57,858 bases of DNA, from positions 1 through 57,858 of IMG/VR virus record IMGVR_UViG_3300021197_001375; one strand, given 5' to 3'. Below the pieces are notes generated by a model. The model had not been told where the DNA came from. It searched no databases and was given only the letters and a program-made list of their open reading frames with translations. Below, one piece after another: positions 1-57,858 of this stretch (the first letter of the stretch is position 1; every line of letters starts with the position of its first letter). A program made the translations under genes and the position numbers. This stretch comes from a virus.

Positions 1-371
1 AAAGTCTCAAGCATCTTGAGGCAAGACTCAAGCCCCAAGCTGTGAGGTTCAAGCTTCAAGCCACAAGCATCAAGCTCCTTGATAACCTTCCCCTCATAAA
101 GTTTTACAAGGTTAAGGGAGAGGTCCTTAACCAAGATAAATGTATTGCTCGGATGTCGTATATGAAATGATATTTGATGTGGAGACAGGCGTATCTTGTT
201 TGTCTTTGTTACTTTTAATTCGACAGTGAAAAAGTGGCCAAAACTATTACAGCCCAGTAGATCAGGAGTCCCCCATGCAGCGCTATTTTCCAAGCGTGTA
301 AATGATAATTTGCAATTATTTTCAATATTGAGCGTTTTAATTTCATGCCATAGTTTCTTTTCTGGTTTCAC
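1..371 (-). CDS. PD-(D/E)XK (resolvase/VRR-NUC-like) nuclease, C-terminus off window
   Basis: The frame is open from a GTG at 371 to the window edge with no stop (123 codons seen). The GTG is preceded by GAGGTG at good spacing. A restriction-type nuclease core is visible: RLE (E28), GTPDLLG (D37), VELKV (E51-x-K53) and LSPHQ (Q66), followed by a strand ending FILVK. Similar small nucleases in phages are Holliday-junction resolvase or VRR-NUC-like enzymes acting on branched or recombining DNA; that role is inferred. From about residue 97 the gene is built of CAAGC-type heptamer repeats, read as the peptide KLEPHSLGLESCLKMLE. It begins 24 bases after the stop of the upstream oxygenase gene. Confidence 0.75.
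   Translation of the reverse strand, partial: MKPEKKLWHEIKTLNIENNCKLSFTRLENSAAWGTPDLLGCNSFGHFFTVELKVTKTNKIRLSPHQISFHIRHPSNTFILVKDLSLNLVKLYEGKVIKELDACGLKLEPHSLGLESCLKMLET
5..80. repeat. Degenerate CAAGCNN heptamer array
   Basis: About ten copies of a 7-base unit close to CAAGCNN (CAAGCAT, CAAGCCC, CAAGCTT, CAAGCCA, CAAGCTC), with a few decayed units. It lies inside the 3' end of the minus-strand nuclease frame. A related, cleaner array lies at 57619-57673. Confidence 0.75.
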
Positions 372-395
372 TACTACACCTCATTCATTTGTCAA

Positions 396-926
396 TCATT
401 TTGAAAAAATTTGTACAGTAATTCTAGGCACGATAGGACTAAGAACAGGGTTAACTTTGTGAGTGACTGGAGCTTTTACAAGCACTAAAGAATTACCTAC
501 AACAGGTAAAAAACCATGACCATTTCCATCGGTAAACATAAACTCACCACCCCATTGTTCATGCCATTTATTATTTATGTAATAAGTTGCTCCATAAGTC
601 CATTTGCCATCATTGTGCCAATTAATTCCAGAGTTTTTTTCCATGTAATGAATAGTAGTTCTACTCTCCGCAGTTCCTAATTGAAAGTAAGGATTATGTT
701 TAACTAAAGTTTTTAATGTTTCAAAAGGTTTATAATTATCCACCTCAGTGCGTTTAGGAGGAACAATATTATTCCATAAAAATTCTGGCCAAACTCCACC
801 ACTACTATGTAAATTTATTTGTTTTCTTTCTCTAATGATAGCATTGTGAATACCCTTATAGGTTTCTTTATCTAAAAAATTATGAATCCACCAGAGTTTA
901 TCTGGAATAGAATAAGCTAAGTGCAC
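396..926 (-). CDS. 2-oxoglutarate/Fe(II)-dependent oxygenase
   Basis: The protein has 176 residues if started at the GTG at 926, which has AAGGG eight bases upstream; the frame also extends to a TTG at 950 without a ribosome site. The fold signature is clear: an HxD iron pair in INWHNDGKW, a GGEFMF turn, the distal His in APVTHKVNP and an Arg (PRITVQ) for the 2-oxoglutarate carboxylate. Such enzymes hydroxylate proteins, nucleobases or small molecules; the substrate is unknown. It overlaps the next oxygenase by 10 bases, and the two are probably cotranslated. Confidence 0.85.
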   Translation of the reverse strand: MHLAYSIPDKLWWIHNFLDKETYKGIHNAIIRERKQINLHSSGGVWPEFLWNNIVPPKRTEVDNYKPFETLKTLVKHNPYFQLGTAESRTTIHYMEKNSGINWHNDGKWTYGATYYINNKWHEQWGGEFMFTDGNGHGFLPVVGNSLVLVKAPVTHKVNPVLSPIVPRITVQIFSK

Positions 927-1522
927 GGTTGCCCTTGACGTAAAAAACAATTAATAGCATAACGAGTGCCTTCAGTAATAGGTTCTGTGCCATGTATCCA
1001 AATAGGTTCTGCAGGAAATATCATTGCATCTCCAGTCTTAAATGATTCTTTTATTTGACCATTAAAGAATCTAAACTCACCACCTTTATAATCCTCATTC
1101 AAATTTAATGTACAGGATCCTCTTGTATGAGGACCAACATCAGTGTGATCTTTAATTAAACTTCCTTTTTGATATCTAAGTATTCTTATATTATCAGAGG
1201 AATTTATTAAAAGACTATTAAAACTAGGACCTATTTTTGTAGTTGTAATATGTACAACATAGTTAGTAACCATTATACCTATGTATTGTTTACATATATT
1301 TAATGCATAAGTTATATCTTCATTGGGATTACTTATTTGAGACAAATTTAAACAATCAAAATTATCTTCCTCTAATTTGTTTGTTTCATACTTATAACTA
1401 TTTTCTTTGTGAAAAAGATTAGGGTATTTTTCAAATATTTTTATTATCTTTTGACAATCCTGTTTAGGAACTAATCCATTAATTCTATATTTTAAATCAG
1501 ATATCTTATGATCATATGTCAT
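917..1522 (-). CDS. 2OG-Fe(II) oxygenase (prolyl-hydroxylase type)
   Basis: The 201-residue protein has the double-stranded beta-helix dioxygenase motifs: HTD in IKDHTDVGPH, GGEFRFFNG, the distal His in WIHGTEPI and the 2OG-binding Arg in GTRYAIN. Its ATG overlaps the stop of the upstream gene as ATGA. It is the second of five oxygenases in the first 4.5 kb. Substrate unknown. Confidence 0.87.
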   Translation of the reverse strand: MTYDHKISDLKYRINGLVPKQDCQKIIKIFEKYPNLFHKENSYKYETNKLEEDNFDCLNLSQISNPNEDITYALNICKQYIGIMVTNYVVHITTTKIGPSFNSLLINSSDNIRILRYQKGSLIKDHTDVGPHTRGSCTLNLNEDYKGGEFRFFNGQIKESFKTGDAMIFPAEPIWIHGTEPITEGTRYAINCFLRQGQPCT

Positions 1523-1743
1523 ATTTTTTTAATTACTTTACCCATTTTCCAAGTTTCAGGGGTAACAGTAATAGCTAGTCTATGAGATTCTCTTACTCCA
1601 ATTAATTTATTTTCTAATAATTTTACACCGGTAATATCATAGAACTCTCCAGTGGGTAATATGACTTGAACTCTAGCATTCTTAGCTACTTCCCCCTGCA
1701 TAAATTTATCTAATACTTGTCTTAATACCTTTCCAGTAAACAT
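1519..1743 (-). CDS. Small conserved-looking protein, first gene of a leftward operon
   Basis: 74 residues from ATG 1743. The sequence alternates in a beta-rich pattern (RVQVILPTGEFYDITGVKLLE) with no recognised motif. The start is chosen because a TTGATA-17-TATAAA promoter ends seven bases before this ATG, so the mRNA would be leaderless; there is no Shine-Dalgarno sequence. The frame runs up to a TTG at 1779, but that codon is part of the -35 box. Its stop overlaps the next oxygenase start (ATGA). Function unknown. Confidence 0.6.
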   Translation of the reverse strand: MFTGKVLRQVLDKFMQGEVAKNARVQVILPTGEFYDITGVKLLENKLIGVRESHRLAITVTPETWKMGKVIKKI

Positions 1744-1746
1744 AGG

Positions 1747-1779
1747 TTGATTTATAGACGAAGTTATACTAAATATCAA
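1747..1779. promoter_or_regulatory. Divergent overlapping promoter pair
   Basis: Leftward: TTGATA (1779-1774), 17-base spacer, TATAAA (1756-1751), ATG at 1743. Rightward: TTGATT (1747-1752), 17 bases, TAAATA (1770-1775), ATG at 1782. Each -35 box lies over the other promoter's -10 region, so the two should be mutually exclusive. Both place transcription start at or next to the initiator ATG. Confidence 0.6.
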
Positions 1780-1781
1780 GT

Positions 1782-1937
1782 ATGATAGATAAAATGATTT
1801 ATAACACTTTGCTTTGGGTTATGGGATGGTCAGGGCAAATTAACTCTTGGGCTTGGCGTAAGCACGCAAAGATAATTGAAAATAAAAGATTAAAAGAAAA
1901 CGAAGAGTACGTAAAAGAATTACAAAGAAAATTATAA
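1782..1937 (+). CDS. Small protein upstream of the terminase small subunit
   Basis: 51 residues. The N-terminal half contains a short Trp-rich hydrophobic stretch (LLWVMGWSGQINSWAW), and the C-terminal half is a charged helix (ENKRLKENEEYVKELQRKL). The stop TAA shares its last base with the next ATG (TAATG), so it is probably translationally coupled to the terminase small subunit. No Shine-Dalgarno; the mRNA is probably leaderless. Could be a membrane-anchored or DNA-packaging accessory peptide; function unknown. Confidence 0.55.
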   Translation: MIDKMIYNTLLWVMGWSGQINSWAWRKHAKIIENKRLKENEEYVKELQRKL

Positions 1938-2458
1938 TGGGTTTACCTAAAAAATTAACAGAACAGCAAATGAAATTTGCATACGAACTCGTTACAAATG
2001 AGGGAAGGAAAACTGCAACAGAGTGTGCTGTTGATGCAGGCTTTGCAAAAGACTCAGCAAGACAATATGCAAGTAAATTACAAAATCCAAAACTATACCC
2101 GCTTGTAGTTAAGTATATAGGTGAACTTAGAGAAGAGTGGCAAAAGAAATATGAAGTAACTTATGAAAAACATATTGCAGAGTTAGGACAAATTAGAAAA
2201 GATGCTCTTAAAAAAGGAGCGTGGTCAGCTGCAGTGAACGCTGAGGTAGCACGTGGGAAAGCTGCGGGTCTATATATAGAACAAAAAATAATAAGAACAG
2301 GGAAACTAGAAGACTTAACAACAGAAGAATTAGAATCCAGAATGAAGAAGATAATTGATGATTACTCACCCATTCTAGAAAACGTCCCGTTTGAGGAAAT
2401 AAAAGGGCAAGTCCTAGAAGAATCAGAAACCAAAAAAGAGCCAACAGAGTCAAACTAA
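1937..2458 (+). CDS. terS: Terminase small subunit
   Basis: 173 residues. The N-terminus has the helix-turn-helix DNA-recognition pattern of phage small terminases (Terminase_2-like): LTEQQMKFAYELV, TECAVDAGFAKDSARQYASKL, NPKLYPLVVKYIGEL. A charged helical region and an acidic tail (LEESETKKEPTES) follow and would bind the large subunit. It would recognise the packaging site and hand DNA to the large terminase at 53.3-54.7 kb. It is unusual in lying on the plus strand, far from that gene. Its 3' end overlaps the convergent oxygenase gene by 9 bases. Confidence 0.85.
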   Translation: MGLPKKLTEQQMKFAYELVTNEGRKTATECAVDAGFAKDSARQYASKLQNPKLYPLVVKYIGELREEWQKKYEVTYEKHIAELGQIRKDALKKGAWSAAVNAEVARGKAAGLYIEQKIIRTGKLEDLTTEELESRMKKIIDDYSPILENVPFEEIKGQVLEESETKKEPTESN

Positions 2459-2965
2459 ATCCTCATAGTTATCAATGAATAAAGTAGATGTGTATCTTTT
2501 TAAGTTAGGAACATTACTAGCATGTTGAGAGTGGACCCAATTAGATGGAAATAAAATAGATCTATTTTCTTTAAAGCCTACATGAATATCTAAGACACAA
2601 TCATGTAAAACTCCATGGTAAAAAACAGTTCCATTACTAACAGAAGTCGGACCTTTTAACATAATTAGAATATTTACTTTAGCGTTGTCTACATGTGGTT
2701 TAAAATGATCTAGATTTCTTTGATCAATACCTGATTCTTTTATACTATTTATTTTAAGTTTAAATTTTAATTCAGCTTGTTTTATAAATAATTTTTTTAA
2801 ATCTTCATCGTTGCTAAAAGACCAACGGTTTCCGTAAAAATTTTTTTTATTTTTTTCAGTGGTGTTATCAAAATACTTTGGAGTATAATAAGCCTTAGTT
2901 AAAGCAAAATCTTGAATAGATATCAGATCTTTTTCATCAAAAAAATTATCTACTATTTTAATCAT
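2450..2965 (-). CDS. 2OG-Fe(II) oxygenase, tandem paralogue A
   Basis: 171 residues from ATG 2965, which overlaps the previous gene by 8 bases; the frame extends further upstream inside that gene, but its partner begins with the same MIKIVDNFFD motif. Iron and 2OG residues: HVD in FKPHVDNAK, distal His in WVHSQHAS, Arg in KRYTSTLFIDN. It is homologous along its whole length to the next gene, so this is a tandem duplication. Substrate unknown. Confidence 0.83.
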   Translation of the reverse strand: MIKIVDNFFDEKDLISIQDFALTKAYYTPKYFDNTTEKNKKNFYGNRWSFSNDEDLKKLFIKQAELKFKLKINSIKESGIDQRNLDHFKPHVDNAKVNILIMLKGPTSVSNGTVFYHGVLHDCVLDIHVGFKENRSILFPSNWVHSQHASNVPNLKRYTSTLFIDNYEDLV

Positions 2966-3485
2966 CTTTTGTTTTATAATTATCAATAAATAAAGTGGCT
3001 GTATATCTTCTAATACCTTCTTGTGAGCTAGCATGGGGACTATGATAGTAATTAGATGGAAATAAAATAGCCCTGTTTGGTCTAAAACCAACATGTATAT
3101 CTAATTCACCATCTGTATAAAAAACAGTTCCATTAGTAACTGCAATTGGCCCATGTAACATAATTAAAATATTTAATTTAGCTATATTAGAATCAGTGTG
3201 GGGTTTAAAACTATCTAGGTTTTTTAAATCTATACCACTACCATTAGCTACAGAGTTTATTTTTATCTTAAATTTTTCTTCCGCTTGTTTAATAAAAACA
3301 TTTAAAAGATTTACATCGTCTTCGAAAAAAAATCTGTTTGCATAATAATGCTCCATATTTTCTACATTAGTATCTTTATCATAGTCGTTGGAATAACTGG
3401 GTGTAAAAACTAACTTGGTAGTTATATGGTTTATAATATGTAAAAACTTTTTATCATCAAAAAAGTTATCTACAATTTTAATCAT
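2958..3485 (-). CDS. 2OG-Fe(II) oxygenase, tandem paralogue B
   Basis: 175 residues. Same domain as its downstream neighbour: MIKIVDNFFDDK start, HTD in FKPHTDSN, NILIMLHGP, DIHVGFRPNRAILFPSN, distal His in YYHSPHAS and Arg in RRYTATLFIDNY. It overlaps the upstream metallopeptidase by 8 bases (ATGATTAA). The two copies have clearly diverged, so the duplication is old or the copies have different substrates. Confidence 0.85.
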   Translation of the reverse strand: MIKIVDNFFDDKKFLHIINHITTKLVFTPSYSNDYDKDTNVENMEHYYANRFFFEDDVNLLNVFIKQAEEKFKIKINSVANGSGIDLKNLDSFKPHTDSNIAKLNILIMLHGPIAVTNGTVFYTDGELDIHVGFRPNRAILFPSNYYHSPHASSQEGIRRYTATLFIDNYKTKDD

Positions 3486-3897
3486 GTTCTGTTTTATTTA
3501 AATCATTTTTTAACATTTCAACAATCCAAGGATTATCTCTAAACACACCCATCATTACATTAGTAAGTTGATTAACCACCGCCTCCTCATGTTCTTCTTT
3601 TTCAAGAGCAGCTTTTTCTTGATTTAAACCAGAAACTTGTACAGCAGCATGCATAATTTCATGAACAATTGTGTTAGCTCTTTCTTGCCCACAAAGATCA
3701 TGTTGTACATGTATTACATTCTGCCTGTAATCATATTCACCAAAACAATCAGTCATCTCCCATTTTTTATAATCTGGTCTTACATATTTAATTTTTATGT
3801 CTTTGTATCCAACCCTCACATGATTGGGTAGGCCTTTAACCTCAACGGGTATAAGTCTGGTTTGTTTAAAATGTTTATTATTTTTTTTTCTCATCAT
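3478..3897 (-). CDS. Small zinc metallopeptidase-like protein (HEXXH)
   Basis: 139 residues with a gluzincin-type site: HEIMH at 79-83 in NTIVHEIMHAAV and a run of Glu further on (EEHEEAVVNQ) that could supply the third ligand. Similar phage proteins resemble IrrE/ImmA or SprT-like peptidases. The basic N-terminus (MRKKNNKHFKQTR) is unlike a signal peptide, so a cytoplasmic location is inferred. It overlaps both neighbours in the oxygenase operon. Substrate unknown. Confidence 0.7.
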   Translation of the reverse strand: MMRKKNNKHFKQTRLIPVEVKGLPNHVRVGYKDIKIKYVRPDYKKWEMTDCFGEYDYRQNVIHVQHDLCGQERANTIVHEIMHAAVQVSGLNQEKAALEKEEHEEAVVNQLTNVMMGVFRDNPWIVEMLKNDLNKTEHD

Positions 3898-4522
3898 TAA
3901 ATATAAGTTCTTTATTAATATTTTTTAATATTAAATTTCCAGATATAGAAACTCTTTCACCTTCAGTTGTTTTAAATGGGTAAACCCAATGTGGTAATAC
4001 AGCAGGGAAAATAAACATATCTCCTACTGAAGGTAAGTGTGAATGTGTTTGTAAAAATAATTTATCTCTACCAGAATCAAAAGGCATATTAAAATCAAAG
4101 GTTATACAACCTGGACCAGGGCTATTTGCTACACTAGTTCTACACTCTTCATCTAAACCCTTAGGTATTTCCGTATAGATTACGAAAGATAAATCACCAT
4201 CATGGGTGTGTGGTGGATTGAATTCATTTTTCACTTGACGATTAATCCACGCTGTTAATAATTCAAAACCACTAGTTAAATGTTTTCCCCTATAACTATA
4301 ATAACCTTGAATATAACTATTTAAATAAGGAACTAACAATTTAAAAACTTTATCTGTATCTAGAGATTTTTCATTTTTTAAATGGCCGGCTAAATTATCT
4401 CTATAATCTTCATTACTTTTTAATGATTTAAAAGATTCTATTTCTTCTGGAAGTAATTTATAATGACATACAAATGGTCCCCAATGTAAAAAATTATATT
4501 CTATTCTTCTTATATCTGTCAT
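3878..4522 (-). CDS. 2OG-Fe(II) oxygenase (TIGR02466-like)
   Basis: 214 residues. The pattern PHTHDGDLSFVIYTEIP gives the iron-binding His and acidic residue. VGDMFIFPAVLPHWVYPF gives the distal His, and ERVSISGNLILKN contains the 2OG-binding Arg and ends the domain. This matches the phage oxygenase group often annotated as putative 2OG-Fe(II) oxygenase. It is first in its operon, with a good ribosome site (GGAAGGAAATT) and a promoter at 4541-4568. Confidence 0.83.
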   Translation of the reverse strand: MTDIRRIEYNFLHWGPFVCHYKLLPEEIESFKSLKSNEDYRDNLAGHLKNEKSLDTDKVFKLLVPYLNSYIQGYYSYRGKHLTSGFELLTAWINRQVKNEFNPPHTHDGDLSFVIYTEIPKGLDEECRTSVANSPGPGCITFDFNMPFDSGRDKLFLQTHSHLPSVGDMFIFPAVLPHWVYPFKTTEGERVSISGNLILKNINKELIFNDEKKK

Positions 4523-4540
4523 AATTTCCTTCCATAGAGT

Positions 4541-4568
4541 TTTATATATGAGAAACAGGTTTTGTAAA
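4541..4568 (-). promoter_or_regulatory. Leftward sigma70-like promoter for the oxygenase operon
   Basis: TTTACA (4568-4563), 16-base spacer, TATAAA (4546-4541); the ATG follows at 4522 after an AAGGA ribosome site. Confidence 0.55.
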
Positions 4569-4741
4569 AACTGTTTTCACGCGCGCGCGTAGGGAAAACC
4601 CTGTAGCACTGTGAAGCACCATTGTAGCAGCATTGTAACAGTAATTTATCTAGTAATATCAATACTTTAAAGCCATTGTAGCATTGTATCACTATATTTT
4701 TCAAATTTTTTTTTCCCAACATAAATCTCATACAGAATACT
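4569..4741. other. Intergenic region with CATTGTA repeats and a CG-alternating palindrome
   Basis: Holds ACGCGCGCGCGT (4579-4590), a 12-base alternating palindrome, then AGGGAAAACCCT, a small hairpin. It also has four copies of a decamer close to CCATTGTAGC (4619, 4630, 4673, 4681), arranged as two similar pairs. A 70-codon minus frame (4519-4731) spans it but has repeats for content and no ribosome site, so regulatory DNA is preferred. Confidence 0.5.
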
Positions 4742-5494
4742 CTATGGGTTCTTGGTCCCTGAGGCCTGTTGCTTGTAGTATTGTCCCACTCTACCTAGCC
4801 AAATCCACATAAAGTGTTGAAATTCCTTACCATGTGACACGTACCTTAGAACATCGCCACCTTTAACACTAATTAGAATCACTCCAGATTGTATATTCGT
4901 ATTATACACGTAATTGTGAGCCACAGCATATGCTGCGCACTGTATGAAATAATCGTCTATCCATTCACGCTTCTTGTATTTATTGCTTTGTTTAAAATCT
5001 ATGATAGACTCCCGGCCTTCATAGATTCCAGCAACGTCTGAGGCGCCCGCATACAATCCAGGGTACCAAAGGGGCATTTCCAACCCCCACACCTCTTCTA
5101 AAGGGCTGAAATGGCCTCTATCAATGATGTTTTGAGCCATGGTGCCTGCTTCCTGACCTAATTGTGATAGATCCATATGACCCTCACCTTTTATATATCC
5201 TTCTAGTATTCGGTGCATAATAGTACCTCTAGCGGCAGCATCATCACGTATTTTGTCTGCCTTAATTTCGCCTTCTCGTTGCCTCCATGCTGCCAGTTTT
5301 GCTTTACTTTCCTCAGACTTGGTTGCTCCTAATATAGTTGTAACACTTGGTAATTTTTCATCATTTATATCGTAGACCCGACCAGACTCACTATCGACTC
5401 GTTTAATAGTTTTATATTCAAACTTTGGTTTACCGTCCCAAATAGTTTTCTTTCCAATATTATGATATTCTTTTATATCTTCGTCATTCATCAT
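4742..5494 (-). CDS. RecB/Cas4-type PD-(D/E)XK exonuclease
   Basis: 250 residues. RecB-family nuclease motifs occur in order: HxxLE-like MHRILE (H94), GASDVAG (D153), IIDFKQS (D166-x-K168) and QCAAYA (Q185, Y189). Such phage exonucleases degrade host DNA or process ends for recombination. The start is the first of two ATGs and overlaps the endonuclease stop (ATGA), so the two genes are coupled. Likely role: DNA degradation or recombination next to the replication set; inferred. Confidence 0.82.
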   Translation of the reverse strand: MMNDEDIKEYHNIGKKTIWDGKPKFEYKTIKRVDSESGRVYDINDEKLPSVTTILGATKSEESKAKLAAWRQREGEIKADKIRDDAAARGTIMHRILEGYIKGEGHMDLSQLGQEAGTMAQNIIDRGHFSPLEEVWGLEMPLWYPGLYAGASDVAGIYEGRESIIDFKQSNKYKKREWIDDYFIQCAAYAVAHNYVYNTNIQSGVILISVKGGDVLRYVSHGKEFQHFMWIWLGRVGQYYKQQASGTKNP

Positions 5495-5928
5495 TGTTTT
5501 TTTCCTAACTTGTAGTCTTGAAGGTGGACTACATTTTGTCTTGTTAATTTTTCATGGGTGTAATGTTCAATGACTTTTTGTACCTTTTCTAATTTGGTAT
5601 GCGACCAAGGCCATATTACACAGCAAACATAATAAGCATCTCTAAAAGTACATCTCCATCTATATTGTTTTAAATAAGGTGTACCATCAACACGTTTACC
5701 TTTTCTAGGTTTATCAGTAAGTGTACCAACGTTTAAGATTTCATGGACCCATGCAAGAACGCTACGATCAGTCATCGTTATTTCCATCGACAGTCTTAAA
5801 CTATTGGACAAACGATAACCAGGTTTGCCCCGATGTCTTTTCTTTCTTTCAATTCCTCTACGCATATGTATTGAACCCTCTCCATCAAAGAGGCCGGCAA
5901 TATATGCTGCATCAGTCTCTGCTATCAT
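5491..5928 (-). CDS. LAGLIDADG homing endonuclease (single motif)
   Basis: 145 residues from ATG 5928, chosen because this ATG overlaps the preceding stop (TGATG) and puts the motif at the N-terminus as in the family. YIAGLFDGEGSI (9-20) is the LAGLIDADG helix with its acidic catalytic residue. One motif implies a homodimer. Basic linker RRGIERKKRHRGKPGYR. No intron or intein is seen around it, so it is free-standing, inserted between small genes and the exonuclease. Confidence 0.82.
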   Translation of the reverse strand: MIAETDAAYIAGLFDGEGSIHMRRGIERKKRHRGKPGYRLSNSLRLSMEITMTDRSVLAWVHEILNVGTLTDKPRKGKRVDGTPYLKQYRWRCTFRDAYYVCCVIWPWSHTKLEKVQKVIEHYTHEKLTRQNVVHLQDYKLGKKQ

Positions 5929-6095
5929 CAAACGCCCGCTTTCCGTGCACGTACTAACGGGTCGCCAAAGGCTCGAATACTGCAAGTTGCCGTAAAGGTC
6001 TCACATATGTAACCTCCAGAGGTGTTTAGCGCGTAGCATTTTTTGACACCTGGAGCTCGTCCTTTTCTATAAGTTAAAATTTTATTTAGCATCAT
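5928..6095 (-). CDS. Small Cys-containing protein, unknown
   Basis: 55 residues, starting with two consecutive ATGs after GAGGTGG. Basic with three Cys (KKCYAL, GYICET, ATCSIR) that could form a disulfide or metal site. The start overlaps the lipoprotein gene and the stop overlaps the endonuclease ATG as TGATG. The DNA contains an imperfect hairpin around CTCCAGGTGT and ACACCTCTGGAG. Not recognised. Confidence 0.5.
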   Translation of the reverse strand: MMLNKILTYRKGRAPGVKKCYALNTSGGYICETFTATCSIRAFGDPLVRARKAGV

Positions 6096-6195
6096 GTTTA
6101 ATAATCCACCTCAAAGCTGTAGTTGTCGGATCAAAGCCATCAAACTTTGCACTACAACCAGTTAATAATACGAATACAATTATAATTCTAATCAT
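6082..6195 (-). CDS. Tiny lipoprotein
   Basis: 37 residues: MIRIIIVFVL then the lipobox LLTGC (Cys14), followed by a short polar tail. The signal peptide and lipobox are textbook type II, so a mature 24-residue lipoprotein is predicted. Its ATG overlaps the methyltransferase-like gene's TGA (ATGA). Could be an outer-membrane lysis (o-spanin) or surface-exclusion peptide; this is inference only, since no partner spanin is embedded here. Confidence 0.68.
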   Translation of the reverse strand: MIRIIIVFVLLTGCSAKFDGFDPTTTALRWIIKHDAK

Positions 6196-6851
6196 TGTGT
6201 CCTTTCCAACATACATTTATTATTACTCATCTCTTGTGTATAAAAACCAAAGTGAGTTAAAGTATGTGCTATTTTACTCATTTCATAACTTTTATGGTCA
6301 TCAAATACAAATCTAGTACCAATAGTTGACCTAGATGCAAAAAACATCACTTCTTCCAACACTTTTTCTGTTGTATGTGGGCCATCAAAATGCACAAAAT
6401 CGTAAACATTCATTACCTTTTTATTGCCATTTAGATAAATAGGAACACCATTACCAAAAGCATTAAAGTATTCTCTGTCTTCTAATTGGTATAAAATAAA
6501 ATTTTCATGAGTTTTAAAATTACTTAAAAAAGTTTGTTTCATAGAGTTAGGATATGTAGGCACCTTAGGTGTGCCATCTTCATTTACTAACATCTTTCCA
6601 TCAAAGTCTGTCCAGTATGCAACTGTTCCTTTTTCATGATCTATTTCTTTATCAATATGTTTATAAATTAAATCTCCATAAGGATCTATTCCAATATGAA
6701 AATAATTTTTACCTTTTAAAGAATCAGTAATAACATAAGTTCCATACCCCTCTCGTACTCCTATCTCTGCAGTCAAATAAAAATCTTTAGGCTTTAAATT
6801 TTTAACCCATTGACTTAGAAGATTATAATCTTCACTATCTCCCTTTATCAT
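6192..6851 (-). CDS. Class I SAM methyltransferase-like protein
   Basis: 219 residues from ATG 6851, supported by the ATGA overlap with the upstream small gene and by AGGAG upstream. A Rossmann-type glycine motif AEIGVREGYG (28-37), an acidic strand end HIGIDPYGD, a motif DFVHFDGPHTTEKVLEE and RFVFDDHKS resemble the Methyltransf_24/TylF-like group that methylates small molecules or sugars. A role modifying glycans alongside the phage glycosyltransferases is possible but inferred. Confidence 0.65.
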   Translation of the reverse strand: MIKGDSEDYNLLSQWVKNLKPKDFYLTAEIGVREGYGTYVITDSLKGKNYFHIGIDPYGDLIYKHIDKEIDHEKGTVAYWTDFDGKMLVNEDGTPKVPTYPNSMKQTFLSNFKTHENFILYQLEDREYFNAFGNGVPIYLNGNKKVMNVYDFVHFDGPHTTEKVLEEVMFFASRSTIGTRFVFDDHKSYEMSKIAHTLTHFGFYTQEMSNNKCMLERTQ

Positions 6852-6940
6852 AAAATTAATGCTCCTAATATAAAACCAAGACAGAATGTAATTAGGCACA
6901 TTTTTCTTGGTGTGATTACATATTTATTGAATAATCTCAT
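6848..6940 (-). CDS. Single-pass membrane peptide
   Basis: 30 residues: basic N-terminus (MRLFNKYVITPRK) then one hydrophobic helix to the C-terminus (LITFCLGFILGALIL). Strong ribosome site GGAGGAGAAAGAAG before the ATG; the stop overlaps the next ATG as ATGA. The N-in, tail-in-membrane design is typical of small phage membrane peptides; function unknown. Confidence 0.6.
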   Translation of the reverse strand: MRLFNKYVITPRKMCLITFCLGFILGALIL

Positions 6941-7079
6941 CTTCTTTCTCCTCCACTTCTATTTCACCTTGATTGTTACAGAACTCACAATCAGCCCATT
7001 GTTCTTCACGTGCTTGTTCAAATGGTACACGCACAAAACCATTACCATTACACACTGTGCATATTATTTTTTTCTTCAC
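6924..7079 (-). CDS. Small DnaJ-type zinc-finger protein
   Basis: 51 residues from a GTG with AGGAG eight bases upstream. Two CxxC knuckles spaced as in a half DnaJ central domain: CTVCNGNG and CEFCNNQG, then an acidic tail. It binds one zinc by prediction and may be a protein- or nucleic-acid-binding adaptor. It overlaps both neighbours. Confidence 0.6.
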   Translation of the reverse strand: MKKKIICTVCNGNGFVRVPFEQAREEQWADCEFCNNQGEIEVEEKEDEIIQ

Positions 7080-7368
7080 TTAGTTTCTCCTGTATAAATT
7101 TCCTAGCTTTCATTCTAACGTATTCATGATCAAAACCTGCATAGTGACAAACCAATGCAAAATCTCTGTTTGGTTCTAAAAAATATGCTTGAGCTGACTC
7201 TGCATAATTTCCTTTAGCGATACCAAAACTTTTGTTTCGCCAGTGTCTACCTACGGCATCTTCTAACGCAACAATTAAAACATTACGCCAAAGACTTCGT
7301 TCAGGATCTAACCCTTCTCCAACAACGTTAACTGCTCTTGGAAATGCGCTTTGTTGTGATCTTGCCAT
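7048..7368 (-). CDS. Conserved phage protein with LWRNVL..ALEDA pattern
   Basis: 106 residues. The patterns LWRNVLIVALEDAVG, DFALVCHYAGFDHEYVR and an intervening YFLEPNRDF match a small alphaproteobacterial prophage family that I recall but cannot name with certainty (possibly DUF6280). Helical and soluble. It overlaps the preceding RHH-like gene by 41 bases. Function unknown. Confidence 0.65.
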   Translation of the reverse strand: MARSQQSAFPRAVNVVGEGLDPERSLWRNVLIVALEDAVGRHWRNKSFGIAKGNYAESAQAYFLEPNRDFALVCHYAGFDHEYVRMKARKFIQEKLSEEKNNMHSV

Positions 7369-7519
7369 TTAACTTTTTTACTTTCTCATCTACTAACATT
7401 CTTATTACTTGTGCTCTTGATAGAGTGACTCCTGGTGCCAGAAGCTTGGTCATCTGATCAATCTTATTATAACACGCATGATCAACTGCGAGACTTTTGT
7501 ATTTGCTTATATCAGTCAT
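7328..7519 (-). CDS. Small helical, possible ribbon-helix-helix protein
   Basis: 63 residues, basic at the C-terminus (VKKLNGKITTKRISKSS). A core strand KSLAVDH followed by two helices, the second starting LSRAQVIRMLVDEKV, fits a ribbon-helix-helix or Arc-like DNA-binding fold. It is the first gene after the promoter at 7559-7587, so a regulator is plausible; this is inference. Confidence 0.5.
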   Translation of the reverse strand: MTDISKYKSLAVDHACYNKIDQMTKLLAPGVTLSRAQVIRMLVDEKVKKLNGKITTKRISKSS

Positions 7520-7558
7520 TTAGTATATCCTTTCTTATTAATATCTAAAGATATAGGA

Positions 7559-7587
7559 TATTTATATAATTTTACAAGGGTTGTCAA
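7559..7587. promoter_or_regulatory. Divergent promoter between 7.5 kb operon and secreted-protein gene
   Basis: Leftward: TTGACA (7587-7582), 17 bases, TAAATA (7564-7559); TATAAA also sits at 15 bases. Rightward: a perfect TATAAT at 7565-7570 with a weak -35. An ATAGGATA box is at 7553-7560, the same octamer found repeatedly in promoters at 55-57.7 kb. Confidence 0.6.
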
Positions 7588-7850
7588 TGAAATTTTTTTT
7601 AACATTATACATGTGTTCTGTAGTAGGGGGCTCCTGTATAGAAGTACCTCAAGAAAAGTACGAATATGATAGGTTTTATAAGACTCATTATAGCTGTGTT
7701 CAACAAGGCCTTGGTAATTCGTATGAAATATTGTTTAATGGTGATGTTTTTGCTGCTGATCAAGTAGAGTCTTTAGAGTTGTATCCAAAATTTGTTTGCG
7801 ATAAAGTAATGGTTCCACCGAAGAAACCAGAGAAAACCACTGAGCTTTAA
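7587..7850 (+). CDS. Small secreted protein
   Basis: 87 residues from ATG 7587. A short signal-peptide-like N-terminus (MKFFLTLYMCSVVGGSC) is followed by a soluble domain with Cys at HYSCVQQ and KFVCDKV that could pair. SCIE could also be a weak lipobox. A recurring marine-phage pattern from memory (ILFNGD, LYPKFVC). Leader of about ten bases with no clear ribosome site. The 3' end overlaps a minus-strand gene by 116 bases. Confidence 0.65.
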   Translation: MKFFLTLYMCSVVGGSCIEVPQEKYEYDRFYKTHYSCVQQGLGNSYEILFNGDVFAADQVESLELYPKFVCDKVMVPPKKPEKTTEL

Positions 7851-7932
7851 GCTTTGGATCTTTGGTCTTATTATATTCTATAGCTAGCTTATCTGCCTTG
7901 TCGGTTATATTTTTTAAAATTACGTTTTTCAT
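7735..7932 (-). CDS. Small helical protein (KTKDPKLKAQW motif)
   Basis: 65 residues. The first half, KADKLAIEYNKTKDPKLKAQWF, looks like a recurrent small phage protein. The second half reads antisense to the secreted-protein gene and ends QQQKHHH, suggesting the original stop was lost and the gene ran on. Ribosome site weak. Function unknown. Confidence 0.45.
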   Translation of the reverse strand: MKNVILKNITDKADKLAIEYNKTKDPKLKAQWFSLVSSVEPLLYRKQILDTTLKTLLDQQQKHHH

Positions 7933-8017
7933 TTTTATTTAAATTCTTTTTGTGGCGACCCGGACGTTTACGAGGTTGTGGACGAGGAACGTAATGTGTA
8001 AATTTTTGTCTAGCCAT
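7889..8017 (-). CDS. Tiny basic protein (KRPGRH motif)
   Basis: 42 residues, very basic: MARQKFTHYV, then RKRPGRHKKNLNKNEKR and a KKYNRQGR end. The composition and the end motif match a recurrent pelagiphage small protein, from memory. Probably binds nucleic acid. It overlaps the next gene by 44 bases. Confidence 0.65.
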   Translation of the reverse strand: MARQKFTHYVPRPQPRKRPGRHKKNLNKNEKRNFKKYNRQGR

Positions 8018-8090
8018 TAGCTTTATAAAGTAAATCTATAATTCTTTGATTAGTTTTAGTAGGAATTTTTGTGTCAATCTTGGTTATCAT
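8010..8090 (-). CDS. Possible 26-residue peptide
   Basis: ATG 8090 lies in the end of the zinc-ribbon gene and the stop overlaps the next ATG. The sequence has a helix TNQRIIDLLYKANG. No ribosome site; may only be a coupling frame. Confidence 0.25.
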   Translation of the reverse strand: MITKIDTKIPTKTNQRIIDLLYKANG

Positions 8091-8304
8091 TTTTTTGTTT
8101 TATATATTCTTTATCTCTCTCTGTAAGTTTTAAATACTTTATACTACCATTGATGTGTTGTCTAGTATCAGCTCCACAATTTGTACATCTATAATACTCT
8201 GAAACTATAGCTACTAATATAGTATCTTCTTCACATTCTTCACAAATACCATGAACAGTATCTATTTTATGAAACACTTTAAATGCTTTAGACAACTCTA
8301 CCAT
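8074..8304 (-). CDS. Zinc-ribbon protein
   Basis: 76 residues from ATG 8304; the frame extends to 8352 inside the endolysin gene, so the start is uncertain. Two CxxC pairs (GICEECEED and YRCTNCGAD) form a classic zinc ribbon, followed by HINGSIKYLKLT. Likely a small nucleic-acid-binding or adaptor protein. It follows the endolysin with a 17-base overlap. Confidence 0.6.
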   Translation of the reverse strand: MVELSKAFKVFHKIDTVHGICEECEEDTILVAIVSEYYRCTNCGADTRQHINGSIKYLKLTERDKEYIKQKNDNQD

Positions 8305-8770
8305 CTTTCCATTCCATATCCGGAAGTCCTTCAGTGTATTTTTTTCCATCAAAGGTTAAAACTTGTTTTCTGTTTGAATCTGATTCGTGATAAGATATGT
8401 GGACCCATCCCCCTGCAGGATCATCTTTGTCGTAGTACTCCATGATCAATTGATCGAAGTCTACGTTATTTTGTAGCCAGTAAGCTGTCTTAATGTTGGG
8501 CACGCCAAAGATCTCTAGGTCGACCGCCTGGCCCTTCGCGTGCTGCGAAGTCTTTTTGCTGCCGATCGCTTCACACAACGCCTCGCTCCGGTATCCGCTG
8601 GTAATCGTAACAGGTTTGTCTGCCCACGCACGTAGCGGTTCTAAAATTTCATAACAGAGATCCCCTAAACTTTTAATTTCACCAGCCCCTGGTGTGTTAT
8701 CAATGCCCTTACGTTGAGCAGTCATCGATTTGGTCATCTCTTTTAAACTAAAGTGTTTTGAAAGTTGCAT
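8288..8770 (-). CDS. Endolysin, M15 (D-Ala-D-Ala carboxypeptidase-like) peptidase
   Basis: 160 residues. Peptidase_M15_3 motifs: SGYRSEAL (58-65), SQHAKGQAVDLEI giving zinc ligands H77 and D84, and GGWVHISYH giving H124. It cuts stem peptides in peptidoglycan. No signal peptide, so release needs a holin or a similar pore; candidate membrane genes follow immediately (9.0-10.3 kb) and at 47.1 kb and 20.9 kb. Confidence 0.87.
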   Translation of the reverse strand: MQLSKHFSLKEMTKSMTAQRKGIDNTPGAGEIKSLGDLCYEILEPLRAWADKPVTITSGYRSEALCEAIGSKKTSQHAKGQAVDLEIFGVPNIKTAYWLQNNVDFDQLIMEYYDKDDPAGGWVHISYHESDSNRKQVLTFDGKKYTEGLPDMEWKDGRVV

Positions 8771-8898
8771 AAAATTTTTTTATTTCCTTTTCTATTATAT
8801 AGTTTTTTTGATTTAATTACACGAGATTTATACTTAGGAGTCCTGAGTTCTTTTGCATATTTATTCGAGTATGAGTTTTTTGATTGATTTTGAGCCAT
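8743..8898 (-). CDS. Tiny basic protein (ELRTPKYKSRV motif)
   Basis: 51 residues, rich in Lys and Asn, with KYAKELRTPKYKSRVIK and YNRKGNK, a motif I recall from many marine phages. It overlaps the endolysin start by 28 bases. In many relatives the protein ends soon after RKG; here it reads on to KILCNFQNTLV. Function unknown. Confidence 0.62.
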   Translation of the reverse strand: MAQNQSKNSYSNKYAKELRTPKYKSRVIKSKKLYNRKGNKKILCNFQNTLV

Positions 8899-9079
8899 CT
8901 ATATTATCCTCTAATTCTGCCATAGATTTTATGCATTGATACTTAACATGTCCATCAGGTTTTGTTCCACGCTTTGCAACCCTCTTACCTTTTAAACATT
9001 CGGACATTGATAGCTGTATACGCGCTTCCTTAATCTCTCCTTGTACAATCATAAGTAATGCTACCACTAACTCTGTCAT
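8861..9079 (-). CDS. Small exported or membrane protein
   Basis: 72 residues. Hydrophobic start (MTELVVALLMIV), then a conserved-looking segment LSMSECLKGKRVAKR and VKYQCIKSMAELE with two Cys that could pair outside the cytoplasm. It begins directly after the preceding stop (TAAATG). Sits in the lysis block; function unknown. Confidence 0.6.
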   Translation of the reverse strand: MTELVVALLMIVQGEIKEARIQLSMSECLKGKRVAKRGTKPDGHVKYQCIKSMAELEDNIDGSKSIKKLILE

Positions 9080-9457
9080 TTAATACTCTTTTCCATTTTC
9101 TCTTACCTTATCTTTTAATTCTTCAATATCAGCTAGTGCTTTATCTAACTGTTCTCTTAAAAATTGTATATTAACTTTGTTAGTCATGTTCATCTCTTGA
9201 GTCTGTTCCATTTTCTCTACGGTCTTGTAAAGATCCTCAATTAAAAATATCTGTTCCTGATCGACGGGCACTTGTTCACTTTTTTTAAGCAAATCATTTT
9301 GAAACAGCTCACGTGATGTCTCCAGCGATACTAACCTGGCCGTCAACTCGGTGTATGCAAACACGCCGGCTGCGACGAGTAAAATCAGAGAGGCGACCGT
9401 TTTCATCGGCATCTGCACGGCAGCGGATTCTGATATATTTAAAGGTTTATTACTCAT
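9080..9457 (-). CDS. Single-pass membrane coiled-coil protein (spanin-like)
   Basis: 125 residues: cytoplasmic start NISESAAVQMPMK, one membrane helix (TVASLILLVAAGVFAYTEL), then about 85 residues of coiled coil (SLETSRELFQND, FLREQLDKALADIEELKDK). The N-in, coiled-coil-out design next to an endolysin fits an i-spanin or similar lysis or envelope protein; not proven. Confidence 0.6.
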   Translation of the reverse strand: MSNKPLNISESAAVQMPMKTVASLILLVAAGVFAYTELTARLVSLETSRELFQNDLLKKSEQVPVDQEQIFLIEDLYKTVEKMEQTQEMNMTNKVNIQFLREQLDKALADIEELKDKVRENGKEY

Positions 9458-10019
9458 TTTCTTTTGGTTTTGGTAATGGTAATGTTATATTTTCTTCTGT
9501 CAAGTATTTAGGTATTTTTTTACTAGGGCCTATAAGTTTATCTCCCATTAAATTGACTTCTGGGTTCTCTTTTTTATATTCATCTTTCATATCATCCCAC
9601 AAACTTTGAGAATCAGCTGGTCTAGTGTTATCTCCTGTAGGATTAACACCTCTACATTTTGCCACCAATAAATCAAAGTTAGAATTGTATGCTAAACTTG
9701 GATTACTATTAACCCTACCACACATTTTCATTAACTCTAATTGTTGTTTGATTGCTACGTTTTCTTTTGAAGTTTTACAGTCTGTGCCTAAATATTTTCT
9801 GTAAGTAAATCTAAGATATTGATCTTCATGTGTATTACTATCACTATAATTATAATCAGTATCACGTCTTTCTGTACTAACTTCAAATTCTCCACATCTT
9901 ACACCATACTCGTTAAGATATTCGTTTTTAGGATATGCAGGACCAGCACAGAAAGCTAATGTAACCAACAAGGTAATTAATATTCCGGTAAAATAATAAT
10001 TCATCTTGGCTATCTCCAT
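9450..10019 (-). CDS. Secreted protein with signal peptide, unknown
   Basis: 189 residues. Signal peptide (ITLLVTLAFCAGPAYP), then a domain with Cys in GVRCGEF, GTDCKTS, KMCGRVN and VAKCRGVN, likely two disulfides, and a proline-rich tail ending PLPKPKENE. It ends 8 bases inside the spanin-like gene. Periplasmic role inferred; no homologue recognised. Confidence 0.6.
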   Translation of the reverse strand: MEIAKMNYYFTGILITLLVTLAFCAGPAYPKNEYLNEYGVRCGEFEVSTERRDTDYNYSDSNTHEDQYLRFTYRKYLGTDCKTSKENVAIKQQLELMKMCGRVNSNPSLAYNSNFDLLVAKCRGVNPTGDNTRPADSQSLWDDMKDEYKKENPEVNLMGDKLIGPSKKIPKYLTEENITLPLPKPKENE

Positions 10020-10025
10020 AATTCA

Positions 10026-10325
10026 TTACCTGTTTAAATCCTTGATATCATAGTCGTGTTCTCTGACTTGATCTGCTAGTTGTCTGTATAAATTTTCTGC
10101 CATCTGCCACGTAGATTCAGCAGAGGTTAATCTTGTGTTTTGATCTACAATTTTATCTTCAGCAACTTTTAAATCTCTTTTAAGATCTACGATCTCTTGT
10201 TGGTTTGAGTTAATAGTATCTGTAAGATTAACAATATAACGAACGCCAGTAAAAGTTCCGACCAAGACTGATGCCACGACCGGAACTAATACAAAATTCT
10301 TTTTTAATAGATCGGCTAAATTCAT
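10026..10325 (-). CDS. Membrane-anchored coiled-coil protein
   Basis: 99 residues: NFVLVPVVASVLVGTFTGV is one membrane helix, followed by a coiled coil (NQQEIVDLKRDLKVAEDK to the end). Same architecture as the gene at 9080-9457. The start shares a base with the preceding stop (TAATG). Holin accessory or spanin-like by context only. Confidence 0.55.
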   Translation of the reverse strand: MNLADLLKKNFVLVPVVASVLVGTFTGVRYIVNLTDTINSNQQEIVDLKRDLKVAEDKIVDQNTRLTSAESTWQMAENLYRQLADQVREHDYDIKDLNR

Positions 10326-10552
10326 TAGTCTTTAATCCAAAACCAACTTTTAATTTTTTGCCATATTTTTTTAATCATATTTTTCTCCTTATGTGTATGT
10401 GGAACATCTCCGTCTTTATGCGCATGAGTTACGCCATCATCGTGAGTATGCTCTACATAATTTTCCCCATGAACATGTCCACAATGCGGACATATTCTAT
10501 TTTTATTTATGGGTGCTAATACAAAACCCATTCCGCAGTTTTCACACTTCAT
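10325..10552 (-). CDS. Zinc-ribbon, His-rich small protein
   Basis: 75 residues. Two CxxC knuckles (CENCGMG, CPHCGHVHG) then a His-rich stretch (VEHTHDDGVTHAHKDGDVPHTH), and an amphipathic basic Trp-rich tail. A metal-binding protein by composition. A strong internal ribosome site, AAGGAG, precedes ATG 10378, so the 17-residue tail MIKKIWQKIKSWFWIKD may also be made alone. Confidence 0.6.
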   Translation of the reverse strand: MKCENCGMGFVLAPINKNRICPHCGHVHGENYVEHTHDDGVTHAHKDGDVPHTHKEKNMIKKIWQKIKSWFWIKD

Positions 10553-11196
10553 TTTTTTTTCTCCTCAATTTCGTAAAAGAATCTATCAGTATCCTCTGTT
10601 CTCCAGGCTCTACTATCTTCTACATTCCACTCATTCGTTTGCACTTTCCAGTCAGGGATTGTATCTTTTACAGTAAAAGAAGGTATATCCCATATACATC
10701 TGTTGTTAGGTTGTGCAGCAAAATTGCCATCATCTAAAGCAATTATGTGAGCGCACTTATGTTCGTGCGGGATCTCCGAATGATCAGTGTCAAGTATGTT
10801 ACTCTCTGGATGAGCAAAGTCAACCGTAAATAAATATTTCCCTGGATGCCATTTCTTATCTTTTCCTATGTATTTTCCAGCTTGTCCATCTAATATGTCC
10901 CAACGATGGACAGAAGGATAATAAGAAAAACAATTCCAGAGCTGTAGTTCATCAAGTCGTCTTGCGGGCACTCGGGATGGCTCAAATCCCTTTTGAATAA
11001 ACGCGCTAATTGGTAGGCGATAAAATATTGCGCCATTTTCCATAATAGCATGAAAAAGTATAGCCCTTCCAGTAAGAGCTGATAAGCCAAAGATAATACA
11101 GTCTTCAACTTCGCCATGATGTTTTTGTAGATCATAAAGATACTCCTTTTTTATTTGTGCATAAGTCGGTGGTATGTTTACATTTAAATAAGCCAT
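10549..11196 (-). CDS. Conserved marine-phage protein (MAYLN family), unknown
   Basis: 215 residues, beginning MAYLNVNIPPTYAQIKKEYL. Conserved-looking blocks LQLWNCFSYYPSVHRWD, GKYLFTVDFAHP, EHKCAHIIALDDGNFAAQP and NNRCIWDIPSFT. I recall this family from many marine phages, always without a known function. Soluble, mixed alpha/beta, with no signal peptide. It sits between the lysis block and the polymerase module. Confidence 0.72.
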   Translation of the reverse strand: MAYLNVNIPPTYAQIKKEYLYDLQKHHGEVEDCIIFGLSALTGRAILFHAIMENGAIFYRLPISAFIQKGFEPSRVPARRLDELQLWNCFSYYPSVHRWDILDGQAGKYIGKDKKWHPGKYLFTVDFAHPESNILDTDHSEIPHEHKCAHIIALDDGNFAAQPNNRCIWDIPSFTVKDTIPDWKVQTNEWNVEDSRAWRTEDTDRFFYEIEEKKK

Positions 11197-11202
11197 AATA
11201 AA

Positions 11203-11649
11203 TCATTTTGTTTGTTTTACTGCCCCTACTAAAACTTGTTTTTGTTCGTAGGATGGAACTGCATAATGCAATATTTTAGCATCAAAAACAATTATTTTTC
11301 CTTTCTCTGGTATAAATTTTTTATTAACTGGTTTTTTTAAATATGTATACCCATCTGCGTCATTTAAATACAATATAAAACTGTATTCATCAGGTGGATG
11401 AGTATGTTCCTCTTGATATCCACCTTTGTCATATTTTATATAATGTATATGAAAAACATTTTCATACATTTTATTAGCAGGGATTATTTTTTTAAGTAAA
11501 TCAAAATTAAATAATTTAATTATATTCTCAGTCTGAAATCCTTTATGAGTGCAAGTAACATTTGAAACACTTGGACCATCATATTCTTTTATTATTTGTA
11601 AAATTTGATCAACTATTTTATTATCTATCTTATATTCTAAACAGAACAT
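11203..11649 (-). CDS. 2OG-Fe(II) oxygenase/cupin-fold protein
   Basis: 148 residues from ATG 11649, just after the polymerase stop; longer starts lie inside polA. YQEEHTHPPDEYSFILYLN supplies the first iron ligands, GKIIVFDAKILHYAVPS the distal His; the closing Arg is not obvious (Lys in QKQVLVGAV). A small dioxygenase-like double-stranded beta-helix protein; activity less certain than for the other six. Confidence 0.68.
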   Translation of the reverse strand: MFCLEYKIDNKIVDQILQIIKEYDGPSVSNVTCTHKGFQTENIIKLFNFDLLKKIIPANKMYENVFHIHYIKYDKGGYQEEHTHPPDEYSFILYLNDADGYTYLKKPVNKKFIPEKGKIIVFDAKILHYAVPSYEQKQVLVGAVKQTK

Positions 11650-11650
11650 T

Positions 11651-13588
11651 TTATTTGATAGACCCCCAGTTAGGCCCTGATTCATAATCAACCTTGTTAG
11701 GAATTTTTAAGTCTACTGCATTTTCCATTACATCTTTTATTTTAGCTGCTTCTAAATCATTGATAACAGATATATCTAATTCATCATGCACCTGAATATG
11801 TGGTGTAATACCTTCTTTGTATAATTCTAACATAGCTTTCTTAGTCATGTCAGCAGCGGATCCTTGTATTAATTTATTTAACGCCTTGTATGTAAATGCT
11901 CTACGTGTAGGATTGTTATGCCAATAATTTTTTTTAGGATTACCATCTTTATCATTTAAAGTTTCTCCTTCATCATTTTTTAAATGTGGACCCATTTTTT
12001 GTAAATCTTGCATACGTTCTTCATCCTCTGGTGGAATATATTTTCCCCAATCTGATCCTCTAAGTATAGGTTCATATTTTGGAAAACGACAACGTCTGCC
12101 TAACAAAGTTTTAATCTGACCTTTTTTAGTTCCGGCTTTCATAACTTCATTCATTAATTGTTTTACAAAAGGAACTTTAGTGTGATACTTATTAAATAGT
12201 TCTTCCGCTTTAAATTTAGATACACCTAACTCTGCTTGTAATTTAGCTTTACCCATACCATAGAACAAACCCAAATTGATCACCTTTGCTTGTGAACGTG
12301 GTATTTCTGCCATTTCTGCTACGATTTTGTGAAAGTCGGTCGAAGGGTCTGTGTCATAAGAATCAGCAATTGTATTTACAGATGGCAATCCATAACGTAA
12401 TGCATAGTGTGCTACAAGTCTTGGTTCTTGTTGCGAGTAGTCAAAACAACCCCACTTACAACCTTCTTCAGGTATAAATAAACTTCTTATCATTGGACCT
12501 AACACAGGATCTCGTGCAGGAATTTGTTGTAAGTTTGGATTTGAATATGAAAAACGTCCAGTGATAGTTCCGCCATCATCCGATCTAATTTGATTTATCT
12601 CAGCATGTATTCTACCTTTGTGTTCAAATTTTAATATCGTATCTATAAACGTTGTATTTATTTTATTAATCTTTCTTGCTTCAGCTATCTTTTGTATGAT
12701 AGGATGTGTATGATTAGAAAGGAAATTTTTAGTGAATGAAGGCTCATTGGATTTTGCAGTACGTTCGTAAGATAAATTTAATTTTTGAAAAACTTTTTCA
12801 ATTGATCTTGCTGCCCATATTTGAATATCTTCTCCTGTTTGTTTTTGAATTTCTCGCAATAACGATTGCTCTTGTGCAATCAATTCCGTACGCAAGTTAT
12901 AAGCTCTTTCAGTATCTACACGAACGCCTAAAAAACGCATGTCAACGAGACAAGGAAAAAGATCCGTTTCTAGATTAAAAATATTTTCTAAATCATTCTC
13001 AATCATTAATTTTTTTACATGTTGCCAAAGTTTAAAAGTTAGTTCGGCATCTTTTTCTGCATATGCTCCTACTTCCTGTGCAGGTAGCCGCCACATATCC
13101 GCTTTAGCATCTAGTCCTCTTGATTTAGCAGCTTCATTTAGTGCTCTTTCATTTTTACCTTCATTTAAAAAATGCCAAGACAAAGTATTCAGCGTATAAG
13201 AAAATCTGTTTTCATCTAAAAGTGAACATGCAATCATAGTGTCGACTACTAAACCATTAATTTTTAAACCTAAATTACGTATCCATGATACGTCATACAT
13301 AGCGTTATGAAATATTTTTGTAGCAGGGCATTCAAGAATATCTTTAAACCATTCTAAAGTACGTTTACGATCCATGTTTGGACCTTCCCCATGAGCTATT
13401 GGAAAATACCATTTATCATTATAAGTAGCGACAGCTATACCTACAACTTCTCCATTATTTATAACAGCACCTGATCCTTTTGATTTTAAATCTGGATCTC
13501 TTGTTTCTAAGTCAATGGCTATTTCATCATAAGATCTTAGATCTGGATATTCTGTAGGTTGTACCCATTCTGTTTGAGGTAATATCAT
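11651..13588 (-). CDS. polA: Family A DNA polymerase with 3'-5' exonuclease
   Basis: 645 residues, the phage replicative polymerase. Proofreading domain: IDLET (D26, E28), NAMYD (D99), YAEKDAE (D180). Polymerase domain: motif A FDYSQQEPR (D383), motif B R431-K435-L439-Y443 in RSQAKVINLGLFYG, motif C QVHDELD (H601, D602, E603). No 5' nuclease domain. The residue equivalent to E. coli Phe762 is Leu (L439). The start overlaps the DUF3310 stop (ATGA). Confidence 0.96.
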   Translation of the reverse strand: MILPQTEWVQPTEYPDLRSYDEIAIDLETRDPDLKSKGSGAVINNGEVVGIAVATYNDKWYFPIAHGEGPNMDRKRTLEWFKDILECPATKIFHNAMYDVSWIRNLGLKINGLVVDTMIACSLLDENRFSYTLNTLSWHFLNEGKNERALNEAAKSRGLDAKADMWRLPAQEVGAYAEKDAELTFKLWQHVKKLMIENDLENIFNLETDLFPCLVDMRFLGVRVDTERAYNLRTELIAQEQSLLREIQKQTGEDIQIWAARSIEKVFQKLNLSYERTAKSNEPSFTKNFLSNHTHPIIQKIAEARKINKINTTFIDTILKFEHKGRIHAEINQIRSDDGGTITGRFSYSNPNLQQIPARDPVLGPMIRSLFIPEEGCKWGCFDYSQQEPRLVAHYALRYGLPSVNTIADSYDTDPSTDFHKIVAEMAEIPRSQAKVINLGLFYGMGKAKLQAELGVSKFKAEELFNKYHTKVPFVKQLMNEVMKAGTKKGQIKTLLGRRCRFPKYEPILRGSDWGKYIPPEDEERMQDLQKMGPHLKNDEGETLNDKDGNPKKNYWHNNPTRRAFTYKALNKLIQGSAADMTKKAMLELYKEGITPHIQVHDELDISVINDLEAAKIKDVMENAVDLKIPNKVDYESGPNWGSIK

Positions 13589-13827
13589 TTTTTTGTATCT
13601 TTAATTTTTAACATTTCTAATTGACAATAATGTATAATTTTTTCTAAGTCTTGTATGCCTCCCTTACGTTTGTATCTACAAACATATTTAATAATATTAC
13701 CTTGAAAAAAAGATAATTCATTTTTAGAAATAAATTCGTATGGCTGAATAGGAAACTTGGTGTAGTGATTCCCACCTACCTGGGTGTATTGTGGAAATGA
13801 TTCTTTAAATATATCTTTATTTGTCAT
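13585..13827 (-). CDS. DUF3310 protein
   Basis: 80 residues with the DUF3310 (PF11753) signature: GGNHYTKFPIQPYEFI, FFQGNIIKYVCRYKRKGG, DLEKIIHYCQLEM. Often annotated as nucleotide kinase-like, without proof. It is coupled by ATGA overlaps to the helicase before it and the polymerase after it, consistent with a replication or nucleotide-metabolism role. Confidence 0.85.
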   Translation of the reverse strand: MTNKDIFKESFPQYTQVGGNHYTKFPIQPYEFISKNELSFFQGNIIKYVCRYKRKGGIQDLEKIIHYCQLEMLKIKDTKK

Positions 13828-15251
13828 AGTTCGTACTCCTTTAATTTCTTTTTAGCTTTTAATTTATATAGATTATTTCTCGCTCTCGTAATGCCAACAT
13901 ACCACACTCTATGCTCCTCATCTTGTTTGTCAATACTTAATCGTACTCCTTGCTGAACTTTACTACCTTGATGCAAAGATAAAATTACATTGTCTTCTTC
14001 ACCACCTTTTATGGCATGAATTGTTGATAACCATATACGCGCTTTTTCATTTAATTTTTCACCTGATGAAATTAAATTTCTTAAATATAAAATTTCTTTT
14101 TGATCTGCTGCAAACTTATCATACCAAGGAACTTTAATATCCCAGTTGCCATTTGGTATATAATCTTTCACTGCATTTATTTCTTTTTCATTTAATATTT
14201 CATCCATACTCCATTTTGTATAAGCGGCAGCTGCTTCATACATACCTACCTTAAAACTTTTACCTTTGTTGCTTTGATAATAATAATTTTTATTTTTTAA
14301 ATCTTTCATAATATCTAACAAATTACTTTTAGTTCGTGTTAGTATTAACCACTTACCCTTAGATAAATCCACCTGGTGTAGATCAGAAATATATTTTGTT
14401 TCTCCTCTAACTTTTCTAGGTAGATAGCTCTTATGTTTCCTGATGCCTGATATACGACTTACTGGTATGGTTGATTGTTCTTGCACAGCTTTTGATATAC
14501 GTTTTGAATAACGTAAAATTTTTTCTTTAGCAGGTTCTTTTATAAATCTATTAACATCAGCTCCAGCCCAAGCATAAATGGCTTGATCATCATCGCCTGC
14601 CAAATAAATTTGATCACAATGTTCTTTTAATTTATCATACAATTGCCATTGTAATGGTGATAAATCTTGTGCTTCATCAATAAATATAGCTTTAAATTGT
14701 GGTATTTTATCTGAATCAACCACTTGTTTTATCATGTCATTGAAATCTAAAATGGTATTTTTTTCTTTATAAGTTTTTAAATTAATATGAATGTGTTTTA
14801 AGGTATCCCAATCAATATCTTTTTTATCATGTTCATTTTTGTCAAACTCTTCTCTAATATCTATATCTTTATTAATTGCTTTTTGAATCATTTGAAAATA
14901 TGGATTGTTACATGTTAAGAAATGTGTCTCTTCTTCATTGTATTTATCAGTGAAAGAAACTCTAATACCTAATTTTTTACCTAAATCTTCGTAATGATAA
15001 GGTTGAATTACATCTTCATCTTTTAATCCAAGTAAGTGATAACAAAATGCGTGTATAGTTTGAAAATATGGAACTTTCTTTTCTGATACACCTATCCTTT
15101 CTCTTGCTTCTTGTGCAGCTTTTTTAGTAAAAGCAAAATAACCTATCTTATGTAAAGGCACACCTTTACGAACATAAGCTTTAACACGTCTAATTAATCT
15201 AAAAGTTTTACCTGTACCAGGTGGTCCGTATATTTTATTGATCTTTTCCAT
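13824..15251 (-). CDS. Superfamily 1 helicase (UvrD/Rep-like)
   Basis: 475 residues from ATG 15251; an ATG at 15269 is also possible. SF1A motifs in order: GPPGTGKT (9-16), FAFTKKAAQEA (Ia), IFIDEAQDL (II), AGDDDQAIYAWAGAD (III), WLSTIHAIKGGEEDNVIL (V), WYVGITRARNNLY (VI). A 3'-5' DNA helicase by family, probably for phage replication or recombination. It overlaps both the glycosyltransferase and DUF3310 genes. Confidence 0.93.
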   Translation of the reverse strand: MEKINKIYGPPGTGKTFRLIRRVKAYVRKGVPLHKIGYFAFTKKAAQEARERIGVSEKKVPYFQTIHAFCYHLLGLKDEDVIQPYHYEDLGKKLGIRVSFTDKYNEEETHFLTCNNPYFQMIQKAINKDIDIREEFDKNEHDKKDIDWDTLKHIHINLKTYKEKNTILDFNDMIKQVVDSDKIPQFKAIFIDEAQDLSPLQWQLYDKLKEHCDQIYLAGDDDQAIYAWAGADVNRFIKEPAKEKILRYSKRISKAVQEQSTIPVSRISGIRKHKSYLPRKVRGETKYISDLHQVDLSKGKWLILTRTKSNLLDIMKDLKNKNYYYQSNKGKSFKVGMYEAAAAYTKWSMDEILNEKEINAVKDYIPNGNWDIKVPWYDKFAADQKEILYLRNLISSGEKLNEKARIWLSTIHAIKGGEEDNVILSLHQGSKVQQGVRLSIDKQDEEHRVWYVGITRARNNLYKLKAKKKLKEYEL

Positions 15252-15936
15252 TAGCTTTCTTAAATCCATCTGCTAATGATCCAGTCCAACCATATGATCC
15301 ATGGTGCGTGGTTTTACCATCAACAATTCCATAAAATTTAAAACCAGATTTTCTAATTAAATTACAAAAATTAACATCTTCACCCCACCATGTGCCGTCT
15401 TTACTAAAAGTTGTATCCCAAAAATTATAAAAATATGTATTTGCTTTTTCAGATATAATCTCTTTTTGTTTTATTTTTAAATGTGGATTGTCTTTGATTA
15501 ATTTTTCATAAACTTTTCTATGAATTAAAGTTAACCCTGCAGGTCCAACTTTTAATTCTACAATACCTTTTTCATCTATTTTAATATCCAAAGGATTGTC
15601 AAACTCTACAGAAAATTTAACAACGTTATCTTGTGTTTTTTTTCTGTATGGCACACAGATAGCATCCTTTTGAGCTATGATCATACGCCCTACTACGTCC
15701 GGTTCAAACTCCATATCTGCATCTACAAATAATTGATAATCAAAACCTGATTCTAAAAACATTGCAGTCAATACATTTCTACCATAACCTACGTATGGAC
15801 ATTTGAATGTTCCAATCTCTGCTTTTATTTTTGCAAGAGTAAATTTATTAAATAACTTAACCAATGATAAACAAGTTGATACCTGCATTAAATCATATGT
15901 TGGCATTGATATATAAACACTAGGTGCTTTCGTCAT
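15235..15936 (-). CDS. Family 2-like (GT-A) glycosyltransferase
   Basis: 233 residues. The N-terminus VYISMPTYDLMQVSTCLSL and the nucleotide-sugar and metal site FVDADMEF (DAD) are GT-A type. Later blocks VGPAGLTLIHRKVYEKL, GTWWGEDVNFC and THHGSYGW match phage glycosyltransferases of the kind also found at 28290-29177. Acceptor unknown (virion protein, host surface or DNA). It is embedded in the replication operon, between primase and helicase. Confidence 0.8.
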   Translation of the reverse strand: MTKAPSVYISMPTYDLMQVSTCLSLVKLFNKFTLAKIKAEIGTFKCPYVGYGRNVLTAMFLESGFDYQLFVDADMEFEPDVVGRMIIAQKDAICVPYRKKTQDNVVKFSVEFDNPLDIKIDEKGIVELKVGPAGLTLIHRKVYEKLIKDNPHLKIKQKEIISEKANTYFYNFWDTTFSKDGTWWGEDVNFCNLIRKSGFKFYGIVDGKTTHHGSYGWTGSLADGFKKANGKDQ

Positions 15937-17561
15937 ACTATATTCTCCTTATCTTCTATTTCTATTATTTCTTCTGGTACTTCCTCTTTTTCTAAACCTT
16001 CCTTAGGAAGTTTTAAAACTCGTAATGGTGGAAAAGAGTCTTCGTTATCTCCTTTAGGAAATCTTTTTTGACAATCAAATTCGCCTTTAAAATATTGCTT
16101 AACCATTGTAGCCGTTCGTGCTCGCTCTTGATTCCAATCACCTCGTTTTAATTCATCATAAAATTTATCATATATAAAATAAAAATGTTGGTCTTCGTGT
16201 AAAACAGAACCACTTTTAAACGCAGCGTATGTTCCAGCTTTGGGTCCATTAACATAATTAAATAATTCTTTCTTTAACATATCAATAGGATTTGTCCCTG
16301 CTGGTGGTTGTATTGTTTCCATTGTTGCCCACAATCCATTTAATATATTTTGATATTCTTTTTCTTTTATACTTGGTGGGTATGTAGTTGTATGATCTGC
16401 AATCAAACTACGCATCTGTTTCATTTCATTAAATTGTTTTATACTTTTTGCATGTACTTGAACTATTTTATCTGCAGCTACCTCTACATTAAAAAAATAT
16501 TCATGATCAGGCTTGTACATTATTCTAATTAAACCTGATACAGATGGCCACTGCGAATCAAAGTGACCACCAATACCAAATTTTCTCTTAAGACACGTTC
16601 CCCTCGCGCAATAAGATGAAATAGGTAAATCATTACACTTGAATCCTGCAGTATCTTTTTTCCAATATTTTATTTTTTCTTCTACTTTAGAATCTCCCCA
16701 TACGTCATCATAAACAATATATGCCCTAGCTGCTTCTAAAACTTTTTTACCCCAGTTCTCACTAAATTTTTTTTTAGCAAACACCATGTAGTTATATAAA
16801 AATCTATCTCTTTCATCTTTTAGTTTGTTGCTTGATTCCTGTATCTCTTTGCAAATCATCTGTAAACAAGGAGGGCCGTCAGAAAATTCTTCGGGACCAC
16901 CCGTCAATACTTCTTTTATTTTTTTATTACTTACTTCTTGCAAGCTATCTTTTGTTTGTAAATTAGCCTCTATTACTTTTAAGAAATAATTTAAATCCAT
17001 TTTACTGCCATCAAGTTTAAATGCTTTTCTATCTTCACTATTAAAGTAAGGTAAGTTTATAAAACTACCTGTAGTTCGTTCGCCATTTTGATTTTTACCT
17101 AACGTTGTTTGTTTAGGAAATATTTCTGTTTTAGCTGGTAGACCAAATAAAAATAATAGATTAGATAAAAATTCTCTAATTAAAGATGCAGGTACTTTTT
17201 CTTTTGTAAAAACATATATGTGTAGTCCACCACTTTTAGATTCTATAGGTACGACTGGTAAATTTTTAGACTCAATAACTTTTAAATATTTTTGTAAATT
17301 AAATTTTTCATAATCATCTGGATCGATATCTATTGCACCAAAACTAGCATTACCTTCATCATCACAAGCTTGTAATCCTATTGATTTTTTACCTTTTAAA
17401 TGATCTTCGTAATCTCTTTCTGTTATATTTCTTTTAGCCCAACCATAATCTCCAGGATCAAATTTTAATTTGTTAGTCTTAGGGTCATGGTATCCGTTAT
17501 GTACATTACAGAAACCAAAATCTCTTTTTAATCCGCTAAAATATTTTTCAAAATCTTTCAT
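15933..17561 (-). CDS. Archaeo-eukaryotic-type primase (AEP/primase-polymerase)
   Basis: 542 residues. The AEP catalytic core is visible: FGAIDIDPDDY (D78, D80), ESKSGGLHIYVF (S110, H114) and TGSFINLPYF. The mid region LPISSYCARGTCLKRKFG may bind zinc. The second half shows no motif; it may be the helical or helicase-loading part. The family makes primers or polymerises. It probably replaces the DnaG/T7 gp4-type primase, which is absent here. Starts 8 bases after a strong hairpin. Confidence 0.82.
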   Translation of the reverse strand: MKDFEKYFSGLKRDFGFCNVHNGYHDPKTNKLKFDPGDYGWAKRNITERDYEDHLKGKKSIGLQACDDEGNASFGAIDIDPDDYEKFNLQKYLKVIESKNLPVVPIESKSGGLHIYVFTKEKVPASLIREFLSNLLFLFGLPAKTEIFPKQTTLGKNQNGERTTGSFINLPYFNSEDRKAFKLDGSKMDLNYFLKVIEANLQTKDSLQEVSNKKIKEVLTGGPEEFSDGPPCLQMICKEIQESSNKLKDERDRFLYNYMVFAKKKFSENWGKKVLEAARAYIVYDDVWGDSKVEEKIKYWKKDTAGFKCNDLPISSYCARGTCLKRKFGIGGHFDSQWPSVSGLIRIMYKPDHEYFFNVEVAADKIVQVHAKSIKQFNEMKQMRSLIADHTTTYPPSIKEKEYQNILNGLWATMETIQPPAGTNPIDMLKKELFNYVNGPKAGTYAAFKSGSVLHEDQHFYFIYDKFYDELKRGDWNQERARTATMVKQYFKGEFDCQKRFPKGDNEDSFPPLRVLKLPKEGLEKEEVPEEIIEIEDKENIV

Positions 17562-17568
17562 AATAAAT

Positions 17569-17624
17569 CAGGGCGCTTCTACTCTCGCTTCAGCGCCCTG
17601 CTTGCAAGTGTACTTAACAAGTAC
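17569..17624 (-). promoter_or_regulatory. Hairpins in the leader of the primase gene
   Basis: CAGGGCGCT (17569-17577) pairs perfectly with AGCGCCCTG (17592-17600) around a 14-base loop. On the mRNA strand the loop carries GAGAG, and the stem ends 8 bases before the primase ATG, which has no other ribosome site. A second small hairpin GTACTT-AAC-AAGTAC is at 17610-17624. Could be translational control or attenuation. Confidence 0.55.
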
Positions 17625-17628
17625 TCGG

Positions 17629-18399
17629 TTATACAATGTCTCCAGTATTTTTAGATGCTTCGTATTTTGGTTTTGCTGCACCTTTAGATACTGATTTCTG
17701 AAGTTGTTGTGCAACTTCATATACTTCAGCATCTTGTTTTTTACTGACATCAAGATTTCTAACTCTTGATGGTTTGTAGACATGCCAGCTTTTACTACCT
17801 GCTGTCTTACCCATAGTTTTTAAATTATAAACTGCTGAGTATGCAGCTGGATTAAAAGAACCCTCTGAATCTGAGAATCTAAGATTCTTAATCAGATTAT
17901 TAAGTTCTCTTGCTGGTGTAAGATTAGAAGATCTCATAGCCATTACTGCAGGTCTTGTCTCTCCATCTACTAACGCTAGTACATAGAAGTATGCAGTCTT
18001 TTCTACATAGTTACCATTTGGTAATCTATATCTTCCATTTCTTTCTTCAACAGCATCTGCTGGAATCTCTAAATGAGTTCCGACTGGAGCTGAAACACTA
18101 TCGCCTCTCTCCTGCCATTCAGGGTATCTAGTTTGTGAATGTGCAACAACCACATCTAGTCCCTTGTTTCCATCAATAAGTTGCGTGAAGCCTGCTGCAT
18201 ATATCATGCCAGGTTTAGCACCATCAACGTACTTTGGATCTCTCTCATTACATTCTGGTGAAAGTTGATGAAGAATTTTTAAGATCGGAGTTGATACATC
18301 GTCTGATCTAATTTCTTCAGTTCCTTTGCCACCATCTGCTCTAAGATTAATAGTTGCAAGTGATCCTGCACTATTTTTTTTTACTACTTCTTTATCCAT
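17629..18399 (-). CDS. Early protein, candidate ssDNA-binding protein
   Basis: 256 residues; GGAG ribosome site seven bases before ATG. Opens with NLRADGGKGTEEIRSDD, then a beta-rich body (LDVVVAHSQTRYPEWQERG, EKTAYFYVLALVDGE) and a basic C-terminal region. The position (before primase) and size are those of a phage SSB, and the body resembles proteins annotated that way, but no diagnostic motif or acidic tail is visible. Shares a 13-base leader motif with the next upstream gene. Confidence 0.45.
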   Translation of the reverse strand: MDKEVVKKNSAGSLATINLRADGGKGTEEIRSDDVSTPILKILHQLSPECNERDPKYVDGAKPGMIYAAGFTQLIDGNKGLDVVVAHSQTRYPEWQERGDSVSAPVGTHLEIPADAVEERNGRYRLPNGNYVEKTAYFYVLALVDGETRPAVMAMRSSNLTPARELNNLIKNLRFSDSEGSFNPAAYSAVYNLKTMGKTAGSKSWHVYKPSRVRNLDVSKKQDAEVYEVAQQLQKSVSKGAAKPKYEASKNTGDIV

Positions 18400-18413
18400 A
18401 TTTACTCCTTAAT

Positions 18414-18426
18414 GTTTGTTAGTTTA
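18414..18426 (-). repeat. 13-base leader motif, copy 1
   Basis: GTTTGTTAGTTTA on the plus strand (TAAACTAACAAAC in the mRNA), five bases before the GGAG of the 256-residue gene. Exact copy at 18997-19009 in the same position before the 182-residue gene. Confidence 0.7.
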
Positions 18427-18431
18427 GTAGT

Positions 18432-18980
18432 TTAATTTTTGGTTTTTATTTCCGTTTGATTTCCTTCAAACGTATTGAACAACTCTGCAGGTATACTGCC
18501 ACCTCTTTGATGATAGTCCCGCAAAGTTGTTCTAAGGGTTCCGGCATGAACTGCAATTTTCCGATCGGGCTCATAACCTTGTCCTCGTGCAAGTAGAGCA
18601 TATTGCTCCGCTTGGTTGTCTTCGTTAAGACCAAACTTAACTGTGATTTCATTTTTCACAATTGCGCCTAGTCCATTGTCTCGAAGCCATTTATGTGCAT
18701 CTTCTTTTTTACTAGTAATAATAGAAGCACCAAATACATCTTTGACGGATATTTCTGATCCGTCTTTTAATTTTAATGTTTTGAGATTTAACTGACTCAT
18801 TAAGTCAGGTATAATTATATTAGAATAATATTTTTCTCTTTCTTTTAATTCTTTCAGTTTTGTTTCTTGATTAATAACTTCTTGTTTTATTTCTTGAAGC
18901 GTATTAATTTCATTTGAGAGTTCGTCGGGATTTAAGTTTGACACCTGATTCGGTGCATCTTTTCTTAGGTCGATGGTCAT
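18432..18980 (-). CDS. Early coiled-coil protein, unknown
   Basis: 182 residues from ATG 18980, chosen because GGAG lies seven bases before it (an ATG at 18992 carries that ribosome site in its own codons). A coiled coil (NEINTLQEIKQEVINQETKLKE) precedes a globular part (KTLKLKDGSEISVKDVFG, DRKIAVHAGTLRTTLRDYH). First gene behind the strong promoter at 19037-19064, so made early. No family recognised; an inhibitor of a host enzyme is only a guess. Confidence 0.55.
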   Translation of the reverse strand: MTIDLRKDAPNQVSNLNPDELSNEINTLQEIKQEVINQETKLKELKEREKYYSNIIIPDLMSQLNLKTLKLKDGSEISVKDVFGASIITSKKEDAHKWLRDNGLGAIVKNEITVKFGLNEDNQAEQYALLARGQGYEPDRKIAVHAGTLRTTLRDYHQRGGSIPAELFNTFEGNQTEIKTKN

Positions 18981-18996
18981 ATCTTTCTCCATATAG

Positions 18997-19009
18997 GTTT
19001 GTTAGTTTA
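18997..19009 (-). repeat. 13-base leader motif, copy 2
   Basis: Exact second copy of GTTTGTTAGTTTA, six bases before the GGAG of the 182-residue gene, within the leader of the replication-module transcript. Confidence 0.7.
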
Positions 19010-19036
19010 ATAATTAATAATAATATCGCACTTACC

Positions 19037-19064
19037 TATATAGAGATTTAATAAGTTGTGTCAA
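19037..19064 (-). promoter_or_regulatory. Leftward promoter of the replication module
   Basis: TTGACA (19064-19059) and TATATA (19042-19037) 16 bases apart, with TATAGG also at 18. It reads into the 182-residue gene and the whole replication operon. Confidence 0.7.
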
Positions 19065-19070
19065 CTTATT
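19050..19070. promoter_or_regulatory. 21-bp palindromic operator over the -35 box
   Basis: AATAAGTTG-TGT-CAACTTATT: perfect 9-bp arms with a 3-base centre, and the TTGACA box lies inside it. The size and position are those of a repressor operator. Confidence 0.65.
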
Positions 19071-19401
19071 TTTGATAAATATTTATTTCGATTGGATAAT
19101 AAGTTTTTTCTTGACGGTCCCATTTTAATAACTTGTACTTACCATTAGTTGTGTCTGAAACTAAAGAACATACTACACCTATGATAGCAGGGTCACCTGA
19201 CAATAAAAGATAGTCTTCTTCAGTATAGTTTTTTAGAAGTGTTCTAAGTTTCATAACTAAAGGACCTGGTGAATGAATCATTTGTGAAAATTCTGGAAGT
19301 AATGACACAATATCACCATATTTCTGTGCGCCTACAATATTATATTTAGGCTCACCTTTACCGGTTCCTGGAATGTCTTGTATTAAATAAACTTTGCTCA
19401 T
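19066..19401 (-). CDS. Small conserved-looking early protein (VYLIQDIPGTGKG)
   Basis: 111 residues from ATG 19401; ATG 19419 adds six residues and would be leaderless behind a TATATA box. Starts MSKVYLIQDIPGTGKGEPKYN, then EEDYLLLSGDPAIIGVVCSLVSD and YKLLKWDRQEKTYYPIEINI. I recall this as a recurrent short phage protein of unknown function; GTGKG is not a full P-loop. Transcribed away from the SNF2 gene, which starts 51 bases to the right. Confidence 0.6.
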   Translation of the reverse strand: MSKVYLIQDIPGTGKGEPKYNIVGAQKYGDIVSLLPEFSQMIHSPGPLVMKLRTLLKNYTEEDYLLLSGDPAIIGVVCSLVSDTTNGKYKLLKWDRQEKTYYPIEINIYQK

Positions 19402-19429
19402 TGACTTTTTTACTTTCATACAATATATA
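19401..19429 (+). promoter_or_regulatory. Rightward promoter of the SNF2-like helicase gene
   Basis: TTGACT (19401-19406), 17 bases, TATATA (19424-19429); ATG at 19453. It overlaps the start region of the divergent gene. Confidence 0.65.
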
Positions 19430-19452
19430 ACAATTAGAAAGCAAAAGTAAAC

Positions 19453-20892
19453 ATGAATTATAAATTTAAAACTAAGCCTTATCAGCATCAGTTAAGAGCT
19501 TTAGAACGTTCTTGGGACAAAGAATACTTTGCCTATTTTATGGAAATGGGTACAGGTAAATCTAAAGTATTAATAGATAATGCATCTATGTTGTATGATA
19601 AAGGTGATATAAATGGTCTATTATTGATAGCACCTAAAGGTGTTTATAAAAATTGGTATAAGAATGAAATACCTACCCATATGGTAGATCATATAGAAAA
19701 AAAAGTTGTTCTTTGGGAAACCTCTAATAGCAGTGCAGAACAAATTAAAAAATTAAATAGTTTATTTTCAACTGGAACTGATTTTCATATTTTAATTATG
19801 AATGTAGAAGCTCTTTCATATCCAAAAGCTACAGAGTTTGCTAGACGTTTTTTAAGTTCTCACAAAGCTATGATGGCAATTGATGAATCTACAACTATTA
19901 AAACACCCACCGCAAACAGAACTAAAAATATTTTAAGATTAAGACCTTTAACTAAATATAGAAGAATATTAACTGGCTCACCAATAACTAATTCACCCTT
20001 AGATTTATATACACAGGCTGCTTTTTTAGATAGTTATCTTTTAGGCTTTGATTCTTTTTGGGCATATCGTGCTCACTATTGTGTAATGAAAACTATGAAC
20101 TTAGGATCTAGAACTGTATCAGTGCCGGTAGGTCCTAATAAAAGAAACTTACCTGAACTAGAAGAAAAAATAAAAAAATTTAGTGAACGTGTTTTAAAAG
20201 ATGATTGTTTGGATCTTCCTAAAAAAACTTATGTTACTAGAGAAATAGATCTTACAGGTATTCAAAGAAAATTATATAATGAAATGAGAAAATATGCTTT
20301 GTCACAATTAGATGGAAAAGTTTGTTCAACTTCTACAGTAATGGTGCAACTATTAAGATTGCATCAAATATCTTGTGGCTACCATGCAAATGATGACGGA
20401 ACTGTACAAGAATTACCATGCAATAGATTAACAGAGTTAATGGATATTTTATGGGAGCTTTCAGGTAAAGCTGTTATATGGTCTTTTTATCAAAAAGATG
20501 TTGAAAGAATTATACAAGAAATAAAAAAACAATTTGGTGAAGAATCTGTTGTTGATTATTATGGTTTAACTCCTCAAGATGAAAGACAACAAAACATAGA
20601 AAAATTTCAAAACAATCCTAAGTGTAGATTTTTTGTAGGTACAACTCAAACTGGTGGTTATGGTATTACTCTTACCTCTGCTAGCACTATGATATATTAT
20701 TCTAATGGTTACGATTTAGAAAAAAGATTACAGTCAGAAGCTCGTATTGATCGTATTGGTCAAACTAAACCTATGACTTACATTGATCTAGTTGCAGAAG
20801 ATACAATAGATAACAAAGTTCAAAAAGCTTTACGAACTAAAATGAATATAGCTAGTGATGTTATGGGAGAAGAACTTAAACAATGGATATAA
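19453..20892 (+). CDS. SNF2-like superfamily 2 helicase/translocase
   Basis: 479 residues, the only large plus-strand gene. Q-like start YQHQLRALERS, Walker A MEMGTGKSK (33-37), DEST at 144-147 in place of DEAH, LTGSPITNSPLDLYTQ (III), FFVGTTQTGGYGITLTSAS (V) and SEARIDRIGQTKPM (VI). Double-strand DNA translocase by family. Marine phages often carry one in the replication region; it may remodel protein-DNA complexes or forks. Its end overlaps the convergent small gene by 17 bases. Confidence 0.93.
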   Translation: MNYKFKTKPYQHQLRALERSWDKEYFAYFMEMGTGKSKVLIDNASMLYDKGDINGLLLIAPKGVYKNWYKNEIPTHMVDHIEKKVVLWETSNSSAEQIKKLNSLFSTGTDFHILIMNVEALSYPKATEFARRFLSSHKAMMAIDESTTIKTPTANRTKNILRLRPLTKYRRILTGSPITNSPLDLYTQAAFLDSYLLGFDSFWAYRAHYCVMKTMNLGSRTVSVPVGPNKRNLPELEEKIKKFSERVLKDDCLDLPKKTYVTREIDLTGIQRKLYNEMRKYALSQLDGKVCSTSTVMVQLLRLHQISCGYHANDDGTVQELPCNRLTELMDILWELSGKAVIWSFYQKDVERIIQEIKKQFGEESVVDYYGLTPQDERQQNIEKFQNNPKCRFFVGTTQTGGYGITLTSASTMIYYSNGYDLEKRLQSEARIDRIGQTKPMTYIDLVAEDTIDNKVQKALRTKMNIASDVMGEELKQWI

Positions 20893-21076
20893 GCCACTCT
20901 ATTAAAACTAGCGACACAGCCCCCACCGTGCCCAATAATACCCAATAGATCTTGTCTATCTTGCCGCCCAATTCGTGAATTCCTTTGTGCATATGCACAA
21001 TATCTTTTTTAACACCTTTAATATGGCCATAAAGAGATACTATATGCTCTCTAGTAGTTTTAGGTTCTATTGCCAC
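20876..21076 (-). CDS. XhlA-like small membrane protein, possible holin
   Basis: 66 residues from GTG 21076, which shares a base with the preceding TAG. A helical N-terminus (TTREHIVSLYGHIKGVKKDI) leads to one C-terminal membrane helix (IYWVLLGTVGAVSLVLIEWLI). This is the hemolysin XhlA-like design seen in phage lysis cassettes. Its position at the end of the structural operon fits late expression. Confidence 0.6.
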   Translation of the reverse strand: MAIEPKTTREHIVSLYGHIKGVKKDIVHMHKGIHELGGKIDKIYWVLLGTVGAVSLVLIEWLISIV

Positions 21077-24000
21077 TATGTTATTAATCCTCTTTGACGT
21101 AATCTTATTAATTGTTCTTCCGGAGATAATAAAGATTGCTCTATTGGTGTCAATCCTTGTTGTGTCACATTAGGCTGTTGTAATTGTGCTGTTTGTATTA
21201 CCTCTGGATTAGGATTAGCGTTTGCCACTGTTTGAGGTAAAGGTGGTGTTGGTATTTCTGGTATTAAATAATTTTCTAAATTTAAAGGAGCTGATGATTC
21301 TACAAATCCTCCTTCTTCAAAATTAGGTATTTCTTGTGTAAATAATAATGGTGAGTCTAATGATATATTTCTCATGTCAGATACCATTCTTCGTAAAATA
21401 GGTCGCGCTACTACATAAGGATTTACTCCACCAAGATTTCTAGCTATTTCTCTAAATCTTTCTTCAATATCTTCTGATGGGAAATATGGATTAAATCTAC
21501 CTGTTCTTAAATTGTAAAAATTTTTATCTGAAATTTGTCTTTCAGTAAACGCAGTATACAATTGATTAGTTCCTACACCTAAAGTTTCTGCTGCATTAAT
21601 ATCTTTTTTAATGTTTTGCATAACATTAAATCTAGAATTATTAGATTTTGCAAATCTAGTTATAATGTCGTTTACTTCTACAGGTCCACCTTTTAATAAT
21701 CCAAAATAACCACCAGTAAATTCTCTTCTAGATTCTCTAATACCCCTTTGATAATTAGCTATTTTAAATCCCATTGATTTTAATGGATCTATTTTGATAG
21801 GACGTAGTCCCATAAATCCTGCTATTTCTGGACCAACATCTAATAGATCTCCTCTTTTTGTTGGAGTCTCTGTAGCTGCTTGAACTAATCTAATGTATTG
21901 TTTGTATGATGGTGCTAAGGCATTTCCTAAATGTAAAAATCTTATAGCTGCCTTATCACCTGCTGATGTTTGTTCTGTATATAACTGTCTACCGTCCGCA
22001 GTTCTACCACCTCTAATAGTTAAATCTGCTGTTGCTTCTGTCCAAATAGATTCTGCAATAAAAGGATTCATTATTTCTGCACTAGCTTCTCCGATACCAT
22101 TTACAAATCCTGTAAGTAACTGTTCTTCTGTTAACTCACCCTCTTGTATCTGATTAACAACAGTTCTTAATGGTCTACCAATTATGTCATACGCATTACT
22201 GTGACTAAAGTCTATGTATCTTAATTCACCATCTTCATCTTTAATAGGTATCAATGTAGAATTTTTTGACCACTCAGGTACAAATCTTCGTAGTGCATCC
22301 ATTTCATCTTGTGTCACATCATATAAAGCCATAGCTCCCTCAGTTAAAGCTACTGGTACACCTGTGGTAAATGTTGCCATTCCTAATAATCTTGTAAGAC
22401 CTGTTTTATATCTACCAGTTGTTATAGCATTATTTTTAACAACTCTTTCTGTTCCATCTTCTAATATTTCTGTAATACTTGAACCTATATTGCTTCCTTT
22501 AACCCTGATGCCTGGAGCAGGTATGTGTCTCATTTCATTTAAACCCTGTTCTACAATGTTTGTAGTTGTTCTAATCATTTCAGATGGAAACGACATAAAG
22601 TTACCAATCGGTAATAGTCTTGCTGTTCTTACAGCAGAACCAACGAATGCATAGTTAGGCACAGTGTTTTTAACTATGTTAGCTGCCTCTGTTTTTAGTG
22701 CAAAGTCATTTAAGAATTCATCGTAAGTTCCTTTGAATCCATTTTGTTTGGCTCTATTAAATTTTATATTGAGTTCTGACTCAGGTAAATTAATTACATT
22801 TCTATTTACTGGTCTACCATTTACTCTGTAGTTTTTTAATCTTTTTAATTCAACTACATAGTTTGCAATTTTAAACGTGTCGTCCTCTGCAACGTATTTA
22901 CCTTGAGCAAAGTCTCTTACCTTTCTCATGGTGTTCATAAAAGGACTAACAGTTGTATCTATATTTGCAACTTGTTGACCTAATCTTACATCTGTTAATA
23001 AAGCTTTTAAATCTGATATTTGTACCTGTGAGTTTACAACACCTAACTCTAATAATTCTCTATAAGCTTCTTGTGCTTTAGCACTTGGTGGACCAAGTTT
23101 TAATAAACCAGATGTTTCAATACCTTCTTTAAATGCATTTGTGTAAAACTCAGGGTCAAACAACGTACCGTTAGCACCTGCAAAACCAAACGCACTAAAC
23201 ATATTACGTAAGTGTGTAGGTATAGAGAACACAGTTTTTGCTAATTGTGATATTCCTTTTGGAAATAATAATAAGTTTCTATACATCCAACTAACAACAG
23301 CTTCAGCTCCTTCTTTACCTTCACCTCTTACAAAACCTTGAAGACCACTTGCTATGTTGTTTGCATTTTTTAAAGCTTCTGCTATTTCAACAGTTGTATA
23401 TTTACCAGCTGCAGGGTTTATAAACTTACCTGATCCAGGTAGTTCTTTTACAATCTCATCTACCGGCACCATTTTTATACCTGTAGTATTAGATCTTAAT
23501 GCTTGTTCACCTGCTTCTTCACTAGCCCAGAAAAAACCTCTACCCCCTGCTTTTTGTACCTCATTATTTTTTGCAACTACACTAGATAAATAAGCTGTTG
23601 TTCTTGCAACAGAAGATAAGTTTGTCATTGCATTATAAATAGAATATCTTGGATCTGTTACTTCACCAAGTAATTCTCTAATTTCTTTTGGTGGTAATGC
23701 AGTGTCATCAATAACTTGTGCTACAAAATCTGCACCTGGTCTGCCTTCCATAGTTTTAGTTATGTAGTCGTTAAAACCAAGAGCTTTAGGTTTACCTTTG
23801 TTTCTAACTGCATTTAATAAACTTTCAACTTGTACCTTTGCTTCTCTAAAATATTTATCACTGGTTGCTATATCAAAACTTGTATCACCAGCTTCTTTTG
23901 CTATCTGTTCTCTAAAAAATCTTATAGCTGATTCTTTAGCTTCATCAGTAGGTGTGTATCTATTAAAGAGTGTAGAAAAACCTTTTCGTGGTTCTTCAAA

Positions 24001-25218
24001 TATTCTGTATGTACCACCTATCCAGTTAGTAACTCTGTCCTTTAATAACGTTTGTAAATCAGAAACACCTTTATTTAACTTACCTCCTTGAGCATTTGCA
24101 TCTAATATATTTACTAGTTTTACGAACTCTTCTCTAGCATTATTAATACCACCAATTAAGTTACCTTTACCCTCTGCAGATACATTTAAGTTATCAAACT
24201 GCTTAATTAAATCATCTAATGCATCTTTGTTTAAAGGTTTTCTAATATTGCCACTAAACAAAGCTTCGTTAAGCCCTGTTAAAAATTTTGTTTTCTCTGC
24301 CTTACCTGCTTTACCAATAAGATTTTCTGCATCTGGATAAAAGCTATCTACCTCTTTAGTAATGTTATCTACAATCTCTTTTGCTCTATTTTGATCAGAA
24401 GCTTGTAATGCCTGTTTAACATTTTCTTCATCAAACAATTCTTTTGTTAATCCTCCTCTAGGACTAAAAGGAGCTCTGACATATTTGTCTAACCACCTTG
24501 CAAATCTAGAATCGCTGTAAGCTAAGTCTTTGCCTCTTGATGCTAGGAGCTTGGCGCTTTTACCAACACCATAAACGAAAGGTGTAAATGCAATAGACTC
24601 AGCTCCAAACTTTAATCTGTTAGCTAGTCTTCGAGCAGCTTCTTCTCTACCGTACCCTTCATCTCGATCTAATTGTGTAGGTCCACCTTCAAACATATCA
24701 CCAAACGTTCCTATTTTTTCAACGTCAGCAACAAAAGCTTCACCGGCTGCACCACCCATTAGACCTACAGCAAATCTTGGAACTTTTGCTTTATCATTTA
24801 ATTCTTTTGCTTTATCTAATGCTGTGCTTAATTTTGCTCTATCTTTTGTTTTTTTAAAACTAGCAAAAGCATTTGTACGTTTAGCTTTTAGTGCTCTTGC
24901 TGTTATATTTCTTGCAAGTTTATTAGCTGCTTTAAATCCTATTGTACCTGGAACTCCTACTTGAATTAATGCTTCAGTAAGTCTTCCTAATGCATTTTCC
25001 TCTGCTACTTCTTCAAAAGGATTTAAGTCATCAAAAAATTTATCTACGTCTGCTGCAAGATTTGTATCTGCACCAAGATCAATAAGTTCTGCTGCTAATG
25101 AAAAGACTCCTTCAGGTATTTTAATTATACCTGACGCAATACCTGCTGCTACAGATGTATACCAAGATGTATCATTGTCTTGTTCTGTTTTTGTTAGAGG
25201 TAGAAATTCTTCTGCCAT
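21076..25218 (-). CDS. Giant internal/ejection virion protein
   Basis: 1380 residues, the largest gene. Starts MAEEFLPLTKTEQDNDTSWYTSVAAG, with hydrophobic or amphipathic N-terminal helices (GIASGIIKIPEGVFSLAAELI) and Gly-Ala helices (AVGLMGGAAGEAFVADV), then a long helical body. The C-terminus has FEEGGFVESSAP and a Gln-rich tail ending PEEQLIRLRQRGLIT. Size and position next to other internal proteins fit a core or ejection protein that enters the cell with DNA (T7 gp16 position). No enzymatic motif was found. Confidence 0.6.
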   Translation of the reverse strand: MAEEFLPLTKTEQDNDTSWYTSVAAGIASGIIKIPEGVFSLAAELIDLGADTNLAADVDKFFDDLNPFEEVAEENALGRLTEALIQVGVPGTIGFKAANKLARNITARALKAKRTNAFASFKKTKDRAKLSTALDKAKELNDKAKVPRFAVGLMGGAAGEAFVADVEKIGTFGDMFEGGPTQLDRDEGYGREEAARRLANRLKFGAESIAFTPFVYGVGKSAKLLASRGKDLAYSDSRFARWLDKYVRAPFSPRGGLTKELFDEENVKQALQASDQNRAKEIVDNITKEVDSFYPDAENLIGKAGKAEKTKFLTGLNEALFSGNIRKPLNKDALDDLIKQFDNLNVSAEGKGNLIGGINNAREEFVKLVNILDANAQGGKLNKGVSDLQTLLKDRVTNWIGGTYRIFEEPRKGFSTLFNRYTPTDEAKESAIRFFREQIAKEAGDTSFDIATSDKYFREAKVQVESLLNAVRNKGKPKALGFNDYITKTMEGRPGADFVAQVIDDTALPPKEIRELLGEVTDPRYSIYNAMTNLSSVARTTAYLSSVVAKNNEVQKAGGRGFFWASEEAGEQALRSNTTGIKMVPVDEIVKELPGSGKFINPAAGKYTTVEIAEALKNANNIASGLQGFVRGEGKEGAEAVVSWMYRNLLLFPKGISQLAKTVFSIPTHLRNMFSAFGFAGANGTLFDPEFYTNAFKEGIETSGLLKLGPPSAKAQEAYRELLELGVVNSQVQISDLKALLTDVRLGQQVANIDTTVSPFMNTMRKVRDFAQGKYVAEDDTFKIANYVVELKRLKNYRVNGRPVNRNVINLPESELNIKFNRAKQNGFKGTYDEFLNDFALKTEAANIVKNTVPNYAFVGSAVRTARLLPIGNFMSFPSEMIRTTTNIVEQGLNEMRHIPAPGIRVKGSNIGSSITEILEDGTERVVKNNAITTGRYKTGLTRLLGMATFTTGVPVALTEGAMALYDVTQDEMDALRRFVPEWSKNSTLIPIKDEDGELRYIDFSHSNAYDIIGRPLRTVVNQIQEGELTEEQLLTGFVNGIGEASAEIMNPFIAESIWTEATADLTIRGGRTADGRQLYTEQTSAGDKAAIRFLHLGNALAPSYKQYIRLVQAATETPTKRGDLLDVGPEIAGFMGLRPIKIDPLKSMGFKIANYQRGIRESRREFTGGYFGLLKGGPVEVNDIITRFAKSNNSRFNVMQNIKKDINAAETLGVGTNQLYTAFTERQISDKNFYNLRTGRFNPYFPSEDIEERFREIARNLGGVNPYVVARPILRRMVSDMRNISLDSPLLFTQEIPNFEEGGFVESSAPLNLENYLIPEIPTPPLPQTVANANPNPEVIQTAQLQQPNVTQQGLTPIEQSLLSPEEQLIRLRQRGLIT

Positions 25219-25229
25219 TTAACCTCCTA

Positions 25230-26087
25230 TTAAATATCGCCTATACTCGTCAAATCTACATTTTCAAAACTTTTAACTGAATCTTTTCTTCTTTGTTTTT
25301 CTAATTCTTCTGCTTTTTCTGTTCCAGGAAACAGACTGTATGGGTTATCTGGTTTTATAACTTTTTTGTTTTTATCTACTTTTGCAGCTTCGTCAGCTAC
25401 AGTATCATATGTATCTATATTAATTACTTCTACACCAAACCCTTCTGTAGTTTTTCTAATTCGTTTAAATTGTCCATCTGTTATGTCGTAGTATATATGT
25501 CCTACTTTCTTTTTAGTTTTGAAAGTTTGTGAATTAATATCACCATGTCTATCTCCACCTACTAAACCTTTAAAACTATCACCAAAAATTTTGTTGGCTC
25601 TTGTTTCTAGGCCGCCTTTTTCATAATTATTTCTATTTGTAGCTTGTGTTAAATTACCTTCGTACAAATCTAAAAACGTTGGAAGTAAATCAACACCTGA
25701 TTTCATACCTGCAATATCTCTTTTAAGTTGTCTTTCAGCCATGCTTTCACCTAACTGAATACCAGCTAATTTTCTAGCTTCTTCTCGTTCTCTTGCATCT
25801 TTTCTACTAGCTAAAAGACCAGCAACTGGTTTATCAGCTGCAGCAACTATGTTTCTCATAGTTCCACCAGGTAAAGTACTTGATGCTAAAGATGGTCCAT
25901 ACGTTAATAAAAAATCTGTAAGCGGATCACCTTTTTGAACAGGCCCCATTCGTTCAGTAATGATAGCATCTGCTTCATCGTAAACGTTTCCTTTTTTTGC
26001 ATAGTTTTGTCTAGGTGAAATGTTTTCCATGATACCAGTCATAGCTTCTCCACCTTTTCTAAACATTGGTCTTCTAAATACTTTCAT
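25230..26087 (-). CDS. Virion-associated protein (MFRKGG type), unknown
   Basis: 285 residues, starting KVFRRPMFRKGGEAMTGIMEN, a basic GG motif shared with several small structural proteins here. The middle is helical (REREEARKLAGIQLGESMAERQ); the end has a small beta part (KVGHIYYDITDGQFKRIRK). Lies between the giant internal protein and the Gln/Ala-rich protein, so an internal virion component is inferred. Confidence 0.55.
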   Translation of the reverse strand: MKVFRRPMFRKGGEAMTGIMENISPRQNYAKKGNVYDEADAIITERMGPVQKGDPLTDFLLTYGPSLASSTLPGGTMRNIVAAADKPVAGLLASRKDAREREEARKLAGIQLGESMAERQLKRDIAGMKSGVDLLPTFLDLYEGNLTQATNRNNYEKGGLETRANKIFGDSFKGLVGGDRHGDINSQTFKTKKKVGHIYYDITDGQFKRIRKTTEGFGVEVINIDTYDTVADEAAKVDKNKKVIKPDNPYSLFPGTEKAEELEKQRRKDSVKSFENVDLTSIGDI

Positions 26088-26911
26088 TATTGAAATGCCC
26101 TATATATCCCTGCTAATGTTGCCCCTGCTCCTAATGCTGTTTGCGCTGCACTTGGAACAACTTGTTGTCCTATATTTGTTTGACCAGGATAACCAGATAT
26201 TAAACTAGCAACCCCTGTACCTAATTGTGATGCAGCAGTTAATGGTTGTTGTAATTGTTGTAAAGCTAATTGTTGTTGCGCTTGTAAACCTGCTTGATCA
26301 GTTGCTTGTTGTAAACCACCTAAAGTGGTTAATCCAGAAATTTCTCCAGCTGCTAATTGTGGAGTTAATCTTGCAAGTGATGTTTGATTAGCTAATGCTT
26401 GTTGTGCAGCTTGTTGTGCTTGTACAAATCCTTGTTGTTGTAACTGTGCTTGTAGTGCTGCTCGGTTCCTGTCGCTTGTTGCTTGATACTCGGCTAGTTG
26501 AACACCTTCTCTACCACCACCAAATGCACCAGCACCAATTGCTGTTGCTCTTAATCCAGGTAAACCTTTTGCTGCTTGCACATCAAATTCTGTAAGTGTT
26601 GTATCAATTACATCTTGTTGATAAGGTGATTTAAAACCTGATATTAAAGTTTGTAACTCAGCCCCTGTTTTTGGAGCAAGACCTGCTGCTGTTTGTAAAA
26701 AAGGTTGAAATCCTCCAAGACCACCTGCTTTACTTATAGCGTCTTGACTTAAGGCACCAAGACCAGCTACATATTGTGGTCCATAAACTTTACTTAAATC
26801 AGCTGTCTTAAAACCACCAACTGCTTTTTGTAAATCATCTAAATATGTTTTTCCCGCTGCTTCAATAAATGGTGCGGGTCTCGTTATCTGTGATACTGTT
26901 TCTGTTGCCAT
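26087..26911 (-). CDS. Gln/Ala-rich internal virion protein
   Basis: 274 residues. N-terminal PAPFIEAAGKTYLDDLQKAV, then an Ala/Gln/Leu-rich helical body (LQQQGFVQAQQAAQQALAN, QQQLALQQLQQPLTAASQL) and a Gly-rich end. The low-complexity helical content is typical of phage ejection proteins. TAATG-type junction with the next gene. Function inferred from position. Confidence 0.55.
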   Translation of the reverse strand: MATETVSQITRPAPFIEAAGKTYLDDLQKAVGGFKTADLSKVYGPQYVAGLGALSQDAISKAGGLGGFQPFLQTAAGLAPKTGAELQTLISGFKSPYQQDVIDTTLTEFDVQAAKGLPGLRATAIGAGAFGGGREGVQLAEYQATSDRNRAALQAQLQQQGFVQAQQAAQQALANQTSLARLTPQLAAGEISGLTTLGGLQQATDQAGLQAQQQLALQQLQQPLTAASQLGTGVASLISGYPGQTNIGQQVVPSAAQTALGAGATLAGIYRAFQ

Positions 26912-28233
26912 TATACTACTTTGCTCTCCAATCTTTTCATAGTGTCATACATAAGTTGAGCACCTTTATCTATATCTCCACCTCCTGCTGCTCTTACAGC
27001 ATCGGCGGTAAATACGAATTCGTTGTTTGATAACATCGCTGGGATATCATCTGCTTTTTCTTTTATACCAACTGGTGGAATAAATCCACCTGTTTCTCTT
27101 AGATCTAGTTCTTTAACTCCTTTAGAATTTACGTTTATTGGTAGACTTTCAATACCTGAAGCCATTTCTACTTTATCTTCAGTGCCCATAGCATAACCTA
27201 TTCTTCCGCCTTGAGCTTGTTTAGCTCTTTCTTTTATTATTTTTTTAATATCTTCTGGTTCATAACCTAATAAAGGTGCTATTTTTTCTGCTATTTTGTC
27301 TAATGTGTCAGGTAATATTCTTAATTTTTTTATTATTGGATCTTCATCACCATCAGCATAACCTATACGTCCCCCATCTGCTGCCTCTTGTTTTTGTTGC
27401 ATAACTTTTTTTCTACGCAGATCTTCTAAATATTCTTTATAGAGTTGTTCCGCACCCATTTTTCGTTCTATATCTTTTCGCTCTCTCATGTACTCTTCAA
27501 AAGAAGGAGTTCCCTCTGAATAACCTATACGTCCACCATTAGCTCTATACTCTGCTGTGTTCTCTTGTACAAACTGAAATACTTCTTCATCTGTAGCATT
27601 AGGATTTAAATTTTTGTATCCTCTTGATAAATATCCTTTTATTGATTCTACATCGACTTCTGCATTTGGATCGCTTGTATCTAGTCCACCTGCTTCTGCT
27701 GCAGATATTGCAGCTGATCCTAAAGATCCTATTGCAAATGCAGCTAGTGTACCTTTACCTTTATCACTTAAACCTGGAATACCAGGAATGCTTGGTAAAC
27801 TTAAACCTCCAAAAAAATTACGATATGTGCTGCCTTGTCCAAATCCAGCTGTGCCACCAAACATCTTAGGTGCATAATACAATGCAGCTGCAGTTAAAGC
27901 AGTTTTACCTAAATCTGATTTAGCAACTTTTTTAACACCTTTGGCTACGCCTTTAACAGCTTTACCAACAGACTTAACAATACTACCTAAACCGTATTGT
28001 GCTCTACCACCTACTGCTAAGCTATCTCTAGCTGCCTCTTGTAAAGACTCATATTCATCGTCTGTTAAATCCGATAAAGGTTTTTTATATAACATTAAAG
28101 ATAATGAATTTAATTCAGCCATTGGATCTGGGTTGGAAGCCATCATTTGATTAGGTCTTAAATCACCCTTCAATGTTATATCTGGTGCGCCTGCTTTGAA
28201 ATCTTTTGCTTGTATAGTATCTGTTATTGCCAT
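26911..28233 (-). CDS. Virion protein with repeated GGRIGYAxG motifs
   Basis: 440 residues. Three copies of GGRIGY (NGGRIGYSEG, DGGRIGYADG, QGGRIGYAMG) and a fourth diverged copy (VGGRAQYGLG), each linked to charged helices. A basic stretch IVKSVGKAVKGVAKGVKK follows the first copy. The C-terminus IPAMLSNNEFVFTADAVRAAG resembles the end of tape-measure-like proteins. Probably an internal or tail virion protein; the motif's role is unknown. A weak -10 lies in the 56-base gap upstream. Confidence 0.6.
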   Translation of the reverse strand: MAITDTIQAKDFKAGAPDITLKGDLRPNQMMASNPDPMAELNSLSLMLYKKPLSDLTDDEYESLQEAARDSLAVGGRAQYGLGSIVKSVGKAVKGVAKGVKKVAKSDLGKTALTAAALYYAPKMFGGTAGFGQGSTYRNFFGGLSLPSIPGIPGLSDKGKGTLAAFAIGSLGSAAISAAEAGGLDTSDPNAEVDVESIKGYLSRGYKNLNPNATDEEVFQFVQENTAEYRANGGRIGYSEGTPSFEEYMRERKDIERKMGAEQLYKEYLEDLRRKKVMQQKQEAADGGRIGYADGDEDPIIKKLRILPDTLDKIAEKIAPLLGYEPEDIKKIIKERAKQAQGGRIGYAMGTEDKVEMASGIESLPINVNSKGVKELDLRETGGFIPPVGIKEKADDIPAMLSNNEFVFTADAVRAAGGGDIDKGAQLMYDTMKRLESKVV

Positions 28234-28289
28234 AATTTTGTCTAAATTTAGTTTATAGGGCAGGCGTACTTATCCTGAAATATCACACT

Positions 28290-29177
28290 TTATTTGATTT
28301 TTTTCGTATCGTCAATAGCTGGTTTTAGGTTATCAAAGAACCTACCACAGAATTGATGTTCACCTACATGGGTTATATAGTCCATAATATATAGATATAC
28401 TTTACCACCCATATCAGTCCACCTTTGACAAAAACCAAAATCTTCTCCAAAATAACGTTTAGTTTCGGTGTCGTGTATCGTATCAAATAAGTTATAAAAA
28501 TTAAGTTTTTTTTCTTCTTTACCATTAATATTAGTAGGCTGAAATATTTCTAACTCAGGATGATGTTTCATCATTTTTTCTAATACTGTTCTTTTAATAA
28601 GCATACATCCTGTTGGAGCATGAGTTGCTTCTACAATACCTAACTTAGATTCAATGTGATCTTGATCTTCTAATTTTATAGGAAATGTATATCCAGGTTT
28701 TCTTAATTCATCAGGGTTTTTAGCCCTATCTTTTTGTTGAAATATTTTGTCCCAATCTAAAGACTTCATAGGATATGGACATGCTATTACATCTTTATCT
28801 GCTTTTAACATTGTCTCAATAGTTTGAAAATTAAAATCAATATCTGAATCTATAAATAATAAATGTGTATAACCATCTTCATGATTTAACATTTCAGCTA
28901 CACATAAATTTCTACCTTGAGTAACCAATGATGACTTCATTATAGTAAAGCTTACTAACATCTTTCTAAGTATACAGTCTTGTTGAAACTTTAATACTGC
29001 TTGACAATAATGCATTGATACATCGCTGTGAACTGGTGTGCATACCATTATCTTATAAGGTGATTTAGATTTAGGTTGTGGTTCTGATAAATCTATAACC
29101 TCAGCACCTGTATTAGATTGTTGAATTGTTTGATAAGTATCTTCATTAAACCAGATAGGTTTATTAGGATTTTGCAT
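28290..29177 (-). CDS. GT-A glycosyltransferase (Anp1/GT2-like)
   Basis: 295 residues. After a 40-residue leader, YKIMVCTPVHSDVSMHYC begins the domain; LLFIDSDIDF has the DxD metal site, VIACPYPMKSLDW and HAPTGCMLIKRTVLEKMM follow, and RYFGEDFGFCQRW is the acceptor-side acidic motif. The same family as the gene at 15235-15936. Acts with the GT4 enzyme, whose gene it overlaps by 14 bases, probably on a virion or surface glycan. Confidence 0.82.
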   Translation of the reverse strand: MQNPNKPIWFNEDTYQTIQQSNTGAEVIDLSEPQPKSKSPYKIMVCTPVHSDVSMHYCQAVLKFQQDCILRKMLVSFTIMKSSLVTQGRNLCVAEMLNHEDGYTHLLFIDSDIDFNFQTIETMLKADKDVIACPYPMKSLDWDKIFQQKDRAKNPDELRKPGYTFPIKLEDQDHIESKLGIVEATHAPTGCMLIKRTVLEKMMKHHPELEIFQPTNINGKEEKKLNFYNLFDTIHDTETKRYFGEDFGFCQRWTDMGGKVYLYIMDYITHVGEHQFCGRFFDNLKPAIDDTKKIK

Positions 29178-30108
29178 TAATTACTCCATTTAAAAAAGTT
29201 GTCCACTGCATAGCTATTCTATTCCAGTTATAATAAATATGTGTGTATCTTGATTGAGAATCTAAATGATCTTGAATTTGTTTGTGATGAACACTTTTAG
29301 CTGCTTCTTCAATTCCAAAACCAAATTTTTGTGCAAGAGCTCTATTATTATTATCAAAAGGAATATACATTGGAAACTCTGCACCTGTTTCATATAAAGC
29401 TCCAAAATCGGTTGTTATACAATATAAACCAGCGGCCATACATTCAAGTAGAGATATACAAGATGTTTCTTCAAAAATACTTGGATAAACATACATATTA
29501 TAATTTTTTAAATTTTCTTTAATATAGTCATTTGATTTGTAACCAATATAATTTACGTTAGGTAGTTTCTCTGCTTGATTATAAAGTTCTTTATATTCAT
29601 GATCATTTTGGTCATAAAAATTTTTTCCATAAACTTCTGTTGAGGAATATACATCCAAAGTTATCAAAGGGTTTTTAACTAATTGCATAGCACCTAACAA
29701 AACAGATAGACCACGCCAAGGTGTATTTTGATGTATAATTTTTAAAGGTTGTCCTTCTTTATAAGCAGGGGCTTTTTCTATTTTATCAATACCATTTTTA
29801 ATGACTACACATCTATTTGTAGGAATATTAAAATGATATCTAAATTTTTCATACGTCCAATGTGAATTAAAAACATACCAATCATATTTATTATGATTAG
29901 CTGGATTAGAAAACCAAGGGGCTAAGTTTGGTTGATCATAAGAATTTTTTTGCCAAAGTATATTTGGCTTAGTTGAATGTAATGGTATTTTTTCTGGCAC
30001 CGAAGTACAAATCTGTACTTGATCTAATAATTTATTATCGACATGTTTTCTTAAATAGTCGAATTGTAATTCTGTTCCGCCTTTAGGGTTTTGGTTTTTT
30101 ATTATCAT
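29164..30108 (-). CDS. GT4-family (GT-B) glycosyltransferase
   Basis: 314 residues. Starts KNQNPKGGTELQFDYLR, the Gly-rich N-terminal domain; VVIKNGIDK links the two halves; the donor-binding motif YPSIFEETSCISLLECMAAGL with its EExxxxxLLE core is typical of GT4. Retaining transferase by family. Cotranscribed with the GT-A gene inside the structural operon. Confidence 0.85.
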   Translation of the reverse strand: MIIKNQNPKGGTELQFDYLRKHVDNKLLDQVQICTSVPEKIPLHSTKPNILWQKNSYDQPNLAPWFSNPANHNKYDWYVFNSHWTYEKFRYHFNIPTNRCVVIKNGIDKIEKAPAYKEGQPLKIIHQNTPWRGLSVLLGAMQLVKNPLITLDVYSSTEVYGKNFYDQNDHEYKELYNQAEKLPNVNYIGYKSNDYIKENLKNYNMYVYPSIFEETSCISLLECMAAGLYCITTDFGALYETGAEFPMYIPFDNNNRALAQKFGFGIEEAAKSVHHKQIQDHLDSQSRYTHIYYNWNRIAMQWTTFLNGVINAKS

Positions 30109-30274
30109 TCATCACTTTCTGGAAGACTTCTAAACCTTTATTAGTTACCTGTACAGTAACGTCTTGTACAATATCAGATCCTTCTTTCTTCTCTTTATAT
30201 GTTTCACCAGTTTTTGTATTTCTATATGTTACTATAGTTGTACAATCTATCTTTGTTAAATTATCCGTTTTCAT
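30083..30274 (-). CDS. Small protein, unknown
   Basis: 63 residues: a beta-hairpin-like segment (TTIVTYRNTKTGETYKEK), then VQDVTVQVTNKGLEVFQKV. Overlaps both neighbours (14 and 26 bases). I recall similar short proteins in phage tail regions. No function assigned. Confidence 0.5.
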   Translation of the reverse strand: MKTDNLTKIDCTTIVTYRNTKTGETYKEKKEGSDIVQDVTVQVTNKGLEVFQKVMNDNKKPKP

Positions 30275-30611
30275 TCTCTCTATTTATTAAAGCATAACTT
30301 ATTAGGCCTTGTATTTTATTACTACCTGTAGCTGCTTGCACGGTTATAGCATCCCCTGCTTCTAAATTCAAGCCTTGAGGTGAAGCATTTATTTGAGTTT
30401 TAGCTGCTACGTCATCTCTAAAAAATTCATATTCAGTGCTTGAATCAGATGAGTCAACGAAATTCATATTTACTAAAATAGCTGATGATGCATCATTGTT
30501 TGCACAATATATACTTTTAACTATAATTGTTCCATCGGTAGGACAAGTAAGAACTGTAGCCTTGCTTGTATCACTTTGTTTAAAACCTTGATTTTTATAA
30601 AATATACTCAT
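30261..30611 (-). CDS. Small beta-rich virion protein
   Basis: 116 residues: GTIIVKSIYCANNDASSAILVNMNF, then SAILVN-type strands and LEAGDAITVQAATGSNKIQG, an Ig- or jelly-roll-like pattern found in phage tail accessory or decoration proteins. Its ATG overlaps the previous stop (ATGA). Structural role inferred from fold and position. Confidence 0.55.
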   Translation of the reverse strand: MSIFYKNQGFKQSDTSKATVLTCPTDGTIIVKSIYCANNDASSAILVNMNFVDSSDSSTEYEFFRDDVAAKTQINASPQGLNLEAGDAITVQAATGSNKIQGLISYALINRENENG

Positions 30612-30772
30612 GATAAAAAGTAATTAAATGTATCTAGTTCGTTTTTTAAATCTTTTTGAAAAGAAAAATTTAACTGATTTTGTAAAGTAGTCAAGGACTC
30701 TAATATCTGTCTTTGATTTTCTACATCATATTCTTGTTTTGGTTCAGGTATATAGTTTGTTATCTTTGCCAT
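30608..30772 (-). CDS. Small helical structural-operon protein
   Basis: 54 residues: TNYIPEPKQEYDVENQRQILES then an amphipathic helix (LTTLQNQLNFSFQKDLKNEL). This is a recurrent marine-phage small protein from memory. It shares bases with both neighbours (TAATG before, ATGA after), so translation is coupled. Function unknown. Confidence 0.65.
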   Translation of the reverse strand: MAKITNYIPEPKQEYDVENQRQILESLTTLQNQLNFSFQKDLKNELDTFNYFLS

Positions 30773-31329
30773 TATCTGTTTCTTCCAAAAGCTCTACCTG
30801 CTTCTTCATAAGAAGTTGATTTACCTGCAGGTGTTGAGAAACCTCCTTCACCCCCAGTAGCACCTTGTCCACTTGTTTCTTTAGCAAACTTTTCAAATTT
30901 ATCTTGAAATCTAGCTCTATTTTTTTCTCTCGATACTCTGTCAAAAAATTCAGCTAAAGTTTTAGATCTTCCAAAAGCTGTATTTTGTAATCCACTACTA
31001 AAGTTTTGTAGACCTTTTAATCCTCCTCCACCAATAAAAGATCCAACAGGACCCAATACAGAAAAAGGATTAAGAAGACTTAAAAGACCTCTGCCGTTAG
31101 TAATTTGTTTAGCTTTTTCTATGTCATCTTTATCATCTTCTTCATTAGCAACTCCATATAAAGGATCAATAGGTGGAAGACCAGCATCATCTAAAAACAT
31201 AGCAGCATAAGGGGTTGTAGTAATTCCTCCACCAATCATATTAGATATGTTAGACATGTTAGGTCTATTAAAAGGATTAATTTGATTTGATCGTAGTGAA
31301 GCAAATATTTCTAAATCATCTGGTTCCAT
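30772..31329 (-). CDS. Virion-module protein, unknown
   Basis: 185 residues. N-terminal helix, then Gly/Pro-rich segments (LLSLLNPFSVLGPVGSFIGGG) and a charged C-terminus (SREKNRARFQDKFEKFAKE). Low complexity and position suggest a tail or internal component. It starts on the preceding stop region and ends as TAATG. Confidence 0.5.
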   Translation of the reverse strand: MEPDDLEIFASLRSNQINPFNRPNMSNISNMIGGGITTTPYAAMFLDDAGLPPIDPLYGVANEEDDKDDIEKAKQITNGRGLLSLLNPFSVLGPVGSFIGGGGLKGLQNFSSGLQNTAFGRSKTLAEFFDRVSREKNRARFQDKFEKFAKETSGQGATGGEGGFSTPAGKSTSYEEAGRAFGRNR

Positions 31330-33293
31330 TATCTTCTACCGTCCGGTTGTGCATCAAGTCTTAGTGTTCCATATCTCCAGGTTTCACCTGTAGAATCATT
31401 TTCTATTTTAACAGAAACTAATCTGCCTCGAGCTCGTGTATCTACTTTATCAGTAGTTTTAGTAACTGTAAAGGGTCCAAGTGGAGAGCTCACAGCCACA
31501 TCGTCTGGATAAGAACTTACAAATAATGTAACTTTAGCATTACCCTCTTGATATTTAAAATCAGGTATAAATCTTCTTACAGCCATAAAAAACTCACCAT
31601 CTCCCCTGTAATCTGCAACACCTGTTTGTTGACCAAGAGCACTACGTCTAGATGTTATGTCCCAATCTCCAGATTTAATAAATGCAGGGATAGCTGTAGT
31701 TGCTGTACTATTAACTTGATCAGTTCCTTGTTCGTGTTCATAATAAATACTTGCTCCATATTTATTTGTAATTCCTAATATATCAGGAAATACAGGTGTT
31801 AATGTATCATCATAATCTGTTGCATATGGTTTATCAAACACACCTTGATCTTGATATGTAGTTCTATCTAATGATGAAGTTGTCCAAACATTTTCAGCAT
31901 AATTGTATGTTACGCATCTATCTATTTGATCGGATCCATCTTTTGGATAAAACCAATTTACTTCTGTGTATAAATTGTTTGGACCTGCAAAAATAACATC
32001 TCTTGAATCAAAGTTTAATCCTAAATTATCTCCGTCTGTGCTAAATACAAAATCTTCTACTAATGAAGGTAATGACTTAACTGTTCCATCATATGCAAAA
32101 AATCCACCTTGTGATCCCATCCAAAATACAGATCCATTAACAAAGGTTGCTGCGTGTTGACCAATACATCCACAATTTGTACCAACTTGTCTAACACTAA
32201 ATGTAAATGGTGGACCTACAAACTGTATAACATATGCAGCTAAATCAGTTATGACAAAAACATAATCTTTACCTTGAATAGCTGCTCGTATTTCATTACC
32301 TGTATCTAATCTAAATGTACCTGCAGTATTAGTTGATGTTGGTGTATATGTATTTAAATCTTCTTGATTAGAAAATCTTACAAACATTGGATCTTGTGTG
32401 GTAACATCTCCAATAGTTGTTTCAGTTCCAAAATGAAATAAATGTCTATCTCTATCGGATACTAATGTAAATCTAGTTTTTGTAGGATTAGCTGAAGTAG
32501 AAAAACCAGAAGTAGATTGTGAAGCTCGTATAGTTCTTGGATTTGTAGCTGCTGCATTCCATGTAAAAGTTTTCCCATTAAATATAGTTGCAACTAATAC
32601 TTGACCAAAGTTATCAAGACTCCAGTTTCCTGGATCCAGAGTCACGTCACTTGTAGCTCTAGCTGTTCCCCATGTAGATGCTCCCCATGTAGATGTACTC
32701 CAACCAAAACCTGTTGTTTGAGTCGTTGGTCCAACTTCAACATATGGATTAACAGTTGCAGCACCGGCTGCTGTCATACCTGATCCTCCTTCATTTCTAA
32801 CTGCTTGAACCGTAAACTTATCTATGTCAGGAACGGTTAATATTTCATAAACTTTTTCTAATTCTGAAGCGGTATAATCAGATGCTCCCGTAACTGTCAC
32901 ACTAGATAAAGTTACATATCTTCCAACAGCTAATCCATGTGATCCTTTATTTATTGTTAATGTATTAGAACCATTAACTGTAGTTAGTGTGCATCCTGTA
33001 ATAGCTGTATCTAATGGAGTAATGTCATAAAAATCATTACCATAATATATAAATAAACCTTGAGATGTTCCAATTGCAGTATATTTTTCCCCTGCAAAAC
33101 TAGTAAAACTTACTTGAGCTCTTGCAGCCCCTGGTAATGTTAAATTAGCTGCGGTTAATTGTAACCAACCCCCTATTTTTTCAGGCATTCCATATCTAAA
33201 TCTTACAAAATCACCATCAGTCCATTGACCCTCTGCCCCTGATTCGGTATCTTGTTTATTAAATCCTGGCTTGAATTTTAATTTTTGTAGCAT
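31329..33293 (-). CDS. Tail hub/stabilisation protein (P22 gp10-like)
   Basis: 654 residues, long beta-propeller-like pattern: GEKYTAIGTSQGLFIYYG, WSLDNFGQVLVATIFNGKTF, LVSDRDRHLFHFG, DYVFVITDLAAYVIQFVG, GGFFAYDGTVKSLPSLVEDFVF, each a strand-rich blade. The start LQKLKFKPGFNKQDTESGAEGQW is typical. Comparable to P22 gp10 or tail tubular protein B, which closes the portal channel. With the gp4-like adaptor at 38931 this indicates a podovirus tail. Confidence 0.75.
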   Translation of the reverse strand: MLQKLKFKPGFNKQDTESGAEGQWTDGDFVRFRYGMPEKIGGWLQLTAANLTLPGAARAQVSFTSFAGEKYTAIGTSQGLFIYYGNDFYDITPLDTAITGCTLTTVNGSNTLTINKGSHGLAVGRYVTLSSVTVTGASDYTASELEKVYEILTVPDIDKFTVQAVRNEGGSGMTAAGAATVNPYVEVGPTTQTTGFGWSTSTWGASTWGTARATSDVTLDPGNWSLDNFGQVLVATIFNGKTFTWNAAATNPRTIRASQSTSGFSTSANPTKTRFTLVSDRDRHLFHFGTETTIGDVTTQDPMFVRFSNQEDLNTYTPTSTNTAGTFRLDTGNEIRAAIQGKDYVFVITDLAAYVIQFVGPPFTFSVRQVGTNCGCIGQHAATFVNGSVFWMGSQGGFFAYDGTVKSLPSLVEDFVFSTDGDNLGLNFDSRDVIFAGPNNLYTEVNWFYPKDGSDQIDRCVTYNYAENVWTTSSLDRTTYQDQGVFDKPYATDYDDTLTPVFPDILGITNKYGASIYYEHEQGTDQVNSTATTAIPAFIKSGDWDITSRRSALGQQTGVADYRGDGEFFMAVRRFIPDFKYQEGNAKVTLFVSSYPDDVAVSSPLGPFTVTKTTDKVDTRARGRLVSVKIENDSTGETWRYGTLRLDAQPDGRR

Positions 33294-33298
33294 ATAAA
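33271..33298 (+). promoter_or_regulatory. Rightward promoter for the lone oxygenase gene
   Basis: TTGAAT (33271-33276), 16 bases, TATAAA (33293-33298), then a GAGAG ribosome site before ATG 33341. It lies inside the start of the minus-strand hub gene. Confidence 0.55.
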
Positions 33299-33340
33299 TC
33301 GTTATATATTACTTATTTAAATTATGAAAGAGAGATTATA

Positions 33341-33946
33341 ATGGAAAAAACTGTAAATATCACTAACTTTATTGGCGTCTATGATGGTTATATTCCAGAG
33401 TCGGAATGTGATAAAGCTATAGAATTTTATGAAGAAGAAGATAAATTTAGAAACACTGTAAATAGAATTGATACAGAAAAATCTTCGGCCCTAGTAAAAC
33501 AAGATCAACAATATTTTGCTACTCGTAAAAATCTTGAAACATGGTGGGAAACTTTAAAACCTATGATGGTTAATTTTGATTTAGCTTGGAAACATTATAT
33601 AAAAAATACAGGTGCTGATGTATGTTATAACACTGATATAAATGGTGATAATTTTTTTTATACTACTTTAAAAATTCAAAAAACTTTACCTACAGAGGGT
33701 TATCATATTTGGCATATAGAACATGGAAAAGGATATACAAATGAACCAAGAGCTTTTGTATATTCAATATATTTAAATGATGTAGACGATGGAGGAGAAA
33801 CAGAGTTCTTACATTTTTCAAAAAGAGTAAAACCTAAAAAAGGTAGGATAGTTATATGGCCTGCTGGTTTTCCTTATGTTCATAGAGGTAATCCACCTTT
33901 AGCAGATAAAAAGTATATTTTAACGTCTTGGATGATGTGTAGATAA
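33341..33946 (+). CDS. 2OG-Fe(II) oxygenase with HxE motif
   Basis: 201 residues, an isolated plus-strand gene inside the minus-strand structural operon with its own promoter. Dioxygenase core: YHIWHIEHGKGY (iron pair His-x-Glu instead of His-x-Asp), AFVYSIYLNDVDDGGETEF, GRIVIWPAGFPYVHRGNPP (distal His) and a Lys (KKYILTSW) in place of Arg for 2OG. Similar to P4H-type phage enzymes. It looks like an inserted moron gene. Substrate unknown. Confidence 0.83.
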   Translation: MEKTVNITNFIGVYDGYIPESECDKAIEFYEEEDKFRNTVNRIDTEKSSALVKQDQQYFATRKNLETWWETLKPMMVNFDLAWKHYIKNTGADVCYNTDINGDNFFYTTLKIQKTLPTEGYHIWHIEHGKGYTNEPRAFVYSIYLNDVDDGGETEFLHFSKRVKPKKGRIVIWPAGFPYVHRGNPPLADKKYILTSWMMCR

Positions 33947-34315
33947 TTAAGATGTGTAAGATGTAGGTCTTGCACCTAATCTAGCAATTTTATCAGCTTC
34001 AGATTCATCTTCAATATTATCATTGTCCCAATCAGATTGTAATTTTGTTAAATGAGCGCTATCCCATCTAGTAATAAAATCTTGAAAATCACCTAAGTTT
34101 GCATCTTCCCAAGTAGAGTGAGGAGTTTGATCTCTATATTCTACAGTATCACTAGGATTACCTGTTCCGTATTGAATAGCCCAAATGTTTGACCACTTAG
34201 CTAATCCCCAAAAATCATTATCAACAATTTTATATCCATTTCCAGCTCCATCACCGTTTTGTTTAATAACAAGCTTGTCTTCAAATACTACTGTCCATGC
34301 TGCGTTTGTTGCCAT
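33947..34315 (-). CDS. Conserved-looking tail-region protein, unknown
   Basis: 122 residues: WTVVFEDKLVIKQNGDGAG, DFWGLAKWSNIWAIQYGTG, VEYRDQTPHSTWEDANLG and ADKIARLGARPTSYTS, a pattern recurring after marine-phage collar genes. Trp-rich, probably a fibre-associated domain. It starts 8 bases after the collar stop and abuts the plus-strand oxygenase stop. Confidence 0.58.
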   Translation of the reverse strand: MATNAAWTVVFEDKLVIKQNGDGAGNGYKIVDNDFWGLAKWSNIWAIQYGTGNPSDTVEYRDQTPHSTWEDANLGDFQDFITRWDSAHLTKLQSDWDNDNIEDESEADKIARLGARPTSYTS

Positions 34316-34323
34316 AATTTCTC

Positions 34324-34923
34324 CTATGTCTTAATAATATAAATAATTGTTAAATAAGGTTGAACAACAGAACTTGCTGTACCTGTAAATGTTGCACTCA
34401 TATTATGAGAGTGCCCTGTCCCTGTACCTGAATTGTTAGTAGTAACAGAATCATCATTAGTATAAGTTGTTGATGGTTGTGTCGGGCCTAAAAAAGCTCT
34501 TCTTGGTGCTCCATTAGGATTATGTGTACCTCTTAAAGGACCCCATGAGTGACTGTGTGAAGCAAGTTGTGCTTCTGTTAAAGTTGCATTAGCTGTTGAA
34601 CCTCCAACGTTTCCAGTTGCAGATACAGTATTTGCTCCACCTGTTGAAGCTAAAGCTTTTGTTCCAGATTTACCCATTGCAATGTTATCTTGCAAGTCAG
34701 GTAATTTAAAAGTAGATGAGCCATCTCCAGCTCCATAAGTTGTGCCTACGATTGCAAATAATGCAGCGTAAGTTGATCTTGAAACTAGTGCACCATTACA
34801 CTCTAAAAATCCTGTTGGTACAGATGAAGCAGACCACGGCACAATAGTTGCTGTAGGAATTCCTTCGATACCTGTAAGGTTTGCTCCTGAAAAATCGTAT
34901 TTAGTTGCTTCGTAATTTGCCAT
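34324..34923 (-). CDS. Phage tail collar-domain fibre protein
   Basis: 199 residues from ATG 34923, after GGAG; the frame also extends 13 codons upstream inside the previous gene. Collar (PF07484) motif: PTGFLECNGALVSRSTYAALFAIVGTTYG and STFKLPDLQDNIAMG. The Ser/Thr-rich rest ends SVVQPYLTIIYIIKT, the usual fibre tip end. Binds host surface or trimerises the fibre. Stop of the gene before is one base upstream. Confidence 0.85.
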   Translation of the reverse strand: MANYEATKYDFSGANLTGIEGIPTATIVPWSASSVPTGFLECNGALVSRSTYAALFAIVGTTYGAGDGSSTFKLPDLQDNIAMGKSGTKALASTGGANTVSATGNVGGSTANATLTEAQLASHSHSWGPLRGTHNPNGAPRRAFLGPTQPSTTYTNDDSVTTNNSGTGTGHSHNMSATFTGTASSVVQPYLTIIYIIKT

Positions 34924-34924
34924 A

Positions 34925-35626
34925 TTATTTCTCCGTGTAAGTCCATCCTGTTGTAGCGTCACCTGAATATACTAATCCAAAAGCGGCACCTTGTGTATTA
35001 ACAGTTAAATCTGCTGCTGCATTAGCTATGTTAGAAGAGTTTCTACCAACAGTCAATGCGTTACTATTAAAATCATAACCTTGATCTACAAAATTTACAG
35101 TATCGCCCGTAGCTGGCGACGCAGGGAGTGTAATTGTTACTCCTCCACCATTTGTGTTTACTAAAAGTTGAGCACCAGCTTGCACTGTTTCAGCTGCTGA
35201 AACTACTCTCCAATTTCTTTGTTCAGATAATTTTACAATGTTTGTACCATCAGAATATAATACATAGTTATTTCCTTCACATAAAAGAACACCTGTACCT
35301 GATGAAGTTTTAAAAGTTAAAGTGTAACCTGCATGGTCACATGCATTCTGCACTTGATAAACTTTTTCAATTGAATCTGGAATAGATACCGTTCTGTTTG
35401 CTGCTAAAGTACCTGTTAATTTAATAACATCGTTTTTACCATTTGATAAAGCACCATTTGTAAAAGTTAAAGATCGGTTAGCATTAGTTAAGTTAAAAGT
35501 TGTAAAACCACCAATAGCTTGTTCTAAAATTAATAAGTTTGTATTTGTAATTTGACCCCAAGTTCCCGAGTTTTCACCGGTTGCTTGTACTGTGAGTTTT
35601 AAATTAGCAGATGTTGAATTCGCCAT
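34925..35626 (-). CDS. Tail fibre protein
   Basis: 233 residues: SANLKLTVQATGENSGTWGQ and NTNLLILEQAIGG are the recurrent marine fibre start, then repeated strands (NRTVSIPDSIEKVYQVQN, AGYTLTFKTSSGTGVLLCEG, GVTITLPASPATGDTVNFVD) typical of beta-helical fibres. Pairs with the collar gene that follows. Confidence 0.75.
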   Translation of the reverse strand: MANSTSANLKLTVQATGENSGTWGQITNTNLLILEQAIGGFTTFNLTNANRSLTFTNGALSNGKNDVIKLTGTLAANRTVSIPDSIEKVYQVQNACDHAGYTLTFKTSSGTGVLLCEGNNYVLYSDGTNIVKLSEQRNWRVVSAAETVQAGAQLLVNTNGGGVTITLPASPATGDTVNFVDQGYDFNSNALTVGRNSSNIANAAADLTVNTQGAAFGLVYSGDATTGWTYTEK

Positions 35627-35661
35627 TTTTTAATTCCTTATACGTTCATTTTATTAAAAAT

Positions 35662-35682
35662 ATGAGTTTCTGTCAAACTCAT
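35662..35682 (-). terminator. Rho-independent-like terminator
   Basis: ATGAGTTT and AAACTCAT pair over a five-base loop, immediately after the TAA of the repeat-rich gene; on the transcript the stem is followed by ATTTTTAAT. Confidence 0.6.
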
Positions 35683-36509
35683 TATGCAGCCACCTCTGTC
35701 CATCCTGGAGGTGTTATAGGCGCTGAACCTGTATTAACTTCATTCCAAATTAAAGCACTACCAGATCCTTGGTTCATAGTCAAGCTTAGACCTGTAAGTT
35801 CAATATCTATATGAATTGCAACAGAAACTGAAGCTAATTGATTGTTTAATGAAAAACCTGTTGGTACAATATTTTGACCAGGAACACCTACAGCTGTACC
35901 TAAAGCAGCTGTCATTGCAATACCTGTTGGAGTTGCTCCAGCACCTGCTAAACCTAATACAGTTCCTATATTAGCAACCATTGCTTGACCAAGTGCATTT
36001 GCATCTGGTGCAGGATCTACATTACCTAAAGTTGCTTGTGCAACGTTTAAAGTATTAAGAGTTAAAATTGAATCTCCATTAATATTTGGAGATGTTATGG
36101 CAGCCGTCATTGCAATACCTGTTAAGTCTACATTTGCAAATTGACCTTCAACTCCCCATGCATTAACATTCCAACCTTGTCTACCCCAACCTGTTTGGTT
36201 AAATGCATCTATGGTTCCAAGACCCATAGACATTGCATTACCAGTTGCCATTGCATCAGGACCAGCGTCTGCTGTTCCTAAAGCTGAAGTCATTGCTATA
36301 CCTGTTGGAAATGCTTTTCCAACAATATCTAGAGTTACAGAACCAAGAGTAGTTGTTAATGGTAAACCAGTTGGTATTGGATTTGTATCAATGATAACAG
36401 TTTCATTTCCAAGAGCTGTAGTTAATGCTTGGCCCGTAACTGAAACATTAACGTCTCCTAAAAGACCCCAAGTTCCAAGACCCCAGGTTTGTTGACTCCA
36501 TCCCGCCAT
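35682..36509 (-). CDS. Repeat-rich fibre/tail protein
   Basis: 275 residues made of about eight repeats of roughly 25-30 residues with the pattern TGxxMTxALGT (TGIAMTSALGT, TGNAMSMGLGT, TGIAMTAALGT and others), each a pair of beta strands. Two Trp-rich elements (WSQQTWGLGTWG; GWGRQGWNVNAWG). Ends TPPGWTEVAA. Such stacks fit a solenoid tail fibre or spike. Terminator follows. Confidence 0.6.
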   Translation of the reverse strand: MAGWSQQTWGLGTWGLLGDVNVSVTGQALTTALGNETVIIDTNPIPTGLPLTTTLGSVTLDIVGKAFPTGIAMTSALGTADAGPDAMATGNAMSMGLGTIDAFNQTGWGRQGWNVNAWGVEGQFANVDLTGIAMTAAITSPNINGDSILTLNTLNVAQATLGNVDPAPDANALGQAMVANIGTVLGLAGAGATPTGIAMTAALGTAVGVPGQNIVPTGFSLNNQLASVSVAIHIDIELTGLSLTMNQGSGSALIWNEVNTGSAPITPPGWTEVAA

Positions 36510-36528
36510 AGGAGATTACCTCCTACGA

Positions 36529-36966
36529 TTAACCAGAGATCCTTAGAATCGCTGCTGTTGACGTATTAGCCGGAAACTGAATTGTAAAAACTCCAGATGT
36601 AGCTGTTTTATCTGCTCCAAAATCTAAAACTGCCACCGCTGAATTTGAGAACGATGTGTTATAGATTAAAGCACCTCTAGCAGTAATAGTAACGTTCGTA
36701 AACGATCTGTCTGCGAAGTCTACTCTTGCTACACCAGCTGTAATTGAAGTTGCGTTATTAACTAACTTTCCACCACCAGAAGTATATTGTCCCGAGTTTG
36801 GAACTTGGTTTCCAGTTGTGAAAGAAGTTGTAGCTGAGTTTAGAGTTGCTGAAGAAGTATAAAGAGCTATTTTAAAAATATCACCAGCTGGCGCCGCAGT
36901 AAAATCTTGGTCACCATCTAATAATTGCTTTTTAAAAGAGTTTGCAATTGCTTGTGTTATAGCCAT
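36529..36966 (-). CDS. Virion protein, unknown
   Basis: 145 residues: AITQAIANSFKKQLLDGDQDF, IFKIALYTSSATLN, GVARVDFADRSFTN and ILDFGADKT-like strands; a small beta-rich domain common between fibre and connector genes in marine phages. No enzymatic motif. Confidence 0.58.
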   Translation of the reverse strand: MAITQAIANSFKKQLLDGDQDFTAAPAGDIFKIALYTSSATLNSATTSFTTGNQVPNSGQYTSGGGKLVNNATSITAGVARVDFADRSFTNVTITARGALIYNTSFSNSAVAVLDFGADKTATSGVFTIQFPANTSTAAILRISG

Positions 36967-36977
36967 GTTATTTTCTC

Positions 36978-37628
36978 CTATTTTCCTATACGAGGAACAC
37001 CACTTTGATATTCATCTCGTCTTCTTCTTCCCATTTGTTCTATTGAGAAGCCTTCTACCGCTTGTTTATACCTTCCTTCGTATAATTGCAAGAGATCATT
37101 TGGCCCTTTTAAAAAACTAAAAGCCTCAACTAGGCATGCATACAAAAGTCCGTTGGGAAATTGCAGACTTAAATATGTAGTAGAAACTGTACTCGATAAT
37201 CCAGCAGGTTTCAAGATATAATTTAACTGAATTGTGTAAGTAGCATCTGGAGTAGGAGCCACAACTACCGTGTCTTCATCCCAGTTACTGTAATATTTAG
37301 GCACCCCTTGAGAGTTTAAATTATTAAATTCTGACATAAAACTTGTATCTCTATATTGTAAAAAATCTCTATTATCAGGATTAGCTGTTCCATCAGAATC
37401 TACGATTTGAGCCGATCTAATAACTAATAGATTATCAGGTGTATCTATAAATCTAGTTCCAGCTATTAAATTAGCATTCACATATCTTCTATTATTATCA
37501 GAGTCAACATCCCTTAAAATTCTAAATTCTGCATTCTCAATAAAACCATTTACGATAGTATCGGTTAGAACAGTTGAAGTAACTTCCGTATAATCTCTAA
37601 TTTTTTGTACTAATTCTGTGTAAGTCAT
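36978..37628 (-). CDS. Head-tail adaptor protein
   Basis: 216 residues from ATG 37628, fixed by its TAATG overlap with the previous stop. A helical start (TYTELVQKIRDYTEVTST, TDTIVNGFIENAEFRILRDV) and later NGLLYACLVEAFSFLKGP and YEGRYKQAVEGF match phage neck or adaptor proteins that sit between portal and tail. The upstream 28 codons of the frame are antisense to nothing known and are excluded. Confidence 0.65.
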   Translation of the reverse strand: MTYTELVQKIRDYTEVTSTVLTDTIVNGFIENAEFRILRDVDSDNNRRYVNANLIAGTRFIDTPDNLLVIRSAQIVDSDGTANPDNRDFLQYRDTSFMSEFNNLNSQGVPKYYSNWDEDTVVVAPTPDATYTIQLNYILKPAGLSSTVSTTYLSLQFPNGLLYACLVEAFSFLKGPNDLLQLYEGRYKQAVEGFSIEQMGRRRRDEYQSGVPRIGK

Positions 37629-38395
37629 TATGTTATTTGTATCATACCTCCCATGCCTATGCCATGAATATAACATGCATAGTAATAAGTCCCTGCAACA
37701 GATGGAGTCCATTCTAGATATCTTTCACTTGCAGCATTAAAAGTTGTTGTGTTCGTATAATTTGATTCACTACTAGCCCCATCTAAATAATAAGAAACAT
37801 TTGAAGATACTATTCCACTTCTTAAAGTAGAAATGCTTGTTGAGTTAGAAGTTGTAATAAATAAAGGGTGATTATCATTACTACTATTATCTTGTGAAAA
37901 TTTAATTACAGTATCTTTAGGTATTGATAAACTCATATCTCTTGATGCATCAAGATAAAAAGCATTTCCTGTCCCACCTACAATATATAAAGTCCCTGTA
38001 GCTACAGTGACTGCATAGCTTACTGCAGAAACACCGGCTATAACTTGACCTAAAGATATTGAAGCTTCTCTTCTACTATTTATTTGTCCAGGATCTTCAG
38101 GAACCATACTACCACTACTTAAATCTTGAAATGCAAAATCACCTGGTAGTGTTAAATTAGCAACCATATTACCACCACCAATTTGATTAGTTGGAAAGTT
38201 TTGAGGTCTTGCTTGTTCTAAACCTTGTGGATCAGCTACAAAAGGTTTTGGCTCTAACTGTGGTTGCTTAGGTTCATATTCTGAAAGATGTACAAATGCA
38301 CCATTCCATTCTGTAACCATTTCTCTCCATGGAAATGCTTGACCACTTCTATCTGATATTGCTAGTGCGTATTTTCCTTTTGCAAATTTTGACAT
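37628..38395 (-). CDS. Connector-module protein with cupredoxin-like domain
   Basis: 255 residues. N-terminal block FAKGKYALAISDRSGQAFPW recurs in marine phages. The C-terminal half is a beta sandwich with type-1 copper ligands in cupredoxin order: H176 (DNHPLF), C241, H244, M248 in YYYACYIHGIGMGGMI, as in plastocyanin (C-x2-H-x3-M). Whether copper is bound is untested; the fold may simply be a virion Ig-like domain. Sits between the adaptor and gp4-like genes. Confidence 0.62.
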   Translation of the reverse strand: MSKFAKGKYALAISDRSGQAFPWREMVTEWNGAFVHLSEYEPKQPQLEPKPFVADPQGLEQARPQNFPTNQIGGGNMVANLTLPGDFAFQDLSSGSMVPEDPGQINSRREASISLGQVIAGVSAVSYAVTVATGTLYIVGGTGNAFYLDASRDMSLSIPKDTVIKFSQDNSSNDNHPLFITTSNSTSISTLRSGIVSSNVSYYLDGASSESNYTNTTTFNAASERYLEWTPSVAGTYYYACYIHGIGMGGMIQIT

Positions 38396-38931
38396 TACAT
38401 ATCTCCTACTTTTACAGGTAGTCTCTTATCTACATTAGTATTTCCTTCATTTAATTTTGCAAACTTTTCTAATCTTTCATTAATCCATTCGTTTTCATCT
38501 GCATTAGCTGTAGTTGGTTGTAATACCATTGTTATTGTAGCAACAGGTAAACTAGCTAAAAAACTTAATCCCTTTGTAGCTAATGGAGTTAAACTTCCAG
38601 CTCTTGCTAACATTGTTTGAAGTATATTTGTTTTTGCTTTACCAAGTGTTTTATCATCTAAAATTACTTGTGAATAATTTCCACCAAGTTCTTTATATTT
38701 TGACATTGGTATTTTTAAAGATTTCACTGTTCCTTTTAAATCTTTAATAAGTTTTCCTTGTGACATAGAACCCCCTTGAGCTATATGTTTAGCAAAGTTT
38801 TTGTCTGGTGTAAAAAACCTACCACTTCTTTCGCCAAAACCTTTAGACATTTTAGATCTTGAAGGAGCGTCTCCTCTAAATAATTCAATATCCCCTTCTC
38901 CTAAATCAATTAATTCTTCTATGCCTGCCAT
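38395..38931 (-). CDS. Unknown, possible ADP-ribosyltransferase-like N-terminus
   Basis: 178 residues. IELFRGDAPSRSKM and then GRFFTPDKNFAKHIA recall the FRG and FFT-D elements of small ADP-ribosyltransferases; a catalytic Glu cannot be placed. The middle has a hydrophobic stretch (GLSFLASLPVATITMVLQ). Its start shares a base with the gp4-like stop (TAATG). Confidence 0.4.
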   Translation of the reverse strand: MAGIEELIDLGEGDIELFRGDAPSRSKMSKGFGERSGRFFTPDKNFAKHIAQGGSMSQGKLIKDLKGTVKSLKIPMSKYKELGGNYSQVILDDKTLGKAKTNILQTMLARAGSLTPLATKGLSFLASLPVATITMVLQPTTANADENEWINERLEKFAKLNEGNTNVDKRLPVKVGDM

Positions 38932-39866
38932 TATATCTCCGGATAATAAGTTTTAGGTGAAATATAAATGCTTGCAGGTGATCCATCTTCTTGCAATGCT
39001 CTTTGTAATTCATCCTCATAAATTAATTTCATTTCTTGAATTCTTTGTGGTGCTTTTTTCATAGCCATATAATAAGCTAAACCTGCGCACATACATGGTA
39101 CAAATCTATTAACTACATCAGCTTCATTAGTATATTTACCTGCATCTTGAATTCTTTTAACATAATAAAAATAAATGTAGTTTCCAGCTTGTGTACTACC
39201 TGGTGTCAAATATAAAGTAATAGTAACTTTATCTATAAATCTTTGAACAAAATATTGTGATGGTTGACCTGTAGCAATTTTATTTGAAAAAGCTTGATAT
39301 TGTGATCTGTTAATCTTTGATAAAGGTGTATCTACATCACTTGTATTCCTGAAACTAGCTTCAAGAATATCTGAAACCATATCAACAAAATTTGTAACTG
39401 CATCTCCAGATGCATGGCCTGCAGCCGTTGTATCATCTGCTCCTCGACCAGATGCTTCACAAATTATATTATTACCAGAAATAGAAGTATAAATAATTAC
39501 TTCAGAATTAATCCTAATTTTACCGGTAGCATTCATATTTTTTGTAGATGTTACAGGAATAGTTGTTGCACTTGATGAAATACCAGAACTTAAAGTCGTA
39601 GTTATTCCATTAGCATTTCCATCAGATGGTGATCTAAAAATTGTATATTCGTTTTGATTAGCTGCTAGTGTAATTGCAGTTCTTGCAACTTCCCAAAAAT
39701 GCAAGCCTCTGTTGTCCCATTCTTGAAACATTATATTTAAAGAACGTCTTGCTGATCTTAAATCATTACCTGAGTAATCAAAGAATCCTAATCTTTCAAA
39801 AGACTCAGTTATAATATCATCGATCGAGAGAAATTTCTCGAATGTACTTGTGCCCGAAAAAGCCAC
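38931..39866 (-). CDS. P22 gp4-like head completion/tail accessory protein
   Basis: 311 residues from GTG 39866, with a perfect AGGAGGT upstream. The gp4-type pattern: FEKFLSIDDIITESFERLG, DLRSARRSLNIMFQEW, FWEVARTAITLAANQNEYT, then a beta insert (ASGRGADDTTAAGHASG) and C-terminal helices AGLAYYMAMKKAPQRIQEMK. P22 gp4 binds the portal and starts tail assembly. Marks the phage as podovirus-like. Confidence 0.75.
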   Translation of the reverse strand: MAFSGTSTFEKFLSIDDIITESFERLGFFDYSGNDLRSARRSLNIMFQEWDNRGLHFWEVARTAITLAANQNEYTIFRSPSDGNANGITTTLSSGISSSATTIPVTSTKNMNATGKIRINSEVIIYTSISGNNIICEASGRGADDTTAAGHASGDAVTNFVDMVSDILEASFRNTSDVDTPLSKINRSQYQAFSNKIATGQPSQYFVQRFIDKVTITLYLTPGSTQAGNYIYFYYVKRIQDAGKYTNEADVVNRFVPCMCAGLAYYMAMKKAPQRIQEMKLIYEDELQRALQEDGSPASIYISPKTYYPEI

Positions 39867-39875
39867 GTAAACCTC

Positions 39876-40178
39876 CTACGAGTTGCTTCCGCCACTATGA
39901 AACACGGTTAACTTCGTAACCTGCTCTGTAGTTAAAACAGAATTAAGATTAGTTTTAAATAGAATAGGTGTAGGGAAAATTACAGTTTTAGTTTCCACTA
40001 CTGGACCATGATCTATTTTAACTTTGGAAGTTGTTCCATCTTTTAATTCTATTACTCCTCCAGTTGCTGTTCCAACATAATGTATTCCGTAAGCTCTAGT
40101 TCTACCAGTCTGAATAGTTTTAGTTTCAGTAGTTACGTTGCTCGCTACTCCATCTTGTGTTGATCCAAATGTTGTCAT
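39876..40178 (-). CDS. Small virion protein
   Basis: 100 residues, almost entirely beta strands: ETKTIQTGRTRAYGIHYVG, GGVIELKDGTTSKVK, VVETKTVIFPTPILF. Probably a tail or head accessory. Separated from its neighbours by a terminator upstream and 9 bases downstream. Confidence 0.55.
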   Translation of the reverse strand: MTTFGSTQDGVASNVTTETKTIQTGRTRAYGIHYVGTATGGVIELKDGTTSKVKIDHGPVVETKTVIFPTPILFKTNLNSVLTTEQVTKLTVFHSGGSNS

Positions 40179-40202
40179 TTATATTTTCTCCTTAAAATTT
40201 TA

Positions 40203-40222
40203 TGTGGGCCCGAAGGCCCACA
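40203..40222 (-). terminator. UUCG-loop hairpin terminator
   Basis: TGTGGGCC and GGCCCACA pair perfectly; on the transcript the loop is UUCG closed by C-G, followed by TAAAATTTT. It follows the 183-residue virion gene. Confidence 0.7.
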
Positions 40223-40236
40223 AAATTATTTAACTA

Positions 40237-40788
40237 TTAACTGAATGGTGTAACAAATGCACCATTACCAATTAATTGAGCTTCTATCTGCCAAGTTAAA
40301 CCAGCGACTGCTCTACATTTAATGTGAGCACCACCTAGTCCACCTCTAGTAGTAGCATCTAAAGTTAGTGTATCAAGAGATGCTGCAAAAGCAGTTACTG
40401 CCCCTGGATCGGTAGCTGTATTATTATAAATAGCCATTCCTACGTATACATCAGCTGAAGCGTGACCAGCTGCAGTTCCTGCATTTAAAACAAATGTGTT
40501 TCCACCTGTTAAATTTGCAGTTACAAGAAATTCGTATTCTAAACCAACATTGTTTTTAGTGTTTGGATCAGATCCTGGACCTGAAACACCAGAATCAGCT
40601 GTTGCTACGATTGCAGGTAAATTAAAAACAGTATTAGCATTGCCAATAGTTAATACTTTACCTTGGTATTTATTTATGTTTGTTTTGCTATCAGATACCG
40701 TTCCTGTGATAGCTTGTATCATTTTAGGACCTGCTCCTATAAAACCATTAAGTGATTTTACTGGGCCGTCAAACGTTGTTTGTGCCAT
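40237..40788 (-). CDS. Capsid-associated/decoration-like protein
   Basis: 183 residues: TTFDGPVKSLNGFIGAGPK start, then strands YQGKVLTIGNANTVFNLPA, EYEFLVTANLTGGNTFVL and IKCRAVAGLTWQIEAQL. Perfect ribosome site (AGGAGG). It has its own strong promoter and terminator, which suggests an abundant structural protein such as a head decoration or tail tube subunit. Confidence 0.58.
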   Translation of the reverse strand: MAQTTFDGPVKSLNGFIGAGPKMIQAITGTVSDSKTNINKYQGKVLTIGNANTVFNLPAIVATADSGVSGPGSDPNTKNNVGLEYEFLVTANLTGGNTFVLNAGTAAGHASADVYVGMAIYNNTATDPGAVTAFAASLDTLTLDATTRGGLGGAHIKCRAVAGLTWQIEAQLIGNGAFVTPFS

Positions 40789-40810
40789 AATTATATCCTC
40801 CTAGTTTTCC

Positions 40811-40851
40811 GAACGTAGTCTCTAGGCCGTCGACTATACGCGTCTACGTTC
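40811..40851 (-). promoter_or_regulatory. Leader hairpin of the virion-protein transcript
   Basis: GAACGTAG (40811-40818) pairs with CTACGTTC (40844-40851) around a 25-base GC-rich loop with CGCGT and GTCGAC elements, between promoter and ribosome site. Possible stability or translational element. Confidence 0.5.
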
Positions 40852-40873
40852 TAATTAATTGTATAGTGATTAT

Positions 40874-40902
40874 TTTATATACTAGATTTTAATAGAGTGC
40901 AA
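40874..40902 (-). promoter_or_regulatory. Leftward late promoter
   Basis: TTGCAC (40902-40897), 17 bases, TATAAA (40879-40874); drives the 183-residue virion gene and, through its terminator, the connector and tail genes. Confidence 0.65.
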
Positions 40903-40946
40903 GAGAGCCTTATAAGAAAGTGCGATTTCAGCGATGTAGCTTTTGA

Positions 40947-41156
40947 TTAAGTAGCTACAGAAACTTGTGGAGCTGCGTCTTCGACAGTATTCTGTCTGTG
41001 AGCAATAGCTGCTTCTTCCAGCTTAATGTCAGTAATGACTTTTTTAACCTTGTCATCAATTCTGACCATTTCAAGAGTATACTTACCATTGTCAATATGC
41101 TCTTGTTCCCACTTCAACTCCAAGGACCTTTTTTGTTTGTATAGGTCTTGTATCAT
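40947..41156 (-). CDS. Small helical protein
   Basis: 69 residues from ATG 41156, which has GAGGAAG six bases upstream. A charged coiled helix (IQDLYKQKRSLELKWEQEHID; MVRIDDKVKKVITDIKLEEAA), tail VEDAAPQVSVAT. It overlaps the preceding gene by 65 bases in another frame, and both frames look real. Sits between capsid and decoration genes. Confidence 0.55.
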   Translation of the reverse strand: MIQDLYKQKRSLELKWEQEHIDNGKYTLEMVRIDDKVKKVITDIKLEEAAIAHRQNTVEDAAPQVSVAT

Positions 41157-41349
41157 AGATAACTTCCTCATAAGTTATTCTGTTAACTCGGTCATCGTAA
41201 GAATTTCCGAGATATTCCCAGTTTATACTCTTTTCTCCTAATTTGTCAAGGATGGACTGCTCAAGAGAAATAGCATTATCTTCCGCTAAAACGTTAAATT
41301 TTGCGTAATAATCATATGCCCATATTTTTACTGTGAAGTTTTTTTTCAT
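41092..41349 (-). CDS. Small alpha/beta protein
   Basis: 85 residues: KKNFTVKIWAYDYYAKFNVLAEDN, ISLEQSILDKLGEKSINWEYLG, VNRITYEEVIYDTRPIQTK. First gene after the capsid terminator. Its last 65 bases are shared with the next gene. Unknown function. Confidence 0.55.
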   Translation of the reverse strand: MKKNFTVKIWAYDYYAKFNVLAEDNAISLEQSILDKLGEKSINWEYLGNSYDDRVNRITYEEVIYDTRPIQTKKVLGVEVGTRAY

Positions 41350-41370
41350 TTTATCTTTCTATTGTAGAAA

Positions 41371-41395
41371 TGAGGCGGGATTATGTCCCGCCTCA
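41371..41395 (-). terminator. Strong hairpin after the major capsid gene
   Basis: TGAGGCGGGA and TCCCGCCTCA, perfect ten-base stem with a five-base loop, 13 bases after the capsid stop. The following tract is only TTTC, so it may also be an mRNA-stabilising 3' hairpin. Confidence 0.68.
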
Positions 41396-41408
41396 AATAT
41401 CTTATCTA

Positions 41409-42320
41409 TTAAGCACCTTCAACACCAAAGATACCTCTGTAGTCAGAGACACCAAATTTGTATCTCTCTCTAGCTTTGTATCTTACGTTTCCAGTATCGA
41501 AGTCACCTTCCATCGCTGTTCTGATAGGTGTTCTTTCGAAGTACTTCATACCATTAGGCACATCAGTGATAATGTAGAACGCATCCGTGTCAGTTAAAAA
41601 GTTATTAACTCTGTAACCTTGTGGAATCATTCCCATTGACGCGATAGCGTTAATGTCATTATCAGCAGTTGACGTTCTACCTTGAGACTTCATAAGTCTT
41701 TCAGCAGTGAATTGAAGCTCACTTGGAACGATCATTTTAACTCCTCTTGCAGCAATTTTTAGACCTCTTTCGTCTGTCATTTGCGCAATATCGATTAATG
41801 ATTGCTCTAGTGAAGTTTCATTCAAGTCAGCTTGTGCAGCTAACGTGTTTGATACAGTGCCCGCGATTGTTGGGTGAGCAGTGTTAAATAAAGAAACACC
41901 ATCACCTGAATCAAAATTATTCGTAGTTGGTAAACCTTGAATAAGCGGATCTACTGATTTGATTTGTTTAGTATTCGCCATAGATCTAGCTAATGCTTTT
42001 GTATATCTAGACGCAAGTCTATCGTACAAGTTATCCTCGATCGCTTCTTCAGTGATCGCGAATGCAAGCGCAACTGTTTCCATAGTGTATCTTGCAGTAT
42101 AAGTCTCTTGAGCATTGTCAAAAGTTACTGCAGAACCTTCTGGTTTAACTGCTGCATTTGCAAAACCAGATAACATAACTTCTTCTTCAAACGCCCTGTC
42201 TGAAGTTTCTGTTACGTATATCTCAGCATGCTGATTTTCATAACGTTTATATTCCAGTCCGAATAGTGCATTCAGGCCTGGTTCTAGTTCTTTAACTAGT
42301 TGTCCTCGTGATATAGCCAT
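41409..42320 (-). CDS. mcp: Major capsid protein
   Basis: 303 residues. Position (after scaffold, before connectors), size and sequence fit an HK97-fold capsid: AISRGQLVKELEPGLNALFGLEY, the E-loop-like region, TEEAIEDNLYDRLASRYTKALARSM, LFNTAHPTIAG, GVKMIVPSELQFTAERLM and FYIITDVPNGMKYFERTP. It resembles the Mu gpT-like capsid group. Followed by a strong 3' hairpin, consistent with high expression. Confidence 0.85.
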   Translation of the reverse strand: MAISRGQLVKELEPGLNALFGLEYKRYENQHAEIYVTETSDRAFEEEVMLSGFANAAVKPEGSAVTFDNAQETYTARYTMETVALAFAITEEAIEDNLYDRLASRYTKALARSMANTKQIKSVDPLIQGLPTTNNFDSGDGVSLFNTAHPTIAGTVSNTLAAQADLNETSLEQSLIDIAQMTDERGLKIAARGVKMIVPSELQFTAERLMKSQGRTSTADNDINAIASMGMIPQGYRVNNFLTDTDAFYIITDVPNGMKYFERTPIRTAMEGDFDTGNVRYKARERYKFGVSDYRGIFGVEGA

Positions 42321-42342
42321 GTTTTATCTCCTATTCTCGCTA

Positions 42343-42933
42343 TTATATACCTAGGTTTTTATCGTAACCATCGTAGATATGCTCGTTAATTTTAACAACT
42401 AAGTTAAGATTAGCAGCACCAAGTGTATTGTTTTCTACGTCGTTAGATATACCTGTTACTTTTAATTGAGCCGTACCAGTTGTAGATGTACTGTGATTTA
42501 GTTCCGACTTAGAAACATTATTCGCAGAATTTCCAGCTGTTACTTCGATGTTGTAATTCTTGAACACATCTGTCTGCGCGTGCGCAGTAGCTTTGTTCGA
42601 TTGAATTTCAAATCGTTCGTACGGATCGTCTGCTACGAAAGCTTTGATATCACTAGCAGCTATTGTACCTGCATAATGATTAGCAAACGTAGGCTTGCTT
42701 GTTGTTGGATCAGTGTAAAAAACCCCGTTGAGTGATCCCACGATGAAAGCTTCAGAAGCTGCAGCTTGGTGAATTGTACCAGCCGCTGTTGCTGAAACCG
42801 CATCTTGGAAGAAGATCTTAGTAGTATCACCTGATGATATACTATATTCTCCTAAACCCTGGTTGTCTCTATTCTGACCGACTTTGCCAATAGCTCTTAA
42901 GCCAAAAGCAGCGTCTTTGTTTGTTTTTGCCAT
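42343..42933 (-). CDS. Capsid decoration/head protein
   Basis: 196 residues directly before the capsid gene: DAAFGLRAIGKVGQNRDNQG, DTTKIFFQDAVSATAAGTIHQ, GSLNGVFYTDPTTSKP, ADDPYERFEIQSN. Beta-rich; this block recurs before or after the capsid in marine phages. A small GCCC-UUCG-GGGC hairpin (42958-42969) lies upstream. Confidence 0.62.
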   Translation of the reverse strand: MAKTNKDAAFGLRAIGKVGQNRDNQGLGEYSISSGDTTKIFFQDAVSATAAGTIHQAAASEAFIVGSLNGVFYTDPTTSKPTFANHYAGTIAASDIKAFVADDPYERFEIQSNKATAHAQTDVFKNYNIEVTAGNSANNVSKSELNHSTSTTGTAQLKVTGISNDVENNTLGAANLNLVVKINEHIYDGYDKNLGI

Positions 42934-43015
42934 AGAGGCCTCCTATTAAATGTACCTGCCCCGAAGGGCCTCCAGTACGGGTTTATGTTATCTCGATGGT
43001 TTGTGAATTCCTAAA

Positions 43016-43480
43016 TTAGGATTTCTTTGAGCCACCAAAAGTAACACGCGATTGTCTATCAATATTGATAGGCATGCTTGGGTGCTCTTCCTTCATAAGA
43101 TCGTTGTCCATTGCTTCAACTTTTTCACTATGTTGTTTTGCATAGTAATCTTGTCTTTGCTTCGCGATCTCTTCCGGTACCCTAGCGAGCACTAGGCCGC
43201 CAACACCGATCACTCCCTTGTATTTGCCGTCTTCGACAACTGGATAATCGCCATCAGGATATTCATCAGATCTTACTAATTCATATCCAGATCTTATTCT
43301 TCCTTGGATATTTTTTGTATCCTGGAATCCTAAAGATTCAGCTCTTAACCACCTATGTCTAAAACCTGTAGGCGCAGGGGGTGCATCTAATGCAGATGGT
43401 GGAGTCCAAACTTTTTTGTGAGATGTTTTTTCTCTTGTTTGACTCGCACGTGAGGTTTTCTTTTCATTTTTATTTTCCAT
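43016..43480 (-). CDS. Conserved-looking head-assembly-region protein
   Basis: 154 residues. Basic start KKTSRASQTREKTSHKK, then VWTPPSALDAPPAPTGFRHRWLRAE, RIRSGYELVRSDEYPDGDYP, GVIGVGGLVLARVPEEIA and MPINIDRQSRVTFGGS. A recurrent family beside marine-phage scaffolds. Role in capsid assembly or DNA packaging inferred. Confidence 0.6.
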   Translation of the reverse strand: MENKNEKKTSRASQTREKTSHKKVWTPPSALDAPPAPTGFRHRWLRAESLGFQDTKNIQGRIRSGYELVRSDEYPDGDYPVVEDGKYKGVIGVGGLVLARVPEEIAKQRQDYYAKQHSEKVEAMDNDLMKEEHPSMPINIDRQSRVTFGGSKKS

Positions 43481-43484
43481 ATGC

Positions 43485-44486
43485 TTAAGCCTCCTTCGTG
43501 ATGTTTAATTGTTTCGCATATTCTTCAAGTGGCACACCTAATTTTTTAGCGATTGCTACCTGTGATGGTGTGAGCCTCACAGTTTTGCGACCAGATTTGG
43601 TACTTCGCTTCGCTGAAGCTACTGTTTGTACCGGAGCAGGTCGTATATTTTCTCCCGAACTATTATTATTACCAAATTTGTGCGGGAATTCAAGTCTTAT
43701 TCTTTTATCTATTTCAGAATAATACTCGTCACTTGATGGGTCAAAACCTTCCTGTTCTGTTAACTTCTTATGAAGATCAAAAGCAGTGTAAGTCATAGCA
43801 GAATCCTGACCAAACCACGTGTTTTTATCAGCCCACGCGCTTGCTTTAGGATCTGGTGTTCCTTGTGCTACTGGTTTTCTTTGTAAGTTAATTTCAGGAG
43901 TAGGTTTCTCCTTTTGTTGTTTTTCAAAAGCTTCCTGGGCTAATTTAGTTTCAGCCAATTTAGCTTTTTTGTATCCTAACTCAGATATAGATGCCAAAGC
44001 TTCTGCCTCAGCTCCAAGATCATTTGCTTCTCTTGCTGCTGCTAGTTTAGCTTGTGCGGCTGCTACACCTGACGTAATACTCTCTTCGGTTACAGCAACA
44101 AAGTCTGGTTGTAATTTAGAAAGTTTTGCATCTGCTTCTTTTTTATCACTCATCACTTTTTGAGCATAAGAAAGAGCTTCATCTTTTTGACGCTCTGCTT
44201 CTCTCCATTTCTTAGTTAACTTTGCTATTCTCTTCTGTACACTATCAGAGTAGTCTTTTAATTCTGTATCATCTTTCTTGTCCTCTAACTTAGTTTCTCT
44301 TTCATTTTCATAAGTTTTATCCTCTGATTGTTTTTCTTCAACCACAGGTCTTACTGTTGGCTCTTCAACTGAAGCCTCTTTCTGTTCTACAATATCCTCT
44401 TCTTTTGTTTCAGGAACATCGACATCCATTGCTGGACCAGAGGTATCGAGTTCAACTGTTTTTTTCACTTCTTCAGTGTCTGGCAT
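43485..44486 (-). CDS. Scaffolding (capsid assembly) protein
   Basis: 333 residues. Very acidic N-terminus (PETKEEDIVEQKEASVEEP), coiled coil (YSDSVQKRIAKLTKKWREAE), long Ala/Lys/Glu helix and a basic C-terminus (KRSTKSGRKTVRLTPSQVAIA). Size, composition and its place before the capsid are classic for an internal scaffold. Confidence 0.8.
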   Translation of the reverse strand: MPDTEEVKKTVELDTSGPAMDVDVPETKEEDIVEQKEASVEEPTVRPVVEEKQSEDKTYENERETKLEDKKDDTELKDYSDSVQKRIAKLTKKWREAERQKDEALSYAQKVMSDKKEADAKLSKLQPDFVAVTEESITSGVAAAQAKLAAAREANDLGAEAEALASISELGYKKAKLAETKLAQEAFEKQQKEKPTPEINLQRKPVAQGTPDPKASAWADKNTWFGQDSAMTYTAFDLHKKLTEQEGFDPSSDEYYSEIDKRIRLEFPHKFGNNNSSGENIRPAPVQTVASAKRSTKSGRKTVRLTPSQVAIAKKLGVPLEEYAKQLNITKEA

Positions 44487-44504
44487 AGTTTTCTCCTTCT
44501 ATGT

Positions 44505-44969
44505 TTAATATTGATGAAGTATATCTTCGGGGTTATCTATTTTTGCTAATACTTCATCATCATTTAGCAATCTAACTTCACCCCCGTCAATTTGAATTCT
44601 TGATCCTGCATAACGTGCAAAAATTACCCAATCACCTTTTTTACACCAAGGTCCTTCGGGATATCTTTCTTTATCATTATAACAGTCTGGACCTTGAGCT
44701 AATACAAGACCACAAGTAGATCCTACTTGTTGTCTTTCTAAAGTTTCTTGTCCAAGAAATAAACCACCCTTAGTTTTTTCTTTCATTTTGAAAGGAAGAA
44801 TTAACATTCTCCAACCGGTTGGTACTGGTAATTTTGAAGATTCTTTTGTTTTTAAACGTTCGTAAGCATCGACTTCTTTGTCGTTTTGCTCTTTATTTTC
44901 TTTATCATACTTTTCAGCCAAAGCATATTTAATCTTTGGTGTTGAGTTTGATGACTGTTCCTTTTTCAT
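44505..44969 (-). CDS. Phage GroES-like co-chaperonin
   Basis: 154 residues from ATG 44969, with AGGAGC upstream. The Cpn10 fold is clear: LPVPTGWRMLILPFKMKEKT, GGLFLGQETLERQ (mobile-loop region), GLVLAQGPDC, CKKGDWVIFARYAGSRI and RLLNDDEVLAKI. It is longer than host GroES because of about 45 charged N-terminal residues. Works with host GroEL to fold capsid protein, as T4 gp31 does; inferred from position beside scaffold and capsid. Confidence 0.87.
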   Translation of the reverse strand: MKKEQSSNSTPKIKYALAEKYDKENKEQNDKEVDAYERLKTKESSKLPVPTGWRMLILPFKMKEKTKGGLFLGQETLERQQVGSTCGLVLAQGPDCYNDKERYPEGPWCKKGDWVIFARYAGSRIQIDGGEVRLLNDDEVLAKIDNPEDILHQY

Positions 44970-45159
44970 CTTTTTGCTCCTTTTCATTTAGCAGGTTAGA
45001 GATATCCTGTAAAATTGTTAAACACGTATGTGCTTGTCCTAGCATATACTTATATTTTTCCATATTGTCAACTGTGCCTGACATCATACTTTCTCCGATA
45101 TTGTGATATTGGTCTTTCAAAGATCTCTGTATTTTATTTATTAGTGTAAGTTCATCCAT
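44929..45159 (-). CDS. Small helical protein
   Basis: 76 residues: LINKIQRSLKDQYHNIGESM, DNMEKYKYMLGQAHTCLTILQ, ISNLLNEKEQKDEKG. All helical, recurrent before GroES or capsid genes in marine phages. Overlaps the co-chaperonin by 41 bases. Confidence 0.6.
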   Translation of the reverse strand: MDELTLINKIQRSLKDQYHNIGESMMSGTVDNMEKYKYMLGQAHTCLTILQDISNLLNEKEQKDEKGTVIKLNTKD

Positions 45160-45471
45160 TTAACATTTCCATCGTTTGCGTGCCTGTCTCAATCTAGAGT
45201 TAGGATCTTTTGCAGCCTTTGGAAATTTTTTCATTTGGCCTGCGCTTCTTGCACAGTACGACTTACGTCGATTTGCAGCTTTTGATCCTGGCTTAACTTT
45301 TCCAGTCACGGCTGTTTTTAGTTTTGAACCTGGATTTTTTCTTCTATAGGCAGCGACACCAGCTCTTGTCATACCTGCTCCAGACTTTGTAGATCTAAAG
45401 TTCTTTTTATTTCTCGCAGGCATAGTGCCTTTGTTATATAATTCTCTTGGCATTTGTCCTCTTGATATCAT
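45160..45471 (-). CDS. DUF6321-like basic protein
   Basis: 103 residues, very basic. AGMTRAGVAAYRRKNPGSKL, KTAVTGKVKPGSKAANRRKS, YCARSAGQM, SRLRQARKRWKC. This matches my memory of DUF6321. Probably nucleic-acid-binding and packed in the head. Coupled by ATGA to the gene before. Confidence 0.68.
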   Translation of the reverse strand: MISRGQMPRELYNKGTMPARNKKNFRSTKSGAGMTRAGVAAYRRKNPGSKLKTAVTGKVKPGSKAANRRKSYCARSAGQMKKFPKAAKDPNSRLRQARKRWKC

Positions 45472-45623
45472 ATTCTTTGTAACTCCGGATTTTTAGATAA
45501 TATATTTTTTTCTGCTCTTGGTCTAGCAACAGAATCTTTACTTCTTTTTCTAAGTTGAGCAATTGCAGATTCTTTTAACTGTTTTTGTTTTTTTAATTGT
45601 TTTAAATCTTTTTCTAAATTCAT
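45468..45623 (-). CDS. Small basic coiled-coil protein
   Basis: 51 residues: NLEKDLKQLKKQKQLKESAI then a basic tail RKRSKDSVARPRAEKN. The start overlaps the previous stop (ATGA) and the stop overlaps the next start (ATGA). Exact stitching on both sides supports it being real. Confidence 0.6.
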   Translation of the reverse strand: MNLEKDLKQLKKQKQLKESAIAQLRKRSKDSVARPRAEKNILSKNPELQRI

Positions 45624-46027
45624 GATATTTTTGGCATCCTAAAACCAGGGTTAGAATAATATTTTGCGTAAGATTTATTTCCAACTTTTACTCCACCTAA
45701 ATCTCCAGATACATAACTTCCAATATAATTTTTTTGTGCTTGTCTAACCATAGCATCTCCACCGTCTGCTTTTTTAGTTCTCTTTGCAAACGTTGCAGCT
45801 CTACTAGGGGTTGGCCCAGTATTTGCCTTGGCTTGTTTTCTCTTTACGGCACCCGCACGTTGCCCTTTGGACATCGCTCTTGCTTTTGCAATAGGCACGC
45901 ATTTTGGATATTTTTTTCTTTTTTCTCCACCACTTCGACCACACTTGGGGTATGAGCCATCCGATCGCTTGTTTGCAATATCTACCCAATTCTCTTTTAC
46001 CCATGCTCTTAAACCTTTCTTGGCCAT
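45620..46027 (-). CDS. DUF5872-like basic protein
   Basis: 135 residues. GLRAWVKENWVDIANKRSDG, YPKCGRSGGEKRKKYPKCVP, KARAMSKGQRAGAVKRKQ match DUF5872 as I remember it; two KCxR/KC elements may bind metal. Then KADGGDAMVRQAQKNYIGSY and a Gly-rich end. One of a run of small basic proteins between portal and scaffold. Confidence 0.68.
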   Translation of the reverse strand: MAKKGLRAWVKENWVDIANKRSDGSYPKCGRSGGEKRKKYPKCVPIAKARAMSKGQRAGAVKRKQAKANTGPTPSRAATFAKRTKKADGGDAMVRQAQKNYIGSYVSGDLGGVKVGNKSYAKYYSNPGFRMPKIS

Positions 46028-46221
46028 TAGACCTCCGTCATCATAGTCATGTCTTCATCAACAATTAATCCACCATCAGCAGCTTTTTTTCTTTTCTTCT
46101 TGCCACCTGGTGTAACTTTACCAGAGCAAACAGCAGATGCATACATATTAGCATACGCGCTTGGGTACACTTTAAATTTTCGCTTCGCTGCAGCTTTACC
46201 TCTTGGACATAGTTTTGCCAT
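46027..46221 (-). CDS. Tiny basic protein (KRKFKVYPSAYAN motif)
   Basis: 64 residues: KLCPRGKAAAKRKFKVYPSA, YANMYASAVCSGKV, basic KKKRKKAADGG and an acidic tail. Recurrent in marine phages from memory; two Cys flank the tyrosine-rich helix. Head-associated or DNA-binding by inference. Confidence 0.65.
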   Translation of the reverse strand: MAKLCPRGKAAAKRKFKVYPSAYANMYASAVCSGKVTPGGKKKRKKAADGGLIVDEDMTMMTEV

Positions 46222-46664
46222 TATGAATTTCTCCCTCTAGCTTTTTTGTTCATACCTTTTTTACAGATTCCACCACCTCTTAAAACTGCTCTTCCACCTG
46301 ATCGATAACCACCCATAGCTTCTGGTATTACTTTTTTAAATTCACCTGTTTGTTTAACTACTTTAGGATCTTTTAAAGTATCTTGAAAATCCGATAATCT
46401 TTCATTTTTTTTCTGTAATTCTACTCTTTTTTTATTTAATCTTTGTTTTTTTGATTTTGGATTAAAAGTTGCTTTAATATCTTTTTTAATTCCAGTAATT
46501 GCACTATCTCTACCTTTTATATAATCGTCTTCAGTAAAGTCTGCATCTTTGTAATCTTTTTTTAAACTTGCAATTTTATCTTTATTGCTCTTATACATTT
46601 TATCAGTTCTTCTTTGAGCTGCTTTTCTAGATTCTTTTAATAGTTCTGATTCTGAATTAGCCAT
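46221..46664 (-). CDS. Basic coiled-coil protein with GGR tail
   Basis: 147 residues: helical and charged (ESRKAAQRRTDKMYKSNKDK; LNKKRVELQKKNERLSDFQD) and ending YRSGGRAVLRGGGICKKGMN, the GGRA-type tail shared with several neighbours. Possible head interior protein. Confidence 0.55.
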   Translation of the reverse strand: MANSESELLKESRKAAQRRTDKMYKSNKDKIASLKKDYKDADFTEDDYIKGRDSAITGIKKDIKATFNPKSKKQRLNKKRVELQKKNERLSDFQDTLKDPKVVKQTGEFKKVIPEAMGGYRSGGRAVLRGGGICKKGMNKKARGRNS

Positions 46665-46798
46665 TATACTTTACCTCCACGTCTAAAATATTTTTTTCCT
46701 TTTAAAGCCTCCAAACGTGCAGAAGGCTTTGTAGGTTTCTTCTTCTTCTTTTGTTGCATCATCTGCAACATTTTCTGAAGTTTTTTTTGACGAGACAT
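46664..46798 (-). CDS. Tiny basic protein, KKYFRRGGKV end
   Basis: 44 residues: SRQKKLQKMLQMMQQKKKKK, PTKPSARLEALKGKKYFRRG and a GKV end. Both junctions are TAATG, so it is stitched between neighbours. The YFRRGGK end is another copy of the basic GG motif. Confidence 0.62.
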   Translation of the reverse strand: MSRQKKLQKMLQMMQQKKKKKPTKPSARLEALKGKKYFRRGGKV

Positions 46799-47145
46799 TA
46801 TCTATTGATTTTGCCTTTTTTCTTCATCTTGCTACCGAATTTTCCGTAAGACTCATCTCTGCTAGCTTTTAATTGTTTAGCAGTTCTTTTCTTTCGGATT
46901 CTCATAGCGATAGATTCGTCTTTTCTATCTTTGTAACCTTGTTTTTTCTTACCAACTTTTTTCACAGATCCTCCTTTTCTGTACATTTGTCCGCCTCTCA
47001 TTCCCATATCAGGTGAATAAAAACCAGACTCTTCATCTCTTCTTGCAGTGCCAGAAATCATTTTTCCGCCACCTCTTTTCATTGCACGTCCACCAGAATT
47101 AAAACCAAATCCAGGGACTTGTTTGTTGAATCGTTTATTAGGCAT
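46798..47145 (-). CDS. Basic protein with GGRA/GG motifs
   Basis: 115 residues: FGFNSGGRAMKRGGGKMISG, RGGQMYRKGGSVKKVGKK, KDESIAMRIRKKRTAKQLKA. Extremely basic; two GG elements like other small genes here. Possibly condenses or contacts packaged DNA. Confidence 0.58.
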   Translation of the reverse strand: MPNKRFNKQVPGFGFNSGGRAMKRGGGKMISGTARRDEESGFYSPDMGMRGGQMYRKGGSVKKVGKKKQGYKDRKDESIAMRIRKKRTAKQLKASRDESYGKFGSKMKKKGKINR

Positions 47146-47531
47146 TATTTTTTTCCTCCGTTCCTAAAAATTTGTGTACCCTTTATACCATAAATACTCG
47201 CCACGACAAGGATCCACAAATTGGTGAACCATGACGGGAGCTGTGAGAACATATCAAAAAACAATTTGACTTTGTCCATTGCTGTCGGATCATCTGATAC
47301 GACTGCCCAAGCCAGCACCAACACGGGCAAACTTAAAATTATGAGGACGGCCTCGTCTTTCCAGTCTGATTGTCGGGCTTCTAAAAGTTTTCCCTGGTAA
47401 GCTTCCTCACCCTGGGCCATCTTAGTAGCATGCATCAGTTGTGCATCTGACATTGCCATCTTCGTTCTCTGCTTGTTAGCATAAATTTTACTTCCAGCAG
47501 AAACGGCTAGTTTAATTGCCGATAACCACAT
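47145..47531 (-). CDS. Membrane protein, possible holin
   Basis: 128 residues. WLSAIKLAVSAGSKIYANKQ, DAQLMHATKMAQGEEAYQGK, then two membrane helices (AVLIILSLPVLVLAWAVV and LWILVVASIYGIKGTQI) and a basic end. Similar to the membrane proteins next to marine-phage portals that resemble gene-transfer-agent 3TM holins; a holin is plausible but not shown. Starts two bases after the next gene's stop. Confidence 0.6.
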   Translation of the reverse strand: MWLSAIKLAVSAGSKIYANKQRTKMAMSDAQLMHATKMAQGEEAYQGKLLEARQSDWKDEAVLIILSLPVLVLAWAVVSDDPTAMDKVKLFFDMFSQLPSWFTNLWILVVASIYGIKGTQIFRNGGKK

Positions 47532-47532
47532 A

Positions 47533-47730
47533 CTAGTACCACTTAGCTGTTTTCTTTTTGTCCTTAAGCATTCTTCTAGTACCTCTTACTTCTGTTTCAT
47601 CTCCAGTTGGTATGTAGTTTCTTTGCATACCATCTGCAGTAGTTACAGATCTAGGGTCCAACTCAATGTTTTGAGATGGAATGCTTACGTCAACTGACTG
47701 TGTAAAAAACTTATCGTCTTTTTTTGCCAT
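47533..47730 (-). CDS. Small portal-adjacent protein
   Basis: 65 residues: KFFTQSVDVSIPSQNIELDP, RSVTTADGMQRNYIPTGDET, VRGTRRMLKDKKKTAKWY. A recurrent pattern (DPRSVTT..DG..RNYIPTG) beside marine-phage portals; unknown role. Confidence 0.6.
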   Translation of the reverse strand: MAKKDDKFFTQSVDVSIPSQNIELDPRSVTTADGMQRNYIPTGDETEVRGTRRMLKDKKKTAKWY

Positions 47731-47738
47731 ATGTCCTC

Positions 47739-48011
47739 CTATTTTTTTCTTAACTTCTTCAATGTTATAGCAAAACGTGCTCTTTGTCCAAGCTTTCCAG
47801 GTTTTTTAGCCGCTGTTTTTAGTTTTGACGCTGGAATTGTTTTGCCTTTTTTAATTCCTAAAGATTTTCTTAGTGATCCAGGTTTTTTTATCGCTTTTTT
47901 AATAAATTTAACTTTTCCACCTTTTTTATATTTTTCTGCAAGGTTTGGATCAATATTTCTTTGTACTACTTCCGGTAATTTACCGAAATTTTTGTATTGT
48001 TTCTCTCTCAT
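47739..48011 (-). CDS. Small basic protein (KKPGSLRKSLG motif)
   Basis: 90 residues. KYKKGGKVKFIKKAIKKPG, SLRKSLGIKKGKTIPASKLK, GKLGQRARFAITLKKL: a repeat-like Lys-Gly-rich head protein recurring beside marine-phage portals. The start shares a base with the portal stop (TAATG). Confidence 0.65.
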   Translation of the reverse strand: MREKQYKNFGKLPEVVQRNIDPNLAEKYKKGGKVKFIKKAIKKPGSLRKSLGIKKGKTIPASKLKTAAKKPGKLGQRARFAITLKKLRKK

Positions 48012-50518
48012 TATCTATTCTCTCCTTCATATTTTTCTATTTCGACACTTGGCATCATTTTATCCACATTTGGAATAGATTTGCTCAAGATTGTCTTTTC
48101 AATTGATGTATTAGCTCTTAGTTTTGCTAATTTTTCATTTTGATCCAACTTCTCATCAGTGTTTTGTTGATTCATCATGGCTTTCATACGATCGAGATTA
48201 ATTTTTTCTTGTCCTTCTCGTTTTTTACGCTCGTTGTCCATAGCTCTAAGGTCTAATTCTCTTGCTCTTAATTTAGCGATAGGGTCATTTCCAAAACCTG
48301 AAGTAACTTCTCGCTCTTCTTTTAAAAATTCTTCCATCATTTCAGCAATCAACACAGCTTTTCTAGACTCTAACCTTTGAGTCATTGCTTGAAGCTGCTG
48401 TGCAACTTGTGGATTCTGCGCTGCCATCTGTTGCATTTGTGCTAACTGTGGAATTTCTTGTGCAAACTCTAATTCAATTTGTTCTTGTGCCATCAAACTT
48501 ATGTGTTCCATAATATTTTTTTCCATTGCAGCTGTTATCATTGGATTATTTTTAGCAATATTAGTTGCCATAAAATTTAAATGCGAAGTAATGTGTGCTC
48601 TATGATCTTGACCAGGAAACGCTTGAAAAGGTTTACCTGCTAGAGCCATAATATTTTCTAACGCTGGGTCCATTGGTTGAGGCTGTTGTGGTTTAATTAA
48701 TACTTGATCAATATTTTTTACACCCAACGCTTCATACATATTTCTATATGCTTGATATAAATTATGCATTTGCGGATTTGACGTTGCCAGTTGCAACTCC
48801 GTTTGCGCGAGGGAAATACGCTGAGTTTGTGAAAAGATGTTGGGATCCGCAACTGGCACAATATCTACCCGATCATCAAAGTCTTGTTGTTTAATCATTC
48901 TTTGACCCCCAACTACGTCGTACGGATACTCCGGTGGTAAATATAATTTGAATACTCTTGCTAATAATTTAAATTCTTTTTTAAGAGCAGAATAAATTCT
49001 TTTGTGTATTGCTGACATTGTTCTGCTACCTCTTTCAAGAAGAGCAACAGTTGTTCCTACAGCAGCTTGTTGATTGCCATCACCAATTTGTAAATCTGCA
49101 ATCGATGCAAATCTTTGACCAGCTTGTACAACGATACCCATTAATGATAGTAAAGTTTGAGATGGTTCTTTAAATGGTAACATCATAAATGAATCTTTTA
49201 AATTACCACCAGGTGCATCTACATCTCTAAACTCACCAGGTTGTATAGATTGCGCATCATCTCTAATTCTAATGCCACGCATTTTAAATCCTGCGGGTAG
49301 GTTGGAAAGCGTACCCGCATCCAATAATTGACGAAGAGCTGCTGTTGCAGTTCTAGACAGACCACCAATCATATGGATGAGACCGAAGCCATAGAAACCT
49401 AGTCCAGGTAAAAATTTAAAATGAACAAAGTAATCTATTTTGTTTTTGTTCGGATCTCCAATTTGATAATTTCTTCTAATAGCTAAAACTTTTCTTGTAG
49501 CTAATTCTACAGTTACGATGTAAGGAATTTTTATTCCAGATGGTTCACCCGTTTCTTGATTAACATCTTCAAAACCTTCAAGATCTAAATTAACATGACA
49601 TTCTATTAAAGTATAAATGTCATCGTCTTTAGATTTTCTTTGACCTTCAAGTTCTCTTTCTTTTTTCTCTACATCAGATTCTTCATAACCAGGTGTTCCT
49701 AATTCTATATCTAAATAAAATCCACCTACTTGTTGTTTTCTTAAATCGTTTTTAGAAACTTTAACCCGGTGAATGACTGCCTCTGCATCGTCTAATGAGG
49801 TAGCCGAATAAGGGACAATCAAATCATCTGCAGGGACGAACTTTGATATAGCTCTTCCTTCAAGTTCATCGTAATAAATTTTTTTAAACGCTGAACCTGC
49901 AAGAGGTAAATAGAAAAGCATTGAATCAAAGTCAGGCTCATATTCTTTCATTTTTTCCATGAGCTCAAAATTCATATAATCTTTAACACGTTCTGCTTGT
50001 TCTGCTTTTTCTGGACTCGGTGCTCCAACTACTTGCGTTCGGACTGGTCCATTAGCTGGGAGTAACTCTTTATAAGCGAGCGCTTGAAACTGTGTAACAG
50101 CTTCAGCCAAAACCGGGTGAGTTGCCCCCGAGGCACCTTGAAACGGTTCCGTTCGCATGTCATATTTAAATCCTAACAGGTCAAGACCTTTTGTGTAAGA
50201 TTGTTCCCAATCTTTTCTTGACATGTTATAGTCCATATACTTTTGCGTCAAGTCACTTCCTAATTCTCCTAAAACGTCATCTGGTAAAAATTCTGCTAAA
50301 TTTGCGTAGTGTTCATCACCACCTTCTGGTGATGCTGCATTTGGATCAAAATCTATATCAACTGATCCATCTTCTTGTTCTATTACTTCAACGGGTCCTT
50401 TAGATGTTTCTTCTGCAATCGCAATTTCTTGCGCTTGATCTACTATCTCTTCTTCACCCGGAATTGTTACTGAGCCCCTTGGACCTTGCGTCAGGGACTT
50501 GTCTATTTTGTCTGCCAT
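48011..50518 (-). CDS. Portal protein (P22-like)
   Basis: 835 residues. After an acidic leader the body has KYMDYNMSRKDWEQSYTKGL, MRTEPFQGASGATHPVLAEA, NFELMEKMKEYEPDFDSM, YLPLAGSAFKKIYYDELEGR, PGEFRDVDAPGGNLKDSF and GTTVALLERGSRTMSAIHKR, all typical of large podovirus portals. A helical, Gln-rich C-terminal barrel region follows. It forms the dodecameric channel for packaging. Strong GGAG ribosome site. Confidence 0.88.
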   Translation of the reverse strand: MADKIDKSLTQGPRGSVTIPGEEEIVDQAQEIAIAEETSKGPVEVIEQEDGSVDIDFDPNAASPEGGDEHYANLAEFLPDDVLGELGSDLTQKYMDYNMSRKDWEQSYTKGLDLLGFKYDMRTEPFQGASGATHPVLAEAVTQFQALAYKELLPANGPVRTQVVGAPSPEKAEQAERVKDYMNFELMEKMKEYEPDFDSMLFYLPLAGSAFKKIYYDELEGRAISKFVPADDLIVPYSATSLDDAEAVIHRVKVSKNDLRKQQVGGFYLDIELGTPGYEESDVEKKERELEGQRKSKDDDIYTLIECHVNLDLEGFEDVNQETGEPSGIKIPYIVTVELATRKVLAIRRNYQIGDPNKNKIDYFVHFKFLPGLGFYGFGLIHMIGGLSRTATAALRQLLDAGTLSNLPAGFKMRGIRIRDDAQSIQPGEFRDVDAPGGNLKDSFMMLPFKEPSQTLLSLMGIVVQAGQRFASIADLQIGDGNQQAAVGTTVALLERGSRTMSAIHKRIYSALKKEFKLLARVFKLYLPPEYPYDVVGGQRMIKQQDFDDRVDIVPVADPNIFSQTQRISLAQTELQLATSNPQMHNLYQAYRNMYEALGVKNIDQVLIKPQQPQPMDPALENIMALAGKPFQAFPGQDHRAHITSHLNFMATNIAKNNPMITAAMEKNIMEHISLMAQEQIELEFAQEIPQLAQMQQMAAQNPQVAQQLQAMTQRLESRKAVLIAEMMEEFLKEEREVTSGFGNDPIAKLRARELDLRAMDNERKKREGQEKINLDRMKAMMNQQNTDEKLDQNEKLAKLRANTSIEKTILSKSIPNVDKMMPSVEIEKYEGENR

Positions 50519-50610
50519 TTGTTTTCTCCAATTTAACTGTTTTAACAGTATTATAATTAATTTTCAACCCCTGTGGCGTGGGTCCTGATTCAGGCGGCAG
50601 GAGCCAGGTC
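50519..50610. other. Short intergenic region upstream of the portal gene
   Basis: Contains a small ACTGTT-TT-AACAGT palindrome and a GC-rich stretch (GGCGTGGGTCCTGATTC). No clear promoter. Confidence 0.4.
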
Positions 50611-52701
50611 TTAGGGTAATTTGATGTTTTTGATCTGTTCATTGTATTTCCCGAATGTTGATTGTCCTACTTCTTCAAAATCATCTGACATCTGTGTTAA
50701 ATCTTTTGCTCGCTCTTGTGCAGCAAATTCTGGATCTACTCTTCTTTTTGCATTGTTGAGTGCTACCTCTGGATCTCCAGAATCTAAAGCCATGGCTTGG
50801 TCAGCAATGGACAATTCTATGCCTTGTTCATCTGCTAAAACTCTAGCATCAAACAAAGCTTTAGTTCCTACTGCATATCCTATTGGCTTAATAACTTTGC
50901 CTACTCCTTTTAAAACTTTACCTGTTCCTGAAAGTATTTTATTTTTTAACCTACCTTTTTCTAAGGCTTTTGCATCTGTTCTAATTTGTCTTTTTAAACT
51001 ACTAGCTTGGTCAGTTGATAATTGTTCTAATTTTAAAGCTGGATTTGTTTTACCACTACCGCCAAATTTTTTACCCACAAATCTAATAGGTGTTCCATAT
51101 TCGTCTGTTATGGGAACTACTCTATTAAAACCAATTAATTTTTTATATTCACTTGGTAATTCTTTAATTGCATTCTTAACAACTTTTTCTCCAGCGTCAT
51201 TTAATATATCTATTTTTTTTAAATAACCTTCTGGTTGAGTGTTGATTAAATCTGAAATTGAATCAGCTATGTTGTTTAATCTTGTGTTATATGGAGAAAG
51301 TGTTCTATTCATTTTTCCTTTAATAATTGCAATGTCATTTAAATCTAAAGGTATCTCTCCACCAATATTCATTATGTGGTGAAACTGAAATTTTTTAGTT
51401 CCTCTACCTTCAAATGGCGCTGTTCTAGCTATTCTTTGTTTTCTTGTTGTTTCTGTTTCTGTAGCAACTCTATCTCCCTCACCTCTACCTTCAAATGGAT
51501 TTGAAAACTCAACCTCTTTGGTAATTAGATCTCTTAAACCAGAATCCATAAATCCTGTTCGACTTGAGTACCCTGAAATTTTTATTCCCTCGGGTGCATA
51601 TTTTTTTGCAATCTTTCCCGCCTCTTCCATACTATCTAAAATTCTATTTTCAGGGAGATTACTAAATTTTATAAATTCAGCTTTTGCTTGTGGATTGTTT
51701 AAAATAATTTGAGCAGGGGAAACACCTTTACCTGTTGCTATAAAATTAGGTCTGTTTTTTAATTTTACTAGATCTGCTTTTTCATCAATAACTCGTTCTA
51801 AAGAAGTTGCTGATCTTCCAGTTTTTGCTTCTTTTGAATCAGGGAAATATTTTTTAGTTAATTCTCTAGTTCCTATACCTTTATAATAATCTTCTAATAT
51901 ATTATCTAAATTTGCTAAAGCACCTTTTCTAATGTCACCCATAAAATAAGATGTTTTTTTAGTTAAATTTTTAAAAAATTTTTCACCTTTTTCCTCACCA
52001 ATTATTCTTTGTAAAGAACCGTATGATATTTCTTTTCCGTTATTTAGTTTAAGAACATCTGGATGCCTTCTAATTTCTGTGGGACCTAATTCGTTAGTTT
52101 CAGCGAGTTTTATAATTTTATTAAATAATTTGGGTTTTTTATTTTTAAGTTGTCTTGCTTCTGCTTTTGCAGGTGTAGATACTGCAGTTTTTTTAACATC
52201 TGCTAATAACTCACTATCTATAAAATTTTGAGCACTCGTTTTTGTATCAAAAACAACACCCTCAGTAGTTGTTCTTACAAAACCTGGAAGGTTTTTTAAT
52301 TTATTAAAAGGTATATCTCTAACACCCACCCTACTTTTTACAAAATATTTCCCTGGTTTATTAGAAAACCTTTCTGCTAATTTTTTAATTTCAGCAAACC
52401 CTTCTCTTGATCCTAGGTCTTCTCCTTCAAAAGTACCGCCACCGATTGCAAAATTTTCTCTTTTGTAATTTTCTATTGTTTCTTTAATTTCTGTTTGGGG
52501 TAGTGATTGATAGATTCCTGATGCCTGATCCTCGGTAATTTGTCCTTTGGTTATAGCCTCTTGAAGATAGAAATCAAAAAGACGTAATGTAGATTCAGGG
52601 TCCAGGCCTCTTGAAGCTTCTTTTAGTGTATTTAATTTATCTTTAAAAGTTCTTGGTGTAGGTTTTTCAGAACCATTGGCAAATGGTTTTCGCCTGACCA
52701 T
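50611..52701 (-). CDS. Internal virion protein with HNH-like element
   Basis: 696 residues from ATG 52701; a TTG at 52737 is possible. Starts VRRKPFANGSEKPTPRTFKD. Mostly basic and helical, with several ATP-free DNA-binding-like parts. KKFQFHHIMNIGGEIPLDLN followed by DIAIIKGKMNRTL looks like a reduced HNH pattern. The end is rich in Gly and Lys (GTGKVLKGVGKVIKP). Between portal and terminase; an ejection or DNA-binding internal protein is the best guess. Confidence 0.5.
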   Translation of the reverse strand: MVRRKPFANGSEKPTPRTFKDKLNTLKEASRGLDPESTLRLFDFYLQEAITKGQITEDQASGIYQSLPQTEIKETIENYKRENFAIGGGTFEGEDLGSREGFAEIKKLAERFSNKPGKYFVKSRVGVRDIPFNKLKNLPGFVRTTTEGVVFDTKTSAQNFIDSELLADVKKTAVSTPAKAEARQLKNKKPKLFNKIIKLAETNELGPTEIRRHPDVLKLNNGKEISYGSLQRIIGEEKGEKFFKNLTKKTSYFMGDIRKGALANLDNILEDYYKGIGTRELTKKYFPDSKEAKTGRSATSLERVIDEKADLVKLKNRPNFIATGKGVSPAQIILNNPQAKAEFIKFSNLPENRILDSMEEAGKIAKKYAPEGIKISGYSSRTGFMDSGLRDLITKEVEFSNPFEGRGEGDRVATETETTRKQRIARTAPFEGRGTKKFQFHHIMNIGGEIPLDLNDIAIIKGKMNRTLSPYNTRLNNIADSISDLINTQPEGYLKKIDILNDAGEKVVKNAIKELPSEYKKLIGFNRVVPITDEYGTPIRFVGKKFGGSGKTNPALKLEQLSTDQASSLKRQIRTDAKALEKGRLKNKILSGTGKVLKGVGKVIKPIGYAVGTKALFDARVLADEQGIELSIADQAMALDSGDPEVALNNAKRRVDPEFAAQERAKDLTQMSDDFEEVGQSTFGKYNEQIKNIKLP

Positions 52702-52738
52702 ATGTGCATAGGCTTCATTATAATGATGGAGTTTCAAA

Positions 52739-53272
52739 TTAAACTCCTAAGATACCGGGTAATCCTCCAACGGCAACACCAGCTCTAGCTTGACCTTCTT
52801 CCATTCTTAAGAAGTCATCTATTTCCATGATTGGAAATCCTGGCATTTGTTCGTTCATATTGTATTTGTAATTTTCGTAAGCATCTAAATCTTCTTGACT
52901 ATAATTACCTGGCATATACTTAGCCATTCTCATTTCTTCTGTATCTCCTCCACCAGAAGACATTTCAAAATAAAATTCTTTTAGTTCATCAATACTTCTA
53001 GGTCTTCGTTTTTTTCTTTTGATAAATTCTTCTACGATAGCTTCCATAGTTACTCTTGGATCAATTGTTTTTGCTGATGCTTGCATGATACCTTCTTTTT
53101 CCATAGGTCTACTTCCTTTTAAAATTTTTTCAAAATCACCCATGGGATCCATGCTGATTTCTTTTATTTGTATGTTATTCCTTTTTATGTAGTCCGTCAA
53201 GGATTCTCCTGCTTCAACTCCTACACCAGAATTGTAAGAATCTATTACATCTGCGTAACTTTCAAATTCCAT
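52739..53272 (-). CDS. Packaging-region protein, unknown
   Basis: 177 residues, acidic. FESYADVIDSYNSGVGVEAG, EEFIKRKKRRPRSIDELKEFY, MAKYMPGNYSQEDLDAYENY and ARAGVAVGGLPGILGV. The RAGVAxGG end recurs in this gene position in marine phages. The start is on the terminase stop (TAATG), implying coupling. Confidence 0.52.
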   Translation of the reverse strand: MEFESYADVIDSYNSGVGVEAGESLTDYIKRNNIQIKEISMDPMGDFEKILKGSRPMEKEGIMQASAKTIDPRVTMEAIVEEFIKRKKRRPRSIDELKEFYFEMSSGGGDTEEMRMAKYMPGNYSQEDLDAYENYKYNMNEQMPGFPIMEIDDFLRMEEGQARAGVAVGGLPGILGV

Positions 53273-54747
53273 TAATAATACGTCCTTTGTTTAGGTGGAA
53301 TTATTTCATCCTGATAGTCTTCAGGGTGTTGAATTAGGCCACCTTGCCTAAATCTCATTACAGCTTGTGTCATTGAGTCTACCAAGTCATCGTGATCGCC
53401 ATAAGGAAAAGCTGCGCATTCCTCAATAACTTCTTGTGCAAACTCCATTTCTTTGGGCGCCCATATCAGTCCCGACTCAAAGAGCGGAGATACTGCGTTT
53501 ACCCTAGTATGCTTATCATTGCCTCTACTAGGTGTAAAATTTATAACAGGAATTCCCATCTTACGCAACTCATAAGTTAAGGGTAGTCCAGAAGCTTTTG
53601 ATTCTATGATGACTGTTTCTGGATTCCAGTAGCCGTATTGTTCAAGCGCGACTCTACGCAACTCAGGAAACTCATATCGTTCTTTCACTGCATCTAATAA
53701 AATTAAATTCGGTGGACTATCTTCATCTGGACGAAAAACTCCCCACGTTGTAATTGCAGAAAAGTCTGCGGTTTGTTTTTTCATAAAAGCTGTATCATAA
53801 GATTGTATTACATGTTGAAGAGGAGGTAGATCATCCTCTTCCCAGGAACGCCACCATTCTCGTTTTATCAAAGCTCCTTCTTCTGAAGTAGGATTTTGCA
53901 TATACTGTGCATTCCATTTTGATAAAGGAATAGAAGCTTTAACAGATTCTAAATCTTTTATTTCCCAATACTCAGGCCAAACAGGTTTACCTGATGGAAG
54001 GATAGCAGGAAATTCTACAATGTCCCATTGATCAGCTTTAATTTCTTTTTGTGCATTAAGTAGTCTACCTGTTAAATCTTTTTCATTCCAACGAGTCATG
54101 ATTACTATAATAGATCCACCAGGTTGAAGACGTTGTCTTGGTCCTGATGTATACCATTCGTAAGTTCGTTCTAATGCTTGTGCATTCATTGCATCTTGTT
54201 CAGAATGTGGGTCATCAATAATTAAAAGATCTGCACCCCTTCCTGTTATTGCCGAACCTACACCCGCTGCATAATACTCGCCTCCTTGAGCTGTTTCCCA
54301 TTTGCCGGCAGCTTGTGAGTCTTCTCTCAGTTTTGTATTAAATACTTTTTGATATTCAGGGGAGTCAATCAAAGCTTTAGCCTTACGACCAAACCTTACA
54401 GATAATTCTGTTGTATTAGTAGATTGAATAATTTTTAGTTTAGGATTTCTACCTACCATCCACGCAGGTAAAAGATAAGATCCAAATTCAGATTTGGTAT
54501 GTCTTGGTGGCATATTAATAATTAATCTTTTTATTTCACCAGATGCTAGCTTATTAAATTTTTCTGCAATTTCTTTGTGGTGTTTACCTTCTATAAAATC
54601 AGGCCAAACATGTTTAACAAAAGTTAAAAAATCAGTTTGAATAGATTGTTGTTTTTTCTTTTCACCATATTTATTTGCTAATAATGCAAACTGTCTTCTG
54701 ACATCAGCAGGTAGCTTATCTAAGTTCTGTATAAATTTTTCATTCAT
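53272..54747 (-). CDS. terL: Terminase large subunit
   Basis: 491 residues from ATG 54747; the frame extends upstream to a non-ATG start. ATPase: MPPRHTKS (79-86), LLIIDDPHS (174-182), MTRWNEKDLTG (motif III). Nuclease: SYDTAF (D318), IIESKASG (E382) and GDHDDLVDSM (D453/D454). Motor and DNA-cutting enzyme that fills the head through the portal. Lies at the right end of the structural operon, behind the promoter at 55176-55204. Confidence 0.95.
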   Translation of the reverse strand: MNEKFIQNLDKLPADVRRQFALLANKYGEKKKQQSIQTDFLTFVKHVWPDFIEGKHHKEIAEKFNKLASGEIKRLIINMPPRHTKSEFGSYLLPAWMVGRNPKLKIIQSTNTTELSVRFGRKAKALIDSPEYQKVFNTKLREDSQAAGKWETAQGGEYYAAGVGSAITGRGADLLIIDDPHSEQDAMNAQALERTYEWYTSGPRQRLQPGGSIIVIMTRWNEKDLTGRLLNAQKEIKADQWDIVEFPAILPSGKPVWPEYWEIKDLESVKASIPLSKWNAQYMQNPTSEEGALIKREWWRSWEEDDLPPLQHVIQSYDTAFMKKQTADFSAITTWGVFRPDEDSPPNLILLDAVKERYEFPELRRVALEQYGYWNPETVIIESKASGLPLTYELRKMGIPVINFTPSRGNDKHTRVNAVSPLFESGLIWAPKEMEFAQEVIEECAAFPYGDHDDLVDSMTQAVMRFRQGGLIQHPEDYQDEIIPPKQRTYY

Positions 54748-54979
54748 AAAATTTTTTCGCAAAATTTTTTTACAAGTATTTTGAAAACTTATAAAGTATT
54801 TTACCACTATCTATCTAAAAATCCAGCAAATCTAGTGTAGGTTGTGGGACCCCTAGGCTAGATATAAAAAACATTTTTTAGGAATTTGCAAAATTAGGAA
54901 TGGCTCTGGGACCACTACGCGTGGCGTGGCGCTGGCTGGCGCCACAACCTATAGTTGATGCGTTTACTGCATACAACTA
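54748..54979. other. Intergenic region with GC-rich inverted repeats before the large terminase
   Basis: AGGTTGTGG (54839-54847) pairs with CCACAACCT (54942-54950) 94 bases away, and the GC-rich GTGGCGTGGCGCTGGCTGG lies within. ATAGTTG/CAACTAT with inner ATGC/GCAT forms a hairpin at 54951-54980, right after the next gene's stop. No gene seen in this stretch; a packaging site is conceivable. Confidence 0.5.
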
Positions 54980-55198
54980 TTAATCTAAAAGGGTCATATA
55001 AGCTTGAGGATTTAACCTGCTAAACTTAGATAAACCTTTTTGCATTGCATCATACTGCTCAGTTTCTTCTGCATGTTTAATTAAATGATAAAGAGCAAAC
55101 TCTTCTTCACTTAACATCTCAGATTGACCAGAGTATGGGTTTGTTGCTTTCATATTTCTAATTGTCATATCTGGGATCATATAGGATAAGTCAAGCAT
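54980..55198 (-). CDS. Small protein, unknown
   Basis: 72 residues from ATG 55198 (8-base overlap with the gene before); the frame extends 14 codons further up. LDLSYMIPDMTIRNMKATNP and SEEEFALYHLIKHAEETEQY are helical. Its start codon lies inside the promoter at 55176-55204. Unknown function. Confidence 0.5.
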   Translation of the reverse strand: MLDLSYMIPDMTIRNMKATNPYSGQSEMLSEEEFALYHLIKHAEETEQYDAMQKGLSKFSRLNPQAYMTLLD

Positions 55199-55204
55199 TG
55201 TCAA
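55176..55204 (-). promoter_or_regulatory. Leftward promoter for the packaging operon
   Basis: TTGACA (55204-55199), 17 bases, TATGAT (55181-55176). The ATAGGATA octamer at 55181-55188 abuts the -10. It lies over the start of the 72-residue gene, so it must serve the large terminase and beyond. Confidence 0.65.
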
Positions 55205-55511
55205 TAGCCTGTATTCTTTTTTGTTTATATGGATTGCCATGATAATCGGTGTGAGTTTCTACAACTACATCTATCGGTGTTTCTTGTGGCTCGGTCCTTG
55301 GGTGTAGTCTAATGAATTCTTCCCAATGTGCATACAGGAAATCAGTATAACAACCTTGACTACAAAAATGTGAGAAGTAATTTCTTTCGTTCCATGAGTC
55401 CTGTTTTATCTTTCTGGTCCTCAATACCTTAGAACCCTTAACACCTCTTATTCTATCCTGTGTATGATTAGTATGACACTTAGGACCATGGCACCAATTA
55501 TAATCACTCAT
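55191..55511 (-). CDS. Putative zinc-binding conserved-looking protein
   Basis: 106 residues from ATG 55511 with AAGG upstream. WCHGPKCHTNHTQDRIRG and FSHFCSQGCYTDFLYAHW give a C-x5-C and C-x3-C metal pattern; TRKIKQDSWN and IDVVVETHTDYHGNPYK follow. A recurrent marine-phage family of unknown function. ATGA overlap with the tiny membrane peptide before it. Confidence 0.65.
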   Translation of the reverse strand: MSDYNWCHGPKCHTNHTQDRIRGVKGSKVLRTRKIKQDSWNERNYFSHFCSQGCYTDFLYAHWEEFIRLHPRTEPQETPIDVVVETHTDYHGNPYKQKRIQAIDNA

Positions 55512-55582
55512 CTGGACCTTGCCATTTCCCAAACGCAAACAACAATCATAAACATAAATAAAAGTTTTATTTCTATTGGCAT
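55508..55582 (-). CDS. 24-residue membrane peptide
   Basis: MPIEIKLLFMFMIVVCVWEM and a basic end: one membrane helix. Its start is on the previous stop (TAATG) and its stop is in the next start (ATGA), so it looks like a real coupled gene. Confidence 0.5.
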   Translation of the reverse strand: MPIEIKLLFMFMIVVCVWEMARSR

Positions 55583-55767
55583 TAGTGCCTCACTTTCCAC
55601 GATTGCGACGCTGTTCTATAACCATGATTATCTAAATCATAATAAACATAATATGGTGTTCCATTTTTTGCAACTCCATATCTGCTTTTATCATCGTGCT
55701 TTCCTTTTCTAGTTATGTGTTTTTTGTGCTTACTTGCCCAGTAAGTAATGTAGAATGTTTTAGTCAT
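55582..55767 (-). CDS. Small basic protein
   Basis: 61 residues: FYITYWASKHKKHITRKGKH, KNGTPYYVYYDLDNHGYRTA, SWKVRH. Small beta-type domain, recurrent in marine phages from memory. First gene behind the palindromic promoter at 55789-55821, with a GAGAGG ribosome site. Confidence 0.58.
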   Translation of the reverse strand: MTKTFYITYWASKHKKHITRKGKHDDKSRYGVAKNGTPYYVYYDLDNHGYRTASQSWKVRH

Positions 55768-55788
55768 ATTTCTTTCCTCTCTTTCTGT

Positions 55789-55821
55789 CCCTATCCTATA
55801 CTAAATAGGATAGGGTGTCAA
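55789..55821 (-). promoter_or_regulatory. Promoter containing an 11-bp-arm palindromic operator
   Basis: TTGACA (55821-55816), 17 bases, TAGGAT (55798-55793). Between them CCCTATCCTAT (55789-55799) and ATAGGATAGGG (55805-55815) form a perfect inverted repeat about ACTAA. It could bind a dimeric repressor or form an RNA hairpin; it holds two ATAGGATA boxes. Confidence 0.68.
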
Positions 55822-55825
55822 TAGC

Positions 55826-56761
55826 TTAATTTACACTTTGTTGCATTTGTTGTCTTGCAATAGCGATCTTTTGATCTCTAGTTAAAACCTCTTTATCTTC
55901 CAAAAGATTAGCCAGATTTTCTGGTGAATAAATTGAAAGTGCCATTGAACTACTTTCATTTAACATTGTTTCATTTAAAACAACTCCGACTTTATCTGCG
56001 AGTGCTTTTGCTTGGTCAAATGTTCTGTAAGATTTTAAACCTAATCTTACTTTTTGCATTTTGTCCTCAACATAATCATACATTTGTTGATGTTCTTTGA
56101 TTACATTGTCAGCACTAGAAACATACATCTTAAAAAAGTTTAATGTATTTTCATCAACTTTAAACTGCCTTGAATGACAATAATTACTTCCTATTGTCCA
56201 AAGTTTAAAATCATTTTCCCATTTATCTTTAGGATATTCTGTTCCTGTTGCATCATTCCTTGAATGATTAAAACCCAAAAATTTATTTACTGCTGTTTCA
56301 TCTGCATAATATTTTGGATTTCTTTTTGAGTAGTCATTATTAATAGATAAATTGAAATCAGGATTAAGACCTTTTGCTTTCATGTCATCACGATAATATG
56401 CTCTTGCAAAGTTTTTACCCATATTAAATCTTACATGAACTTCATCTTTGCTTTCATACTCTCTACCCTCATCATCAACTTTCATAATTGGTTTTTCAAC
56501 CCAAAAACAATTATCTTGATACAACTCGCCACCACTTCTATTGTATTTAGAAATCATTCTTCTAATTGTATCAATGTCCTCTTGGGGTTGATGAAACCTT
56601 ACAACTTTCTCAATCTGCTCTTTTGCCTTTTCACGCATAAGATCGTATTGTTCTTTTGCTTGTATCAATTTATCTTTTACTTTATCTTCGTAAAAAGATT
56701 GAAATTGATCTGCAACAACTTTACGTTTATCTGCGTTTAATGTTATTTTTTTAGTTTGCAT
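55826..56761 (-). CDS. Unknown protein, possibly early
   Basis: 311 residues, no recognised motif. Helical N-terminus (DQFQSFYEDKVKDKLIQAKE; RFHQPQEDIDTIRRMISK), a middle with VEKPIMKVDDEGREYESKDE and HSRNDATGTEYPKDKWENDF, and a charged helical end. Perfect ribosome site (AAAGGAG) behind the promoter at 56785-56812. Recurrent in marine phages from memory. Being the first gene of the leftward region, it may be early. Confidence 0.6.
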   Translation of the reverse strand: MQTKKITLNADKRKVVADQFQSFYEDKVKDKLIQAKEQYDLMREKAKEQIEKVVRFHQPQEDIDTIRRMISKYNRSGGELYQDNCFWVEKPIMKVDDEGREYESKDEVHVRFNMGKNFARAYYRDDMKAKGLNPDFNLSINNDYSKRNPKYYADETAVNKFLGFNHSRNDATGTEYPKDKWENDFKLWTIGSNYCHSRQFKVDENTLNFFKMYVSSADNVIKEHQQMYDYVEDKMQKVRLGLKSYRTFDQAKALADKVGVVLNETMLNESSSMALSIYSPENLANLLEDKEVLTRDQKIAIARQQMQQSVN

Positions 56762-56784
56762 ATTTCACTCCTTTATTTTGTCCC

Positions 56785-56812
56785 AATATATCCTATATAA
56801 AATATATGTCAA
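56785..56812 (-). promoter_or_regulatory. Leftward promoter of the 311-residue gene
   Basis: TTGACA (56812-56807), 16 bases, TATATT (56790-56785), with a TATCCTAT box at 56789-56796. Confidence 0.65.
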
Positions 56813-56851
56813 ATATTATTTTCGGCACAACCTATACGTGTATGGTCTAGT

Positions 56852-56866
56852 TTAGAATTATTCTAA
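56852..56866. promoter_or_regulatory. 15-bp palindrome between two promoters
   Basis: TTAGAAT-T-ATTCTAA, perfect seven-base arms; candidate operator. Confidence 0.4.
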
Positions 56867-56915
56867 TGTAGTTTTTTTATAATATATACTAACCACCATC
56901 CCCAGCCACCGTCCA

Positions 56916-56944
56916 AGTATATAGGATAAATTAGGATATGTCAA
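56916..56944 (-). promoter_or_regulatory. Second leftward promoter of the right-end region
   Basis: TTGACA (56944-56939), 17 bases, TATACT (56921-56916); ATAGGATA (56921-56928) abuts the -10 and TTAGGATA (56931-56938) follows. Confidence 0.7.
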
Positions 56945-56998
56945 TCCATTAGAGTGTCCACAATGGGTCTAATAAAAAAATATTTTTAAAATAAATAT

Positions 56999-57027
56999 TT
57001 GACTCCTAAGTTATCCTATGTTATAAA
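56999..57027 (+). promoter_or_regulatory. Rightward promoter of the 53-residue gene
   Basis: TTGACT (56999-57004), 17 bases, TATAAA (57022-57027); TATCCTAT at 57012-57019. The ATG is at 57033, at the expected start of transcription. Confidence 0.65.
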
Positions 57028-57032
57028 GCGCT

Positions 57033-57194
57033 ATGACTGATAAAAATAAAATAGATAAAATACACGACAAGTTAATTCTTCAGGCTAAGAAATTAGCATT
57101 AGTAGAATTACAAATTAAAATAAAAGAAGATATTGAGAAACTTGATACAGAATTAAATTGTATTGATTCCGATGAGGATGAAATACCATTTTAG
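57033..57194 (+). CDS. Small charged helical protein
   Basis: 53 residues: KIHDKLILQAKKLALVELQI, then KEDIEKLDTELNCIDSDEDE and IPF. A coiled helix with an acidic tail. No Shine-Dalgarno; ATG five bases after the -10 box, so it is probably a leaderless mRNA. Possible phage regulator by size and place only. Confidence 0.55.
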   Translation: MTDKNKIDKIHDKLILQAKKLALVELQIKIKEDIEKLDTELNCIDSDEDEIPF

Positions 57195-57202
57195 ATAATT
57201 AG

Positions 57203-57313
57203 ATGGGACAGCAAAAGTTTAAATGCTGGGGTTATGGACCACCTCTGAAATTGGGTGGAGAGATCAAAAAGTTCCAGTCCCCGAAGCCATCTTTTATCAG
57301 GCGGGGAACTTAG
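57203..57313 (+). CDS. Possible 36-residue protein
   Basis: FKCWGYGPPLKLGGEIKKFQ and PKPSFIRRGT look protein-like; starts 8 bases after the previous stop, without a ribosome site. The end lies in hairpin-forming DNA. Confidence 0.35.
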   Translation: MGQQKFKCWGYGPPLKLGGEIKKFQSPKPSFIRRGT

Positions 57314-57608
57314 AATTAAAGCTATGCCCCGCCTGATCCCAGATCCATTAGGTTATTACCGATAATGCGTGCCGGCGCCCTAATGGATCTGGGATCAGTT
57401 ATCCAAGACCCCGCTGGATACAGTTGGGGAAGAATGCATAGATAGATATGGATCTGGACTATGCCTGATCAAGATCAGCGGGCTAAGTCCGAAAGGGTGA
57501 AGTTTTGGGAACCCCTGTCCGAAAATCCACTTTAGTGTGGGTGCTGATCCCAGATCCTTGGTGATGCGGCTTCTTAAATCGTATGCGATCCAAGGATCTG
57601 GGATCAGC
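57262..57608. other. GATC-rich, hairpin-dense noncoding region
   Basis: 13 GATC sites in about 345 bases. Hairpin 1: 20-base perfect arms 57333-57352 and 57379-57398. Hairpin 2: 19-base perfect arms 57543-57561 and 57590-57608. Both share CTGATCCCAGATCC but differ in the inner part, with both arms changed together. Smaller hairpins: ATCAGGCGGGG/CCCCGCCTGAT (57296-57337) and CTGATC-AA-GATCAG. The base composition is much richer in GC than the rest. Candidate replication origin or structured RNA. Confidence 0.7.
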
Positions 57609-57618
57609 CCTGAGTGGA

Positions 57619-57673
57619 AAGCTTCAAGCGTCAAGCTTCAAGCGTCAAGCGTCAAGCTCAAGCCACAAGCTTG
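57619..57673. repeat. CAAGCNN heptamer array
   Basis: Eight units of seven bases (CAAGCGT, CAAGCTT, CAAGCCA) with one six-base unit. Ends in the TTGACA of the promoter. Related to the array at 5-80. Confidence 0.8.
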
Positions 57674-57699
57674 ACAGCTGGGCTGGGATATGATAGGAT
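57671..57699 (+). promoter_or_regulatory. Rightward promoter
   Basis: TTGACA (57671-57676), 17 bases, TAGGAT (57694-57699), within ATAGGATA at 57693-57700; AAAGGAG ribosome site before ATG 57721. Confidence 0.65.
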
Positions 57700-57720
57700 A
57701 AAATTATAAAGGAGAAATAT

Positions 57721-57855
57721 ATGATTAAAAAAAATAATGATCCATTTGGTTTTAACAAAGCCATTAATTGGGAAAAATTAGAAGATCCAAAAGTATTAAA
57801 AGAATTAAAAAAACTTTTTGATGAAGAGGAGAAAAAAGAAAATGAAAACAAGTGA
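57721..57855 (+). CDS. Small acidic-tailed protein
   Basis: 44 residues: KKNNDPFGFNKAINWEKLED then a charged helix (KVLKELKKLFDEEEKKEN). Strong AAAGGAG site. A further ATG at 57842 (MKTSEA), preceded by GAGGAG, runs off the window, so another rightward gene probably follows. Confidence 0.62.
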   Translation: MIKKNNDPFGFNKAINWEKLEDPKVLKELKKLFDEEEKKENENK

Positions 57856-57858
57856 AGC

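Follow-up and report, generated by a model that had tools for sequence, protein, structure and literature searches.

A modular structured RNA predicted at a fixed genomic position in pelagiphages

Relation to known phage RNAs

GOLLD is a phage-encoded RNA with a conserved 3′ part and a variable 5′ part (PMC12286853). The locus described here lies near the end of the IMG/VR record IMGVR_UViG_3300021197_001375, the whole 57,858-nucleotide stretch of which is called the window below. The RNA predicted from it resembles GOLLD and ROOL in being large, ornate and phage-encoded; it is known here from sequence alone. The similar size and ornament make a self-assembling GOLLD/ROOL-like RNA, with the variable hairpins forming part of an RNA cage, a serious rival reading, which we nevertheless regard as improbable: the GOLLD and ROOL covariance models gave no match at gathering score, either in the window or among the related loci scanned, and ARAGORN found no tRNA in the window, whereas GOLLD and ROOL are associated with tRNA genes. 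The mode of variation differs as well, the pelagiphage RNA varying by exchange of modules at a shared joint helix.

One end of this RNA, the 3′ one, is already known as Rfam family RF02976 (“Flavobacterium-1” RNA), and the remainder appears to be new. HTVC027P, a cultured phage of the ocean bacterium Candidatus Pelagibacter HTCC1062, carries an array in the intergenic region 17671-18218, which is annotated as empty; locus, orientation, promoter, joint hairpin and neighbours are the same as in the window. The modules of the HTVC027P array are different and include the Flavobacterium-1 domain, which forms its 3′ domain and matches RF02976 with 90 bits (gathering cut-off 58.9). The family scored above the cut-off in 10 of 49 viral contigs and had no match in the window at 58.9 bits. 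The Flavobacterium-1 RNA covers 121 nt only, and the modular chain of 5′ hairpins lies outside the Rfam family. No family matched the window in a scan with the Rfam models; the matches obtained with lax thresholds were chance microRNA-type matches to bare hairpins. The initial annotation of this DNA had proposed a “new” RNA, which is close to the mark: the window itself matches no Rfam family, although RF02976 is a 3′ module of relatives.

A search of the genome collection found the joint hairpin in one contig only (L239), a single-cell scaffold of Flavobacterium sp. SCGC AAA160-P02. The scaffold carries the same domain (104 bits) and the same array, and its TerS is 77% identical to that of the window; judged by these sequences, L239 is a pelagiphage contig. 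The name Flavobacterium-1 probably derives from a phage in or on the sorted single cell and is misleading. In another contig (L025) a Flavobacterium-1 domain is located near TerL (4905-5026, minus strand), at a distance from the CTGATCCC hairpin at 7551 and in the opposite orientation; two RNA loci of this kind may thus exist in some phages.

Organisation of the window locus

The window record is linear in IMG/VR and includes portal, primase, DNA polymerase, helicase and head genes. Its TerL shares 86.6% identity with the TerL of Pelagibacter phage HTVC027P and 70% with its counterpart in phage 023Pt_psg01. By this sequence relatedness the window is a pelagiphage, with the host assigned from HTVC027P. 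Two adjacent 2OG-Fe(II) oxygenase genes are located at 396-950 and 917-1522.

The initial annotation had pointed to an excess of GATC sites, to two long perfect inverted repeats and to a GC content above that of the surroundings, and all three observations hold. Thirteen GATC sites are present in 57262-57608 (347 bp), while dinucleotide shuffles gave 2.9 on average and 8 at most, reaching 13 in none of 2,000 cases; 6 is the most that any other 347-bp stretch of the window contains. Two sites in each of the four hairpin arms account for eight of the 13, and the cluster arises incidentally from the GATC-containing stem sequence of the hairpins. The inverted repeats are 57333-57352 with 57379-57398 (20 bp, 100% identity) and 57543-57561 with 57590-57608 (19 bp, 100% identity); exactly as claimed, CTGATCCCAGATCC is common to both perfect hairpins and the inner arms differ. 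GC content is 0.485 in 57195-57617 versus 0.25-0.29 in 56762-57194 and 57681-57858.

The non-coding structured feature is larger than first noted and covers about 57205-57617 (~410 nt, plus strand), with a promoter in front. Folded on the plus strand over 496 nt, the sequence has an energy of -210 kcal/mol and a z-score of -8.8 versus shuffled sequences. The array is the most structured stretch of the window: in a scan of 160-nt segments, the seven of lowest energy, and two of the three with the strongest z-score, fell in the array. The second strongest local RNA-structure signal (z about -8) is located at 17641-17800, inside or beside coding sequence.

All features from the array promoter to the end of the window that are described here lie on the plus strand. 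A sigma-70-like promoter read from the sequence (TTGACT-17-TATAAA, 56999-57027) leads into the array and is followed by a 53-codon ORF (MTDKNKIDKIHDK...IPF, 57033-57194), which occurs only in window-like arrays (L284 included) and whose start nearly coincides with the predicted transcript start. The chain of stem-loops opens with a 5′ helix GGGAC/GTCCC enclosing two hairpins (57205-57281; recognised by inspection and predicted pairing only) and continues with a helix GCGGGG...CCCCGC (57301-57332), a module also present in L284, L305 and 023Pt_psg01 (GCGGGGA form). This helix adjoins hairpin HP1 (57333-57398), an inverted repeat with the joint CTGATCCC/GGGATCAG and the insert ATTAGGTTATTACCGATAATGCGTGCCGGCGCCCTAAT, which occurs in other contigs. 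A linker module (57465-57542), near-invariant in 10 contigs with mostly unrelated flanks, separates HP1 from HP2 (57543-57608), an inverted repeat that has the joint of HP1 and a different insert, 34 nt of which are found in L191 at 97% identity. The array ends, as in many relatives, with 7-bp repeats AAGCTTC/AAGCGTC (57618-57670). Such repeats are also located at 49-77 of the window and between genes at many places in contigs L060, L062 and L044. A terminator search at the array found none; the ends of the transcript are therefore conjectural, and transcription may run on into gp34.

The gp35-like gene (311 aa, 55826-56761, minus strand) is the usual neighbour of the array, located upstream on the other strand in about 195 loci. 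The model of its product is confident (pLDDT 84) and had no match in PDB, giving no functional clue; PADLOC had no match among the neighbour genes tested. Downstream, a promoter conserved in HTVC027P and others (TTGACA-17-TAGGAT, 57671-57699) precedes a 44-aa ORF (57721-57855) in the position of HTVC027P gp34; this small ORF with its own conserved promoter is accompanied in relatives by a gene for a GP88-family protein (gp33).

In the relatives, the array promoter is near-consensus (TTGACAATAGGATAGTCAAGSATTATATT) and mostly precedes the first hairpin by about 110-150 nt. Promoters scoring at least 10.5 were found on the RNA strand of 110 out of 152 arrays, compared with 53 on the other strand and 14 in shuffles. 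The zone next to the array had been described as promoter-dense, which is only partly borne out: six promoter-like sites compare with an expected 4.5 ± 2.3, although several of them are strong and well placed. In L060 (5878-5907) and its relatives the array promoter TTGACAATAGGATAGTCAAG includes a palindrome CTTGAC...GTCAAG over the -35 box, resembling an operator.

Expression data place gp33 and gp34 of HTVC027P in a separate cluster, at 6-9 h after infection (PMC12753301). As the RNA-seq analysis in that study counted annotated genes only, the array was outside its counts, and our literature search found no report of non-coding RNA in these phages. Close to the array, HTVC027P gp30 (L240:3769-3945), an ArfA-like gene for ribosome rescue, is reported to be highly expressed both early and late (PMC12753301).

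The array could be a long structured 5′ leader controlling gp34 and the GP88-like gp33 in cis, since it is located directly upstream of them on the same strand and these two genes are expressed as a cluster of their own. We find this rather unlikely. A separate near-consensus promoter lies between the array and the gene in the window, in HTVC027P and in L060, an ORF precedes the array in window-like arrays, and module swapping as free as that described below would be unexpected for a leader.

Base pairing, polarity and module exchange

Chains of hairpins with the joint CTGATCCC...GGGATCAG occupy this position in hundreds of marine viral contigs. Scanning of viral contigs with CTGATCCCAGATCC gave at least 120 stretches, mostly AT-rich, with one to six hairpins each, and the hairpin abundance in IMG/VR is a lower bound. 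In all, the analysis covered 276 contigs with self-oriented hairpins. A relative of at least one window protein is encoded in 238 of the 249 contigs checked, and most of the others are short. To avoid selecting on the hairpin, loci were also retrieved by the gp35-like neighbour gene alone (query 55826-56761 of the window): a hairpin was present within 1.2 kb upstream in 58 of the 62 loci with enough upstream sequence, and in all 58 the RNA strand reads away from the gp35-like gene. The hairpin is absent from the stretches read of the more distant phages HTVC023P and HTVC033P. HTVC023P (L241) has other inverted repeats at 2350-2650, intergenic and upstream of the terminase small subunit gene, without the joint hairpin. 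A BLASTN search of 50,697 phage genomes with the window array gave no match even at an E-value of 10, as expected if the modules are shuffled. Contig L050 (1-1250) has two complete tandem units, each with promoter, hairpin chain and AAGC-type repeats, which suggests duplication of the whole RNA gene.

Both window hairpins carry the joint CTGATCCC...GGGATCAG, and the inner stem of this hairpin family covaries. In 58 non-redundant hairpins picked by the outer 8-mers alone, the covariation score was 0.421, compared with 0.116 ± 0.010 for shuffled and 0.05-0.08 for slid arms; 96.8% of the cells pair, 160 cells show double changes and eight of the nine inner pairs counted change on both sides. As the outer 8 bp of the joint served as the selection key, they are uninformative on pairing. 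Covariation was counted on ungapped arm alignments and not with a covariance model of our own, because reassortment of the modules leaves no single alignment that fits them over the full length. A second motif, in which 9-bp and 3-bp helices enclose the internal loop UCACACC/YGUCUU, scored 0.997 versus 0.317 in 27 sequences picked by the loop letters alone. A direct compensating change is seen in HP1, where the inner arms are ATTAGG/CCTAAT in the window and AGCAGG/CCTGCT in L122 around the same loop motif. The homologous region with compensating changes is therefore present in the relatives and strongly supports the phage RNA with kept pairing that was among the options of the initial annotation; the one-sided G-U bias and the fixed orientation described here and the upstream promoter are in line with it as well.

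Most joints have a T-T mismatch on one strand: U-U is found in 180 of the 208 non-redundant hairpins and A-U in 14. The window hairpins have A-U at this position, U-U being usual and not defining in the family. With hairpins oriented by the U-U mismatch alone, wobbles were 164 G-U versus 5 A-C, and non-redundant inserts gave 111 G-U versus 7 A-C (p=3e-25). Such a bias indicates that the functional molecule is RNA made from the plus strand of the window, as selection on a DNA cruciform would provide no reason for it. Both hairpin orientations occur in one of the 276 contigs; this contig (L209) possibly includes two facing arrays or a misassembly. Pairs of like inserts had the same orientation in 79 cases and were inverted in none. 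Twenty inserts that had appeared inverted were an artefact of ambiguous contig orientation and disappeared once each hairpin was oriented individually. Base pairing is thus under selection, on the RNA strand and with fixed polarity.

The modules were compared in 331 distinct hairpins from 214 loci. Among 143 pairs with the same insert, both flanks were alike in 2, one in 18 and neither in 123. Conversely, the insert was common to only 17 of the 825 pairs with a common upstream 40 nt and to 6 of the 322 pairs with a common downstream 40 nt. There were 46 insert clusters found in at least two contexts, of which 45 had several upstream partners and 45 several downstream ones. Exact duplicates were collapsed before these statistics, so vertical or short-range inheritance is undercounted. 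Loci with 98-100% identical neighbour genes do share arrays (these are mostly one contig fetched twice), and three locus pairs, two of them independent, with neighbour genes 94-95.4% identical share none. Inserts and linkers therefore recombine almost freely, and even close relatives differ in the version they carry.

The exchanged segments are about 25-110 nt long and non-coding, with well over a hundred kinds of inserts and many linkers, the linkers moving as well as the inserts. By sequence comparison, the window array itself is a mosaic whose 57301-57332 helix, HP1 insert, linker and part of the HP2 insert each recur elsewhere. About ten other contigs have the HP1 insert, identical or closely similar, between different flanks. 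GATCAG and CTGATCCC mark the exact ends of the linker, and in most of its ten contigs the modules to either side are unrelated. The HP1 insert motif GGTTAYTRYCGATAATGCG is also located inside hairpins with quite different outer stems (L234:1675-1695, L225, L230 and L233), and inserts may move beyond the CTGATCCC joint. The modules are thus reassorted while the genomic position next to one neighbour gene stays fixed.

Short conserved joints with exchangeable inserts, together with folded single strands that would fit attC-like sites, are what a site-specific recombination array would show, whether made of integron-like attC cassettes or of invertible segments, and any RNA would then be incidental. 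Like attC arrays, the pelagiphage array has folded hairpin sites with conserved ends, variable middles and cassette-like exchange. It differs from them in lacking coding cassettes and inversion and in the selection on RNA pairing: inverted pairs are absent against 79 in the same orientation, the G-U bias is one-sided, and the swapped segments are short and non-coding and include the linkers, all of which makes this reading very unlikely. A DNA-level element (a replication origin, as the initial annotation had considered, a packaging site, considered there too, or replication-fork hairpins) deserves still less credence: hairpins and divergent promoters are common at origins and the genes for the small and large terminase subunits flank the region in HTVC027P, but the GATC cluster is explained by the stem sequence, the G-U excess requires RNA, the GC skew changes sign only locally, within the last 358 bases of the linear contig, so that the scan cannot place an origin, and wholesale replacement between relatives is unexpected for origin or pac sequences recognised by conserved proteins.

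Proposed function and implications

Taking all this together, we are nearly certain that a phage-encoded, structured and modular non-coding RNA on the plus strand has its body in 57205-57617. The RNA would be read from a host-type promoter as a chain of stem-loops. Its constant part is a set of joint helices, above all CUGAUCCC(U-U mismatch)G.../...C GGGAUCAG, while inserts and linkers are exchangeable. Transcription may be expected early in infection, since the HTVC027P genes downstream, gp34 and gp33, are early-to-middle genes. Modules would be swapped during co-infection by recombination between the short identical joints. If the inserts are binding elements, replacing one of them would shift the specificity of the RNA towards the host, a defence system or a competing phage. 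The full reading, an early, trans-acting modular phage RNA whose binding specificity is altered by module exchange, appears to us quite likely; action in trans, taken by itself, is probable. An antisense mode of action was considered and rejected: exact matches between the array and other parts of the window are no longer than 13 nt, as in shuffled controls.

The purpose of the RNA is more speculative. Counter-defence or host takeover is our leading guess, a tentative one suggested by the hypervariability alone: replacement of modules at a constant place outpaces the divergence of the neighbour genes, as happens at specificity loci. Possibly, modules shuffled at conserved joints provide each lineage with its own set of binding elements directed against host defences or rival phages. 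Such a combinatorial RNA might, by analogy, be the equivalent, at the RNA level, of a variable locus for receptor binding or specificity, although we would not put this higher than a conjecture.

Published work describes this type of phage as abundant in the ocean and widely distributed there (PMC9599517, PMC11066056). Cells infected with HTVC027P lose ribosomal RNA (PMC11066056), which is one of several candidate phenotypes to set against this RNA. For these phages, the locus adds a predicted RNA gene at a fixed place in most contigs with the gp35-like gene, a place annotated as empty in HTVC027P. The orphan Rfam family RF02976 is reassigned to phages, and the array provides a clean case of RNA evolution by exchange of structural modules.
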